A program made the translations under genes and the position numbers. Below are positions 1-39,525 of a stretch of 39,525 bases of DNA, in pieces (positions within the stretch are counted from its first letter, which is position 1; every line of letters begins with the position of its first letter). The notes below the pieces were generated by a model, which did not search any database, was not told the DNA's origin, and saw only the letters and a program-made list of their open reading frames with translations. Source of the DNA: a virus; IMG/VR virus record IMGVR_UViG_3300027800_000027, positions 1 to 39,525 of that record; one strand, written 5' to 3'.

Positions 1-197
1 ATATGTTTATTCGGACGGTTCTCCTGGCGCAGGGCAAACATACACGGCCACGCTCAGGAAAACGATAGCATACACCGCTATTACCTGCCAAATCGTAGCA
101 GGGTCAAATGCCGCGAACGATACAACACATAGCGTTTCGTTCAACGCCGGGGATAGATGGGCTATTATGATTGTTTCAAGCGCTACCGCCGTCACAA
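1..197. repeat. Terminal overlap of a circular assembly (copy 1)
   Basis: Bases 1-197 repeat 39329-39525 with a single difference, T at 71 against A at 39399. Both copies lie inside the same open reading frame, which continues from the right end into base 235. This is most simply the end overlap of a circularly permuted or circular metagenomic assembly and not a biological terminal repeat. A true direct terminal repeat of this length inside a fibre gene is possible but less likely. Confidence 0.85.
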
Positions 198-235
198 CCT
201 CCATAGCATTTTCCTTCGAAATTGATCTCATATAA
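1..235 (+). CDS. C-terminal end of the tail-fibre-like protein that starts at 38847
   Basis: The frame is open from base 2 to the TAA at 233-235 and is identical in frame to the right-end copy. Joined across the circle, the gene is 38847 to 39328 plus 1 to 235, giving 238 residues. This part encodes a beta-rich C-terminal domain of the kind seen at the tips of short tail fibres, but I recognise no specific family. The codon at 71-73 reads TAC (Tyr) here and AAC (Asn) in the right-end copy, so the assembled population may vary at this residue. The next gene starts 36 bases downstream. Confidence 0.8.
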   Translation, partial: YVYSDGSPGAGQTYTATLRKTIAYTAITCQIVAGSNAANDTTHSVSFNAGDRWAIMIVSSATAVTTSIAFSFEIDLI

Positions 236-271
236 TGGCAACCACCACCAGACGCGAAATATAGGAGAGTT

Positions 272-1150
272 ATGAACACAGTCTTTGTAAACCGCATCAA
301 TAATGTCGACCCGAAAAAATACATGGAAGACGCCAAAACTTACGGTATCAGCGAACTGGTGTACGTCGTCTGCGAAGAGACTAACACACGCATGAACCTC
401 AAGGCCGCTGACGAATACTCGGATAAGTGGATTACAAAACCGATGGAGCTCGCGCCCGCTGGCCTGACTGTCGGCATGGCTCACAAGATCGGCAATAAGA
501 TCGCGTCGGCTACTCAGGCGCGCGCATTCGCTGACCGCGCAGCCGAACATGCAAGCCATAGCCACATGGGGGCGCTGTATGCTATGTTCTCACCCGCGTC
601 AACTGTGTCGGCCGGCGGCGGGGATGCTTACGTAAAGTACATCCGTGATCATTTCCCTAAGCTAAAGCTTGTGTACGTTGGCCCCGGCAGCATTCCATGC
701 GCTGGTGCGCAGGCCGTCATTGAGGCGTCCGACAAGATGATCTTATCGACCGCTCTGGATTGGAACGGTGCGTATCACGGCTCGTTCGTAGCTCACCAGA
801 ATATGAACAAGGTTGCAAAGATTGCCCCGATGATCTGCCTACGGTCTGCGACTGAATTCGGATACACCGCCCCGGCGAAAAAGAAGCACGCCGCGCAGGC
901 GATTGAGTTCTACAAGGCAGCCATGCGCAGCGACTGCTGGACGGTCGGAATCTGGAACCACGAAATGATTGCGTACGTAGATAAGCTCATGCTGTCGCTG
1001 ATTTGGACGCGCGAGACCGCGCCGGTTGTAATCGAACCAATTCAGGTTGATGATGTAGAGACTGTGACCATGCAGGACATCACCGATCCAGAAGAACAGC
1101 ACAAGTACCTATGGGCCGACTTTTTGAAGCGTAACGGAATATCGCAATAG
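272..1150 (+). CDS. Hypothetical protein, 292 aa, downstream of the tail fibre
   Basis: I do not recognise this family. The ATG has an AGGAGAG ribosome site at 263-269. There is no signal peptide or membrane segment. Residues 130-180 alternate hydrophobic strands with glycine-rich turns (VYVGPGSIPCAGAQ), and the C-terminal 60 residues are acidic. The gene lies between the terminal fibre gene and the lysis genes, so it could be a virion-associated, adhesion or host-takeover protein. That is inference from position only. Base composition matches the neighbouring structural genes. Confidence 0.75.
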   Translation: MNTVFVNRINNVDPKKYMEDAKTYGISELVYVVCEETNTRMNLKAADEYSDKWITKPMELAPAGLTVGMAHKIGNKIASATQARAFADRAAEHASHSHMGALYAMFSPASTVSAGGGDAYVKYIRDHFPKLKLVYVGPGSIPCAGAQAVIEASDKMILSTALDWNGAYHGSFVAHQNMNKVAKIAPMICLRSATEFGYTAPAKKKHAAQAIEFYKAAMRSDCWTVGIWNHEMIAYVDKLMLSLIWTRETAPVVIEPIQVDDVETVTMQDITDPEEQHKYLWADFLKRNGISQ

Positions 1151-1156
1151 TGGCAA

Positions 1157-1253
1157 TGTCAGCCGGCTCATACCCGCATGACGTACCCCCATATATGGCG
1201 GTTGTAATGCTGGCCTGAATGATATATACTGAATGGGGCTGACATACGGTCAG
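1157..1253 (+). promoter_or_regulatory. Non-coding gap with inverted repeats and a sigma70-like promoter
   Basis: A promoter is visible as TTGTAA (1202-1207), a 17-base spacer and TATACT (1225-1230), so transcription should start near 1237. The 8-base arms TGTCAGCC (1157-1164) and GGCTGACA (1237-1244) can pair around the promoter. The expected transcript begins with a small hairpin, CTGAC (1239-1243) with GTCAG (1249-1253). The -35 box TTGTAA and the spacing match the promoter at 20474. It would serve the endolysin gene set from 1280 to 4754. Confidence 0.6.
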
Positions 1254-1279
1254 TTTCATTTATGAATGGAGGGCATGCA

Positions 1280-1540
1280 ATGGATAACGATCATACGTAT
1301 TGGTATTTACCAGAGTTTATTGATGCGTTCAAAAAGCAGTTGGTAGACGATGAGAAACGATGGGGCTTTACGTGGCTGAGTAGAACTCGCAAGGGTCAGG
1401 AAGAACGAACCATCAAAAGCATCAACGGCAAATTCGACAAGTATTTGATTGCTGGTCAGCCTATCGAGTGGCTGAAAATTATCGGTGATTGCTTTATTTG
1501 TTGGGTGCGCGAAAACCACAAAGAGAGATGGCCGGAATGA
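1280..1540 (+). CDS. Small hypothetical phage protein, 86 aa
   Basis: The start at 1280 is preferred over the in-frame ATG at 1262 because GGAGGG (1268-1273) lies 6 bases upstream of it. The protein is soluble and rich in aromatic and charged residues. Its core, DDEKRWGFTWLSRTRKGQEE followed by PIEWLKIIGDCFICWVRE, resembles a small conserved protein common in phages that has no known function, as I recall it. It overlaps the endolysin start by four bases, so the two are probably translationally coupled. Confidence 0.7.
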   Translation: MDNDHTYWYLPEFIDAFKKQLVDDEKRWGFTWLSRTRKGQEERTIKSINGKFDKYLIAGQPIEWLKIIGDCFICWVRENHKERWPE

Positions 1541-2319
1541 CAGATTATCCGATCATCATCGACCTGTGGGAAGAGAACGCAAAATTTGATGAACAAACAG
1601 CGAAAGACGCTGGTATTCTCGGAGTTGTCATCCGACTAAACGATATGGGCGGCGGCCATCACATCGACACGAACGCACACAACCAATGGAATCAGTCGTC
1701 AATCTTCCCTGTTCGGGCGTGGTACTTCGTGTACAACCCGTGGGTGAAGGGGGCAGTCAACGCTAAGTGGTTCCTTGACAACTTCCTTGTATGCGACGGT
1801 AAAACTATGTTCCTTGACGTAGAGGTAAAGAAAACTGGCTATTCGTCTAAGGAATATGCCAACCAGGTAGAGGACTGCATCCGCATCCTGAAAGAATCCG
1901 GGTGGAAAGTGGTTATCTATACCGGTTCGTGGTTCCTGTCTTATCTAAACCGCTGGCCGAAAGACGTTGATTATTGGTGGGCGCGATACCCTGACGCGGC
2001 AAAACCGACAGCGAACACATGGCCTGAGTTGGTGCAAAAAGTTCGGGCGCTGAACTGGACGCCAGACCTTATCAACGGAAAAAATGTTTCACCTGGCGAA
2101 GTAAAACTATGGCAGGTGTCCGATAAGTGGTCGCCTCCTGGATGCTACGGCCACGCCATTGATGCGAATATCTTCAATGGGACTGAACAAGAATGTTTGA
2201 GCTTCTTCGGTGTGTCTCAAAACACTCCCATTCCAGAGCCGACGATAGAGCATTGGTACGATGGCATGTCAGACCACGATATATTGATGGACTTGCTCAC
2301 CGGGGTACATAATTTATGA
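1537..2319 (+). CDS. GH25-family endolysin (N-acetylmuramidase-like), 260 aa
   Basis: This is a peptidoglycan-cleaving lysozyme of glycoside hydrolase family 25. Visible family hallmarks are the N-terminal strand with Asp9 (PIIIDLWE), the FLDVE motif with Asp94 and Glu96, YTGSW near 129-132 and the C-terminal barrel segment KLWQVSDKW followed by HAIDANIF (206-213). One catalytic domain fills residues 4-225 and the short tail carries no wall-binding repeat that I recognise. The start at 1537 overlaps the upstream stop as ATGA. An ATG at 1528 is the alternative. There is no signal peptide, so release needs a holin; the small membrane proteins at 20553 and 20880 are candidates but lie far away. 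Confidence 0.88.
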   Translation: MTDYPIIIDLWEENAKFDEQTAKDAGILGVVIRLNDMGGGHHIDTNAHNQWNQSSIFPVRAWYFVYNPWVKGAVNAKWFLDNFLVCDGKTMFLDVEVKKTGYSSKEYANQVEDCIRILKESGWKVVIYTGSWFLSYLNRWPKDVDYWWARYPDAAKPTANTWPELVQKVRALNWTPDLINGKNVSPGEVKLWQVSDKWSPPGCYGHAIDANIFNGTEQECLSFFGVSQNTPIPEPTIEHWYDGMSDHDILMDLLTGVHNL

Positions 2320-3185
2320 GGACATTATGGGTATCTGAGAGCGACACACACGGCGGCAACAAATTCGGGCTTATGAACCCAGCAGTAGAATTGGACGAAA
2401 TTGACGTAGGGGAAGATGGAGAAGAAGAGGTAGTAGGAACGTACACACCAACATTGACACAGGCGCAAAAGGAACTATGGGCGCTGCGAGAAACAAACAT
2501 GACCACGCTCCAATCCATCGCGGCCAACTACGATAAGGTTATTTATAGCCATAACGGTGACGTAACACAGGGTATAAAGCACCCGGCGGCTCTGGTGTCC
2601 ACCAGGCAAGCGGATCAAATCAGCATAGCGGTCAGCAACATGGTTCCGTTGATGGAACTGCCAGAGACAAAAACCGTCAGGTTCGCGTCCGGTACGGAAG
2701 CACATAATTTTGGTCAGGCAACGTCTGATATACTTGTAGAAAAGCTATTGTCGGCAATGTATCCTGAGAAGAATATCAAGGTAAGAAATCACGGCTTTGC
2801 AACTCTCGAAGATGGATTTACGGTTGACTACGGACACCACGGCCCGCATCCTGGTACTCGCTCGTGGCTCATGGGCAATGTTGCAAGATTCTATCTTCGT
2901 GATATTATGATGAATAGAATAGCAGCCGGGTTGCGTCCTCCCGACTTGGTAATTCGCTCCCACTTTCACACTCCAATTTGGGAAACATTGCGGTACGGCG
3001 GGTTTACAAGCCACATCGTTATTACACCGTCAATGTGCATGGTGGACGATCACACATTACAGGCAGTCAGATCACCGGAAAGTGTCACGTGTGGCATGAT
3101 GGCGTTCGACATTTACGACGGCAAACTGATTGATTTGTACCAGTACACGAAATCATTTAGCATGTTGCAAGAGGAAAAACTATGA
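2316..3185 (+). CDS. Calcineurin-like metallophosphoesterase, 289 aa
   Basis: The protein carries the metal-binding blocks of the calcineurin-like phosphoesterase fold in order: SDTHGG (residues 9-14), HNGD (79-82), SGTEAH (125-130, in the place of the usual GNHE), YGHHGPHPG (172-180) and RSHFH (214-218). An acidic insert (about 25-40) separates the first motif from the rest. The start overlaps the endolysin stop (ATGA at 2316) with only a weak ribosome site, so coupling is likely. Phage members act on phosphodiesters or nucleotides but the substrate is unknown. Placement inside the lysis set is unusual. It may be nucleic-acid directed, as in phage DNA processing enzymes. Confidence 0.85.
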   Translation: MRTLWVSESDTHGGNKFGLMNPAVELDEIDVGEDGEEEVVGTYTPTLTQAQKELWALRETNMTTLQSIAANYDKVIYSHNGDVTQGIKHPAALVSTRQADQISIAVSNMVPLMELPETKTVRFASGTEAHNFGQATSDILVEKLLSAMYPEKNIKVRNHGFATLEDGFTVDYGHHGPHPGTRSWLMGNVARFYLRDIMMNRIAAGLRPPDLVIRSHFHTPIWETLRYGGFTSHIVITPSMCMVDDHTLQAVRSPESVTCGMMAFDIYDGKLIDLYQYTKSFSMLQEEKL

Positions 3186-3418
3186 CAATCCGAGACGAAC
3201 TTGACGAACTATTCACAGAACTCGACAAAGAAATTCTCCCGCAGTTAGAAGACGGCGACATTACCCGCAAGATGTTGGCCGAGGAAAAGCGCGTGTCTGA
3301 AAATACAATCAAGCGTATCATGAAAAAATTGGTAAAGTCAGGCGAATGGGTTGAGGTAATAAAGCGGGATAAATACGGCCCGGTTACCACTTACAGAAAG
3401 GCGGTGCATGATGAATAA
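3182..3418 (+). CDS. Small winged-helix-like protein, 78 aa
   Basis: The segment from about residue 24 to 60 (DITRKMLAEEKRVSENTIKRI, then KLVKSGEWVEV) reads as a helix-turn-helix followed by a wing. The wing region ends in KYGPVTTYRK. The N-terminal 20 residues are acidic and helical. The start overlaps the phosphoesterase stop (ATGA). It could be a DNA-binding regulator, or an adaptor using the same fold. No target is evident. It overlaps the next gene by 11 bases. Confidence 0.6.
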   Translation: MTIRDELDELFTELDKEILPQLEDGDITRKMLAEEKRVSENTIKRIMKKLVKSGEWVEVIKRDKYGPVTTYRKAVHDE

Positions 3419-4754
3419 AAAGGCGATGCTTGTGACAGGAGTGCTGGGGGGAGGAGGGGGAGAAAATGTTATTTTATTTGATCAGTTTACCGGAGTAGAT
3501 GATACTAGCCTTGACGCCCATATAATATTACCAATTAATAAAGTATCTGCGTCATGGGTGGAAGCAAACGGTGATCTAAAGATTAAATCTGGATATTTGA
3601 CAGGCGTTTCATCAACAACTTCCCCATATAGTATTGCAACCATAGACGCCGGAAGAGTAAATTATAAAATACAAGCCAAAATAAATTTAGCGGCTACTGT
3701 TTCAAATGAAAACGCCGGGGTTATTGTCAGATACGCAACCGGGCCAACGTTTTATTTGATCTGTTTTAATACTGGGTATTTTAGAATTTACGAATATGCT
3801 GCTGGGCACACAGAAAGAGCGGTTGTTGCTCATACATTTTCAAACAATACAGATTATTTACTTACAGTGATTGTCTCTGATAATAAAATAATTGCAACCG
3901 TAGACGGAGTTTCTTTGGTGTATGCCAATGCTACCAGAAACCCGTCATCAACAATTGTTGGTGCGAGAATTCAGGTATTATCACAAAAGGAAGATGACTT
4001 CAAAGTCATCTACCCCTTTCGCATGAACCAACCAATAGCTCTTGGGGATGTTTATCTTATTTTAGGTCAGTCAAACGCCGAGGGAGTTGGAACAAACAAT
4101 CAAGCATATACCGGAACAGGGGCAGCTTATTTGTTTGCTAATAATTACGCAATCAGGCAAATGGCTGACCCAACAGACAGTAACAGCCAACAAGTAGATT
4201 CTGTGTCATCGGACGCCGATGCCGCTGGAAGCTATTGGCCTATACTTGCATCATATATATCGAATAACACAGGAAGGGTTGTAACGTTTATTCCATGCGC
4301 AAAAGGCGGTTCTACTATATTTCAATGGCAACCAGGCGCTAACCATGAAGATAGAACAACATTGATTGGATCGGCAATTTATAGAGCTAAATTAGTAGCA
4401 TCTCTTGGCGGTAATTTGAGAGGTGCATTATGGCATCAAGGAGAGGGAGATGCCGCAAATAGTATTTCTCAAGAGGATTATAATAATTATCTTGACATTG
4501 TAGCTGATACACTGCGCTCCGATCTTGGGATACCACTTGTTCCATGCAAATTACAAAACTGCACAGGTCGAGATGAAACAAATGTAAATGCAGCAATCGC
4601 TGAGGCGTGGGTCGATAATGAAAATGTTTTACAGGGGCCTGATTTTACGGACATTACTCCTTCCGAAGATGGTTTACACTTCAAAACGGACGAAGAACAG
4701 GCCACTGCTGGATTACGATGGTGGAATGAAATTAGTATTCACTTTTATTCATAA
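3408..4754 (+). CDS. SGNH/SASA-type carbohydrate esterase with a lectin-like N-terminal domain, 448 aa
   Basis: Residues 212-448 show the sialate O-acetylesterase-like (SASA, SGNH hydrolase) pattern: DVYLILGQSN with nucleophile Ser222, a glycine block near 299-301, WHQGEGD at 342-348 and DGLHF at 421-425 supplying Asp and His. Residues 20-205 look like a beta-sandwich of the LamG or concanavalin type (FDQFTG start, IVRYATGPTFYLICF core). Together they suggest removal of acetyl groups from a surface or wall glycan, comparable to phage depolymerases. The gene is visibly richer in A+T than its neighbours (many AAT, ATA and TTA codons), consistent with recent acquisition. A terminator follows. 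The start may be 3408 or 3411. A run of glycines follows the first 13 residues. Confidence 0.85.
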   Translation: MMNKKAMLVTGVLGGGGGENVILFDQFTGVDDTSLDAHIILPINKVSASWVEANGDLKIKSGYLTGVSSTTSPYSIATIDAGRVNYKIQAKINLAATVSNENAGVIVRYATGPTFYLICFNTGYFRIYEYAAGHTERAVVAHTFSNNTDYLLTVIVSDNKIIATVDGVSLVYANATRNPSSTIVGARIQVLSQKEDDFKVIYPFRMNQPIALGDVYLILGQSNAEGVGTNNQAYTGTGAAYLFANNYAIRQMADPTDSNSQQVDSVSSDADAAGSYWPILASYISNNTGRVVTFIPCAKGGSTIFQWQPGANHEDRTTLIGSAIYRAKLVASLGGNLRGALWHQGEGDAANSISQEDYNNYLDIVADTLRSDLGIPLVPCKLQNCTGRDETNVNAAIAEAWVDNENVLQGPDFTDITPSEDGLHFKTDEEQATAGLRWWNEISIHFYS

Positions 4755-4770
4755 CTTCAAGACACACAAT

Positions 4771-4798
4771 AAACCCGCCTCATCAGCGGGTTTCTCTT
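4771..4798 (+). terminator. Rho-independent terminator after the esterase
   Basis: AAACCCGC (4771-4778) and GCGGGTTT (4786-4793) form a perfect 8-bp stem with a 7-base loop, followed by TCTCTT. On the minus strand the same stem is followed by TTTATTG, so it can also stop the leftward operon that ends at 4926. It sits between convergent operons. Confidence 0.85.
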
Positions 4799-4892
4799 CC
4801 ACCGTTCCTGTTGAAATCGCGATATTCTACCGATTGCGTTGAATTGTCATTCCGTGATGGTAAGTAGACACGGATTGTCTATTATCCTTCGC

Positions 4893-4917
4893 AACCGTCA
4901 AGATTTGTTTGACGGTT
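4893..4917. other. Inverted repeat in the convergent intergenic region
   Basis: AACCGTCAA (4893-4901) and TTGACGGTT (4909-4917) form a 9-bp perfect hairpin with a 7-base loop, just downstream of the stop of the leftward gene at 4926. It has no U-tract on either strand, so it may protect the 3' end of the mRNA and not terminate it. The rest of 4799-4925 shows nothing. Confidence 0.55.
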
Positions 4918-4925
4918 CGCGGTGA

Positions 4926-5264
4926 TTATCTCTCGCCGGTAAACAGCCACTTGCGCCACTTTTTGAATCGGTTATCCAATTCTGTGACGGCGTTGTCCAG
5001 CAGGTTATCTGTTGGCATATCTCTATACGTCATCAGGTGTATTTCGTGCGTTTCAACATTTCCGATGGTTGCGGAGATGCGAAATATTTTGTCAAAACAC
5101 GGGTGTTCATTTGGCCGTCTCTCTGTTTTTATTTCGACCGTATGGATACCGCCGCAATCCAATGCTTTGAACAGCCCGTCAGCGAATTCTTGTCGCATCG
5201 CATTGATAATGTATTCATCTGGAACGCGACCCGCTACTATTTTCTCGAGAACTAATTGCTGCAT
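4926..5264 (-). CDS. Hypothetical protein, 112 aa, last gene of the leftward operon
   Basis: I recognise no family. The protein is soluble, with an N-terminal helix (MQQLVLEKIVAGRVPDEYII), a central strand block (TVEIKTERR, IFRISATIG) and a basic, tryptophan-containing C-terminus (FKKWRKWLF). The ATG at 5264 lies 5 bases after AAAGGTGAG and overlaps the stop of the upstream membrane protein gene, so translation is probably coupled. Confidence 0.7.
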   Translation of the reverse strand: MQQLVLEKIVAGRVPDEYIINAMRQEFADGLFKALDCGGIHTVEIKTERRPNEHPCFDKIFRISATIGNVETHEIHLMTYRDMPTDNLLDNAVTELDNRFKKWRKWLFTGER

Positions 5265-5410
5265 TTCTCACCTTTCTTGTGTAATTTCGTCAACCGACTG
5301 ATCAATTTGCACGCCCACCACCACGGCGTTATAGCCAGGCCGACGGCCATAGCGAACCAGTACCAGCGGGCAGGCATGACGTAGCCGGGGCGGGTGTCTA
5401 TCGAGTTCAC
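5252..5410 (-). CDS. Small membrane protein, 52 aa (GTG start)
   Basis: The reading frame is open from 5524, but the stretch upstream of 5424 overlaps the preceding gene. The best start is GTG at 5410, 14 bases after that gene's stop; the ATG at 5377 lacks a ribosome site. Residues 14-34 (ARWYWFAMAVGLAITPWWW) form one tryptophan-rich membrane segment followed by a basic tail, so the C-terminus is probably cytoplasmic. The function is unknown. It could be an inner-membrane accessory or superinfection protein. Confidence 0.5.
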   Translation of the reverse strand: MNSIDTRPGYVMPARWYWFAMAVGLAITPWWWACKLISRLTKLHKKGEKCSN

Positions 5411-5423
5411 AAAACGCCCACGT

Positions 5424-5708
5424 TCATTTCGGCTCCTGTACTCGCGTTCCGACCAACACGGTCTTTGCAAATGCACGCCTATCGTTGTCGTCGCTTTCGC
5501 CAGCAATAAGCAATTCCGTAACAAGATAATCTAGCTTATCTTCCGCTTTCTTTCTCGCCTCGACCTCTTCCGCGTACATGGCGAGGAGACGGGCGCTTAG
5601 CTTACGCGTTCGTGCGCTGCTCTTTCCCTTATCTTGATCGAAGGCGCACCATGCGGAAAATTGATTAACCAACTTCTCAAACTCGTCCAGCTTCTCAAAC
5701 TCGTTCAT
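5424..5708 (-). CDS. Coiled-coil hypothetical protein, 94 aa
   Basis: The start at 5708 follows GGCGGAG by two bases; an upstream in-frame ATG would overlap the previous gene by a longer stretch. The N-terminus contains a tandem duplication, EFEKLDEFEKL, encoded by two nearly identical units of about 18 bases (5672-5708). Residues 30-70 are charged and helical (ARTRKLSARLLAMYAEEVEA). No enzyme motif is visible. Confidence 0.65.
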   Translation of the reverse strand: MNEFEKLDEFEKLVNQFSAWCAFDQDKGKSSARTRKLSARLLAMYAEEVEARKKAEDKLDYLVTELLIAGESDDNDRRAFAKTVLVGTRVQEPK

Positions 5709-6031
5709 TCTCCGCCGCCTTTCAGCGCGTTGCCGATGATGCAATCAGGAGCGTGGTGGTCAGTTTCCAAATTACCGCACGACAAGCATCCGCGAATTAT
5801 TTTGTACTGTTTGTCTTGCGGATCATCATTGATCCAGTACATAGTGGAGTGTCCTGACCACTCTAGTTCCTTCAGCGCCTCGCGAAGTTTTGCGTTTTCG
5901 GCGCGGAGTTGGTCTTCGACGGTAATAATCTGGCACATAATACCGCCGCATCGTTGGCATTCGTATGATTGCGGATCGTGTTCTGTTCGTCCGCATACAT
6001 CGCACTGATAATCGCCTTTCAATTCACTCAT
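5705..6031 (-). CDS. Zinc-ribbon and coiled-coil protein with the LEW-CxxC-HxPDC module, 108 aa
   Basis: An N-terminal ribbon has two CxxC pairs (CDVCG at 10-14, CQRCG at 25-29). A short coiled coil follows (AENAKLREALKELEW), and then a C-terminal module with CLSCG and HHAPDCIIGNAL. The same C-terminal module occurs in the genes at 6182 and 16615. Members of this small phage family are probably zinc-binding adaptors of unknown function. Translation starts from AGGAGG directly after the leader element at 6047-6150. Confidence 0.75.
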   Translation of the reverse strand: MSELKGDYQCDVCGRTEHDPQSYECQRCGGIMCQIITVEDQLRAENAKLREALKELEWSGHSTMYWINDDPQDKQYKIIRGCLSCGNLETDHHAPDCIIGNALKGGGE

Positions 6032-6046
6032 CGCATCCTCCTAATC

Positions 6047-6150
6047 AAAAAGCCGCCTCCAACCTATATACCGATTCTTGCTTAGGGATTCGGGCGTGTG
6101 GTTGGAAACGGCTCTTTGACTGGTATAAAAACACCCTGAAATCCCTAAGC
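6047..6150 (-). promoter_or_regulatory. Structured leader with interleaved inverted repeats (A-B-A'-B') ending in a U-tract
   Basis: Read on the minus strand, GCTTAGGGATT (6150-6140, A) pairs perfectly with AATCCCTAAGC (6090-6080, A'). AGCCGTTTCCAACC (6113-6100, B) pairs over 14 bases, with two G-U pairs, with GGTTGGAGGCGGCT (6064-6051, B'). B lies inside the A-A' loop and B' lies outside, so the helices interleave. They could form a pseudoknot or compete with each other. B' runs straight into TTTT (6050-6047), so B-B' looks like a terminator. AGGAGG and the ATG at 6031 follow at once. A begins six bases after the -10 box. Confidence 0.7.
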
Positions 6151-6156
6151 AGTTAT

Positions 6157-6185
6157 ATTATAGCTCGCTGTAATACCTTTGTCAA
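6157..6185 (-). promoter_or_regulatory. Consensus sigma70 promoter inside the leftward operon
   Basis: On the minus strand TTGACA (6185-6180), a 17-base spacer and TATAAT (6162-6157) match both hexamers exactly. The start is expected at about 6150, the first base of the structured leader. The -35 box overlaps the last codons of the gene at 6182. It would supply the genes from 6031 down to 4926. Confidence 0.85.
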
Positions 6186-6577
6186 CTACCAATATTTAGC
6201 GCCTTATCCAGGGCGCAATCCGGCGCGTGCTTTCCTCCAGACTGCGGCATTTCGCAGATGTAGCAGCCCGGCACAAGCTCGTGCTTTTCATTGCGGACTG
6301 TATCGCACCACTCGAGCGTTTTTAGGACGGCGCGGAGTTGGTCAATTGGGGCTTGCGGCACGTTGTCGAAATCAAGCCATGATTTGTGATATGTCCACCC
6401 GCCAGACCAAGCGTCTTTGCCAATTTCTATGTAGAAATCATTGCCACATGGTAAGGCAACATTATCAACATCTATAACCGTTCCTGCAAGTTTGCTCATT
6501 TCGTCATTGAATACGAACGGAACATCCCAACCGGTTACGACCGTACCTACTGGCATATCGCGCACTTTTGCTCTCAC
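6182..6577 (-). CDS. Hypothetical protein with a C-terminal zinc-binding LEW module, 131 aa
   Basis: Translation begins at GTG 6577 with AAGGTGAG upstream. The N-terminal half (residues 1-75) looks like a small beta-barrel (GTVVTGWDVPFVF, AGTVIDVDNV) of the kind used for binding. The C-terminus, VLKTLEW followed by CYIC and KHAPDCALDKAL, repeats the module in the proteins at 5705 and 16615, with Cys-x2-Cys and His-x3-Cys as likely zinc ligands. The role is unknown. It overlaps an exact-consensus promoter at its 3' end. Confidence 0.72.
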   Translation of the reverse strand: MRAKVRDMPVGTVVTGWDVPFVFNDEMSKLAGTVIDVDNVALPCGNDFYIEIGKDAWSGGWTYHKSWLDFDNVPQAPIDQLRAVLKTLEWCDTVRNEKHELVPGCYICEMPQSGGKHAPDCALDKALNIGS

Positions 6578-6580
6578 TTC

Positions 6581-6757
6581 TCACCTTCCTTCCACATGGC
6601 GTACCAGCTTCTTGTTGTCCGCTTTCACGGCTTTTGCGTCCAACCCGCGGCGGTAGCAATCCACGGCGCAGGACGCGCACGACTTGCCTAGCGAGTACAC
6701 CACGGCTAGGCACTCTCGCTCTGGCGTCGGCGGTTGTGTTACGGTACACAGATTCAT
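6581..6757 (-). CDS. Small cysteine-rich protein, 58 aa
   Basis: A short gene fills the gap between its neighbours. The ATG at 6757 overlaps the upstream stop as ATGA, and GAGAGGAAAG lies ahead of it. Residues 23-36 read YSLGKSCASCAVDCYRRG, giving three close cysteines plus Cys4 and Cys16, which suggests a metal or disulphide site. The ending is basic (KKLVRHVEGR). The frame ends at TGA 6581-6583, four bases before the GTG start of the next gene. No family is recognised. Confidence 0.65.
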   Translation of the reverse strand: MNLCTVTQPPTPERECLAVVYSLGKSCASCAVDCYRRGLDAKAVKADNKKLVRHVEGR

Positions 6758-7407
6758 GCTTTCCTCTCAATCTCTGTGAGCCACACCCAGGGCGAATCCT
6801 CGTATGGCATTGGATACGTATCGTTCCAGAATATTTTGAATACTTCTTTGCGCGGGTGATCAAGTGTTTTTAGATCAGCAAGATTGTCGCAATACATTCC
6901 AGCTTCTATTGCGTCGAATTCGTCAACGTCCTGCACCCGCATGACGCGAGTGTTGCCGACTACGCCGGACAAACGCGACGCCCAGCGCGGCATGATTACT
7001 GAACTAATCCACGGCGAAGCCTCTGACCCGTCCTTGTTGAATTTATATCCGCCATCTTCGTCGCACGCCATTACGTTTGGATTACTCGCTGAATACCAAA
7101 CGCATGATTGATCTTCGTTGCCATCTGGCGTATAAACCAACATGCCGTTGTCGTCTCTTTTGCGCGTCCACGTCTCGCGCCCCCACCAGTCGGAACCTGG
7201 AGCGCCGAAAGGCGAATACTTTTCGATAAGTCGCGCAGTGGAAACGTCAGACCAAATTCCGTAATGCTTCGATCTGAAATACCAGTCAGAGCCGGGAACA
7301 TTGGTGCATTCTCTAAATTCTGTCAGCTTCACCGGCCTGATCAACAGCACCCGCCCCTTGCCGAGCAGGGCGCGTACCTCGTGGTCGCGCAGGTTGATTG
7401 CGTTCAT
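6754..7407 (-). CDS. ASCH/PUA-like phage protein, 217 aa
   Basis: The protein has the layout of a widespread phage family often labelled morphogenetic or ASCH-like: an N-terminal MNAINLRDHEVRALLGKGR, RETW near residue 78, MPRWASRLSGVVGNTRVMRV (about 140-159) with a following DVDEFDAIEAG, and an ending of SPWVWLTEIER. These are hallmarks of the PUA/ASCH fold, which binds RNA or modified bases. That suggests handling of nucleic acid, although no activity is established. It overlaps both neighbours by four bases. Confidence 0.72.
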   Translation of the reverse strand: MNAINLRDHEVRALLGKGRVLLIRPVKLTEFRECTNVPGSDWYFRSKHYGIWSDVSTARLIEKYSPFGAPGSDWWGRETWTRKRDDNGMLVYTPDGNEDQSCVWYSASNPNVMACDEDGGYKFNKDGSEASPWISSVIMPRWASRLSGVVGNTRVMRVQDVDEFDAIEAGMYCDNLADLKTLDHPRKEVFKIFWNDTYPMPYEDSPWVWLTEIERKA

Positions 7408-7592
7408 TCTTCCTCGACTTTCTCAAAACGGTCGGCGCTGTAGTCGCATGACATGCAAACATCATCGTGGATTACAACGCGGTTCAGCATTGGAATAACT
7501 TGGGTTACAAGATATTCTCTACCAACCGCAATATCCTCGTACCAGTATTTCTTATCCACACACCTCACCTTGTCGCCAGCTTTCAGTTCCAT
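7404..7592 (-). CDS. Small SH3-like protein, 62 aa
   Basis: The whole protein reads as a compact beta-barrel: MELKAGDKVRCVD, VGREYLVTQVI, NRVVIHDD and a final DYSADRFEKVEEE. This pattern is typical of small phage SH3-like or KOW-like domains. It has two cysteines (CMSC) near residue 46. The function is unknown. It overlaps the upstream gene by 10 bases. Confidence 0.65.
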   Translation of the reverse strand: MELKAGDKVRCVDKKYWYEDIAVGREYLVTQVIPMLNRVVIHDDVCMSCDYSADRFEKVEEE

Positions 7593-7786
7593 CGTTCACC
7601 TTCTTTCATTAGCGCATAGTCTATGTCGGAAACCGGTTCGAAATATTGAAGATGTGCGAACAGGAAAGCAATAAATTCATTTCCTCTAAATAGGCACGTG
7701 TCGTCAACAACTTCAAATAGCTCTCCTGCTTTTGCGCTCTTATCTGGATAATCTTTGATACAGACGGCCCAATGGTATTCAGTCAT
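7583..7786 (-). CDS. Small hypothetical protein related to the C-terminal half of the 16111 product, 67 aa
   Basis: The start at 7786 is chosen because AAGAAGG lies just upstream and because it removes a poor basic extension. The opening EYHWAVCIKDY with GELFEVVDD parallels EYHWCVCVSDV with GDVLEIKYP in the plus-strand protein at 16111, and both proteins end with a D-x-x-YA element. It is probably a small barrel of unknown role. Confidence 0.65.
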   Translation of the reverse strand: MTEYHWAVCIKDYPDKSAKAGELFEVVDDTCLFRGNEFIAFLFAHLQYFEPVSDIDYALMKEGERWN

Positions 7787-7788
7787 CG

Positions 7789-7983
7789 TTAACCTTCTTC
7801 TTCCTCTGGGTTTCTGTCTTGCCATTCTTTCAGGCAGTCCATTCCGCGAAGATTGCAGACGTAGGTTTCGTCCTCAACTTCTTTCATGTCGCCCAGGTCG
7901 CGGACTTCGCCGCAAATAGCGCACACCGCATGATAAATTCCGTCTGGTGGTTCGCGGGTATCCTCGATGTCTCGGTCGTTCAT
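7789..7983 (-). CDS. Small zinc-finger-like protein, 64 aa
   Basis: The sequence has CAIC (residues 21-24) and a second pair of cysteines, YVCN and DCLKEW, about 20 residues later, with acidic flanks (NPEEEEG at the end). A four-cysteine metal site is plausible. AGGAGAG precedes the ATG at 7983. No family is recognised. Confidence 0.65.
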   Translation of the reverse strand: MNDRDIEDTREPPDGIYHAVCAICGEVRDLGDMKEVEDETYVCNLRGMDCLKEWQDRNPEEEEG

Positions 7984-8025
7984 CGCGTCTCTCCTATGCG
8001 TGAAATATTCGCATCCCGTTAGCGG

Positions 8026-8436
8026 TTACTTCGTGTTGCGGATTACTACGTCAAATCCACCGTAACAACCGTTATGCTCGTTGTGCGTTTCGAGCGTAAA
8101 TGTTCCCCTGCTTGTATTCACAAGCAAAAATTGTACTTCATCATGATCGCCGTATTCGTCGGGAACATCTGGCGCTTCTCTCAGTTCGCACCCCAAGAAT
8201 ATCGCTCCATTGAATTCTTCCGGCTTGTCGTCGGTACGAATGTAGCGACTTTCACAACACGATTGATCATCATCCCATATTTTTATACCCGTTTTGTCTG
8301 TAAACATAAGTATCAAAACGTTGTCGTCAATCTTCGCACTTTCAATTACCTTGTTGATGGCGGCTAAGTGAGCTTTAACTGTTTCTTCGTTGCCACACAA
8401 ATAGTTAATCATTACTCCCATTCCTGGTTGCCCCAT
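8026..8436 (-). CDS. DUF7448-like hypothetical protein, 136 aa
   Basis: The central and C-terminal parts match the pattern I know from DUF7448-type phage proteins: IKIWDDDQSCCESRYIRTDD, GAIFLGCELREAP, EVQFLLVNTSRGTFTLETH and the closing NEHNGCYGGFD. It is a soluble mixed alpha/beta protein of unknown function. The first ATG (8436) is used, with AGGAG upstream; in-frame ATGs follow at the sixth and ninth codons. A 6-bp hairpin (8451-8470) lies between this start and the upstream stop. Confidence 0.7.
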   Translation of the reverse strand: MGQPGMGVMINYLCGNEETVKAHLAAINKVIESAKIDDNVLILMFTDKTGIKIWDDDQSCCESRYIRTDDKPEEFNGAIFLGCELREAPDVPDEYGDHDEVQFLLVNTSRGTFTLETHNEHNGCYGGFDVVIRNTK

Positions 8437-8486
8437 TTCATTCTCTCCTACCGGTGATCGGCTCCACCGGAAGAGGGTTAGATGTG

Positions 8487-9671
8487 TTACAGATCCATTT
8501 CTTGCTGACCGGCGTCCTTCAACGATTCCGGCCAGATGCTTAGCAATTCTTTCTTTGCCATTTCGTCAATGACATATTCGCCGCTGCCGTTGTCTGCCTT
8601 GACCGGCTTCAACCAATCCAGCAGAGCCTTGACGACAGTTCCGTCTAAATCTTTCAGGCTGTCTTTTCCGAACATATACTTGATGCACGAGTGACGGATC
8701 TTATCAGCGTCCGCATTACCAGCGAACGGAAGTTCCAACATGGACGCAAGCAATCCGATTTGTTGCGGACTTACTTCTACAACGCCATTATACGTTGCGG
8801 CTTTCTTATAAAGCAACTCGCGTAGATGTTCTGGCGTAAATGGGCGCGTCGGTTTCTCTTGGACCTGGTCCACAACTTCCGCCGGTATCGCATCCGCGCT
8901 GGCTTTTACCGCATCGATAAGCGGCGTGGGGGTGGTGGGCGGTGTGTGTACCGTTGGCTTGCTTTCTGGCCGGGGGGTGGTGGGCACGTGGTAATCTTCA
9001 TCCGCAAAATCTTCCATATCCTGCGTGAAGTATTCGCTCGTTCCGGTAGCGATCAGGGTGGCTGCAACAAGTGCGCGTTTCTGCGCCATTTTAAGGATAG
9101 TATTGACGGATTCTGCTACATCTGGATTTGCAATCTGCCCGACGTCCTGCGATTCGATCAGCTTGTCGCCGTTCGCAAATTTTGCACCACAGCCACCTTT
9201 ATTCTTGAAACACAACCAGCCTCCGCCGTATTCTTCCTTGCCCTTGATGATCGCTTCTGCGCCACACTTCGGGCATTTACGGCCAGACTTGCGATAACGG
9301 TATTTCTTCTCCCACGAGTTGCAGGAACCGTCAGCCGATGCGATGCGCTGATCACCGTGGAACAGAACACACTTGATGCGGTAGTAGAAGAACGGCTCTC
9401 CGTTGTGGTTCGAACCCGTCCAATCTTCCACGGTCTGTACGTCAAGGAACTCTGGCGAAAGACCGAAGAAACTGGTCATTTTCTCGGCGCCCGGCTTTAG
9501 CAGCGTTTTCTTGTCTGTGCCGGGGATGGCTCCAAAGTCAACGCCCTCGCGCAGAATACTTTTGACGAACTCGTGTTTTACGCCGTAGGCTTTCTGAATG
9601 TCAGCCAAAGCCATAACCGGCATAAGTGAGTTCTGCTGCTGGTACACTACAATTCCATTATCGTCTGTCAT
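8487..9671 (-). CDS. Phage ssDNA/recombination-associated protein candidate, 394 aa
   Basis: The N-terminal 220 residues follow a common phage family with the signatures SFFGLSPEFLDVQTVEDWTG, SCNSWEKKYRYR and MAQKRALVAATLIATG followed by SEYFTQDMED. I know the family from early regions near SSB-like and nuclease genes but not its biochemistry; a role in DNA annealing or recombination is inference. A zinc ribbon is inserted at 133-161 (CPKC, then Cys154 and Cys161). Residues 229-255 are a proline/threonine linker, and a helical C-terminal domain ends in an acidic QQEMDL. It is the largest gene on the minus strand. Confidence 0.65.
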   Translation of the reverse strand: MTDDNGIVVYQQQNSLMPVMALADIQKAYGVKHEFVKSILREGVDFGAIPGTDKKTLLKPGAEKMTSFFGLSPEFLDVQTVEDWTGSNHNGEPFFYYRIKCVLFHGDQRIASADGSCNSWEKKYRYRKSGRKCPKCGAEAIIKGKEEYGGGWLCFKNKGGCGAKFANGDKLIESQDVGQIANPDVAESVNTILKMAQKRALVAATLIATGTSEYFTQDMEDFADEDYHVPTTPRPESKPTVHTPPTTPTPLIDAVKASADAIPAEVVDQVQEKPTRPFTPEHLRELLYKKAATYNGVVEVSPQQIGLLASMLELPFAGNADADKIRHSCIKYMFGKDSLKDLDGTVVKALLDWLKPVKADNGSGEYVIDEMAKKELLSIWPESLKDAGQQEMDL

Positions 9672-9841
9672 TTTTCATCCTCCACTATATGATCTTGCAG
9701 GATATTCCCGCAAGTTACGCAGCGCACAAACGGATCATCTTCTTCGTGCGTGATCGGACTGCCATCTTCGCCAATTCCCAACGTGACTTCGTGCGGGTCG
9801 CTGACGATCTCGGTCGTCTCGTGTTGGCAATTAGCGGTCAT
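9668..9841 (-). CDS. Small zinc-ribbon-like protein, 57 aa
   Basis: The start at 9841 is preferred: GGGGTGA lies upstream and a longer reading would overlap the previous gene by 68 bases. The protein has a CQH near its N-terminus and a CVTCG at 44-48, compatible with a Cys-His-Cys-Cys metal site, with acidic flanks. It ends four bases inside the next gene. The function is unknown. Confidence 0.6.
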   Translation of the reverse strand: MTANCQHETTEIVSDPHEVTLGIGEDGSPITHEEDDPFVRCVTCGNILQDHIVEDEK

Positions 9842-10169
9842 CGTCGTCACCCCACCCATTCGGATTGGCAACAGTTCTGGGATCGCCTGTACAGGCATCT
9901 GGTGGGTTCTCGGCCGTATCCCAACCGTTCTTGTCTATCACGGCTTGCATCTGTTCGCGGATGTTGTCGAATTGCGGGTGGCTGACCGATACAGGATCGC
10001 CGCCGATGCTGGTGTATACCGTGTCCTGGGGAGCCTTGATCTTGCGGTTATGGTTCACCTCGAACAGTAGCCACGAATCGCAACTGCCTTCGCTGGAATA
10101 CATTACTTCGGCAAATGCCCGCGTCCACGGGTAGTCAGTCGTACCATGAAGATCGTCATAAATTGCCAT
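9831..10169 (-). CDS. Hypothetical acidic protein, 112 aa
   Basis: GGAGG precedes the ATG at 10169 by seven bases. The protein is soluble with an N-terminal alpha/beta part (WLLFEVNHNRKIKAP, QDTVYTSIGGDPVSVSHP), a helix at 66-82 and an acidic disordered tail ending GWGDDDDR. No family is recognised. Confidence 0.68.
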   Translation of the reverse strand: MAIYDDLHGTTDYPWTRAFAEVMYSSEGSCDSWLLFEVNHNRKIKAPQDTVYTSIGGDPVSVSHPQFDNIREQMQAVIDKNGWDTAENPPDACTGDPRTVANPNGWGDDDDR

Positions 10170-10181
10170 TGGTTGCCTCCG

Positions 10182-10343
10182 TTACTTTTTGATAAACCAG
10201 AATGCGCCACCGATCACAATGAATCCACCCCACAGCATACGGGCGTAGTCATTTTGAAATGATCCAATGACCATGTTTGCCAATCAGTACGATCCAAGAA
10301 ATGATCCGATGCTTGTGGTTAGAATTGTTTTTAGTAGTTTCAT
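10182..10343 (-). pseudogene. Small membrane-protein frame split by an in-frame TGA
   Basis: GGAGG (10355-10351) places the start at ATG 10343. The frame encodes MKLLKTILTTSIGSFLGSY and stops at TGA 10284-10286, then stays open in the same frame to TAA 10182-10184. The second part, from ATG 10274, is 30 residues with a hydrophobic stretch (MLWGGFIVIGGAFWFIKK). The whole would be one 53-residue small membrane protein. It may be a broken gene, two coupled peptides, a readthrough product or a sequencing error. Confidence 0.5.
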
Positions 10344-10371
10344 TTCCATTCCTCCGATAAATTTGATTTGC

Positions 10372-10423
10372 TTTATAGTAGCACGACTTGCGCGTCAAAG
10401 AAAGTGACATTCGTCTTAAGTTT
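10372..10423 (-). promoter_or_regulatory. Leftward promoter with a 21-base upstream element
   Basis: On the minus strand a 21-base element (10423-10403, containing ACTTAAGACGAATGTCACT) is followed by TTGACG (10398-10393) and TATAAA (10377-10372) or, at 17-base spacing, TAAAGC. The same 21 bases occur in the opposite orientation at 16545-16565 ahead of a homologous promoter. This is the expected main promoter of the leftward operon. Confidence 0.65.
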
Positions 10424-10774
10424 CGCAGTAATTTGGCACTTGCTTGTGACAACCGAAAGTCGTAAACTGTTTATAGGTGGATGGCAGCGCGAAAACAGCT
10501 ACGGCTGGCGTAAAGCGGAACCCGGCTCCACGGTGGTGGGAGTGGCCTTACTGGTTTCATCTTCGCTCCCACCACCAAAGATAATCCGCCGACTGTGGCG
10601 GACGGAAGAAGCGGTTACCCACGAAGCATCGGGAACGCCGGACGCAACCGGCACGACGATGGCGGTAAAGCAATGACCGCTTATAAGGATAACTGGCGTA
10701 CACAGAAGCATTGTACGGCCGCCATCGTCCCACTAAGCAGCACAATTACTATCAAAAGCTATCAGGAGGAAAAT
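10424..10774 (+). other. Non-coding divergent region with a series of hairpins
   Basis: No convincing gene is present in these 351 bases. Structures on the plus strand are: GGTGGTGGGAG (10532-10542) with CTCCCACCACC (10566-10576); TCCGCC with GGCGGA (10585-10602); GCCGG with CCGGC (10637-10652); and GACGATGGCGG (10655-10665) with CCGCCATCGTC (10719-10729). A weak rightward promoter may lie at 10447-10476 (GTGACA, 18 bases, TTTATA). A structured 5' leader, an operator region or a replication origin are all possible. AGGAGG at 10764-10769 begins the next gene. Confidence 0.55.
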
Positions 10775-11011
10775 ATGCAAATTTGCCAGAGTGACACTAA
10801 TCCGAATACCTGGCTTGCGGTCGTTCGCCCAGGCGAGGAGCTTGTTGTCGCGTTCGAAGGCCGTGACGGTCGCGTAGTTACAGACTTCCGCAACGGCGAA
10901 GCCAAGTGCACGACATTTGGTGACAGCCGGTTAGACATGGACGCGAACGAGATCACGACTTTCTTCAACTATCCGATTGAGGCTGAATTTCAGGAGAAGG
11001 TGACGGCATGA
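10775..11011 (+). CDS. Hypothetical protein, 78 aa
   Basis: The AGGAGG at 10764-10769 sets the start at 10775, although the frame is open upstream through the structured leader. The protein looks like a small all-beta fold (WLAVVRPGEELVVAFEGRDG, VVTDFRNGEAKC) with an acidic helical end. No family is recognised. Its stop overlaps the next start (ATGA), and its last codons are part of a 16-base repeat found again at 11121. Confidence 0.7.
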   Translation: MQICQSDTNPNTWLAVVRPGEELVVAFEGRDGRVVTDFRNGEAKCTTFGDSRLDMDANEITTFFNYPIEAEFQEKVTA

Positions 11012-11136
11012 CAGACAAATCCGCTGATCCCAGCATAGAACGATTTCCGGTCTATTTTGACGGAGCAGGCGACAAGGGAAACAAGTGGGATCAATTCGAT
11101 TATGTAGTTTGGATTTCCAGGAAGGTGACGGCATGA
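11008..11136 (+). CDS. Short hypothetical protein, 42 aa
   Basis: The ATG overlaps the upstream stop, and GAAGG lies seven bases ahead. The sequence contains RFPVYFDGAGDKGNKWDQFD and ends ISRKVTA, the same four final residues (KVTA) as the upstream protein because both ends lie in a 16-base direct repeat. It is too short for a family call. Coding is supported by tight ATGA junctions on both sides. Confidence 0.55.
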   Translation: MTDKSADPSIERFPVYFDGAGDKGNKWDQFDYVVWISRKVTA

Positions 11137-11645
11137 TCAACGCCAAAATTGATTATAAGAAGAACGAGAAGTTTGACAACTTATACACACCAGAACGGGC
11201 GGTAAAGCCATTATTGAACTATGTACACACCGGTTTGAAAATTTGGGAATGCTGCGATCACACCGGCGATAGCAACATATCAAAAGTGTTACGAGATTAC
11301 GGGTGCGAGGTTATTACAAGTGACATTAGATCTGGCTTTGACTTCCTGACGGATACTCAAACGCAGGACTTTGACATTATCGTCACCAACCCGCCATATT
11401 CGCTCAAGGATAAATTTCTACAGCGATGCTATGAATACGGAAAACCGTTCGCGCTACTTTTGCCGCTGACCGCGCTTGAGGGTATTCAGCGGTCAAAGAT
11501 GTTTCAGAAGTATGGAATATCAGTTATCGTCTTGGATCGCCGTATAGACTTCACCGGTAAGAAAGCGTGCTGGTTCAATGTTTCATGGTTTACTCATGGA
11601 ATAGTTGGAGATTATCAACTTTATTTTGAAGAGGTATTCGCATGA
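11133..11645 (+). CDS. Adenine-type DNA methyltransferase-like protein, 170 aa
   Basis: The motif IIVTNPPYS (residues 82-90) is the catalytic motif IV of N6-adenine methyltransferases. A motif-I-like stretch, WECCDHTGDSNISKVL (38-53), precedes it with TSDIRSG as motif II. It lacks the GxG of a textbook motif I, so it is a divergent short member without a separate target-recognition domain. It probably modifies phage DNA. The ATG at 11133 is used because it overlaps the previous stop. It overlaps the next methyltransferase gene by four bases. Confidence 0.75.
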   Translation: MINAKIDYKKNEKFDNLYTPERAVKPLLNYVHTGLKIWECCDHTGDSNISKVLRDYGCEVITSDIRSGFDFLTDTQTQDFDIIVTNPPYSLKDKFLQRCYEYGKPFALLLPLTALEGIQRSKMFQKYGISVIVLDRRIDFTGKKACWFNVSWFTHGIVGDYQLYFEEVFA

Positions 11646-12256
11646 AAGTGCTCGTTGCGTGTGAGTACTCTGGAATCGTTCGTGACGCCTTTATCGCGCA
11701 TGGTCACGACGCTATGAGTTGCGACCTGCTGCCAACGGAGCGACCCGGCCCACATTACCAGGGTGACGTAATGGACATTATCAACGACGGATGGGATCTG
11801 ATGATCGGACATCCGCCATGCACGTATTTGAGTTACGCCGGCATAGCACACTGGAACAAACCCGGCAGACTACAGAAACGCCTTGATGCCTTGAATTTCT
11901 TCGCAATGTTGTGGTTGGCTCCAATAGATAAAATCTGTCTTGAGAATCCGAAAGGATGTGCAAGCCCGACAATCGCAAAATATACGCAGGAAATCCAACC
12001 ATATTATTTTGGTGATAGACAATTCAAAACTACCTGGCTATGGTTGAAAAATTTACCGCCATTGGTTCATTCTCGATGCGATACATTTTTCGAAACTCAA
12101 ACGCACACAGAGAGGCCGGAACCAATATCCGTTGATGATACCGAACGGAAGAAAAAGAGATATTTCACGGATGCTCATACGCGCGATCCATACGAACGCG
12201 CAAAGACCTTCCCCGGAATCGCGGAAGCAATGGCGTCTCAATGGTCGCTGCTATGA
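11642..12256 (+). CDS. Cytosine-C5 methyltransferase-like protein, 204 aa
   Basis: The N-terminus MKVLVACEYSGIVRDAF replaces the usual FxGxG of motif I, then HPPC (residues 57-60) supplies a PC dipeptide as in motif IV and LENP (100-103) corresponds to the ENV motif. This arrangement is known from small phage proteins annotated as DNA cytosine methyltransferase-like. At 204 residues it is shorter than true C5 enzymes and shows no target-recognition domain. It could be a non-canonical modification enzyme. Confidence 0.7.
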   Translation: MKVLVACEYSGIVRDAFIAHGHDAMSCDLLPTERPGPHYQGDVMDIINDGWDLMIGHPPCTYLSYAGIAHWNKPGRLQKRLDALNFFAMLWLAPIDKICLENPKGCASPTIAKYTQEIQPYYFGDRQFKTTWLWLKNLPPLVHSRCDTFFETQTHTERPEPISVDDTERKKKRYFTDAHTRDPYERAKTFPGIAEAMASQWSLL

Positions 12257-12354
12257 AATTCACCCGATCCCGCACGACGTGGCCTGAGTACGCGCTATAC
12301 GCCATGATAATTATTTACGTGATTTTTACGGCAGTTTCTATCATTTTCGGATAA
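12253..12354 (+). CDS. Very small single-span membrane protein, 33 aa
   Basis: The ATG overlaps the upstream stop (ATGA at 12253). Residues 13-32 (YALYAMIIIYVIFTAVSIIF) form one membrane helix after a basic N-terminus (KFTRSRTTW). It lacks its own ribosome site and would depend on coupling. The function is unknown. Confidence 0.5.
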   Translation: MKFTRSRTTWPEYALYAMIIIYVIFTAVSIIFG

Positions 12355-12358
12355 GGTG

Positions 12359-12367
12359 TGCTATACT
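12359..12367 (+). promoter_or_regulatory. Extended -10 promoter ahead of the second interleaved leader
   Basis: TGC precedes TATACT (12362-12367), matching the extended -10 form that does not need a good -35 box, and none is visible. The start is expected near 12374, the first base of the structured leader. The same six-base distance from -10 box to leader occurs at 6157-6150. Confidence 0.6.
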
Positions 12368-12373
12368 GTAAAC

Positions 12374-12475
12374 GTCACAGGAAGTAGTTTTTTTATCAGC
12401 CAATAACCTAATGAATTACTCCCGCGCGAACTGCTTTCCTGTGACAAGAAAAGTTGCTGACGCCGGGAGTTTTCT
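12374..12475 (+). promoter_or_regulatory. Second leader with interleaved inverted repeats (A-B-A'-B') and a U-tract
   Basis: GTCACAGGAA (12374-12383, A) pairs perfectly with TTCCTGTGAC (12436-12445, A'), extendable to 14 bp with one bulge. ACTCCCG (12418-12424, B), inside the A-A' loop, pairs with CGGGAGT (12464-12470, B'), which is followed by TTTCTT. The order, the start at +1 and the final U-tract before the ribosome site match the leader at 6047-6150, although the sequences differ. A T7 run (12388-12394) follows A. It precedes the methyltransferase gene at 12491. Confidence 0.65.
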
Positions 12476-12490
12476 TATCTAAGGATCATT

Positions 12491-13426
12491 ATGACAGCAA
12501 AGCTAATGCAAGGTGACTGCTTACAAGTTTTGAGGACGCTTGATGATAAATCAGTAAACTGTATCGTCACATCACCGCCATACTACGGACTACGCGATTA
12601 TGGTGTAGCTGGCCAGATCGGACTAGAACCTACACCCGATGAGTACACCGCGAAGCTCGTAGAGGTATTTCACGAGGCAAGGCGGGTACTGCGCTACACC
12701 GGTACACTCTGGTTAAATTTGGGCGATAGTTATGCTGGTTCGTCTGGGTCAAAAAATGGCAATCTAAAGCCCAAAGACCTTATTGGCATTCCCTGGCGCG
12801 TGGCATTCGCATTACAGGCGGATGGTTTTTATCTGCGCTCTGACATTATTTGGGCGAAACCTAATCCAATGCCGGAAAGCGTAACCGACCGCCCTACAAA
12901 AAGCCATGAGTATATTTTCTTGCTGTCAAAATCGGAGCGGTATTACTACGACAACGAAGCGATAAAAGAGCCGTGCGTTTGGTCCTCAGTTGAACGTCTC
13001 GGACAGAATATCGAAAAACAAAATGGATCGTCGCGTGTTCCAGGTAAATCCAACGGGAATATGAAAGCCGTTTGTTCTGGCAAAGATTGGAATCCGTCAA
13101 TGGCGGGCGGTGCGGTTGGAATAGAAAACCGAAAACATCTACCGTATCCGATGGCAAATAAGCGCGACGTATGGACTGTAACCACAAAGCCGTATAAAGA
13201 AGCACACTTTGCAACATTTCCGCCAGATCTGATTGAGCCGTGTATTCTGGCAGGTTGTCCGGTTGGCGGAACCGTGCTCGACCCATTCAATGGGTCCGGA
13301 ACGACGGGGGCAGTATCCATCAAACATCACCGGAATTACATTGGGATTGAACTTAACGAAAAGTACATAAAGTTATCAGAACGAAGATTCGGCAAAGTAC
13401 AGCCAACGCTAGTCGAGGTGGAATAA
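12491..13426 (+). CDS. Site-specific N4/N6 DNA methyltransferase, 311 aa
   Basis: This is a beta-class amino-methyltransferase: motif IV TSPPYYGLRDYG (residues 27-38) is near the N-terminus, and motif I, LDPFNGSGTT (263-272), is near the C-terminus, followed by IGIEL. SPPY is more typical of N4-cytosine than N6-adenine enzymes. Length and motifs agree with a complete active enzyme. The middle (about 130-240) is the likely recognition region. It probably protects phage DNA from restriction. It follows the interleaved leader, so it may be expressed separately from the genes upstream. Confidence 0.88.
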   Translation: MTAKLMQGDCLQVLRTLDDKSVNCIVTSPPYYGLRDYGVAGQIGLEPTPDEYTAKLVEVFHEARRVLRYTGTLWLNLGDSYAGSSGSKNGNLKPKDLIGIPWRVAFALQADGFYLRSDIIWAKPNPMPESVTDRPTKSHEYIFLLSKSERYYYDNEAIKEPCVWSSVERLGQNIEKQNGSSRVPGKSNGNMKAVCSGKDWNPSMAGGAVGIENRKHLPYPMANKRDVWTVTTKPYKEAHFATFPPDLIEPCILAGCPVGGTVLDPFNGSGTTGAVSIKHHRNYIGIELNEKYIKLSERRFGKVQPTLVEVE

Positions 13427-14283
13427 TGGCCGGTTATCGCCAGGTTCACACGCAGTTTTGGAAAGACGAATACATTATCGAACTTGAACCGCTTGAGCGA
13501 TATTTGTATCTATACTTCTTCACGAATGAGTTATCATCAATATCCGGAATATACAAACTTCCTCTCAAGGTTATCGTCAATGAAACCGGATTAGAAAAAG
13601 TATTTGTGCAGGAAGCCATAGCCAAGTTTCAGAATGATAAAAAGATAGCTTACGGCGATTCGGTGGTGTGGGTTGTGAACATGGAAAAGTATCACCACAA
13701 CGCCAGCGACCGGACGCAAAAGAAAGTGACGGCGGACGTTGATCTTATCTCTGATTGTGGCGTAAAGAGGATGTATCTATACCATAAAGAAACCGGAATA
13801 TACAGTATCGATACAGTATCTATACCATGCACACAAAGAGAAAGCAAAAAAGAAATCGAAAGCGAAAAACCATCGCCTGACGGCGAGAAAGTGGAGGATG
13901 ATTTGAGAACAGCAGACGATATTCGCAGAGGCATTGCAGAACGAGCAGCAGCTAAAGCACAGGCCGATCAATTCAAGCCTGCTCAGGTTGCGGACGTATT
14001 CGAGAAATGGCCGGTGGACGTTATCGACTTCTGCCGCGAGTTCTCGCGCATCCGCGGGATCAAGCCAACTGTGTCACAGAAAACAGATTGGATACAGGGT
14101 GCGCGTGAGTGCATCGGGCTGAATATGCGACCGCCGGATATAAACGGTGTGGTGCACTGGATGGTAGACAAAGAGCGCGATTGTCCGCGCCCAGGATCGC
14201 TAATCAAAGCGTGGCAGGAAATATCAGCGAAAAAGCCAGCGCAACCGGCACAACAAGAACGACCGGTACAAAGGAGAGCGTGA
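13426..14283 (+). CDS. Replisome organiser-like protein (DnaD-like N-terminus), 285 aa
   Basis: The N-terminus, MAGYRQVHTQFWKDEYIIEL with YLYLYFFTNE and GIYKLPLKVIVNETGL, is the winged-helix start typical of phage replisome organisers and DnaD-like initiators. A charged linker (about 128-185) leads to a C-terminal domain with FCREFSRIRGIKPT and PRPGSLIKAW. It probably binds the origin and helps load the DnaB helicase encoded at 16911. The start shares one base with the preceding stop (TAATG). Confidence 0.75.
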   Translation: MAGYRQVHTQFWKDEYIIELEPLERYLYLYFFTNELSSISGIYKLPLKVIVNETGLEKVFVQEAIAKFQNDKKIAYGDSVVWVVNMEKYHHNASDRTQKKVTADVDLISDCGVKRMYLYHKETGIYSIDTVSIPCTQRESKKEIESEKPSPDGEKVEDDLRTADDIRRGIAERAAAKAQADQFKPAQVADVFEKWPVDVIDFCREFSRIRGIKPTVSQKTDWIQGARECIGLNMRPPDINGVVHWMVDKERDCPRPGSLIKAWQEISAKKPAQPAQQERPVQRRA

Positions 14284-14287
14284 GATG
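14269..14287 (+). repeat. 19-base direct repeat around the Gp37/Gp68 start (copy 1)
   Basis: CAAAGGAGAGCGTGAGATG is identical to 15102-15120. Each copy holds the ribosome site, the upstream stop codon region and the ATG. The pair brackets the gene at 14285 precisely. Confidence 0.9.
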
Positions 14288-15121
14288 GGCGAAAAAACTG
14301 GAATTGCATGGACAGATCACAGCTTCAATCCGTGGGTTGGATGTACTAAAGTATCAGCCGGATGCGCGAATTGCTACGCAGAACGAGAAAACGCCCGTTT
14401 TGGGTGGAATAAGAACGGTTGGGGCGATAACGCTCCACGCATCCGCACGAGTGAAAACAACTGGAAGCAGCCTATCAAATGGGCGAAGCAAGCGGTCAAG
14501 GATGGTGTTACCCGGCGCGTGTTCTGCGCGAGCCTGGCAGACGTGTTTGATCCGCTCGTACCGGCAGAGTGGCGCACCGATCTGTGGAGCCTGATGCTGG
14601 AGTGTGGCGAATGGCATGGCGGCCTCGAATGGCTGATCCTGACAAAGCGGCCAGAGAACATATTCCAGATGTTGCCGCTGAATTGGCAAGCGGAACCGCC
14701 TGATTACGTGCGTATTGGCGTGACGGTTGAAAATAAATACTCGCTAAAGCGTGTAGATAAACTATTGTCAGTTTGGCAAGGAAAGAACTTTGTAAGCTAC
14801 GAGCCAGCGCTTGCGCGTGTTGATTTTAGTTATCACCTAGACGGTTGCCCAGTAAGTGATAAGGTTTCAGATTTTGGTTCCAGCCACGACTATATTATGG
14901 TCCCTACAACCAATCAAATCGGCTGGATGATCTGTGGTTGCGAAAGCGGCCCAGGCGCTCGACCGATGAATCCTGATTGGGCGCGATCCGTTCTGGATAA
15001 GTGTATCGCCGCCGATGTTCCTTTCCTGCTAAAACAAATGGTCATTGACGGTAAACTTGTACGAGAGCCAGAGCTTGACGGCAAACAGTGGTTACAATTT
15101 CCAAAGGAGAGCGTGAGATGA
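14285..15121 (+). CDS. Gp37/Gp68 family phage protein (DUF5131), 278 aa
   Basis: The N-terminal GIAWTDHSFNPWVGCTKVSA and GCANCYAE segments with Cys20, Cys27 and Cys30 are the signature of the Gp37/Gp68 family (DUF5131), which resembles radical-SAM iron-sulphur proteins in its cysteine pattern. Supporting motifs are WLILTKRPENI, RIGVTVEN and CGCESGPGARPM. The enzyme reaction is not established. It is frequent in phage genomes beside replication or modification genes. Its ends carry a 19-base direct repeat, and it overlaps the next gene by four bases. Confidence 0.88.
   Translation: MGEKTGIAWTDHSFNPWVGCTKVSAGCANCYAERENARFGWNKNGWGDNAPRIRTSENNWKQPIKWAKQAVKDGVTRRVFCASLADVFDPLVPAEWRTDLWSLMLECGEWHGGLEWLILTKRPENIFQMLPLNWQAEPPDYVRIGVTVENKYSLKRVDKLLSVWQGKNFVSYEPALARVDFSYHLDGCPVSDKVSDFGSSHDYIMVPTTNQIGWMICGCESGPGARPMNPDWARSVLDKCIAADVPFLLKQMVIDGKLVREPELDGKQWLQFPKESVR
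15102..15120 (+). repeat. 19-base direct repeat (copy 2)
   Basis: This is identical to 14269-14287. It forms the translation start of the gene at 15118. Confidence 0.9.
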
Positions 15122-15540
15122 AAGTAAAAATTTTGCACACGGATTATCCGGACACGATAAAAATCGGCGATATTAAAGATGCGGTAAGCGATGGTGTCAA
15201 ATTTTTGGTAGACCACGTTTATTCTAATGGTGGTAGAAATGTTCTCATGTTTAATCCGGACGAAGTAGAAGTTTTGTCAGATCAGCAACCCGACCCGCAG
15301 CCAGAACCGGCGCAGTCAGACTGGATGGCGGTGAGCGAATGTCACTATGTAAATTTAGTCTCGAAGCTGACCGTGTGGTTTGGCGAAAGACGGCTTTTAT
15401 GCGACGACGGCGGTTCGAAGTTGACACACATTTGCGAGATTTATTCAGATCCAGACGTCACTACTTGCAATACGTGCGCTACCGGCACCTACGCCGACGC
15501 ATGGGCGAAACTTGTGGGCCACACATGGGAGGTGAAATAA
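15118..15540 (+). CDS. Hypothetical protein, 140 aa
   Basis: The start at 15118 follows AAAGGAGAG. Residues 1-58 form a small barrel (MKVKILHTDYPDTIKIGDIK, GVKFLVDHVYSNGGRNVLMF) like other small phage SH3-like domains. A proline-rich linker (DPQPEPAQ) leads to a cysteine-containing C-terminal part with CHYV, HICE and TTCNTC, which may bind zinc. The role is unknown. Confidence 0.65.
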   Translation: MKVKILHTDYPDTIKIGDIKDAVSDGVKFLVDHVYSNGGRNVLMFNPDEVEVLSDQQPDPQPEPAQSDWMAVSECHYVNLVSKLTVWFGERRLLCDDGGSKLTHICEIYSDPDVTTCNTCATGTYADAWAKLVGHTWEVK

Positions 15541-15746
15541 TGGCTATAAGTTTTGACGGAATACCGTGTCCTAAGTGCGGCCGCAAAGGATTGCATTTGC
15601 GAGCACATCCACACGCCACTGGTTTCCACGATGTTACAAAGGCAGAGTGTCGTTTTTGCCATGAGATATTTAACAATAACGACACTATGGATCAATACGT
15701 GCACAAGGTTCGCCTGGATGATTGCAACAAAATGGAGGTGAAATGA
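15540..15746 (+). CDS. Small zinc-ribbon protein, 68 aa
   Basis: GGGAGGTG precedes the ATG, which shares its first base with the upstream stop. CPKC (residues 9-12) and CRFC (37-40) give a four-cysteine ribbon. The tail is charged (KVRLDDCNKMEVK). The role is unknown. It overlaps the next start by four bases. Confidence 0.7.
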   Translation: MAISFDGIPCPKCGRKGLHLRAHPHATGFHDVTKAECRFCHEIFNNNDTMDQYVHKVRLDDCNKMEVK

Positions 15747-16114
15747 TGGAACCGAAAGAAATGGGTAGCAAGCAATTAGTGTTTGAGTTTAGAGAGGCTT
15801 GTTATGGGCTTGACATAACAGAGGATAAAAACATCGAAACCGAACTCCTCTTGCGCCTATCCGAACGCGACGCGCTGAATGCAGAAAACGCCGCGCTGAA
15901 AGAGGCTGCGCGGTGGATCGACATTGAGGATACGTTGCCGGAATTAGGTCAAGAAGTCTTGGCGTATGGTGAATACGGAATTGATATTTATTTATTCGAT
16001 GTTGAACATGGAATATATGGTCTTCCGGGGCACTTTATTAAGGGAGATTGCTGCTACTGTGATGATCTTGCATACTGGATGCCTTTACCGCAACCGCCGG
16101 AGGTGACGAAATGA
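15743..16114 (+). CDS. DUF551-containing protein, 123 aa
   Basis: The start at 15743 follows GGAGGTG (15735-15741). The N-terminal 55 residues are helical and acidic. The C-terminal part reads WIDIEDTLPELGQEVLAYGE and ends WMPLPQPPEV, the start and end signatures of DUF551, a small domain common in phage early regions with no known activity. The usual histidine near the end is replaced by tryptophan. Confidence 0.75.
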   Translation: MMEPKEMGSKQLVFEFREACYGLDITEDKNIETELLLRLSERDALNAENAALKEAARWIDIEDTLPELGQEVLAYGEYGIDIYLFDVEHGIYGLPGHFIKGDCCYCDDLAYWMPLPQPPEVTK

Positions 16115-16536
16115 AAGCTCGATACATTGGCAATCCTAATCTGACCGTTGGCAAGGTGTACGAGGTCAATGTTGATCCAGACAACAAATACCTATACGAT
16201 TTACTTCCAGACGGCGAAGGTAATTGTTTGACGTGTGTCTCAATGGATCACTTCGAGATAATTCCAGAGGAGCCAGAATATCACTGGTGCGTGTGCGTCA
16301 GCGATGTAATTATTCTTCCTCAAAACTACAAATATAAAAAAGGCGATGTATTAGAAATAAAATATCCAACTAGCGGTTTTCCGTATATTTACGACGAAAA
16401 AGCCAATAGCAAATATGGCAATGGTTCTGGCGTGGTATGTTTTATAAACAGCGAGATTTGCAGAAATAGATTCCGTCTCCTGACCGATGCGGAGTACGCC
16501 GAACTTGCCGCGCAACCTGACGAATGGATGGTGTAG
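16111..16536 (+). CDS. Hypothetical protein with two small barrel-like halves, 141 aa
   Basis: The N-terminal half, MKARYIGNPNLTVGKVYEVN, reads as an SH3-like domain. The second half begins EYHWCVCVSDV and resembles the whole minus-strand protein at 7583. The ending contains LTDAEYAEL. The gene is A+T-rich in its second half. The role is unknown. Confidence 0.65.
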   Translation: MKARYIGNPNLTVGKVYEVNVDPDNKYLYDLLPDGEGNCLTCVSMDHFEIIPEEPEYHWCVCVSDVIILPQNYKYKKGDVLEIKYPTSGFPYIYDEKANSKYGNGSGVVCFINSEICRNRFRLLTDAEYAELAAQPDEWMV

Positions 16537-16544
16537 CAAAGCGC

Positions 16545-16603
16545 AAACTTAAGACGAATGTCACTATACTTTGTCGGCGATAGTCGTCATAATTAAAGTA
16601 AAT
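16545..16603 (+). promoter_or_regulatory. Rightward promoter with the inverted copy of the 21-base element
   Basis: The 21 bases at 16545-16565 are the exact reverse complement of 10403-10423. They are followed by TTGTCG (16572-16577), a 17-base spacer that includes AGTCGT, and TAAAGT (16595-16600), which aligns without gaps to the leftward promoter. TATACT (16565-16570) is another possible -10. CGGAGG lies ahead of the ATG at 16615. It would serve the helicase, nuclease and SSB genes. Confidence 0.6.
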
Positions 16604-16614
16604 CGGAGGATAAA

Positions 16615-16914
16615 ATGAGCGAAGAATTGAAACCATGTCCGTTTTGCAACGATGCATTATCTGTAGACTGTGTATGCGAGGGAACCGACTTGATGGCTAT
16701 GTCGAGAGAGGCATGGAACACTCGCCCTATTGAAGATGCCTTATCCGCACAAGTTGCAGAACTGACCGCGAAGGTCGAGCGCATGACGGCGCTGCTGAAA
16801 CGGTTGGAGTGGAATGGAGATCCCTGGATTGATGACTACTGTTACGTGTGCCACAAGCTGAAATCGTTCGGGCATACCGATGAATGCGAACTCGGAAAGG
16901 AACTGAGGCCGTGA
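16615..16914 (+). CDS. Lar-like zinc-finger protein with the LEW module, 99 aa
   Basis: The N-terminus MSEELKPCPFC with AWNTRPIED is the layout of Lar-type restriction-alleviation proteins, and a coiled coil follows (ALSAQVAELTAKVERMTALL). The C-terminus, LKRLEW followed by CYVCH and HTDECELGKEL, is the third copy of the module found at 5705 and 6182. A restriction-alleviation role is known only for the Rac/Lar prototype and is inference here. Confidence 0.7.
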   Translation: MSEELKPCPFCNDALSVDCVCEGTDLMAMSREAWNTRPIEDALSAQVAELTAKVERMTALLKRLEWNGDPWIDDYCYVCHKLKSFGHTDECELGKELRP

Positions 16915-18251
16915 CCGACCCCATCCTGCCGCATAACCGCGAGGCCGAAGAATCGCTGCTCGGGTCGATATTGATCGCGCCGGAGAAGATGTCCGAGGTT
17001 GTCAATGTTGTATCAGCGGACGACTTTTTCATTCACAGCAACCGGTACGTTTGGGAATCGTTCTTGCGGCTAAACGACAAGCGGATAAACATTGACATCG
17101 TTACCGTCTCAAGCGACATGCAGAACAACGGTAAGCTGATGGAATGCGGCGGTCAATCGTACATAACGATGCTTTCAAATCGCGTCCCATCAGCTCTGAA
17201 TGCGGACGAATATGCTGGTATAGTGGCTGGTGACGGAATGCGGCGCCGGGTGATTGCAGCTCTTGGCGAAGCGGCTCGGAAAGCCTACGATCTCACGAAC
17301 GAATTTGACACCGGAGAGTTAATGACCGAGTTGTCACAGATGCAAAAGGTAACATCGCGCCGGACGTTGCGGGAGAACGTCGAGGAGTGGGAAAAGCAAT
17401 ACGCAGAATGGATACTCAACCCGCGTGAAATCTCAGGCATATCGACCGGGCTAACTAACCTTGATGCAATGACCGAGGGATTAGAGATTGGTACATCCAC
17501 CCTGCTCGTTGGGATGCCAGGATTGGGTAAATCAACTCTTGCGGATCAAATAGCGTTCAGTATGGCAGGCAGGGGCATTCAATCAATAATCTACACCCTG
17601 GAAATATCAGATGTAATGATCCTGAACCGGTATATTAGTTTGAAGTCGGGCGTCAAGGCATTTTACATCAAACGCGGTCAGGTAAGCTATGATGAACAGG
17701 TCAAGATAGAACAGGTCAAGAATGAATTCCTTGAAGGTAAATATGCACTGGCTATCGTTCCTGATCCAAAACTTACGACACAGAAAATACGCTCCGATAT
17801 TCTACGGCGTAGGATGGACGGTGAGGATGTAAAATTTATCGTAGTGGATTACAGCAAGAAACTGCGCGATCCTTCCTTGCGAGGCGAAGAAGAACTCGAC
17901 CGCCAGGCGCGGGCAATAAATAATATCGTTATCATCGCACAGGAATTGAAGGTAGCGGCACTCATTGTCCACACGCTGAACAAAAATAAAGACGTTGCCG
18001 GGCGCATGGACGCGCAGTATGATCCAGACAACATCCTGATTATGACATCCGCCGGCGACGATCCACGAGATAAAAGCCGGGTAAAATTGGAGGCAGAAAA
18101 ACTGCGAGACGTATCTACCGCTACTTTTTGCGCGTATCTGAAACACGATCCAGACTTCCCGTTTTTTCACGAGGACGAGGCGAAGTCATCCGGTGTCGAG
18201 CAGACGCGGCAGATATTGGGCAGGACGTACCAACCAGAGATGGAGGATTGA
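16911..18251 (+). CDS. dnaB: Replicative DNA helicase, DnaB family, 446 aa
   Basis: Residues 5-105 match the DnaB N-terminal domain (LPHNREAEESLLGSIL, DDFFIHSNRYVW). The RecA-like motor holds Walker A, GMPGLGKST (201-209), a Walker B strand, FIVVDY, and the linker motif STGLTNLD. The length equals typical DnaB. The GTG at 16911 overlaps the previous stop and starts the family's usual N-terminus. The Walker B follow-up, SKKLRD, departs from the usual LQL. With the DnaD-like protein and SSB it forms the phage replication set; no polymerase or primase is visible, so host enzymes are probably used. Confidence 0.92.
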   Translation: MTDPILPHNREAEESLLGSILIAPEKMSEVVNVVSADDFFIHSNRYVWESFLRLNDKRINIDIVTVSSDMQNNGKLMECGGQSYITMLSNRVPSALNADEYAGIVAGDGMRRRVIAALGEAARKAYDLTNEFDTGELMTELSQMQKVTSRRTLRENVEEWEKQYAEWILNPREISGISTGLTNLDAMTEGLEIGTSTLLVGMPGLGKSTLADQIAFSMAGRGIQSIIYTLEISDVMILNRYISLKSGVKAFYIKRGQVSYDEQVKIEQVKNEFLEGKYALAIVPDPKLTTQKIRSDILRRRMDGEDVKFIVVDYSKKLRDPSLRGEEELDRQARAINNIVIIAQELKVAALIVHTLNKNKDVAGRMDAQYDPDNILIMTSAGDDPRDKSRVKLEAEKLRDVSTATFCAYLKHDPDFPFFHEDEAKSSGVEQTRQILGRTYQPEMED

Positions 18252-18254
18252 CGA

Positions 18255-18431
18255 ATGAAATTGCTTATAGGAATGCTCGGTATTGTTGTCATCGTTGCCG
18301 CGTTTTGGCTGTGGTCAATGGGTCGAATGGCCGCGCGTGGAGATGAGATGAATCGCAAGATACAAGATCAGCTTGACATGGAGCGCGAGGAAGATCCCTA
18401 CTACGTGGAGATAAAAGACGATGAGAGCTAA
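18255..18431 (+). CDS. Small single-span membrane protein, 58 aa
   Basis: GGAGG (18242-18246) sits 8 bases before the ATG. Residues 2-21 (KLLIGMLGIVVIVAAFWLW) make one membrane helix, followed by a long acidic helical tail (RKIQDQLDMEREEDPYYVEI). The N-terminal anchor with a cytoplasmic or periplasmic helix resembles small phage membrane adaptors. It overlaps the nuclease gene by 11 bases. Confidence 0.65.
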   Translation: MKLLIGMLGIVVIVAAFWLWSMGRMAARGDEMNRKIQDQLDMEREEDPYYVEIKDDES

Positions 18432-18735
18432 ACGCAAGGATGGAAACCAGCGAGACATCGAAGAGGCGCTGACCAAAGCCGGGTACTACTGGTTTGACAC
18501 GCACGATCTTGGCAATGGCTTTCCAGATATGGTGGCGGTCAGTAAGTCGTGCGTCACCGTCCTATTCGAGGTGAAGATGCCTGGAGAAAAACTGACACCG
18601 GCGGAAATACGCTTCTTTGAAAATTTTACCGGTGCGCTTTATATCGTAAATTGCGCAGATCAAGCACTAAAAATACTATCAAAGTATGACGCCGGTGTGG
18701 TTTACAACACACTTGCAGATGCGTTCGGAATATAA
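18421..18735 (+). CDS. VRR-NUC-like (PD-(D/E)XK) nuclease, 104 aa
   Basis: GNGFPDMVAV (residues 32-41) and LFEVKMPGEKLTPAEIRFFE (48-67) give the active-site Asp, Glu and Lys of the VRR-NUC/restriction-like fold. The stand-alone size is usual for phage VRR-NUC proteins, which may resolve branched DNA intermediates in replication or packaging. No other domain is present. Confidence 0.8.
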   Translation: MRAKRKDGNQRDIEEALTKAGYYWFDTHDLGNGFPDMVAVSKSCVTVLFEVKMPGEKLTPAEIRFFENFTGALYIVNCADQALKILSKYDAGVVYNTLADAFGI

Positions 18736-18745
18736 CGGAGTAGCC

Positions 18746-19192
18746 ATGATTGCCACATCGAAATTTGAAGAAGATTACGCGGATGTCGTAGAGGTGCGCA
18801 GAGGGAATGACCCGCTTGATGTTGATTTTTCGTGCGCAACTTTTGAAATTGTACGCGACGTGTTGTCTCAGGACGACGGCGGCTTTCGGCCAGGGTCGCG
18901 GTTCAAAAAGGATCACATGCGCCGGATGCTTATGGACAAATCAATTGACCCACGGGCCATGGTCAGGAACCTAAGAACGGGCGAGGTAAAACAGGTAGTA
19001 CAATTCAAGCTGACAACGCCAGACCGCAACTATGACAAGAAAAAAATAGCTGACGAAGAAATACCAAAGATGCAGGCGCTATTCAGGAGCGGATTTACTC
19101 AGGCAAGAATTGCGCGGATGTACGGGATCAGTTCCGCGCAAACCAGCAGAATCATAAACGGAAAAAGAGGAGCATCATGTATCAGCAATTAA
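18746..19192 (+). CDS. Protein with a C-terminal helix-turn-helix, 148 aa
   Basis: The start at 18746 follows ACGGAG. The N-terminal 95 residues are an unknown alpha/beta part that includes RRMLMDKSIDPRAMVRNL. Residues 113-143 (LFRSGFTQARIARMYGISSA then RIINGKR) form a clear HTH of the kind found in recombinase and transposase-like regulators. It is a candidate transcription regulator of the early operons or an origin-binding factor. It overlaps ssb by 16 bases. Confidence 0.72.
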   Translation: MIATSKFEEDYADVVEVRRGNDPLDVDFSCATFEIVRDVLSQDDGGFRPGSRFKKDHMRRMLMDKSIDPRAMVRNLRTGEVKQVVQFKLTTPDRNYDKKKIADEEIPKMQALFRSGFTQARIARMYGISSAQTSRIINGKRGASCISN

Positions 19193-19575
19193 TTTTAGTA
19201 GGAAATTTGGGCAAAGACCCGCAAATGTCTTACACTCCATCCGGCCAGGCCGTCACATCGTTTTCTATGGCAACCAGCCGCAAGTACACGAAGGATAACT
19301 CGACTGTAGAAGAGACTACATGGTTTCGCGTGTCAGTATGGGGCAAACAGGCCGAGGCGTGCAATACCTACCTGCGCAAGGGCAGTAAGGTGCTGGTAGA
19401 AGGACGCCTGCAAGCTGACCCCGCTACTCACGGCCCGCGCACGTTCACGAGGAAGGATGGAACTACCGGAGCTACATTCGAGGTGACGGCGGAAACGGTG
19501 CGGTTCCTGGATTCGAAGTTGTCGGGAGAGACACAGGCGCAGGTTACGGCTGGCGACGATGAGATTCCATTCTGA
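19177..19575 (+). CDS. ssb: Single-stranded DNA-binding protein, 132 aa
   Basis: The OB-fold signatures MYQQLILVGNLGKDPQMSYT, TTWFRVSVWGKQAE and GSKVLVEGRL are clear, and the acidic tip DDEIPF is the canonical partner-binding tail. The linker is short. It protects ssDNA during phage replication and probably recruits the repair and replication partners. It is the last protein gene before the tRNA cluster. Confidence 0.95.
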   Translation: MYQQLILVGNLGKDPQMSYTPSGQAVTSFSMATSRKYTKDNSTVEETTWFRVSVWGKQAEACNTYLRKGSKVLVEGRLQADPATHGPRTFTRKDGTTGATFEVTAETVRFLDSKLSGETQAQVTAGDDEIPF

Positions 19576-19578
19576 TAG

Positions 19579-19606
19579 TTGACAAGTAGCGAACAGTCGC
19601 TATAAT
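19579..19606 (+). promoter_or_regulatory. Consensus sigma70 promoter of the tRNA cluster
   Basis: TTGACA (19579-19584), a 16-base spacer and TATAAT (19601-19606) match both hexamers exactly. The start is expected near 19613. No protein gene follows until 20553, and a terminator closes the transcript at about 20379. Confidence 0.85.
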
Positions 19607-19612
19607 GAAATT

Positions 19613-19710
19613 ATGTATGCTAGTTTCATCACCAGCGCCCTGGCTCGGTAAACAGGTAAAAATTGCGACAGGGTAATGTCTTCGGGAACACGAGGCTAAC
19701 CGAAGAACAA
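19613..19710 (+). other. Leader of the tRNA transcript
   Basis: This 98-base stretch has no gene. It contains CCCTG (19638-19642) with CAGGG (19669-19673) and CTTCGG with CCGAAG (19680-19705), and may aid processing of the first tRNA. I see no full cloverleaf in it. Confidence 0.4.
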
Positions 19711-19783
19711 GCCTCATTAGCTCAACGGACAGAGCGAATCGGTTCTAACGATAGTGTTGGTGGTTCGAATCCACTATGAGGCT
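19711..19783 (+). tRNA. tRNA-Arg (anticodon TCT)
   Basis: The acceptor GCCTCAT pairs perfectly with ATGAGGC. The D-stem is GCTC/GAGC with GG in the loop, the anticodon loop is GTTCTAA, and the T-loop is TTCGAAT with stem GGTGG/CCACT. The anticodon stem has an A-A mismatch at its outer pair. CCA is not encoded directly after the discriminator. It reads AGA, a rare codon in many hosts. Confidence 0.85.
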
Positions 19784-19786
19784 CAT

Positions 19787-19859
19787 GCCACATTAGCTCA
19801 TCTGGTAGAGCGGAGATTTTGTAAATCTATGGTGGATTGTTCGAGACAATCATGTGGCT
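19787..19859 (+). tRNA. tRNA-Thr (anticodon TGT)
   Basis: The acceptor GCCACAT/ATGTGGC is perfect, the D-stem is GCTC/GAGC with GG in the loop, the anticodon loop is TTTGTAA and the T-stem GATTG/CAATC encloses TTCGAGA. The outer anticodon-stem pair is a G-A mismatch, as in the preceding tRNA. CCA is not encoded. It shares its first 16 bases almost exactly with the tRNA-Arg, suggesting duplication. Confidence 0.85.
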
Positions 19860-19861
19860 CA

Positions 19862-19928
19862 CGCCGTGGTGCAAGTAGCACAGCCTATACGGTAGGCGGA
19901 TGAGCGTTTGAATCGCTCAGGCTAATGA
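19862..19928 (+). tRNA. Degenerate tRNA-like element (possible Arg, anticodon ACG)
   Basis: A D-arm (GTGC/GCAC with a 5-base loop), an anticodon arm (GCCT/AGGC around ATACGGT) and a T-arm (GAGCG/CGCTC around TTTGAAT) appear in order, but no acceptor stem pairs. The D-loop lacks GG and the variable loop has only three bases. It may be a pseudo-tRNA or a structured spacer. Confidence 0.35.
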
Positions 19929-19949
19929 ACATATCGAAAATTGAACAGT

Positions 19950-20067
19950 TGATCGGCGGCGTGGACGGGGACACGCGGATAGGCCCTCAAAATTACGCTT
20001 GCTTTGGTCTACTGCGATCCAGAGGGACAGCAAACCAATAAACCGGGTTCAAACCCCGGCCGATCAA
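19950..20067 (+). tRNA. Over-long tRNA-like element, about 118 nt
   Basis: The outer parts are excellent: acceptor TGATCGG (19950-19956) pairs with CCGATCA (20060-20066), the T-arm CCGGG/CCCGG encloses TTCAAAC, and a D-arm GCGTG/CACGC encloses GACGGGGA. Between the D-arm and T-arm are 66 bases, where a class I tRNA has about 23 and a class II tRNA about 40. That part contains the hairpin CTTTGG/CCAGAG (20001-20023) and a possible CTCAAAA anticodon loop that does not close with a stem. An intron, an oversized variable arm or a non-translating tRNA mimic are possible. Confidence 0.5.
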
Positions 20068-20104
20068 ATAGAATATAATGCCGAAGCTATGAAGCGCGTA
20101 GTCG

Positions 20105-20178
20105 CGTGGAGCACGGCTTATAGATTAGGCTGGTTACGTGGAGCGCGTTGGTATGCCGTTCAATCCGGTTCGCCATGG
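20105..20178 (+). tRNA. Weak tRNA-like element
   Basis: A canonical T-loop TTCAATC (20159-20165) is flanked by GCCG and CGGT, and CGTGGAG (20105-20111) can pair imperfectly with CGCCATG (20071 + 100 to 20177). A D-arm CGGC/GCTG is possible. The anticodon arm is poor and lacks U33. It is probably a decayed tRNA. Confidence 0.25.
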
Positions 20179-20204
20179 TAGCAGTGACCTGAGCCAGCCT
20201 TCCA

Positions 20205-20276
20205 TGCGGGTGGAAGGTAAGATATCTTACCAGACCCATAATCTGGAATAACACAGTCTGATTCTGTGACCCGCAA
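20205..20276 (+). tRNA. tRNA-Met-like (anticodon CAT) with abnormal D- and T-loops
   Basis: Acceptor TGCGGGT/ACCCGCA, anticodon arm CCAGA/TCTGG around CCCATAA, a 5-base variable loop and T-stem CACAG/CTGTG are all perfect, and the total length is 72. However, the D-loop lacks the GG pair, the T-loop is TCTGATT in place of TTC-initial, and position 33 is C. GGTAAG/CTTACC in the D region forms an alternative 6-7 bp hairpin. It may be a non-standard functional tRNA or a mimic. Confidence 0.6.
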
Positions 20277-20279
20277 CAT

Positions 20280-20329
20280 TACTGGCGAAGCCTCTACTCG
20301 ACTCTGAGAACGGCTCAACTGTCGCCAGT
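20280..20329 (+). other. Hairpin element between the last tRNA and the terminator
   Basis: ACTGGCGA (20280-20287) and TCGCCAGT (20322-20329) form a perfect 8-bp stem, with AGCC (20288-20291) and GGCT (20313-20316) able to continue it. Its meaning is unclear; it could be a processing signal or an acceptor-stem-like remnant. Confidence 0.5.
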
Positions 20330-20335
20330 CGTACA

Positions 20336-20379
20336 GTAAAACAGCTTTCCAGTTGATCGCGGAAGGCTGTTTTATTTTT
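20336..20379 (+). terminator. Rho-independent terminator of the tRNA transcript
   Basis: AAAACAGCTTTCC (20338-20350) pairs with GGAAGGCTGTTTT with one G-U pair around a 10-base loop, and ATTTTTG follows. It closes the transcript that begins near 19613. Confidence 0.85.
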
Positions 20380-20473
20380 GCAATATGATGCAACAACTTA
20401 TCAACTTTGTTTACTTCTCGCAACGCAATGTAAACTAAGTAGCCACTTTTGTATACTTTCGTGGATTTGCTAC

Positions 20474-20502
20474 TTGTAATGCAGTGTGTTGCGTGATACA
20501 AT
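20474..20502 (+). promoter_or_regulatory. Sigma70-like promoter for the 20553 gene set
   Basis: TTGTAA (20474-20479), a 17-base spacer and TACAAT (20497-20502) give a start near 20509. The -35 box equals that at 1202. It is placed to drive the membrane proteins, terminase and portal genes. Confidence 0.7.
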
Positions 20503-20552
20503 CCTCGTAGAGCGCATGGGCGCATAATCTAATTTAATCCATTGGAGGGTAT

Positions 20553-20876
20553 ATGACTGATTTTGTTCTAACTCCTGAATTACTCGCGGCTATCGTCGGT
20601 ATCGTATTGTCTCTTGCATTCTCGTACATCCCTAATCTGAATACGGCTTTTGCCGGGCTTACCGCCGAAGTCAAGCGCCTTGTTATGGCCGGGCTATTGC
20701 TTGCTGTGGCCGGAATGGTAATGGCTCTCGGATGCTACGGGATCTTGTCGTCGGGGATTGCGTGCGACCAAGGCGGCGCTATCCAGCTCGTGTCTATTTT
20801 TATTTCAGCGATGATCGCCAACCAGGGCGCATACGCACTGACCCCTCAGACTCAAGCTGTAAAAGATGCGAAGTAA
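20553..20876 (+). CDS. Membrane protein with three spans, holin candidate, 107 aa
   Basis: GGAGGGT precedes the ATG. Hydrophobic helices lie at about 8-25, 43-63 and 75-95, with a short charged C-terminus (QAVKDAK). Size and topology fit holins, but the gene is far from the endolysin on the linear map. It is followed after three bases by another membrane protein gene, so the two may work together in lysis. The holin call is inference. Confidence 0.6.
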   Translation: MTDFVLTPELLAAIVGIVLSLAFSYIPNLNTAFAGLTAEVKRLVMAGLLLAVAGMVMALGCYGILSSGIACDQGGAIQLVSIFISAMIANQGAYALTPQTQAVKDAK

Positions 20877-20879
20877 ACT

Positions 20880-21251
20880 ATGGCGGGCATATCAGAACGC
20901 TCCGCAGCAGAACGTGTAACAAATGCCGATTTAGCCCTTCTTTTGGGGGGGATTGACACGCGCCTCACAGTTATCGAAGGGACGACCGGCCGGCTTGACA
21001 AAGCTATCAACGGCAACGGAAAGCCGGGCTTATTGGAAGATTACAGATGCTTACAGGTTGACTTCAATAATCACATCAAAGAGGCAAAAGATCAAAAGGA
21101 ACGCGCAGACGCTGATAAAAAGACCGCCATTGACAAAAGGGAGAAATTCTCTGCCAGGACTTGGGCGATTGTAATGGCGGTTATCGGCGCGTTCATCACG
21201 CAGACGGTCGGCCTCGTAATACTGTTTATCAGGACTGGTGCAATCAAGTGA
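20880..21251 (+). CDS. Coiled-coil protein with a C-terminal membrane anchor, 123 aa
   Basis: Residues 20-90 form helices with heptad character (GGIDTRLTVIEGTTGRLDKA, KEAKDQKERADADKKTAIDK), and 98-118 form a membrane helix (WAIVMAVIGAFITQTVGLVI). This layout is known from XhlA-like and other phage lysis-associated membrane proteins. Translation would be coupled to the upstream membrane protein. It overlaps the next GTG start. Confidence 0.6.
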   Translation: MAGISERSAAERVTNADLALLLGGIDTRLTVIEGTTGRLDKAINGNGKPGLLEDYRCLQVDFNNHIKEAKDQKERADADKKTAIDKREKFSARTWAIVMAVIGAFITQTVGLVILFIRTGAIK

Positions 21252-22474
21252 GCGAATCTATTACATGGACTAACTGCCAGGTAAGACTTGGCGAACTCAA
21301 AGAATGGGAAGGCAACCCGGCCGAGATTGGCAAAGAAGCAGCCGGTCGCCTTGTTGAATCATTCAATGAGTTCGGGCAGGTCCAGGCGCTGGCGATCGAT
21401 CCTGATAACCGGCTGATAGATGGACACCAGCGATTATCCGTATGGCTGCATAAATTCGGCGCTGATATGCTCGTGGATTGCCGCCAGTCATCTCGTTTGC
21501 TTACCGACAAGGAACGCCAGAAGATAGCAGTATACCTGCGCTCCGCCGCGGTCGGTCGATACAATTGGGATATTATTGCAAATTGGGATACCGGCGATCT
21601 GAAGGAATGGGGATTTGATAGCCATACCCTGGATGATTGGAATACAGATGTTCGTGCGCTGTCGAATTTCTTGGAAAGTAGCAAGCCAGATCAGGCAGAC
21701 GCAGAACCGCAAATTGACCGCGCCGCTGAACTCAATGAGAAGTGGCAGGTAAAGACTGGCGACTTATGGCAGATAGGCGAACACCGGTTATTGTGTGGGG
21801 ATTCGACTGTTTTGAGCGACGTTGAAAAATTAATATTCGGAAATAAAGTATTCGTATTTAGCGATCCCACTTATGGAATTGACGTTGTTTCTGGATCAAA
21901 GGTTGGTGGAGCCGCCTCCACCAAATTCGGCAAAGTTGGGGTGGAAAATTGGGTAGATTCACATGAGTATCCAGAGATTATCGGTGATGATAGCACGGAT
22001 ACGGCGCGTAATTTCTATGCTGTTTGTACCTCATTGAGAATAACTGATTTTATTCTATGGGGCGGAAATTACTTCACTGATTTTCTTAGTCCGTCTCGTT
22101 GTTGGCTGGTGTGGGATAAGCAAAACACTGGGAACTTCGCCGATGTTGAATTGGCGTGGACTTCATTCGATAAAAGCGCAAAGAAATACGAGTGGTTATG
22201 GAATGGGCTAAGCAGAGAAGGTAATAGGAAAGACGAGCTGACTAGCCGTGTTCATCCTACCCAAAAACCCGTTGGACTTACTCAAGAAATAATGAATGAC
22301 TTTCCAGCCGATATTTATTATGATGGCTTTCTCGGTAGCGGTTCTTTTATGGTTGCCGCTCACAATGTAGGCAAGAAGATGTATGGCATTGAAAAAAGCG
22401 TTGACTACTGCGCTGTCATACTCGAACGCATGGCGACTGCGTTTCCAGAATTAGAAATCACAAAGATACTGTGA
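21248..22474 (+). CDS. ParB-like and DNA methyltransferase fusion with altered catalytic motifs, 408 aa
   Basis: The GTG at 21248 overlaps the upstream stop. Residues 10-135 are a ParB/sulfiredoxin-like domain with LIDGHQRLSVW (56-66). Residues 165-408 are an amino-methyltransferase domain with GDST, HPTQKP (336-341) and YGIEKS. The catalytic DPPY motif is replaced by DPTY (206-209), and the SAM-binding DPFxGSGT is DGFLGSGSF (359-367). ParB-methyltransferase fusions are common next to phage terminase genes. The changes suggest reduced or redirected activity, perhaps a DNA-binding role in packaging. Confidence 0.85.
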   Translation: MSESITWTNCQVRLGELKEWEGNPAEIGKEAAGRLVESFNEFGQVQALAIDPDNRLIDGHQRLSVWLHKFGADMLVDCRQSSRLLTDKERQKIAVYLRSAAVGRYNWDIIANWDTGDLKEWGFDSHTLDDWNTDVRALSNFLESSKPDQADAEPQIDRAAELNEKWQVKTGDLWQIGEHRLLCGDSTVLSDVEKLIFGNKVFVFSDPTYGIDVVSGSKVGGAASTKFGKVGVENWVDSHEYPEIIGDDSTDTARNFYAVCTSLRITDFILWGGNYFTDFLSPSRCWLVWDKQNTGNFADVELAWTSFDKSAKKYEWLWNGLSREGNRKDELTSRVHPTQKPVGLTQEIMNDFPADIYYDGFLGSGSFMVAAHNVGKKMYGIEKSVDYCAVILERMATAFPELEITKIL

Positions 22475-22490
22475 ATTAACAGAGATAAAA

Positions 22491-22829
22491 ATGGCAAACC
22501 CAAGTTCACTCAAACCATTCGTAAAAGGCGACCCTCGCATAAATCGCAAGGGGCGCCCTAAGACGTTTGACGCGCTTCGGGAACTGGCTCAGTCTATTGC
22601 GCACGAAGAAGCACAGAATGCCGGAAAGCCTATTGTCCTGAATGGACACGTGGTGACGGTTACAGAAGCTATCCTGCGCTCATGGGCGTCAAGCAAAGAT
22701 CCACGGCTGCAACAGGCTTTTGTTTCGTACGCGTTCGGGAAGCCGAAAGATGAAATAGATGCATACGTTCACGGTCAATTGACGTGGGGAGAATTTATCA
22801 AGGGGAACAATGACACTCCCAACCCCTAA
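22491..22829 (+). CDS. Terminase small subunit-like protein, 112 aa
   Basis: The opening KPFVKGDPRINRKGRPK is the DUF5681-type basic start found on small terminase or related packaging proteins, followed by a helical region (FDALRELAQSIAHEEAQNAG, VTEAILRSWASSKDPR). It overlaps the large terminase start by 20 bases. It probably recognises the packaging site on phage DNA. Confidence 0.72.
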   Translation: MANPSSLKPFVKGDPRINRKGRPKTFDALRELAQSIAHEEAQNAGKPIVLNGHVVTVTEAILRSWASSKDPRLQQAFVSYAFGKPKDEIDAYVHGQLTWGEFIKGNNDTPNP

Positions 22830-24195
22830 AGAAGTTCTGTTTGACCCAGAGAAGTTTTCTGAACACTTCTTGTATATTCTTGACAAGGATAAGAGCTTAG
22901 TACACTTCCGATGGAACCGGGCGCAGCGCCATTTTTCATCACATCGAACCGGTCGGGATCTGATATTGAAAGCGCGACAACTTGGATTTAGCACACTTGT
23001 TCAGGGCGAAATGTTCCGGAGAGAAGTAACGTCAACCAGGGCGGCAATGACACTGGCGCACGATGACGAGACAACGCAGAAGCTGCGCCGCATGGCTGAC
23101 CGGTTTTGGGAAAACTGTAAATTTGGTAACGTGCAACCACTGCGAAAGTATAGCAACGCTACGCTGACGACATACCCTGAATTCGACAGCGAGGCAACTA
23201 TTGCAACTGCCGGGAATAAAGAGGCCGGGCGCGGTGGAACTTACACAGACTTTCACGGTAGCGAGGTTGCGTTCTGGAAAGATGCCGAGAAGTTGGTAGC
23301 TGGGGCAATGCAAGGCGGTAGCCCTGATGTCGTGCTAGAATCCACTCCGAATGGTACGCAAGGCTGGTTCTACGAAAAGTGCATGGAGGCGCTTGACGGT
23401 AACAGTATCTGGACGCTGCATTTTTACCCGTGGTGGTGGGATGATGGTTACAGAACGGCATTAGAACCGGGCGAAGAAATACAGTACACCGATGAAGAAA
23501 GCGTACTAGTAAAAAAGCATAACTTGCAACCCGATCAAATCAAGTGGCGCAGGAACAAGAGACGGGAACTCGGGCGATTGTTTATTCAGGAATACCCCGA
23601 AGATCCCCGCACTTGTTTTCTCACTTCTGGCAATAGTTATTTTGGTGACTTGTCCATTCCGCTTGAGGACGTATTCACGGCTCCGCTTGATGCAACCTAT
23701 CAGGAAGGGCACCAATACCGCGCCGGGTTAGACTTTGGAAAGCAGCAAGATTATCTTTCATTATCCGTGTTTGACTTTACAGACCGCGTACAGGTGGACT
23801 TGTTGCACATCAATCAATTAGCGTGGGGAGAAATGCGGCGGCGCTGTCACGAGAAGTATAATCAATGGCAATTGCCGTACATTGTGGCAGAATCAAACTC
23901 AATGGGCGATACCAACATTGAGGCAATGATTGAAATGGGAATGAGCATATTTCCATTCAACACCACGAATGAAAGCAAGGCGCTTGTTTGCCAGAACCTA
24001 CATGAAGGATTGGACACAGGATTCAAATTGCAACCATACGAAGTACAGCGGCACGAATTCCAAACATTTGTAAGTACTCAATTACCGTCCGGATTGTGGC
24101 GATACGCAGCCGAAGGAACTGGGCATGACGATACCGTTATCAGCGGAGCGCTGGCTTATGATGCGCCGAATCACAATCCGTGGCTATTTATGTAA
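22810..24195 (+). CDS. terL: Terminase large subunit, 461 aa
   Basis: The ATPase half has a variant Walker A, KARQLGFST (54-62), Walker B-like TYTDFHGSEVAFW (144-156) and a coupling ESTPNG (177-182). The nuclease half shows RNase H-like acidic residues in GLDFG (Asp308), VAESNS (Glu361) and GHDDT (438-442). The length is normal. It cuts and pumps DNA into the prohead. Confidence 0.93.
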   Translation: MTLPTPKEVLFDPEKFSEHFLYILDKDKSLVHFRWNRAQRHFSSHRTGRDLILKARQLGFSTLVQGEMFRREVTSTRAAMTLAHDDETTQKLRRMADRFWENCKFGNVQPLRKYSNATLTTYPEFDSEATIATAGNKEAGRGGTYTDFHGSEVAFWKDAEKLVAGAMQGGSPDVVLESTPNGTQGWFYEKCMEALDGNSIWTLHFYPWWWDDGYRTALEPGEEIQYTDEESVLVKKHNLQPDQIKWRRNKRRELGRLFIQEYPEDPRTCFLTSGNSYFGDLSIPLEDVFTAPLDATYQEGHQYRAGLDFGKQQDYLSLSVFDFTDRVQVDLLHINQLAWGEMRRRCHEKYNQWQLPYIVAESNSMGDTNIEAMIEMGMSIFPFNTTNESKALVCQNLHEGLDTGFKLQPYEVQRHEFQTFVSTQLPSGLWRYAAEGTGHDDTVISGALAYDAPNHNPWLFM

Positions 24196-24205
24196 AGGTG
24201 AAACC

Positions 24206-25771
24206 ATGAGCAAACGAGACTATAAACTGATCAAGATCGACGGAGAAAAAGCAGTTACCCTGTGGGGTGATGAAGGCTGGGTAACGAGCGACCAGCAGCC
24301 GAACCGTGATAGCGCCACATTCCTGGCTGGGCGCGTTGCTATCGTATTCAGGGCAATGGATGTGCGTGCAAATGCCGTAGCCTCCATCCCATTTGACATC
24401 ATCCGCATGTCTGATGGCAGCGTGTATGACACGTCGACCGACTACAAAAACCAACTGGGCTTTCTTCCAAACCCCGGCGAGCTGTTCAAGAAATTGGAAA
24501 TGTCGCTCACCCTGTACGGAAAAGCATACATCTATGACAGCGAGAACGCTCGCAACTATCCTGGCGTGTTCCGCTACATTCTGCCGACCACCACCACCTA
24601 CGACGCGCAAAAGGATTTATTTACTCGCAGGGTTGAAGCAACTGGTGGGGCGTCGCTTGACAAGCCGTACCAGCCGGCCGCCATGCGCGACGGCAAACTG
24701 ACGAAGGGCGAGAAAATCGTTTTTGTGTGGCAACCCGATCCAGACGTTGAACACGGTCCGCCGATGAAGTCACCAGGTGGAGCCGCGCTTGCTGCCATGG
24801 GCGTACTGTTCAATCTGGATTACTCGGTTGCGCGTTTCTTCAAAAACGGTATGCTTCACACGCAGGTATTTGCCGTCAAGGGCGGTATGTCGCCAGAGCA
24901 AAAGGGCGAATTTGAAGAGCGAATGAACACGCTCCGCGGCGTGTGGAATTCTTTCAAGGGCCTGTTCATCAACGCTGAAGAATTTAAACCGGTTGATCTT
25001 GGCGGAGGCATCGAAGAACTCGAGAACGTTCCGCTTACAAAAGACAAGCGCGAGGATGTGGCAATTGCTCTTGGCGTTCCGATGACGAAGCTGTTTACCG
25101 AATCCGCCGCAGGTCTCGGCGGCGCGGGCGTGTCGTCTGGTGATGACCGTCGCCTGATCAGTGATACTGCCCTGCCAGAGTTCCGCCTGATCTGCCAGGA
25201 ACTAAATCGGCAGGTGTTTGGGCCGCTTGGTTTCCGAATTATTGATCGTCATGAAACAATGGAGGTGTTTCAGGAGAACAAGCAGACCGTTGCGACGTCG
25301 CTTTCATCGCTGACAACCGCGTTCCAGACCGCGCCAGAAATGGCCATCATCCTTGCCCGTCATCTTGGCATGAAGCTATCTGAGGACGACGAGCAGAAGC
25401 TGATTGAGATTGCAACACGCAAGGCAGAGCAGAAACCAGATGAACCGCAGCCTGAACCTATTATTGACGACAACCAAGACGACAAAGATCCGCGCGCGCT
25501 GCAGATGCAAGACGATTTGGCAAAGTTCCGACGCAAGGCCATGAAATCGCCCGGTAAAGTTGTGAAATTTGAGAGCGAGAACGTTCCGCAGGAAATGATA
25601 GCATCCATCATGTGTGAACTCGGTCAATGCAAAACCGAGGACGATGTCAAAAGCGTGTTTGACCGGCAGACAAGCCAGTCAGCTCAGCAGCCTATCGACG
25701 TAACCGAAGCGCACAGGCTGACAGAAGCATTGAACCGGGCGAATAGTTTGCTTGAGCGGGTGATGGCATGA
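24206..25771 (+). CDS. Portal protein, HK97 family, 521 aa
   Basis: The start at 24206 follows AAAGGTG. Features of HK97-type portals are AIVFRAMDVRANAVASIPFD (about 49-68), GELFKKLEMSLTLYGKAYIYD, ALGVPMTKLFTE and FRLICQELN. The C-terminal 100 residues are acidic and probably disordered. It forms the head vertex ring through which DNA passes. It overlaps the next gene by four bases. Confidence 0.9.
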   Translation: MSKRDYKLIKIDGEKAVTLWGDEGWVTSDQQPNRDSATFLAGRVAIVFRAMDVRANAVASIPFDIIRMSDGSVYDTSTDYKNQLGFLPNPGELFKKLEMSLTLYGKAYIYDSENARNYPGVFRYILPTTTTYDAQKDLFTRRVEATGGASLDKPYQPAAMRDGKLTKGEKIVFVWQPDPDVEHGPPMKSPGGAALAAMGVLFNLDYSVARFFKNGMLHTQVFAVKGGMSPEQKGEFEERMNTLRGVWNSFKGLFINAEEFKPVDLGGGIEELENVPLTKDKREDVAIALGVPMTKLFTESAAGLGGAGVSSGDDRRLISDTALPEFRLICQELNRQVFGPLGFRIIDRHETMEVFQENKQTVATSLSSLTTAFQTAPEMAIILARHLGMKLSEDDEQKLIEIATRKAEQKPDEPQPEPIIDDNQDDKDPRALQMQDDLAKFRRKAMKSPGKVVKFESENVPQEMIASIMCELGQCKTEDDVKSVFDRQTSQSAQQPIDVTEAHRLTEALNRANSLLERVMA

Positions 25772-26466
25772 ACTATGACGCTGCCTGGCTGATTGCTCGT
25801 GAGACACACAAGCGCGCCATGTTGTCGTATGTCGCTGCCGGTGGCGTGAAAAGCATCAACCAGTTTGACCGGCAGTTGTGGACGACAGCCCGCGCATTCT
25901 TCACGGATGAGATTGATGCGTTTGGGTTTATCGATGCCTATACGGCTGCCATAGATAACCAGCTCACCCGCGCATGGAACGATGGGGCGCGCGAGGTTGG
26001 CGTGGACCCGCGCGAGTTCGAGGATATTGACCTCTCCAAATTACAGCTACTTATCCAGAATGAGAACGAGCATATCCTCGACCTAGCTCAGGCCATAGAG
26101 GACGCTCGCAACTCTGGTATGACAGATGCGGAATTTCGTGGAGAGTTTCGCGCCCGCATCGATCTGTGGGTCAATCGCTATAACGAAGTGGCAAACGACG
26201 CTCGTATTTATTTCGGCGGGCGCGAGAAATTAGAATGGATACTTGGCGCGACAGAACAGCATTGCATCACATGTGCGCGCCTGTCTGGAATTGTAGCCTA
26301 TGCGTCAGAATGGGAAACGTCGGGTATCAAGCCGCAGAACCCGCCTAACCCTATTCTGGAATGTGGCGGCTGGCGTTGTGATTGTCAGCTTGCACCGACC
26401 ACCAGGCGAAAGACGCCTGACGCGCTGGGCCGCCTGCTGGATATTGCGGCATCAATGAATTTATGA
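25768..26466 (+). CDS. Mu gpF-like minor head protein, 232 aa
   Basis: The C-terminal part shows the phage Mu F-like pattern: WILGATEQHC with ITCARLSG, a following NPILECGGWRCDC, and QLAP. The cysteines and histidine probably form a metal site. The N-terminal 130 residues are helical. Such proteins bind the portal or inner capsid and can enter the host with DNA. Confidence 0.82.
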   Translation: MNYDAAWLIARETHKRAMLSYVAAGGVKSINQFDRQLWTTARAFFTDEIDAFGFIDAYTAAIDNQLTRAWNDGAREVGVDPREFEDIDLSKLQLLIQNENEHILDLAQAIEDARNSGMTDAEFRGEFRARIDLWVNRYNEVANDARIYFGGREKLEWILGATEQHCITCARLSGIVAYASEWETSGIKPQNPPNPILECGGWRCDCQLAPTTRRKTPDALGRLLDIAASMNL

Positions 26467-26478
26467 AGGAGCCCAACT

Positions 26479-26835
26479 ATGCCTAAAGAAGAAATCGTAT
26501 CAACCATGATTAGCGAGGCCATCAGCGTAACCGTCGCTGACAGCGGAACCGAATCAACTGTCGGCGCAATCGGCGGAATGACATTTCTCGGATTTACGCC
26601 TGACGCTGCCTGGGACACGCAGAATGTGACGTTCCAGAAGTTGGGCGCGGATGGAGCGTACCATACCATCTATGACCCTGACACCACCGCGGCGTATACA
26701 ATCAGCGGCGTGGTTGCCAACGGATATTACCCAGTCAACCCGGTCTACTTCCTGGGCGTCACCAGCCTGAAACTCGTTTCTGCGTCTGCACAGTCTGGTG
26801 CAAGCGTGATCAACCTGACGCTTGTGCTGGTATAA
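26479..26835 (+). CDS. Probable small virion protein, 118 aa
   Basis: AAGGAG precedes the ATG. The protein is all-beta and rich in Thr, Ser, Ala and Gly (VTVADSGTESTVGAIGGMTF, YTISGVVANGYYPVNPVYFL), resembling head decoration or fibre-like proteins in composition. It resembles the product at 30664 in character. No family is recognised. Confidence 0.6.
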   Translation: MPKEEIVSTMISEAISVTVADSGTESTVGAIGGMTFLGFTPDAAWDTQNVTFQKLGADGAYHTIYDPDTTAAYTISGVVANGYYPVNPVYFLGVTSLKLVSASAQSGASVINLTLVLV

Positions 26836-26839
26836 ATGA

Positions 26840-26919
26840 ATGATCCCCGGCCCTGCCTTACTTTGTCTATTGGCGTCCGCCCCACGTTTCCGACAAGGCC
26901 GTTAGGTTATGGGGATCAT
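26840..26919. other. Long nested hairpin in a 171-base gap
   Basis: ATGATCCCC (26840-26848) pairs with GGGGATCAT (26911-26919), and CGGCC (26848-26852) with GGCCG (26897-26901) inside it. No U-tract follows, so it is a weak terminator candidate and may be a processing signal or mRNA end. Confidence 0.5.
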
Positions 26920-26951
26920 CTTGCCAGCCAAAGCAACGGCGATTTGCGCCT

Positions 26952-26980
26952 ATGACTAACACGGTTGTTCTGGCTATAAT
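26952..26980 (+). promoter_or_regulatory. Promoter ahead of the gp10-like gene
   Basis: ATGACT (26952-26957), a 17-base spacer and TATAAT (26975-26980). The following bases form a small A+T palindrome (GCTATA with TATAGC). The gene at 27007 lacks a good ribosome site. Confidence 0.65.
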
Positions 26981-27006
26981 ATATATAGCACGTAATCAGG
27001 TAACTT

Positions 27007-27570
27007 ATGTTAAATGACTTTATAGCAATTGAAGCCAAAGGAATACCGGAACTTATGGCGAAGCTGAAGAAGCTGCCGCCTGAGATTGCGACCATTGGCA
27101 TCAATGAGGCCAACAAGTACCTGGTTGACGTTCTGCGCTCATATCCGCCTCAGAAAAGCGTACCGCGCCGACAGGCGTATCCTCATTTGCGCACGACTTC
27201 GCCAACAGGAAAGGAAATCATCGGGTATAAATCGTGGGCGCAGTTCAAGCTCGTTATGGCGAAGGTCAACAATGGCGAGGTGCCATACACGCGTACGCAG
27301 GAATTCCGCCGCAACTGGAAGATCATCGGCGAAGGAAACGAGTCGATGATCGCGAATGAAACACCATACGGAAAGTTCCTGATGGATGACGAATTGCAAT
27401 CCGGCGGAGCTCGTGCTATCGGGTGGAAAACACTCGCGCAAGTATTGCAGACCAGCGGTGGCAAGGCCGGGAATGTAGCCGTGACTCGCGCTGTGCCTAA
27501 GTGGATGTGGGATAAATTCAGCGGCGCAGTAAAGAAGGCAGCTGCAAAAATAGGATTAGATATAAAGTGA
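27007..27570 (+). CDS. HK97 gp10-like / virion morphogenesis protein, 187 aa
   Basis: The opening IEAKGIPELMAKLKKLPPEI then EANKYLVDVLRSYPP, and the late NETPYGKFLMDDELQS, match the HK97 gp10-like head-tail joining family, which forms the neck or tail completion ring. The position ahead of the capsid gene is unusual; in HK97-type maps gp10 lies after it. A basic C-terminus follows. Confidence 0.68.
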   Translation: MLNDFIAIEAKGIPELMAKLKKLPPEIATIGINEANKYLVDVLRSYPPQKSVPRRQAYPHLRTTSPTGKEIIGYKSWAQFKLVMAKVNNGEVPYTRTQEFRRNWKIIGEGNESMIANETPYGKFLMDDELQSGGARAIGWKTLAQVLQTSGGKAGNVAVTRAVPKWMWDKFSGAVKKAAAKIGLDIK

Positions 27571-27577
27571 GGGATCA

Positions 27578-27697
27578 ATGGCAAAGCAACAAGATAAATC
27601 AAATGTGTACCGTGAAGCATTGCAGAAAGTCATCGAAATGATCCAATCCGGCGTCCACGTCGAGAAGATCATAGCATTTATTCAATCTGTACTGTAA
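27578..27697 (+). CDS. Small helical protein, 39 aa
   Basis: GAGGG lies four bases before the ATG. The protein is a two-helix peptide (NVYREALQKVIEMIQ, VEKIIAFIQSVL). It is too short for a family assignment. The neat fit between its neighbours supports coding. Confidence 0.5.
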   Translation: MAKQQDKSNVYREALQKVIEMIQSGVHVEKIIAFIQSVL

Positions 27698-27716
27698 GAT
27701 TAGAAGGAGAGATATT

Positions 27717-27941
27717 ATGGCAAAAACAAAGAAAGCACCACTATGCCCGGTCGATGGAGCAGAATTATGTGAGAGCGCAAAGCGAGAGGCGCTTGAGTTG
27801 ATCGGTGATCCTATCATCGTAAAAGGCAAAGATGCGCTGCTGGCCGACATCCTTGAGGACATCGTAGACATGCTTTATACCGGCGTGGATCTGACGCGCG
27901 CCAACAATGCGCTGTCAAAAATCAGGACGCTGCGAGAATGA
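27717..27941 (+). CDS. Small hypothetical protein, 74 aa
   Basis: AAGGAGAG precedes the ATG. It has CPVDGAELCES near the N-terminus and then an acidic helical part (LLADILEDIVDMLY). It overlaps the methyltransferase gene by four bases, so the two are likely co-expressed. Confidence 0.6.
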   Translation: MAKTKKAPLCPVDGAELCESAKREALELIGDPIIVKGKDALLADILEDIVDMLYTGVDLTRANNALSKIRTLRE

Positions 27942-28657
27942 CCTGCCCCTGGTGCGCCTCAACTGATACTGCGTTCTATTCCGACGTTATCACCGCCCCG
28001 TACTTCCCCGTTGACATCCACGGAGAGTTTATAAACTGCGCCACGGTTACGCGCTACGAGAAATGCGCCGGCTGCGGACTAGTATTCCAGCCAGACCGCA
28101 AGCCTGATGCCTGGTATGACTGGTTCTATTCCAGCGGAACATACCGAGCGACGCTGGGCATCAGTCAGGAAGTAATGGACGCCGACGAATATAAGCGCGC
28201 GCTTGATCTGGTTCCGGTTGTCATGCGGCACGTAGACGAATCGAATATAAAAAAGCATCTTGATATTGGTGCATCGCGCGGGCTATTGCTGAAATACCTG
28301 AAACGTGAATTAAGATGCTTATCCAAAGGTTCCGACCCGTACACCGATTACAGCCAGGCTGAATATGACGAATTCGACACGCCCGATCTTGTATCAGCTA
28401 TCCACGTTTTAGAGCATGTAACGCACCCGCGCGATGAACTGCAAAAGTGGGCTGAACTCACAAGCCGGTATCTGCTTATTGAGGTCCCGGGCGAGAAGTG
28501 CAAGGGCGGCCCGCTTCGCTTTGCTCACCTATGGTATTTTCCTCCAGAGTTGTTGCGCGCAGAAATTGAACGGCTTGGCTTCAAGATTGTTGCCAGCGAA
28601 ACAGAACCAGACACGAGGATACTTGCGGAAAAATTGGGTATTGACACGCAGCCATAA
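27938..28657 (+). CDS. Class I SAM-dependent methyltransferase with an N-terminal zinc site, 239 aa
   Basis: CPWC (3-6) and CAGC (43-46) form an N-terminal zinc ribbon. The SAM-binding motif I is LDIGASRG (108-115), followed by IHVLEHVTHP (155-164), and the post-catalytic motif is FAHLWYFPPELL (195-206). This layout is that of Methyltransf_23-type enzymes acting on sugars or small molecules, not DNA. Placement within the head gene set suggests an added gene, perhaps for glycan or host metabolite modification; the substrate is unknown. Confidence 0.8.
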   Translation: MTCPWCASTDTAFYSDVITAPYFPVDIHGEFINCATVTRYEKCAGCGLVFQPDRKPDAWYDWFYSSGTYRATLGISQEVMDADEYKRALDLVPVVMRHVDESNIKKHLDIGASRGLLLKYLKRELRCLSKGSDPYTDYSQAEYDEFDTPDLVSAIHVLEHVTHPRDELQKWAELTSRYLLIEVPGEKCKGGPLRFAHLWYFPPELLRAEIERLGFKIVASETEPDTRILAEKLGIDTQP

Positions 28658-28669
28658 AAGTGCTAATAT
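28641..28669 (+). promoter_or_regulatory. Strong promoter ahead of the capsid leader
   Basis: TTGACA (28641-28646), a 17-base spacer and TAATAT (28664-28669). The -35 box overlaps the last codons of the methyltransferase. The start is expected near 28676. Confidence 0.8.
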
Positions 28670-28675
28670 GATTTA

Positions 28676-28789
28676 GAGCATGCGTTCATAGAATGCGTGT
28701 TCACACAATTTATGTGTCAGGATAAGCGCAGAGGCCGAAAGGCGCGCTAAAAGGGCACGAAGTAAATCTAATACACCAAAGGCTATGTA
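28676..28789 (+). ncRNA. Structured leader or small RNA upstream of the capsid gene
   Basis: The expected transcript folds into GCATGCGTTC with GAATGCGTGT (28678-28700, loop ATA), ACACA with TGTGT (28703-28717), and AGCGC with GCGCT around GCC-GAAA-GGC (28725-28748), then reaches a terminator at 28790-28824. A 9-base repeat, AGTAAATCT, occurs at 28761 and inside the terminator loop at 28802. ACACC (28773-28777) could pair with GGTGT (28794-28798) of the terminator stem and act as an antiterminator. No coding frame is convincing. It could be a small RNA or an attenuator. Confidence 0.65.
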
Positions 28790-28824
28790 AAGCGGTGTGA
28801 GAGTAAATCTCACACCGCTTTTTT
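28790..28824 (+). terminator. Strong Rho-independent terminator before the capsid gene
   Basis: AAGCGGTGTGAGA (28790-28802) pairs perfectly over 13 bases with TCTCACACCGCTT (28808-28820) with a 5-base loop, and the T-run extends to 28824. The capsid gene starts 24 bases later, so the hairpin must be bypassed or another promoter used. Confidence 0.9.
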
Positions 28825-28847
28825 GTTGCCTTAACCACGAGGTGAAC

Positions 28848-30596
28848 ATGGAAGATGAACAACTGGCATTTTATGGTGGAGCGGTAAAGGCACTCGGTGA
28901 CGGCAAAGTCGGCGGGTATCTCGTCCGTTTCGGTGACCCAAAAGACACCGATCTTGAGGGGGATTTCTTCTCGAAAGAAACTGATCTCGGGGTCTCGGAT
29001 GCGGCAACCCTGCCAGTCTATTACCAGCACGGCCATGACGGACAAATGAAAGCGCGCCGGATTGGTAGAACCACCTGCAAGTATGATGATGTCGGTCTGT
29101 GGGCTGAAGCTCAACTCGAATTACGAGACGAATACGAGCAGATGATTTATCAACTCGCAGCCGACGGGAAATTAGGCTGGTCGTCTGGCGCGGCTGGTCA
29201 CCTGGTAGAGCGCGAGCAGGTAGGCAAGGCGTACCACATCAAAACGTGGGTTATCGCAGAAGCCAGCCTGACGCCCACCCCGGCCGAACCGCGCAATAGC
29301 GCCGTACCTATCAAATCACTTTATGAAAATACCGCACAAACCGTCAGCGAAGCAGAGGCCGTGGAACCGGCGCAGAGCGACGAGCAACCGGCGGATAAAC
29401 CAACCAACCAAAGCAAGGAGAACACAATGGATATTACCGAAGAGAAACTCAAGGAAATTGTTGACGGTGCGGTCACTAAGTCGCTTGATGAATTCAAGAA
29501 AACCCTACCCGCCCCTGACACCAGCGGCGTATCGGTCATTCACGACGAAGCCGATACCCCGTTCAAAAGCGCAGGTGAGCAGTTCCTGGCTGTCAAAAAG
29601 GCAACCCTATCAATGGGCCAGACCATGCACCCGCGCCTGAAAGCGTTGAACGCGAAGGCCACCGGAGCTACTGAAGGCGTGCCGAGCGAAGGCGGGTACC
29701 TGCTCGACCCTACCATCAGCGCGGAAGTTATCAAGCCGATTCACGAAACCGGCGTTTTCACCCAGTATGCCCGCAAGCTGCCGGTTGGCAACAACAGCAA
29801 TTCAGGCTGGATCAACGGTGTGGATGAAACCAGTCGCGCGACCGGCTCGCGCTGGGGTGGCATTCGTGGTTATCGCCTGGCTGAAGGCGCTGCCATCACC
29901 GCAAGCAAGCCGCAGTTCAAGCGCATCAACTGGGAACTGAAAAAGTACGCCATTCTGTGCTACGCAACCGAAGAACTCATGCAGGACGCGGCCATGTTCA
30001 ACGAAGTTCTGCGCGTCGGTTCAATGGAAGAAATCAATTTCATGGCGAACGACGACCTGGTGAACGGCACCGGAATCGGTGGCCCGCTGGGCGTGCTGAA
30101 CAGCCCCGCTCGTATCTTTGTGGCCCGCGATACCGCCAGCAAGGTTCTGCACGTTGATCTCGTCACCATGTGGCAGCGTATGCTTCCTCGCTTCCGCAGC
30201 AACGCCGTCTGGTTCATCAACTCGGAAGTTGAGCCGCAACTGGATCAGATTTACTTCACCGGCACGACCAGCGTTCTCTCGCCGTACGTAACCTACACCC
30301 CCGAAGGCGTGATGAAGATCAAGGGCCGCCCGGTTGTGGTGACTGAATTCAACCCGGCCCTGAACGCCGCTGGCGACATCCTGCTGGCCGACTTCAGCCA
30401 GTACCTGTACTGGGATAAGACCGCTCAGGCTGCCACCTCTATGCACGTAGCTTTCACCACCGACGAGCAGGCGTTCCGCATTACATATCGCTGCGACGGC
30501 CAGACCGTTGACTCATCGCCCATCACCCCCTACAAGGGCACCAACACCCAGTCGGCTTTCGTTACGCTCGGAGCTGCCACCACCGCGGCCGCGTAA
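28848..30596 (+). CDS. Fused prohead protease and major capsid protein, HK97 type, 582 aa
   Basis: Residues 1-160 match the HK97-type (S78) protease: GYLVRFGDP, YYQHGHD with His61/63, LGWSSGAAGH with Ser112/113 and EASLTPTPAEPRN. Residues 260-582 are the HK97-fold capsid protein (GVPSEGGYLLDPTISAEVIK, YATEELMQDA, GIGGPLGVL, TEFNPALNAAGDILLADFSQ). The linker at 165-192 is acidic. An AGGAG (29416-29420) followed by ATG 29427 (Met194) would give the capsid part alone. Base composition is more G+C-rich here, as for a highly expressed gene. Confidence 0.93.
   Translation: MEDEQLAFYGGAVKALGDGKVGGYLVRFGDPKDTDLEGDFFSKETDLGVSDAATLPVYYQHGHDGQMKARRIGRTTCKYDDVGLWAEAQLELRDEYEQMIYQLAADGKLGWSSGAAGHLVEREQVGKAYHIKTWVIAEASLTPTPAEPRNSAVPIKSLYENTAQTVSEAEAVEPAQSDEQPADKPTNQSKENTMDITEEKLKEIVDGAVTKSLDEFKKTLPAPDTSGVSVIHDEADTPFKSAGEQFLAVKKATLSMGQTMHPRLKALNAKATGATEGVPSEGGYLLDPTISAEVIKPIHETGVFTQYARKLPVGNNSNSGWINGVDETSRATGSRWGGIRGYRLAEGAAITASKPQFKRINWELKKYAILCYATEELMQDAAMFNEVLRVGSMEEINFMANDDLVNGTGIGGPLGVLNSPARIFVARDTASKVLHVDLVTMWQRMLPRFRSNAVWFINSEVEPQLDQIYFTGTTSVLSPYVTYTPEGVMKIKGRPVVVTEFNPALNAAGDILLADFSQYLYWDKTAQAATSMHVAFTTDEQAFRITYRCDGQTVDSSPITPYKGTNTQSAFVTLGAATTAAA
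29427..30596 (+). CDS. Alternative product: major capsid protein from an internal start, 389 aa
   Basis: ATG 29427 is in frame with the fusion gene and has AGGAG six bases upstream, better than many starts in this genome. The product would begin MDITEEKLKEIVDGAVTKSL, a helical scaffold-like delta domain, followed by the capsid fold. This would let the phage make many capsid subunits per protease. Confidence 0.65.
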   Translation: MDITEEKLKEIVDGAVTKSLDEFKKTLPAPDTSGVSVIHDEADTPFKSAGEQFLAVKKATLSMGQTMHPRLKALNAKATGATEGVPSEGGYLLDPTISAEVIKPIHETGVFTQYARKLPVGNNSNSGWINGVDETSRATGSRWGGIRGYRLAEGAAITASKPQFKRINWELKKYAILCYATEELMQDAAMFNEVLRVGSMEEINFMANDDLVNGTGIGGPLGVLNSPARIFVARDTASKVLHVDLVTMWQRMLPRFRSNAVWFINSEVEPQLDQIYFTGTTSVLSPYVTYTPEGVMKIKGRPVVVTEFNPALNAAGDILLADFSQYLYWDKTAQAATSMHVAFTTDEQAFRITYRCDGQTVDSSPITPYKGTNTQSAFVTLGAATTAAA

Positions 30597-30613
30597 CAGT
30601 GACTAACAGGCAA

Positions 30614-30640
30614 GCCCCGGTCAAGGCAATCGGCCGGGGC
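30614..30640 (+). other. Intercistronic hairpin after the capsid gene
   Basis: GCCCCGG (30614-30620) pairs with CCGGGGC (30634-30640) around a 13-base loop, without a U-tract. It is probably an mRNA-stabilising or attenuating element after a highly expressed gene. Confidence 0.6.
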
Positions 30641-30663
30641 ATAGACACAGAAAGGAATACACC

Positions 30664-31164
30664 ATGATCGGAAGATTTGGACAGATCAACCAACTCGTAC
30701 CAGTGCTGGCCCCGGTTGACACCGCGGCTACTGCCATCTGGACCAACCCCGTGCGAATGCGCGGTATTCATCGCGGAACCTTCGGGGTGCAGTTTGGAGT
30801 TATCACCGCAGCTTCGGCTGATCAGGCCGTCACCGTGACGCTGTACGCGGCTACGAGCGCGGCCACCACGGGCGCTACTGCAATCGCTGGTAAATATCGT
30901 CTGAGCGCGGCCGTCGGAGACACCGAAGCCCCCGGCGCTATTACAGCCTTTACGTCTGCCGGTATCAGCATCGCCACGACAGACGACGGCAAGCTGCTGC
31001 TCATTGATGTTGACCCGGCTCTCATGGCCGCGGTTTCCGATGGACAGTATGCTCTCGTGAAGATCACCCCTGATGCCGGTGGAACCGTAACCCTGGTGAG
31101 CGCGTTCTTCGAGGGCGAACCGCGCTACGCGCAGAATAGCCCGCTGGCTACTCACGCGACCTAA
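30664..31164 (+). CDS. Probable head decoration or virion protein, 166 aa
   Basis: AAAGGAA precedes the ATG. The protein is rich in Ala, Thr, Val and Gly with strand-like repeats (QAVTVTLYAATSAATTGATA), typical of decoration or structural proteins that follow the capsid gene. No family is recognised. Codon use matches the capsid gene. Confidence 0.65.
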   Translation: MIGRFGQINQLVPVLAPVDTAATAIWTNPVRMRGIHRGTFGVQFGVITAASADQAVTVTLYAATSAATTGATAIAGKYRLSAAVGDTEAPGAITAFTSAGISIATTDDGKLLLIDVDPALMAAVSDGQYALVKITPDAGGTVTLVSAFFEGEPRYAQNSPLATHAT

Positions 31165-31207
31165 TAAAGTTGGTTATGGCGGCTTCTCTCCCCGCCTTTA
31201 CCCGATG

Positions 31208-31237
31208 CCGGGGCGATGACTCAAAAGATCGCCCCGG
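31208..31237 (+). other. Intercistronic hairpin
   Basis: CCGGGGCGAT (31208-31217) pairs perfectly with ATCGCCCCGG (31228-31237) with a 10-base loop. No U-tract follows on the plus strand. It marks the end of the capsid-decoration unit. Confidence 0.65.
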
Positions 31238-31280
31238 ATCAAAAACGGAGAGAACAACCAAACACTTTTGGAGAGAGTGA

Positions 31281-32378
31281 ATGAAAAAACTTGCAATTGT
31301 AGGATCTGGATTACTGACACGGGAACTTGCCCCGTTTGGCGATAACCAATTCGACATCTGGGTATTCAACGAAGCCCCCATGAGTCCCTGGTGTAAACGC
31401 TGGACAGCCTCATTTCAACTACATAACTCTGACATCTACGCGGGGCCTAATCTCAAACAGGCTGAGTACTGGAAATGGTTGCAGGCCAAACACGGCAAGC
31501 CGGTCTACATGCAGGAATATGACGAGCGTGTACCGGATTGTGTTGTTTATCCGGTAGAAGCGATCCTACAACTTACAGGAAAGCGATATCTCGGGATGTC
31601 ACCGTGCTTTGCTGTCGCTCTGGCATTGCTGCAAGGCTACGAACACATCGAGATTTACGGGATTGAACTCTCGTCAACAGAATACCAGTTCGGCGCTGAC
31701 AGTTGGCGGTTTTGGATCGGGTATGCAATCGGTAGATTGGGCGCTGATCATGTAATCATCAAATCGGGCCAACACTTATTCGAGACGGCGCTTTATGGCT
31801 ACGATGGCGCGGCGCAATTAGACCATAAGTACTTCGAGGATCGCGCGCGCTACCTGGATAACTCATGGCTTGCAAAGGATAAAGTGTGCCGCAACTTATT
31901 CAAAAACATTGAGCGCCTGATTGAGAAGTATGAAGCCGAAAAACTGCCAGAACAGATACAGATTTACCAGGACGCGGTATTCGAGTTGGGGCAGTTAGCT
32001 GGCGCACTTGGCGAGGCAGAGAAATACTGCGATACCAACGGCTCCAATGCCGACCGCAACGAATATGAGCAATCCGCCGCGAAGATCCGCACAGAAGGCC
32101 AGGCCAAACAGGTCGAGATGGAGCGTTACGCCGGTAAGTGCGAATACGTTTGGAATGCCTGGCGGCAGTCAAAAAGTAATCCGGCGTTCCGCCAACAGGC
32201 TCAGTCACAGTTGCTCAACATGATCGTATCAATGGCGAAATCAGCGCAGGAAGCCGGTATATGTCACGGAGTTTATACCGAGAATGTTGGATACATGCAG
32301 AAGCATGACGAAATGGTACAGGCGAACGGCGGATACATGGCGCAGCATCCGATACCTTACCCGGAGATGGTAAAATGA
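31281..32378 (+). CDS. Hypothetical Rossmann-like protein in the structural operon, 365 aa
   Basis: The start KKLAIVGSGLLTRELAPFGD is a Rossmann-like beta-alpha unit, followed by WVFNEAP, FQLHNSDI, GMSPCFAVALALLQGYEHIE and IYGIEL. I know this pattern from phage structural regions but not its function; a nucleotide-sugar or DUF115-like fold is possible. Residues 215-300 are helical and charged. It overlaps the next gene by four bases. Confidence 0.68.
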   Translation: MKKLAIVGSGLLTRELAPFGDNQFDIWVFNEAPMSPWCKRWTASFQLHNSDIYAGPNLKQAEYWKWLQAKHGKPVYMQEYDERVPDCVVYPVEAILQLTGKRYLGMSPCFAVALALLQGYEHIEIYGIELSSTEYQFGADSWRFWIGYAIGRLGADHVIIKSGQHLFETALYGYDGAAQLDHKYFEDRARYLDNSWLAKDKVCRNLFKNIERLIEKYEAEKLPEQIQIYQDAVFELGQLAGALGEAEKYCDTNGSNADRNEYEQSAAKIRTEGQAKQVEMERYAGKCEYVWNAWRQSKSNPAFRQQAQSQLLNMIVSMAKSAQEAGICHGVYTENVGYMQKHDEMVQANGGYMAQHPIPYPEMVK

Positions 32379-32992
32379 CTATTACGAATGGCTATGGCGA
32401 CCTAAACACATTTATCGATCGGGCAGTGATGACAGACGCGCCTCCAACTGATTCGGCCAGAGACGCGGTTATTGAGGCAATCATCCAGGCTGTTAGCCGT
32501 CAGATCGACTCCTATTGTTTTCGCAGGTTCTTCGTAAATTCGGCCGATGAGGTGCGATACTTCACGCCTGAAAATTACAGTCTCGTTTTTACAGACGACA
32601 TTCAATCCATCACCACGCTGAAAACAGACGAGGACGCCGACGGCACCTATGAGGTGACATGGGCCGCAACCGATTACAGGACATTCCCATTCAACCGCGT
32701 TGTAAATTATTCACCGATTACATACATCAAGCTGAAGCCGAACGGGAATTACGTATTCCCGATGGTAGAACAATCCACGGAGATTACCGGAAAATTTGGT
32801 TATTGCACCCTGGCAAACGTACCAGACCAGATCAAAGAAGCCTGCTACATCCAGGCTAACCGCATTTATGCTCGTCAGAAATCACCGTTCGGGATTGTTG
32901 GATCGGCTGAACTTGGAACGTTGCAAGCAATCTCAAAGCTCGATGCAGATGTGATGGAAATGATCAGGCCGTTCAGAAAGCTGGTGGTCTGA
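32375..32992 (+). CDS. Head-tail connector protein, gp6-like, 205 aa
   Basis: An N-terminal helical part (ARDAVIEAIIQAVSRQIDSY) and the core FRRFF, with a later helix QIKEACYIQANRIYARQKSP, match gp6-like head-tail connectors. It forms the ring below the portal. The position between capsid and tail genes fits. Confidence 0.78.
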   Translation: MTITNGYGDLNTFIDRAVMTDAPPTDSARDAVIEAIIQAVSRQIDSYCFRRFFVNSADEVRYFTPENYSLVFTDDIQSITTLKTDEDADGTYEVTWAATDYRTFPFNRVVNYSPITYIKLKPNGNYVFPMVEQSTEITGKFGYCTLANVPDQIKEACYIQANRIYARQKSPFGIVGSAELGTLQAISKLDADVMEMIRPFRKLVV

Positions 32993-33411
32993 TGGCTATT
33001 TACGATGTGATTACTGCCGCGCAAACGCTCGTCAAGGCCGGCGTGAGCAAGATCGGGAGCGCACCTGTGTACCCGACTTTTTCTGTGCCTGCCGACGTGC
33101 TCGTTTGTGAAGCTATGCCAACCAACGTCAGAATTTCGTCGCAGTCGTCAGGCATGAAGCTAACGTTATTTGATTTGCGGATGGAGCTTGTCAGGCCGCT
33201 CGCATCGAACCGGGAGGCAATTGGATACCTCCTTTCTACCCTTCCTGAAGCAGTCGCTGAAATCTTTCTCGACAACCCTACCATCTCAGGAACATGCAGC
33301 ACGTGGGAAGGTGAGATTACAGCGCAACCAGCCACCGCAGAAATTGCCGGGATTACCGTAATCGGTTGGATCATTACCGTGCCAAACGTAAAAATCAACG
33401 GAACGCACTAA
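32992..33411 (+). CDS. Probable tail completion or terminator protein, 139 aa
   Basis: The position (after the connector, before the tail tube) and length suit a tail terminator. The fold appears alpha/beta: an N-terminal helix, LFDLRMELVRPL and a C-terminal AGITVIGWIITVPNVKI. There is no sequence match that I can name. It shares one base with the connector stop. Confidence 0.6.
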   Translation: MAIYDVITAAQTLVKAGVSKIGSAPVYPTFSVPADVLVCEAMPTNVRISSQSSGMKLTLFDLRMELVRPLASNREAIGYLLSTLPEAVAEIFLDNPTISGTCSTWEGEITAQPATAEIAGITVIGWIITVPNVKINGTH

Positions 33412-33432
33412 CGATAGAAAGCGAGAATAACA

Positions 33433-34428
33433 ATGGGAATCAAAAAGTTACGTAAATTGCAGATTGGTGCAGAGGGTACCGCTGGTACAGCGGTACCAGC
33501 AACCAGTGTATACCGTGCTGAGGACTGCGTGCTGGCCGACATGCGCGAGGTTGTGCATCCATCCGAGGATATCGGTATTGTCATCGGAACCGACCGCGCC
33601 TATGTGCCTTATCTATCTGGCGGACTGTCAATGTCGGCGCACCCGGCCACATTTGAGCAGACGGGTTACATTCTGTCGGCTGGTATCCAGGATTCAGCAG
33701 CCACGGCGGACGGCAGCGGATACGTGTATCTGCACACCATGCCGACCACGGCTGTGAACACGACCAAGACGTACACGCTTGAAGGTGGAGACGACCAGGA
33801 AGCCGAACGCCTGGAATACGCTTATGTCAAATCATTTAGTCTGTCTGGAAAGTCAAAAGAAGCCTTGCAGCTGTCGGCTGAGTGGGGCGGACGCCAGATC
33901 GCTCTGAACGCGTTCACGGCCACCGCCTCAATTCCGAACGTTGAAGAGATACTATTCCAGAAATGCAAACTCTACATCGACGCCGTAACCACGCACCCGG
34001 CTACAACTCAGAAGGCGCTGTCAATGCTATCGTTTGCGCTGTCTGTTAACACCGGCTGGTCAGAAAACTACACTGGAGACGGCAACCTATATTTCTCGAA
34101 CCTGCGCTTTGATGGTGACGCATTCGAGATGCTGCTCGACGTAACATTCGAGCATAACTCCGTTGCTGCCGCAGAGAAGGTAGCATGGCGCGCCGGAACA
34201 GCTCGTTCAATCAAGCTGCTATGCGAAGGGTCCGCGCTGTTGACCCCTGGAACATACAGCTACAAAAGCCTGGTCGTCAATCTGCTCGGTAAGTGGGAAA
34301 AGTTCACGGAGCTGGACAGTATTGACGGGAACGATATTGTCACCGGGACACTGCGCTGCCGGTATGACCCGACCGCCGCGAGCGCAGGTTCAATAATTAT
34401 TGTGAATGACCTGGCCGCGCTGGCTTAG
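33433..34428 (+). CDS. Major tail tube protein, 331 aa
   Basis: The N-terminal IKKLRKLQIGAEGTAGTAVPAT is a typical tail-tube start, with a beta-rich body (AEWGGRQIALNAF, FSNLRFDGDAFEML). It lies directly ahead of the frameshifted chaperone pair, as in other siphoviruses. It polymerises into the tail tube. Two overlapping palindromes lie in its 5' end (33475-33500). Confidence 0.8.
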   Translation: MGIKKLRKLQIGAEGTAGTAVPATSVYRAEDCVLADMREVVHPSEDIGIVIGTDRAYVPYLSGGLSMSAHPATFEQTGYILSAGIQDSAATADGSGYVYLHTMPTTAVNTTKTYTLEGGDDQEAERLEYAYVKSFSLSGKSKEALQLSAEWGGRQIALNAFTATASIPNVEEILFQKCKLYIDAVTTHPATTQKALSMLSFALSVNTGWSENYTGDGNLYFSNLRFDGDAFEMLLDVTFEHNSVAAAEKVAWRAGTARSIKLLCEGSALLTPGTYSYKSLVVNLLGKWEKFTELDSIDGNDIVTGTLRCRYDPTAASAGSIIIVNDLAALA

Positions 34429-34447
34429 TGAATAAAGGAGAGAAACG

Positions 34448-34705
34448 ATGCTGAAGATCAATGAAGATATAAGGCTGGTGAACACCTCGAAGTTTTCTGT
34501 TCTATGGTCAAAAATCAGAGAGACGGGCACCATATCCCCACGCATCAACGAATTAATCCTGAAGGCAGGCATCGAAAGCGGTATCGCGGTTGGCGGAACC
34601 GTTGAAGATGTTGACGGCATGAAAACCTCAAAGGTTGTAGCACTGTCAAACGATGTGATGAAAGCATTTGTATCTGAACTAAGACCGGCGAATGACCCAA
34701 ACTGA
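34448..34705 (+). CDS. Tail assembly chaperone (gpG-like), 85 aa
   Basis: AAAGGAGAG precedes the ATG. The product lies between tail tube and tape measure and ends at TGA 34703-34705. The last bases, C CCA AAC, form a slippery heptamer (34696-34702), so a longer product is also expected. It probably coats the tape measure during tail assembly. Confidence 0.8.
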   Translation: MLKINEDIRLVNTSKFSVLWSKIRETGTISPRINELILKAGIESGIAVGGTVEDVDGMKTSKVVALSNDVMKAFVSELRPANDPN

Positions 34706-34980
34706 TAAAGGCGGCCGCGAATTACGCTTATGGCGAATGCGAGCCGCCCGAAGAACTTGTACTTGCACTCAGGTGCAAAAAATACCATTGCCTTCCAATG
34801 AGTATTCCGCTCGTGGAACATCCTGATTGGTTGCTTGAAAGAATGAATGTCGCGGAAAACGTGTATAGCGCAATGAGTTTGTATAGAAGCACTCCACCCG
34901 GGCAAGAAGCGGAATTTGCCAAACAGTATCCAGACGCATGGAAGATTTATCAGGTCGCAAGGAATGTGATCAATGGCTAA
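34448..34980 (+). CDS. Frameshifted tail chaperone (gpGT-like), about 177 aa
   Basis: A -1 shift at C CCA AAC (34696-34702) moves ribosomes into a frame that is open from 34696 to TAA 34978-34980. The extension continues LIKAAANYAYGECEPPEELV and later PMSIPLVEHPDWLLERM. A stem of GGCGGC (34710-34715) with GCCGCC (34743-34748) lies seven bases downstream, as expected for a stimulator. The ATG at 34798 lacks a ribosome site, so the extension is unlikely to be a separate gene. The arrangement is equivalent to lambda G/GT. Confidence 0.82.
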
Positions 34981-36241
34981 TGTCATAGAGATAGTCCTAA
35001 GAACAATAAATGAGGCGAACTCCGGTATCGAGAGCGCCACAAAAGAACTTGACGACCTCGAAAAGCAAACCAAGTCCTCTCAAAAAAGGCAGGAAGAATT
35101 TGCAAAGGGCGCGGCGCTGGCCGGGACTATTCTTGTTGGAGTTGGCGCGGCAGTCAAAGACATAACCGACACGTATGTCGAATACGCAAACCAGGTACGG
35201 GATCTGAACCAGCTTACAGGCGCACAAGCTGAAGAAGCGAGCCGGTTAATTCAAGTATCGGACGATGCGCAGGTAAGTTATGAGCAACTTTCGCGGTCGC
35301 TTGAATATGCCGTGAGAAATGGTATTGATCCGTCAGTAAAATCGCTGGCTGATTTATCCGATCAGTATCTTGCGCTTGAGCCTGGTCTGGATAGGTCATC
35401 ATTCCTGATGGACACATTCGGCCGCTCTGGCATGGATATGGCGAATATTATGGAACAGGGGTCAGCCGCCATATACGAGCAATCCAACCAGATCAACACA
35501 AAACTAATCCTTGATGACAAGGCTATCGAAAAATCTGTCGAACTTGCGGCCGCCCAGGATGACCTTGAGGATAGCTTGCTTGCGGTAAAACTGGCTCTCG
35601 GAGAATACCTTGTACCTCTGCTGAAACAAGCAGCCGACGGATTTTTGCTGGTGCTTACCTATAACTACAAACTAAAAACAGCATTTGAACAACACGCGGA
35701 TGAGGTCATTACAACTTCATCTAGTTATGCAGACTACAAGGCGGAAATAGAGCGAACCGCAAAAGTAGCCAATATGTATATCGACACCCAGGGCAATCTT
35801 AGGGACGGTCAAGGGCGTATATGGGAAATGAACTATCTGCTTACGGAAAGCGAATACGCGGTAGAGCAGCAGGTCAAGAAATCGACTGAAGCGATCCTGG
35901 CCGAAAACGCAGCCGTAGCAAAGCGGAAAAGTTCCAGCATTACGATTGCAACAAATTACACATCGAACCACATATCGGCGTCAGATCCAACCCGTACATA
36001 TGCCCTGGCTGGTGGATACGCAGACGGTGGAGATTTCGTAGTTCCGCCAGGATACCCGAACGACAGCTATCCGCTGCGCGTTGAAAGCGGAGAGCGCGTC
36101 AGGATAACACCAGCCGGGCAGTCTGGCGGAGGCGGCGGCAATGTAACCATTGTTTACGCTCCCCAGGCATCTTTCGCTTCACAGGAAGAACTCAAGCGCA
36201 ACTTGGTACCGCTTGTGCGCCAGGTAATGAGGGGCGCATGA
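34973..36241 (+). CDS. Tape measure protein, 422 aa
   Basis: The N-terminus is a long coiled coil (about 15-45), followed by a hydrophobic segment (AALAGTILVGVGAAV) and extended helices (DLNQLTGAQAEEASRLIQVS). A Gly-rich stretch near 385 and a C-terminal FASQEELKRNLVPLV follow. It is short for a siphovirus, predicting a short tail. It overlaps both neighbours. Confidence 0.8.
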   Translation: MANVIEIVLRTINEANSGIESATKELDDLEKQTKSSQKRQEEFAKGAALAGTILVGVGAAVKDITDTYVEYANQVRDLNQLTGAQAEEASRLIQVSDDAQVSYEQLSRSLEYAVRNGIDPSVKSLADLSDQYLALEPGLDRSSFLMDTFGRSGMDMANIMEQGSAAIYEQSNQINTKLILDDKAIEKSVELAAAQDDLEDSLLAVKLALGEYLVPLLKQAADGFLLVLTYNYKLKTAFEQHADEVITTSSSYADYKAEIERTAKVANMYIDTQGNLRDGQGRIWEMNYLLTESEYAVEQQVKKSTEAILAENAAVAKRKSSSITIATNYTSNHISASDPTRTYALAGGYADGGDFVVPPGYPNDSYPLRVESGERVRITPAGQSGGGGGNVTIVYAPQASFASQEELKRNLVPLVRQVMRGA

Positions 36242-37749
36242 AATACGGCAACGGAATCCTTTACGGCAGCGGTACTCTCTACGGCGCAACGGCCTATGAT
36301 TACCCGCGCGTATTTTGGGCTGTCATGATCGATTGGAGCGGCAACGGAAGCTATTCAGATGAGGTCAATAACGCCCGCTACTGCAAAGGCATGACAATCG
36401 AGCGGGGGCGAGACTTCTTCTTGAATTCCGATTCTACTGGCTACGAACCTGTCGCAGAGGGAACCGCATATATCACGCTCGACAATTACGATGGCAGATA
36501 CGACCCGTACAACACGCTCAGCCCGCTTTACCCGAACATTATCCCAGGGAAGCAGCTGTATATCTATGTGAAAAACGGTTCTACGGGCGTGGATTATGAC
36601 CTGTACACCGGCTACATTGACGACATTCAGCCAGACACCACAAATGACACCGTAACGATCACGGCCGTGGATCTCGTGCGTCAGATGAAAGAGCAAAATA
36701 TCAACGTTGCGGTCGAGACATCGATCACAATCACGAACGCGATGGAGGCCATTCTTGATGAAGCCGGAATAACCTCTTACGCCATCGACTCAGACCTGAC
36801 CGCCATACCGTATTGGTGGGTGACGACTAAGACGCCATTTGATGCCGCACAGGAAATATGCGATTCCACTCTCGGAACGTTCTTTATCGCAGCCGACGGC
36901 CGGCCAAAATACTATAACCGTTCGCGGTCCGTGTCGTCTGTGATCAGCCCGACACAATCAGAACTGCTGCGCGATATTGGACTTAAACAGCCGTGGGAAA
37001 TTGTCAGGAATGCAATAGAGGTAAACATCAATACGCGCGTCGTGCAGGCGTCTGGCGTGATTTGGACGCTGCGAGATAAGCCGTATGTTGCCGCGGGTGC
37101 ATCCCTTGAGGTGTGGGGAAGCTACTCATATAACAACGCAGCCTGCCCGGCCGTGAATGTAGCAACTCCATCTGCAACGGCTGACTACACGATGAACACG
37201 GTCAGCGACGGCAGCGGAACGAATCTGACGGCCAACTTTTCGGTAACCATTACAGACTTCGGCGGCACCGTAAAGGTGACGATTGCAAACGGCGGAGGTA
37301 CTGGCGGGTACGCGACACTCCTGCAGGTCCAGGGGCAGGCAATCACAACGCCAGACCCGACAGTCGTAAAGCGTACATCAACTGCGAGCATCGCAAAGTA
37401 TAAGACCCGCAAGTTCAACCTGGACAGCGATTGGCTGCAAACTACCAGCATAGGCGAGACCGTGGCTGACGTTATCATTGATTTGCATTCCGAGGCGCGC
37501 AAATTCCCGATTATCAAAATTCAGGCGCGCCCCGAGCTACAATTTGCGGTAGATCTGTTTGACCGTATTTCGCTTGATATTGCGAAATATGGTATAACAG
37601 GCGCGTTCCGAGTTGGCAAGATTCAGCACGAGTGGCTTAGAGAGAACGGGCAGGAAGTATTGACAACCATGCATCTTGAGCCGGTAGTAAATAGCACCCC
37701 AACCAGCGGCAGCACATTGCCGTGGACATTACCAGTAACAATTTCGTGA
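36238..37749 (+). CDS. Tail tip or baseplate protein, 503 aa
   Basis: The first 20 residues are a Tyr/Gly-rich repeat (YGNGILYGSGTLYGATAYDY). The body holds mixed strands with DNYDGRYDPYN and hub-like segments, and an Ala/Thr-rich insert (310-380) resembles an Ig-like or lectin domain. The position after the tape measure indicates a distal-tail or hub role. No exact family is named. Confidence 0.7.
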   Translation: MKYGNGILYGSGTLYGATAYDYPRVFWAVMIDWSGNGSYSDEVNNARYCKGMTIERGRDFFLNSDSTGYEPVAEGTAYITLDNYDGRYDPYNTLSPLYPNIIPGKQLYIYVKNGSTGVDYDLYTGYIDDIQPDTTNDTVTITAVDLVRQMKEQNINVAVETSITITNAMEAILDEAGITSYAIDSDLTAIPYWWVTTKTPFDAAQEICDSTLGTFFIAADGRPKYYNRSRSVSSVISPTQSELLRDIGLKQPWEIVRNAIEVNINTRVVQASGVIWTLRDKPYVAAGASLEVWGSYSYNNAACPAVNVATPSATADYTMNTVSDGSGTNLTANFSVTITDFGGTVKVTIANGGGTGGYATLLQVQGQAITTPDPTVVKRTSTASIAKYKTRKFNLDSDWLQTTSIGETVADVIIDLHSEARKFPIIKIQARPELQFAVDLFDRISLDIAKYGITGAFRVGKIQHEWLRENGQEVLTTMHLEPVVNSTPTSGSTLPWTLPVTIS

Positions 37750-37756
37750 GGATAAT

Positions 37757-38350
37757 ATGGCTGATTATGTAGAAGTTCCAGATTTCACAACCGGTGATAA
37801 CGTTACGGCTGATAACCTTGACGTTTATCTTAGGGGGAATTTCAAATCTGTTTACGATGCACTGGTGGCTGGGCGACCGATCCGGTTCGATACTACCGCA
37901 AAACACCTTGAGGTATTGCCGGTTACATACGCGAAGTATGTGCTATCTGGGAACCTAACGCTCACAAAAAATGCCTACACGACTGTCAACCAGTGGACTG
38001 CCGAACATGACGCGAATGGCTGGCTTTCCGCGAATACCAATATAACGCCGGGAGCCGGAAAGTATCGAGTATCGGCACAAATCTATTTTTCTGGAATTGA
38101 AAACGGAAAAACATTTTACCCAAATCTTCAGAAGCACAGCGGCGGGGCCGACGCTCTTGTTAGTTATTACTTACAAAGAAATTCTAGCGGCGGAACAGTA
38201 GAGGCATACGGAATCTTGCCACCGGTAATTATTGAACTTGCAGCCGGGGATTATCTTTGGCTAAAGATATATAACGGGAACGCGGTATCGGACTCTGTAA
38301 TGTATGCCTACGCTGACCGCAATTTCCTAAATATAGAAAAGTTATACTGA
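37757..38350 (+). CDS. Probable receptor-binding or tail fibre protein, 197 aa
   Basis: The N-terminus MADYVEVPDFTTGDNVTADN and the following NLDVYLRGNFKSVYDALVAG are typical of phage fibre attachment domains. The C-terminal 130 residues form a jelly-roll-like beta domain of the C1q/TNF type (AGKYRVSAQIYFSGI, LAAGDYLWLKIYNGN). It is likely to bind the host surface. Confidence 0.7.
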   Translation: MADYVEVPDFTTGDNVTADNLDVYLRGNFKSVYDALVAGRPIRFDTTAKHLEVLPVTYAKYVLSGNLTLTKNAYTTVNQWTAEHDANGWLSANTNITPGAGKYRVSAQIYFSGIENGKTFYPNLQKHSGGADALVSYYLQRNSSGGTVEAYGILPPVIIELAAGDYLWLKIYNGNAVSDSVMYAYADRNFLNIEKLY

Positions 38351-38420
38351 TCGCTGTAAAAGCGAAGTAAAAAACGCGTAAACATTTTAGTATTGCGCCA
38401 AAATGGTATATGATTAAAGT
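38351..38420 (+). promoter_or_regulatory. Gap with hairpin and possible weak promoter
   Basis: TCGCT with AGCGA forms a 5-bp hairpin (38350-38364). An A+T-rich stretch follows with TATATG near 38407 as a poor -10. The ribosome site of the next gene is weak. Confidence 0.35.
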
Positions 38421-38846
38421 ATGAAAAGAATTATTGCAACTTCCATAATACTCTTTGCGGTCATTATCGCAGTAGCATTCGATAACAGTATCGGCGGCTT
38501 TGAGTTTTACGGGATCATATACTGCAAATCTGATACGGCTTGCGTACACGAACGAGGCCACGCGCTTGACACTAAACTCGGAATTCCGAGTTTATCCTAT
38601 GAATTCAGACATGCCGTAACGGAATACACCAATAGTGCGTTACTTACCGGGCACAGAACGGAATATTCAGATACTATCATGGTATTTCCGGGCGTCAATC
38701 AGCCCAAGACAATGAACGGGTTTGCTTCACAGATACAAGGCGGTTGGGGTGGTTACACAGAATTGTATGCTACAATCTATGAGATAGCAGACGGTGATAT
38801 TGACAGCATACCGGCAGAACTACAACAGTTTTACAGAGGAGACTAA
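38421..38846 (+). CDS. Small secreted or membrane-anchored HExxH metallopeptidase-like protein, 141 aa
   Basis: Residues 3-20 form a signal peptide or anchor (RIIATSIILFAVIIAVAF). HERGH (43-47), within CVHERGHALD, is a zinc-metallopeptidase HExxH motif, and a distant Glu, as in ELYATIYE (about 113-120), could be the third ligand. Two cysteines (35 and 41) precede it. The size is small for a full protease. It may act on host surface proteins or be a superinfection factor. Its place between two fibre genes is unexpected. Confidence 0.65.
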   Translation: MKRIIATSIILFAVIIAVAFDNSIGGFEFYGIIYCKSDTACVHERGHALDTKLGIPSLSYEFRHAVTEYTNSALLTGHRTEYSDTIMVFPGVNQPKTMNGFASQIQGGWGGYTELYATIYEIADGDIDSIPAELQQFYRGD

Positions 38847-39525
38847 ATGACAGCATCATTTCCAAGTACAGTAAAATCATTTACAGATAAAGTCGATGCA
38901 GTTGATGACGTAATGGCGGCTGATGTCAATTCGGCATATGCTGAAATAACGGCAGTTGAGACTGAATTATTGTCGCTTACTACCATCGGCGCGACCTCGG
39001 CCGCGGTCACAGCGGGAACAGCAACGAATAAGGCTATCACGCCAAAGTCGTTGGCAGATGCTGGGATAACTGCAATATCTGCTGCAAGCACTACTTCTCA
39101 GGGCATCATAGAAATAGCTACTAACGCGGAAGCAATTGCGATGGCTGATACCGAACGAGCCGTTACCCCAGAAAATCTCAAATATGCTTACAAAGTTCCA
39201 ATTATGGGTAACTCAGGTGGCGCAACCATCGCTGGTGGACAGACGAGATATTGTGGGGTGGGCGCAATAAACGCCACAGAATCGTATGTTTATGTCCCTG
39301 TTCCATTCGCGTGCGTAATCCGCAATCTATATGTTTATTCGGACGGTTCTCCTGGCGCAGGGCAAACATACACGGCCACGCTCAGGAAAACGATAGCAAA
39401 CACCGCTATTACCTGCCAAATCGTAGCAGGGTCAAATGCCGCGAACGATACAACACATAGCGTTTCGTTCAACGCCGGGGATAGATGGGCTATTATGATT
39501 GTTTCAAGCGCTACCGCCGTCACAA
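38847..39525 (+). CDS. Tail-fibre-like protein (5' part, continues at base 1)
   Basis: AGAGGAG precedes the ATG. The opening TASFPSTVKSFTDKVDAVDD and the following VMAADVNSAYAEITAVETEL are common in phage fibre-associated proteins. A repeat-like Thr/Ala region (ITPKSLADAG, AVTPENLKYA) follows, of the kind seen in collar or fibre repeats. The coding frame runs off the window and ends at base 235 of the circular unit, 238 residues in all. Confidence 0.78.
   Translation, partial: MTASFPSTVKSFTDKVDAVDDVMAADVNSAYAEITAVETELLSLTTIGATSAAVTAGTATNKAITPKSLADAGITAISAASTTSQGIIEIATNAEAIAMADTERAVTPENLKYAYKVPIMGNSGGATIAGGQTRYCGVGAINATESYVYVPVPFACVIRNLYVYSDGSPGAGQTYTATLRKTIANTAITCQIVAGSNAANDTTHSVSFNAGDRWAIMIVSSATAVT
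39329..39525. repeat. Terminal overlap of a circular assembly (copy 2)
   Basis: This is the same as bases 1-197 apart from A at 39399 (T at 71). The unit genome is bases 1-39328. Confidence 0.85.

Follow-up and report, generated by a model that had tools for sequence, protein, structure and literature searches.

What kind of RNA begins at the consensus promoter near position 6150 of the uncultured phage record IMGVR_UViG_3300027800_000027? An earlier note on this DNA had described a leader in which an 11-bp perfect inverted repeat (A-A') starts at the expected +1 and interleaves with a 14-bp helix (B-B') containing G-U pairs. The two helices were read there as either a pseudoknot or alternatives, with the logic of an attenuator or antiterminator, and the sequence was assigned to no riboswitch class. 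In the window (the entire 39,525-nt stretch of this record), the leader occupies positions 6043-6151 on the minus strand, and the interlocked structure as observed is real and more extensive than first described.

The promoter directly above the leader is as the earlier note had it: a sigma-70 sequence matching the consensus at 12 of 12 positions (6157-6185, minus strand), with TTGACA at 6185-6180, a 17-nt spacer and TATAAT at 6162-6157. The stop codon of the upstream gene (6182-6577, minus strand) falls inside its -35 box. The 5' arm of helix A (6139-6151), which covaries in homologues, begins at the predicted +1 (G 6150) and pairs with a 3' arm, A', at 6079-6091. Its 11-bp core (6150-6140 with 6090-6080) is perfect, the full helix comprises 13 bp, and a further extension at 6136-6131/6097-6092 is possible. 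Helix B, formed by 6100-6121 and 6043-6064 (B'), also grows on inspection, from 14 to 22 bp including G-U pairs, and appears in the minimum free energy structure. B' had been said to flow into four U residues and then AGGAGG-ATG. A U-run and a Shine-Dalgarno sequence (AGGAGG, 6037-6042, read from the sequence) are indeed present, but the run consists of five U residues (6051-6047) and lies within B', and although an ATG at 6036 abuts AGGAGG, the open frame begins at the ATG at 6031. According to the ORF list, that frame (5705-6031, minus strand) encodes a 108-aa Cys-rich protein, which has no match in Pfam or PHROG and for which no relatives were found.

A third helix, C, pairs TATACC (6122-6127) with GGTATA (6067-6072); it is supported by swap controls across leaders and by compensated change relative to the leader L149, both described below. 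Together with the minus-strand location, the extension of A and a second leader at 12363-12490, it goes beyond the earlier description. The order along the transcript is A-C-B-A'-C'-B', so that A crosses B and C crosses both. Helices A and B together contribute 35 bp, compared with a maximum of 28 bp for the best interleaved pair in 30 shuffled windows, and the fold z-score of the leader is -4.4 to -4.7 under nested-only folding. At gathering score, Rfam 15 matches only tRNAs in the window and none of the leaders across 20 loci, in agreement with the initial impression that this is no known riboswitch class.

The second leader (12363-12490, plus strand) has the same architecture and is weaker, with a weak -35 box and a score of 54.5, which is under the strict cut used in the scans below. 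It comprises a -10 box (TATACT, 12363-12368), helix A (12374-12384/12435-12445), helix C (TCAGC at 12396-12400 with GCTGA at 12456-12460) and helix B (ACTCCCG at 12418-12424 with CGGGAGT at 12464-12470), followed by a U-run and a Shine-Dalgarno sequence. The gene behind it (12491-13426, plus strand) encodes a DNA methylase (PF01555, E 8.8e-51).

Several other features of the window were recorded. An exact 126-bp direct repeat at 72-197 and 39400-39525 suggests that the genome, of about 39.3 kb, is either circular or terminally redundant. Another promoter matching at 12 of 12 positions (TTGACA-16-TATAAT), in the region 19579-20380 (plus strand), precedes tRNA-Arg(tct) and tRNA-Thr(tgt). Downstream of these lies a stretch of about 500 nt in which no gene is clear; it holds tRNA-like pieces at 19863-19930 and 19950-20070 (with a CCGGGTTCAAACCCCGG arm) and ends near a terminator-like hairpin at about 20344-20378. 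A strong promoter (TTGTCA-16-TATAAT, 11179-11152, minus strand) lies inside a plus-strand open reading frame (11085-11645) and points into about 1 kb that has no clear minus-strand genes before 10169.

Because the 108-aa protein lacks detectable relatives, further leaders were sought by pattern and via the protein encoded at 8487-9671, through which 34 related viral loci were reached. A scan of related loci for a promoter followed immediately by crossed helices returned 22 matches, compared with two in each of three shuffles, and many of the 22 combine near-perfect promoters with unrelated helix sequences. A dedicated leader finder was then applied to 2.36 Mb with a cut at a score of at least 60; it gave 65 matches, against none in shuffled sequence. 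After de-duplication about 43 distinct leaders remain, all from uncultured phages, forming 26 clusters with a median pairwise identity of 0.47. When C was added to a relaxed scan, the output was too noisy under a score of 70 for members to be counted. At standard finder settings no site scoring at least 48 was found in the cultured phages HK022, RB49 (50 kb), Mx4 (27 kb), PMBT5, E2 and Cr-LKS3; an AT-rich site near the HK022 att region, scoring 57 at looser settings, looks like chance.

Collection-wide scans used patterns that fixed only the -10 box, A and A'. Two types of A sequence, TGTCTAGG and TGCTTAGG, gave 26 and 15 phage matches, while a hybrid control pattern, in which A and A' were taken from different types and are not fully complementary, gave no phage matches. 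The TGTCTAGG pattern had no match in 699 bacterial genomes (Chloroflexota and Bacillota), and one pattern match lies in a Chitinophagales MAG contig that itself looks like phage. A third type, GTCACAGG, yielded three matches, namely the L002 leader once more and two that look like chance; this result sets the empirical false-positive level at about two per pattern scan. Two further matches from these scans (L158 and L161) were likewise judged to be chance. The exact full-length A pattern of the window leader found no match in phages, and the DNA of the leader gave only short, weak matches to annotated phages and plasmids. The existence of the leader class is nearly certain, and the best explanation for the leader in the window is that it belongs to an undescribed family of phage leader RNAs that moves as a unit with a strong, host-type promoter. 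The literature searched yielded no account of a leader built from three crossed helices; subscription papers were thinly covered there, and an earlier report is possible.

With so little sequence in common, the helices are best judged as pairings. The covariation of A-A' and B-B' on which the earlier note had staked its reading is present in homologous leaders. In the three leaders that can be aligned (L148, L033 and L104), 43 pairs were followed and 95.3% of 128 cells pair; 14 pairs show two-sided changes (seven in A, two in C and five in B), a number equalled in none of 500 shuffles, with slid controls giving zero to two. The nearest relative of the window leader, L149, is 70% identical to it over the leader only. 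Helix C reads GUUCUCC/GGAGAAC there and UAUACC/GGUAUA in the window, and both strands of B also differ in its upper part. Swap controls compared each leader's own partner strands with strands from other leaders, in matches found without reference to B or C. The own strands are favoured for B (-32.4 vs -18.4 kcal/mol, z -15), for C (-9.2 vs -6.3, z -7) and for the extension of A (-10.4 vs -6.8, z -8). In the pattern-found set the first eight pairs of A were fixed by the search, and the finder that picked the 43 leaders itself used B and U content. Helix C is short, and it is not apparent in some leaders, L006 and L097 among them. The interlocked knot must matter, because it has been kept through near-complete sequence change.

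The arrangement around the helices is consistent across the 43 leaders. The median match to the sigma-70 consensus is 10 of 12, helix A starts 3-8 nt past the -10 box, leader length ranges from 74 to 161 nt (median 103), and in the middle half of leaders B' lies 13-22 nt from the start codon. The Shine-Dalgarno sequence is 3' of B' and outside all three helices. A and B share no bases in any of the 43, B cannot be extended by three or more pairs into A or A', and C was parsed between A and B without overlap. By a simple chain-length rule, applied with no three-dimensional model, the length of the loop strands permits A and B to form together. Of the two possibilities originally offered, the interleaving of two real helices thus stands, whereas their being alternatives finds no support: no bases are shared, the geometry allows both, and a third helix joins them. 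A textbook either/or attenuator is not what these leaders resemble, because A, B and C have no bases in common.

What does recur is a U-rich stretch behind B'. At the six positions past the last G-C pair of B, the T fraction is 0.72, 0.60, 0.65, 0.49, 0.58 and 0.49, and at -20 to -11 before the start codon it is 0.49/0.39, compared with 0.27/0.15 for other genes in the same contigs. About half of the leaders exceed the 90th percentile of background tail scores. A minority (L128, L123, L138 and L104_2199) have no U-run next to B'. In predictions that omit pseudoknot terms, the B state is favoured over the A state by more than 2 kcal/mol in 23 of the 43 leaders, and the reverse holds in 10. The attenuator or antiterminator logic of the earlier note thus survives in part: B' does run into a U-rich stretch, but since that stretch is enriched and not universal, attenuation is no more than plausible. 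Smaller elements were also seen. A U-rich motif, UUUUUGUUU, recurs between C and B in leaders such as L121, L126, L129, L133 and L149, where it might serve as a spacer, bind a protein or contribute a strand to a triple helix. In L126, L144 and L150 the stretch from B' to the start codon contains a small hairpin whose loop is U-rich (such as TTCC-TTTTT-GGAA and GCACC-TTTTAT-GGTGC).

The reading we favour, to which we assign a probability of about one in two, is that of a cassette of promoter and leader: the loop of B, a terminator-like helix, would be clamped by A and C, and this clamp would set the level of readthrough. Transcription would start at the first base of helix A, and as the RNA emerged A-A' would pair, then C-C' and then B-B'. 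Since the three helices share no bases and cross mutually, nearly the whole 5' UTR, including the 5' end, would be tied up and only the ribosome-binding site left open. B-B' has the features of a terminator, a G-C-rich base and a U-run, with a loop consisting of A' and C', both of which would be clamped by the RNA's own 5' end. Since that loop is made of A' and C', whose partners A and C are the earlier ones to be transcribed, the natural inference is that closure of the terminator is held back: A and C would form first and delay or weaken the closure of B-B', and the intact cassette would read through at a set level into its single gene. With no overlap between the helices, B-B' might just as well be able to form despite the clamp. 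Compared with the attenuator logic first proposed, the leader would then have two clamping helices, neither sharing bases with the terminator.

The strongest competitor to this clamp takes the same geometry as a shield for the 5' end. A, B and C would coexist in a compact pseudoknot that buries the 5' end at the A/C junction and fills the 5' UTR as far as the ribosome-binding site. Such a fold would block 5'-to-3' exonucleases or decay that depends on the 5' end, and any termination would be incidental. It may be right, although we consider it rather unlikely. The start of helix A at +1, the lack of shared bases in 43 of 43 leaders, chain lengths that permit A and B together, the fairly constant 13-22 nt between B' and the start codon and the retention of the helices in leaders without a U-run would all be expected of such a structure. 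The enrichment of U just behind B' and the G-C-rich base of B beside a U-rich stretch are left unexplained by it.

In 18 of 39 cases the gene directly behind the leader belongs to the HNH, GIY-YIG, LAGLIDADG, T5orf172/MUG113, phage endonuclease or TnpB families; the others encode replication proteins, DNA methylases, a sigma-70 region-4 protein and unfamiliar proteins. TnpB (IS605 OrfB) genes were seen in viral contigs directly behind the leaders L133, L123 and L144 and, by reading, L127. Some contigs that carry a leader also show matches to Rfam RNAs, namely int-alpA (RF02996, L121:3240-3305) and DUF3800-VI (RF02915, L152:3247-3296). Several related leaders are alike only from about -27 to the start codon, with unrelated flanks. 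One exchange point is flanked on either side by sequence in which the sibling phages L104 and L122/L137 share 98.7-100% identity. At this point one sibling has an HNH gene followed by a gene for replication, in place of which the other has a single replication-type gene of another kind, and the left border of the exchange is the start codon of the leader. Elsewhere, L104 combines the promoter of one L137 leader with the gene behind the following one, and the leader that connects them is a third one, self-consistent in its pairing.

Such exchanges are reminiscent of the promoter early stem-loop (PeSL) cassettes of T4-like phages, the nearest known kind. These are said to consist of a strong sigma-70 promoter, a stem-loop at or near +1 and then a gene; the modules are reportedly repeated within a genome, with genes exchanged at their borders. 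The likeness lies in the strong sigma-70 promoter immediately above the structure (matching the consensus at 12/12 positions in the window and at a median of 10/12 in the 43 leaders), in the repetition of the module and in gene exchange at it. A further explanation is that B-B' is a plain terminator insulating against upstream transcription, with the repeated module serving as a hot spot of recombination at which genes are shuffled and the interlocking being secondary. Exchange borders at leaders in sibling phages, similarity islands confined to the leader and the simple hairpins at or near +1 of some RB49 early promoters speak for this, yet a plain terminator needs neither A nor C, and compensatory change keeps both. 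In addition, the three leaders that L137 carries within 3.3 kb each have an A sequence of their own, and differing A sequences within one contig were seen in other contigs as well; because A and C differ between leaders of one genome, they would be poor homology tracts for recombination. We regard this account as improbable. The differences from PeSL cassettes are also structural: the RB49 examples inspected are single, nested hairpins, in contrast to the crossed A-C-B-A'-C'-B' helices here, in which the RNA 5' end pairs with the loop of a terminator-like helix, and the 39.5-kb phage of the window is not T4-like.

Other leader RNAs offer partial parallels. HK022 put and Bacillus EAR are cis-acting antitermination RNAs in phage or operon leaders that act on polymerase; put, which binds RNA polymerase and renders it resistant to terminators, comprises two nested stem-loops, EAR includes a pseudoknot, and neither is known to include a terminator-like helix with a U-run. 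The leaders described here resemble them as structured leader RNAs and, for EAR, in being pseudoknotted, and are set apart in having such a helix. Attenuators and terminator-linked riboswitches likewise place a terminator-like helix just before a gene with complementary segments upstream. In attenuators, however, helices share bases, whereas here they do not and no leader peptide is held in common, and the conserved aptamer sequence of a riboswitch is missing (26 clusters, median identity 0.47).

RNA hairpins control the phage homing endonucleases I-TevI, segB and mobE, and a seg43(25) hairpin lies just upstream of the ribosome-binding site (PMC2988022). The leaders are similar to these in being structured 5' regions directly upstream of endonuclease genes and, as for seg43(25), in having the ribosome-binding site just downstream of a stem. 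In I-TevI-type control the ribosome-binding site is sequestered and the structure occurs only on transcripts from upstream promoters; here, by contrast, the structure starts from the promoter's own +1, is interleaved and leaves the ribosome-binding site outside, and leaders also precede methylase and replication genes. Translational control, in which A' or the pseudoknot would govern access to the downstream ribosome-binding site, would fit the proximity of B' to the SD-ATG, a possible 5-bp pairing of CCUA in A' with UUAGG at the Shine-Dalgarno sequence of the window and the known control of phage homing endonucleases by RBS hairpins (PMC2988022). In the model, however, none of the three helices includes the Shine-Dalgarno sequence, and the pairing of 5 bp is known from the window leader only; we hold this account very unlikely.

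Least likely, to the point of being nearly negligible, is a trans-acting or antisense-controlled leader of the P4 CI or pT181 type, released as a short RNA to pair with other transcripts: A and A' are fully complementary and a terminated leader would presumably be a small RNA of about 110 nt, but differing A sequences within one genome favour pairing within one molecule, and no second copy of the 6043-6151 leader was found in the window. Four further candidates were rejected: a type III toxin-antitoxin RNA (there are no repeats), a ribozyme (the structure starts at the transcription start), a TnpB omega RNA (the leader is on the wrong side of the gene, and most genes behind leaders are not TnpB) and leader-peptide attenuation (there is no common uORF).

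Returning to the clamped terminator, the cassette would make a horizontally moving gene (HNH, GIY-YIG, LAGLIDADG, TnpB, methylase or replication) expressible wherever it lands. More tentatively, and at somewhat less than even odds, these leaders may represent a new class of cis-acting RNA whose terminator-like helix is under topological control, the 5' end threading into its loop and clamping it via two helices with no competition for bases. For phages it would be a portable, nearly sequence-independent cassette from which to express mobile genes, and each copy would have its own pairing code.

Three mutually crossing helices that start at +1 are an addition to known RNA architectures. Since little sequence is conserved, both sequence-based and nested-structure searches see such crossed leaders poorly. 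In phages, the leaders connect RNA structure with strong promoters and with the genes of mobile endonucleases, and they provide a portable design with which control of termination or decay by an RNA 5' end could be tested. If the clamp does antiterminate, it would be a switch that works without base competition; if the leader instead shields, it would be a compact bacterial 5' stabiliser.

Follow-up and report, generated by a model that had tools for sequence, protein, structure and literature searches.

Two leaders of one architecture

Can two RNA leaders with unrelated helix sequences, lying on opposite strands of one virus genome, belong to a single class of regulatory element, and if so, what would such a class do? 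The question is raised by the window, the whole stretch of 39,525 nucleotides analysed here (virus record IMGVR_UViG_3300027800_000027). The first-pass annotation had described one layout for both leaders (-10 box, A, U-rich run, B, A', B', U-tract and ribosome site), and our analysis bears this out. It had also pointed to an extra pairing in each leader; both pairings are present, though the GCTGA of leader 2 starts at 12456, one base away from the 12455 given there. This pairing, C/C', sits between the A and B pairings, giving the order A-C-B-A'-C'-B', in which three helices mutually cross. The features of the two leaders are as follows.

Leader 1
6157-6185, - strand: predicted sigma-70 promoter matching the consensus (-35 TTGACA at 6185-6180, 17-base spacer, -10 TATAAT at 6162-6157)
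6139-6151, - strand: helix A 5' arm, TGCTTAGGGATTT, starting at about the predicted +1
6136-6131, - strand: A2, GGGTGT, which extends helix A and pairs with A2'
6127-6131, - strand: U-rich run
6122-6127, - strand: helix C 5' arm, TATACC, supported by other class members
6100-6121, - strand: helix B 5' arm, AGTCAAAGAGCCGTTTCCAACC, with 22 contiguous pairs to B'
6079-6091, - strand: helix A 3' arm, GAATCCCTAAGCA, with A2' (ACGCCC) at 6097-6092
6067-6072, - strand: helix C 3' arm, GGTATA
6043-6064, - strand: helix B 3' arm, GGTTGGAGGCGGCTTTTTGATT, with the U-tract inside it
5705-6042, - strand: ribosome site AGGAGG (6042-6037) and first gene, ORF 5705-6031

Leader 2
12362-12367, + strand: extended -10 box, TGC-TATACT, with a poor -35
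12374-12384, + strand: helix A 5' arm, GTCACAGGAAG, extended past a bulge by TAGTTT
12388-12394, + strand: U-rich run
12396-12400, + strand: helix C 5' arm, TCAGC, supported by other class members
12418-12424, + strand: helix B 5' arm, ACTCCCG, continued by CG past a bulge
12435-12445, + strand: helix A 3' arm, TTTCCTGTGAC, with A2' (AACTGC) at 12429-12434
12456-12460, + strand: helix C 3' arm, GCTGA
12464-12479, + strand: helix B 3' arm, CGGGAGT (12464-12470), and U-tract, TTTTCTTATC (12470-12479)
12481-13426, + strand: ribosome site AAGGA (12481-12485) and first gene, ORF 12491-13426

Nowhere else in the window are two strong helices interleaved and linked to a promoter. Leader 1 scores -62.8, as against -54.0 for the best site across 300 locally shuffled windows, and only 0.3% of shuffled windows hold at least one site with a promoter, U-tract and ribosome site. 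Strict contiguous helix cores were adopted for the scans. Looser scans, tolerant of many bulges and mismatches, were of no use, as unrelated window sites and shuffles also matched.

A class defined by shape

The same arrangement, built from unrelated helix sequences, recurs in 48 unique leaders on about 40 phage contigs (the window pair and at least 46 more), a census biased toward the patterns TGTCACA and TGYYTAGG and toward window relatives, from which most members come. In their shared layout, helix A begins at or beside the predicted start of a transcript from a sigma-70-type promoter, the three crossed pairings fit within about 105 bases, and a U-tract, a ribosome site and a gene usually follow; a U-rich run is present in most members. 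The notion would have been undermined had shuffled sequences matched the arrangement as often as real ones. In the fetched DNA (4.8 Mb, for the most part from phages), the scan requiring a promoter and a ribosome site instead returned 24 real sites against 0 shuffled at a score of -50 or below, and the triple-crossing scan returned 23 against 0 at -60 or below. With reversed real sequence as the control, the counts were 18 real and 0 reversed. When the scan was run free of any promoter requirement, a -10 box matching at least 5 of 6 bases lay 2-8 bases before A in 17 of the 20 best sites.

For an independent test, 44 matches were picked with no criterion other than the -10 box and 7-8 base pairs in A. 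Helix B reached the floor p-value of 1/301 in 26 of these and p <= 0.05 in 32, and within those 32 helix C was jointly significant (Fisher 4e-12). Among 47 parsed leaders, C has p < 0.05 in 26 (Fisher 1e-21) and about 16 have no significant C; these per-member tests are base shuffles with no phylogenetic model, and part of the members were found by a score that already included C. The caution that the short C matches could be chance thus holds for the window leaders taken singly, which are borderline (p ~0.05-0.09), but the pairing is secured by the other members taken together.

Each position in helices A, B and C is occupied by 2-7 pair types across the 47 parsed leaders, and G-U pairs are present in B. 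In one orthologous pair of leaders (L002 and L292), the promoter and ribosome-site flanks are kept and the inner part of A, together with the whole of B and C, has changed on both arms. As far as such sequence comparisons go, the helix letters are free to vary provided both arms change together. Sequence homologs of the leaders were not found by blastn at related loci. There was no Rfam match at gathering level over the leaders of the window and 25 member-bearing loci, and permissive Rfam scans of both window leaders and one further member (L442) gave chance matches only. The earlier suggestion of an undescribed class of phage regulatory RNA is therefore upheld for a leader class set by its architecture, C/C' included, rather than by its sequence, which recurs in dozens of phages with no Rfam match. 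We conclude that the predicted leaders almost certainly form a new, structure-defined class of phage leader RNA.

Searches further afield yielded little. The pattern TGTCACA...TGTGACA without a -10 box gave 120 matches, mostly spurious, with one member among them, and the TGTCACA pattern in bacterial genome contigs gave 59 matches, mostly chance, with four contigs from Clostridia or Firmicutes resembling a related but different layout. The TAGG pattern had 0 matches in 369 and 395 bacterial genomes, a result that is weakly informative at the expected density. Among named phages carrying HNH genes, no member was present at any fetched locus; at these loci, the HNH gene mostly abuts or overlaps the preceding gene.

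Genes behind the leaders

A selfish nuclease lies behind 21 of the 48 leaders by Pfam match (one of them, behind L442, falling below the cut-off), compared with a background of 22 selfish nucleases in 991 genes (2.2%; hypergeometric 8.5e-9 within fully read records). The kinds found are HNH, GIY-YIG, T5orf172, LAGLIDADG, endonuclease-I type and TnpB. Overall, the downstream genes are unrelated to one another, comprising nucleases, a methyltransferase, a helicase-like protein and unknowns. In the window, ORF 12491-13426 is an N6_N4_Mtase DNA methyltransferase (E = 8.8e-51), and ORF 5705-6031 encodes a zinc-ribbon-like product of 108 aa, for which all zinc-finger matches are sub-threshold. Viral scans found no relatives of the genes at 13426-14283 and 5705-6031. 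Neither the tie to homing-type endonucleases nor the reading of competing helices as an attenuator had appeared in the first-pass annotation.

How the leaders may act

The leaders may well act in cis with co-transcriptional attenuation as their main function, a reading we hold at about even confidence. In such a scheme, A·A' would fold first and keep C and B inside its loop; C' would emerge second, able to pair with C; and B' would emerge last and pair with B, forming a terminator-like hairpin whose U-tract immediately precedes the ribosome site. The race between C·C' and B·B' would set the share of transcripts that read into the gene. A strong host-type promoter could in this way be kept while its product, often a selfish endonuclease, is held at a low or gated dose.

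Both window leaders, and the class on average, place a hairpin with a G-C base and a U-tract between the promoter and the ribosome site. Counted from the last G-C pair of B', the T frequencies at the first seven bases that follow are 0.72, 0.66, 0.66, 0.60, 0.62, 0.55 and 0.53, and 29 of 47 members have at least 5 T in 8. The U-tract is missing (at most 2 T in 8) in 11 of 47, and in these B·B' cannot for that reason be an efficient intrinsic terminator. As for the competition, among the 31 members having C at p < 0.1 the gap between C' and B' is always 0-7 bases, and in 16 of these 31 C overlaps B or lies within 6 bases of it. Since C' directly adjoins B', and C often adjoins B or overlaps it, many members probably cannot form C·C' and B·B' in full at the same time; from this geometry, we argue that C·C' probably excludes B·B'. 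The same spacing argument led us to reject, for many members, a fold in which all three helices form simultaneously. Unlike a textbook antiterminator, helix C seldom has bases in common with B. Where the linker between C and B is long (24-31 bases), C·C' would interfere with A·A' more than with B·B'.

An unlikely alternative is that the knotted leader is a sequence-free shield of the 5' end. A·A' starting from +1 would bury the 5' triphosphate, the U-rich spacer would be a ribosome standby or S1 site, and the crossing helices would resist RNase E or RNase J and pyrophosphohydrolase, giving longer-lived mRNAs from the cassette promoters. Mostly shape is conserved, as such a shield would have it, the 11 of 47 members without a terminator U-tract still keep B, and A adjoins the predicted +1 even in scans without a promoter requirement, although promoter adjacency is built into most selections. 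However, a shield leaves unexplained both the U-tract that directly follows a G-C-based hairpin in most members and the selection of a third, competing helix C.

Less probable is a cis effect on transcription itself, in which the leader modifies RNA polymerase, like HK022 put, or recruits a host factor, so that early transcripts pass later terminators. The promoter-proximal position and the recurrence of A-rich bases after A' would suit it, as would the leaders' occurrence in phages without a common gene, which implies that the partner would have to come from the host. However, RNAs of this kind need specific contact bases, and here the helices vary and there is no strong unpaired consensus near the ends of A.

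The first-pass annotation had suggested that both gene sets could be controlled by a common trans-acting factor or ligand. That a single phage-encoded trans factor or small-molecule ligand recognises every leader of a genome and so switches these sets appears quite improbable. Several leaders do occur per genome and on both strands (two in the window, three in record G003). Yet no protein family is common to all 14 leader-bearing records compared, which leaves a common phage-encoded factor unsupported; the widest family occurs in 8 of the 14, and the copy at 21161-22474 of the window has matches to phage DNA methyltransferase and ParB-like families. No conserved aptamer-like core was seen either: in the profile covering the ends of A, conservation just beyond the paired bases is at most about 0.45 bits, and a ligand is unlikely because a strongly conserved unpaired core is lacking there.

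We regard as very unlikely, too, that the main product is a terminated, stable small RNA of about 110 bases acting in trans, be it as a decoy, as an antisense to a sister leader or as a guide-like nuclease partner. A strong promoter, a closed 5' end and a terminator would indeed yield an abundant stable RNA, and TnpB-like nucleases, whose family uses RNA guides, are among the downstream genes. Against this, a ribosome site and start codon come directly after the leader, and the downstream genes are of unrelated folds, including a methyltransferase and other non-nucleases, so that no common RNA partner is indicated. It is still harder to see the complementarity as acting in DNA, as operator half-sites or recombination signals: the ends of A/A' are recurring inverted repeats (e.g. 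TTGTCACA...TGTGACAA) that overlap the start region, but the letters of B, of C and of the inner parts of A are member-specific, G-U pairs occur in B, and the helices keep a strand-fixed order with respect to the promoter, U-tract and ribosome site (0 in the reversed control). Finally, that these are two ordinary, unrelated hairpins alike by chance has in its favour only that C alone is borderline in each window leader, and is hardly credible: the controls, both shuffled and reversed, refute it, and 46 additional members also speak against it.

Comparison with known systems

Regulatory hairpins are carried by the mRNAs of T4-type homing endonucleases, namely I-TevI, I-TevII, I-TevIII, segB and Aeh1 mobE (PMC2988022, PMC3014915). 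The T4 structures are plain hairpins by which long read-through transcripts conceal their ribosome site, and the endonuclease-specific promoters given there are middle or late, none early (PMC2988022, PMC3014915). The leaders described here likewise place a stable RNA structure before phage homing endonuclease genes. They also resemble the hairpin of seg43(25), which lies immediately before the ribosome site and leaves it uncovered, and T4 mobE, whose terminator halts about 30% of transcripts. They differ in that each leader has a sigma-70-type promoter to itself and three pairings that cross, that the ribosome site is left free, and that the class spreads over many nuclease folds and phages. 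In both window leaders, the ribosome site lies 3' of B' and not inside a helix, which sets them apart from T4-type sequestration. Complementarity of the SD to an inner segment was noticed only in L294 and L297. The T4 gene 32 operator, a single short pseudoknot to which the gene's own product binds (PMC3014915), is similar in that two leader helices cross; our leaders instead have three crossing pairings beside a promoter and before unrelated genes, and no autogenous binder is apparent.

Attenuators that use intrinsic terminators share with the leaders the sequence of promoter, alternative pairings, terminator-like hairpin with U-tract, ribosome site and gene. In the leaders, however, no aptamer was seen, no leader peptide was evident on an unsystematic look, the bases of the terminator are rarely shared by helix C, and helix sequences are not conserved. 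HEARO (HNH endonuclease-associated RNA) and omega RNA also adjoin HNH-type or TnpB-type nuclease genes, but no Rfam match to them turned up at gathering level in the window or the 25 member-bearing loci, the lengths and the lack of sequence conservation misfit, and the nucleases behind most leaders are not of RNA-guided kinds. HK022 put is a promoter-proximal folded RNA in a phage leader, and is thus alike in its position; put RNAs are sequence-specific, however, and are not known to be crossed.

What the class would mean

Structured RNA classes are usually found by sequence conservation together with covariation. The present class keeps almost no sequence and recurs in dozens of phages, though it is poorly visible to Rfam-type models, which hold nested pairs only; topology-first searches can thus uncover RNA families that current methods miss. 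We tentatively propose that this is a class defined by topology only, often accompanying selfish endonucleases that represent five or more unrelated folds, whose dose it would gate by a race between helices during transcription and with no dedicated protein or ligand. If true, the leaders would offer a compact test case for the competition of crossing helices during transcription, one RNA device would tie together unrelated nuclease folds (HNH, GIY-YIG, LAGLIDADG and TnpB-like), and phages would possess a general cassette for dosing selfish endonucleases.

Recurrence of the leader architecture

The 39,525-base window, an IMG/VR phage record with terminase, portal, capsid and helicase genes (and, at 19711-19859, two tandem tRNA genes), carries two leaders:

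Leader 1: about 6043-6162, minus strand, upstream of the ORF at 5705-6031
Leader 2: about 12362-12479, plus strand, upstream of the DNA methyltransferase ORF at 12491-13426

The first-pass annotation gave their order correctly: in both, five or six bases separate the -10 box from A, and then come a U-run, B, A', B', a U-tract and a ribosome site, where A and A' (likewise B and B') are the paired arms of a helix, written A·A' when formed. A strict scan for crossed pairs of strong, contiguous helices returned numerous sites in the window, of which only leaders 1 and 2 begin just after a -10 box. Shuffled sequence yielding this arrangement as often as the real genome would have refuted the annotation; leader 1, scoring -62.8 against a best of -54.0 among 300 locally shuffled windows, was ahead in all of them, and 0.3% of the shuffled windows held any site that combined a promoter with a U-tract and a ribosome site.

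We fetched IMG/VR relatives of three window proteins (2 Mb), and none of those tested has a leader sequence in common with the window. A structure scan of the 2 Mb found the same architecture in unrelated letters in L051, L006, L011 and L002, with 0 sites in three shuffled passes when a U-tract was demanded; L016 and L031 were found after these first four. Reading the members by eye, we saw that a third pairing, C/C', which the annotation had thought might be chance, recurs in other members (for example TTTTGCTCTA/TAGAGCAAAA in L002), giving the common order A-C-B-A'-C'-B'.

As independent tests we used two patterns whose sole constraints are the -10 box and the ends of A: TATAMTN{3,7}TGTCACAN{50,80}TGTGACA recovered 21 viral loci and TATAMTN{3,7}TGYYTAGGN{48,78}CCTARRCA recovered 35. 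Among 44 non-redundant hits, B/B' reached the floor p of 1/301 in 26 and p ≤ 0.05 in 32, and C/C' was jointly significant in those 32 (Fisher 4e-12). Whole records of leader-bearing phages supplied extra copies. Scores of -60 or lower were reached by 23 sites in 4.8 Mb and by none after shuffling; requiring a promoter and ribosome site at -50 or lower gave 24 and none, and in a reversed-sequence control (4.3 Mb of the same DNA backwards) the counts were 18 real and 0 reversed. When no promoter was required, a -10 box lay 2-8 bases ahead of A in 17 of the 20 best sites. The final set, a census that leans on two sequence words, comprises 48 unique leaders (L436 and L452 being a nearly identical pair), 47 of them parsed automatically, and several single genomes hold two or three leaders whose helices differ.

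Structure and covariation

Across the 47 parsed leaders, 2 to 7 pair types (in most cases 4 to 6) occur at each position in A, B and C, so that pairing is kept under varying sequence. L002 versus L292 illustrates this best: the promoter and ribosome-site flanks align closely, and the inner A, C and B differ on both arms with complementarity retained. Measured from A through to the end of B', the leaders vary little in length (median 105, 10th-90th percentile 95-115). After B', the frequency of T falls from 0.72 to 0.53 across seven bases; at least five T in eight follow in 29 of 47 leaders, and two or fewer in 11.

In the 31 members with C p < 0.1, C' lies 0-7 bases ahead of B' in all and at most 7 bases past A' in 29, while C overlaps B or lies within 6 bases of it in 16 and hugs A rather than B in 5. 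Given these distances, one or both of the helices next to C·C' would have to be incomplete when C·C' forms.

Individual leaders carry further features. L289, L370, L373 and L229 have a second -10-like box (mostly TGCTATNNT) inside a 24-29 base C-B linker, and the start predicted from it would coincide with the first base of B or lie close to it. The B-A' segment (CGCTCCTG / GCGCTCC) of L294 (leader from 7746) and L297 (leader from 4046) complements the ribosome site (CAGGAGCG / AGGAGCGC), so sequestration of that site may be an added feature of these two; TTGTCACA, the start of A, is repeated in the first codons of the gene.

Genes behind the leaders

Selfish nucleases make up 21 of the 48 first genes by Pfam, against a rough phmmer background of 22 among 991 genes in the same records. 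Finding at least eight nucleases among about 24 leader genes, counts matched by hand, has p = 8.5e-9.

Selfish-nuclease first genes, by Pfam match
HNH: L286b, L297, L288, L370, L229, L291, L033, L437, L442 (L442 under the curated cut-off)
GIY-YIG: L373, L367, L455
T5orf172: L015, L374, L438, L446
LAGLIDADG: L439
Homing repeat with endonuclease-I domain: L449
TnpB-like (OrfB_IS605 / Cas12f1-like): L435, L440, L447

A 5' element of this kind is unexpected ahead of TnpB-like genes. The remaining first genes encode a methyltransferase (in the window), a helicase-like protein, putative replication proteins, zinc-ribbon proteins and unknowns. In L294, the ORF behind the leader (ORF 7864-7941) opens like an HNH/AP2 endonuclease (MKEIQLSQGK) and stops after 25 codons, and appears to be a broken copy of one. 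A putative replication (DnaD-like) protein gene stands directly behind the leader in L002 and L292; the window gene after the methyltransferase (13426-14283) resembles it by eye, and on that likeness the methyltransferase looks as if inserted between leader and replication gene.

Mechanism

The annotation suggested a common trans-acting factor for both gene sets; a universal phage-encoded one is unlikely, because no single protein family occurs in every one of the 14 leader-bearing records compared. A serious rival is that the knotted leader shields the mRNA 5' end, with A·A' burying that end and the crossing helices resisting RNases. Members without a U-tract keep this explanation in play, and they are the main difficulty for the mechanism that we favour, a cis-acting attenuator. 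The leaders have promoter-like sequences and three pairings, with a U-tract in most members; where transcription starts, that it terminates, that the helices compete and that dose is affected, we infer. In such an attenuator, a strong promoter would drive the leader and A·A' would fold first, after which C·C' would race against the terminator-like B·B', just ahead of the ribosome site.

Relation to known systems

In T4, control of homing endonucleases is exerted by RNA hairpins, which cover the ribosome site on early transcripts; for seg43(25) of Aeromonas phage 25 a very stable hairpin is predicted immediately 5' of a ribosome site that stays free, and mobE carries a partial terminator (PMC2988022). 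A pseudoknot is present in the leader of T4 gene 32 (PMC3014915). Leaders starting with TGTCACA immediately past a -10 box occur in four Clostridia/Firmicutes contigs of the genome_contigs collection (L308, L326, L359, L361); their A·A' stem is long, and Rfam has no match over the leader. In L308, L359 and L361 an inner segment seemingly pairs with one past A', and a distinct terminator hairpin and the ribosome site come after it. The four look like relatives of the phage class, carried by bacterial genomes or prophages. One leader-bearing contig also matches int-alpA RNA (RF02996; L434 3240-3305).

No Rfam family with the topology A-C-B-A'-C'-B' was found, nor anything with it in the titles and abstracts returned by searches of the freely accessible literature. 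We rate the leader class as categorically new because of its topology, missing sequence conservation and gene association taken together; if its function is plain attenuation, the mechanism itself would be of a known kind.
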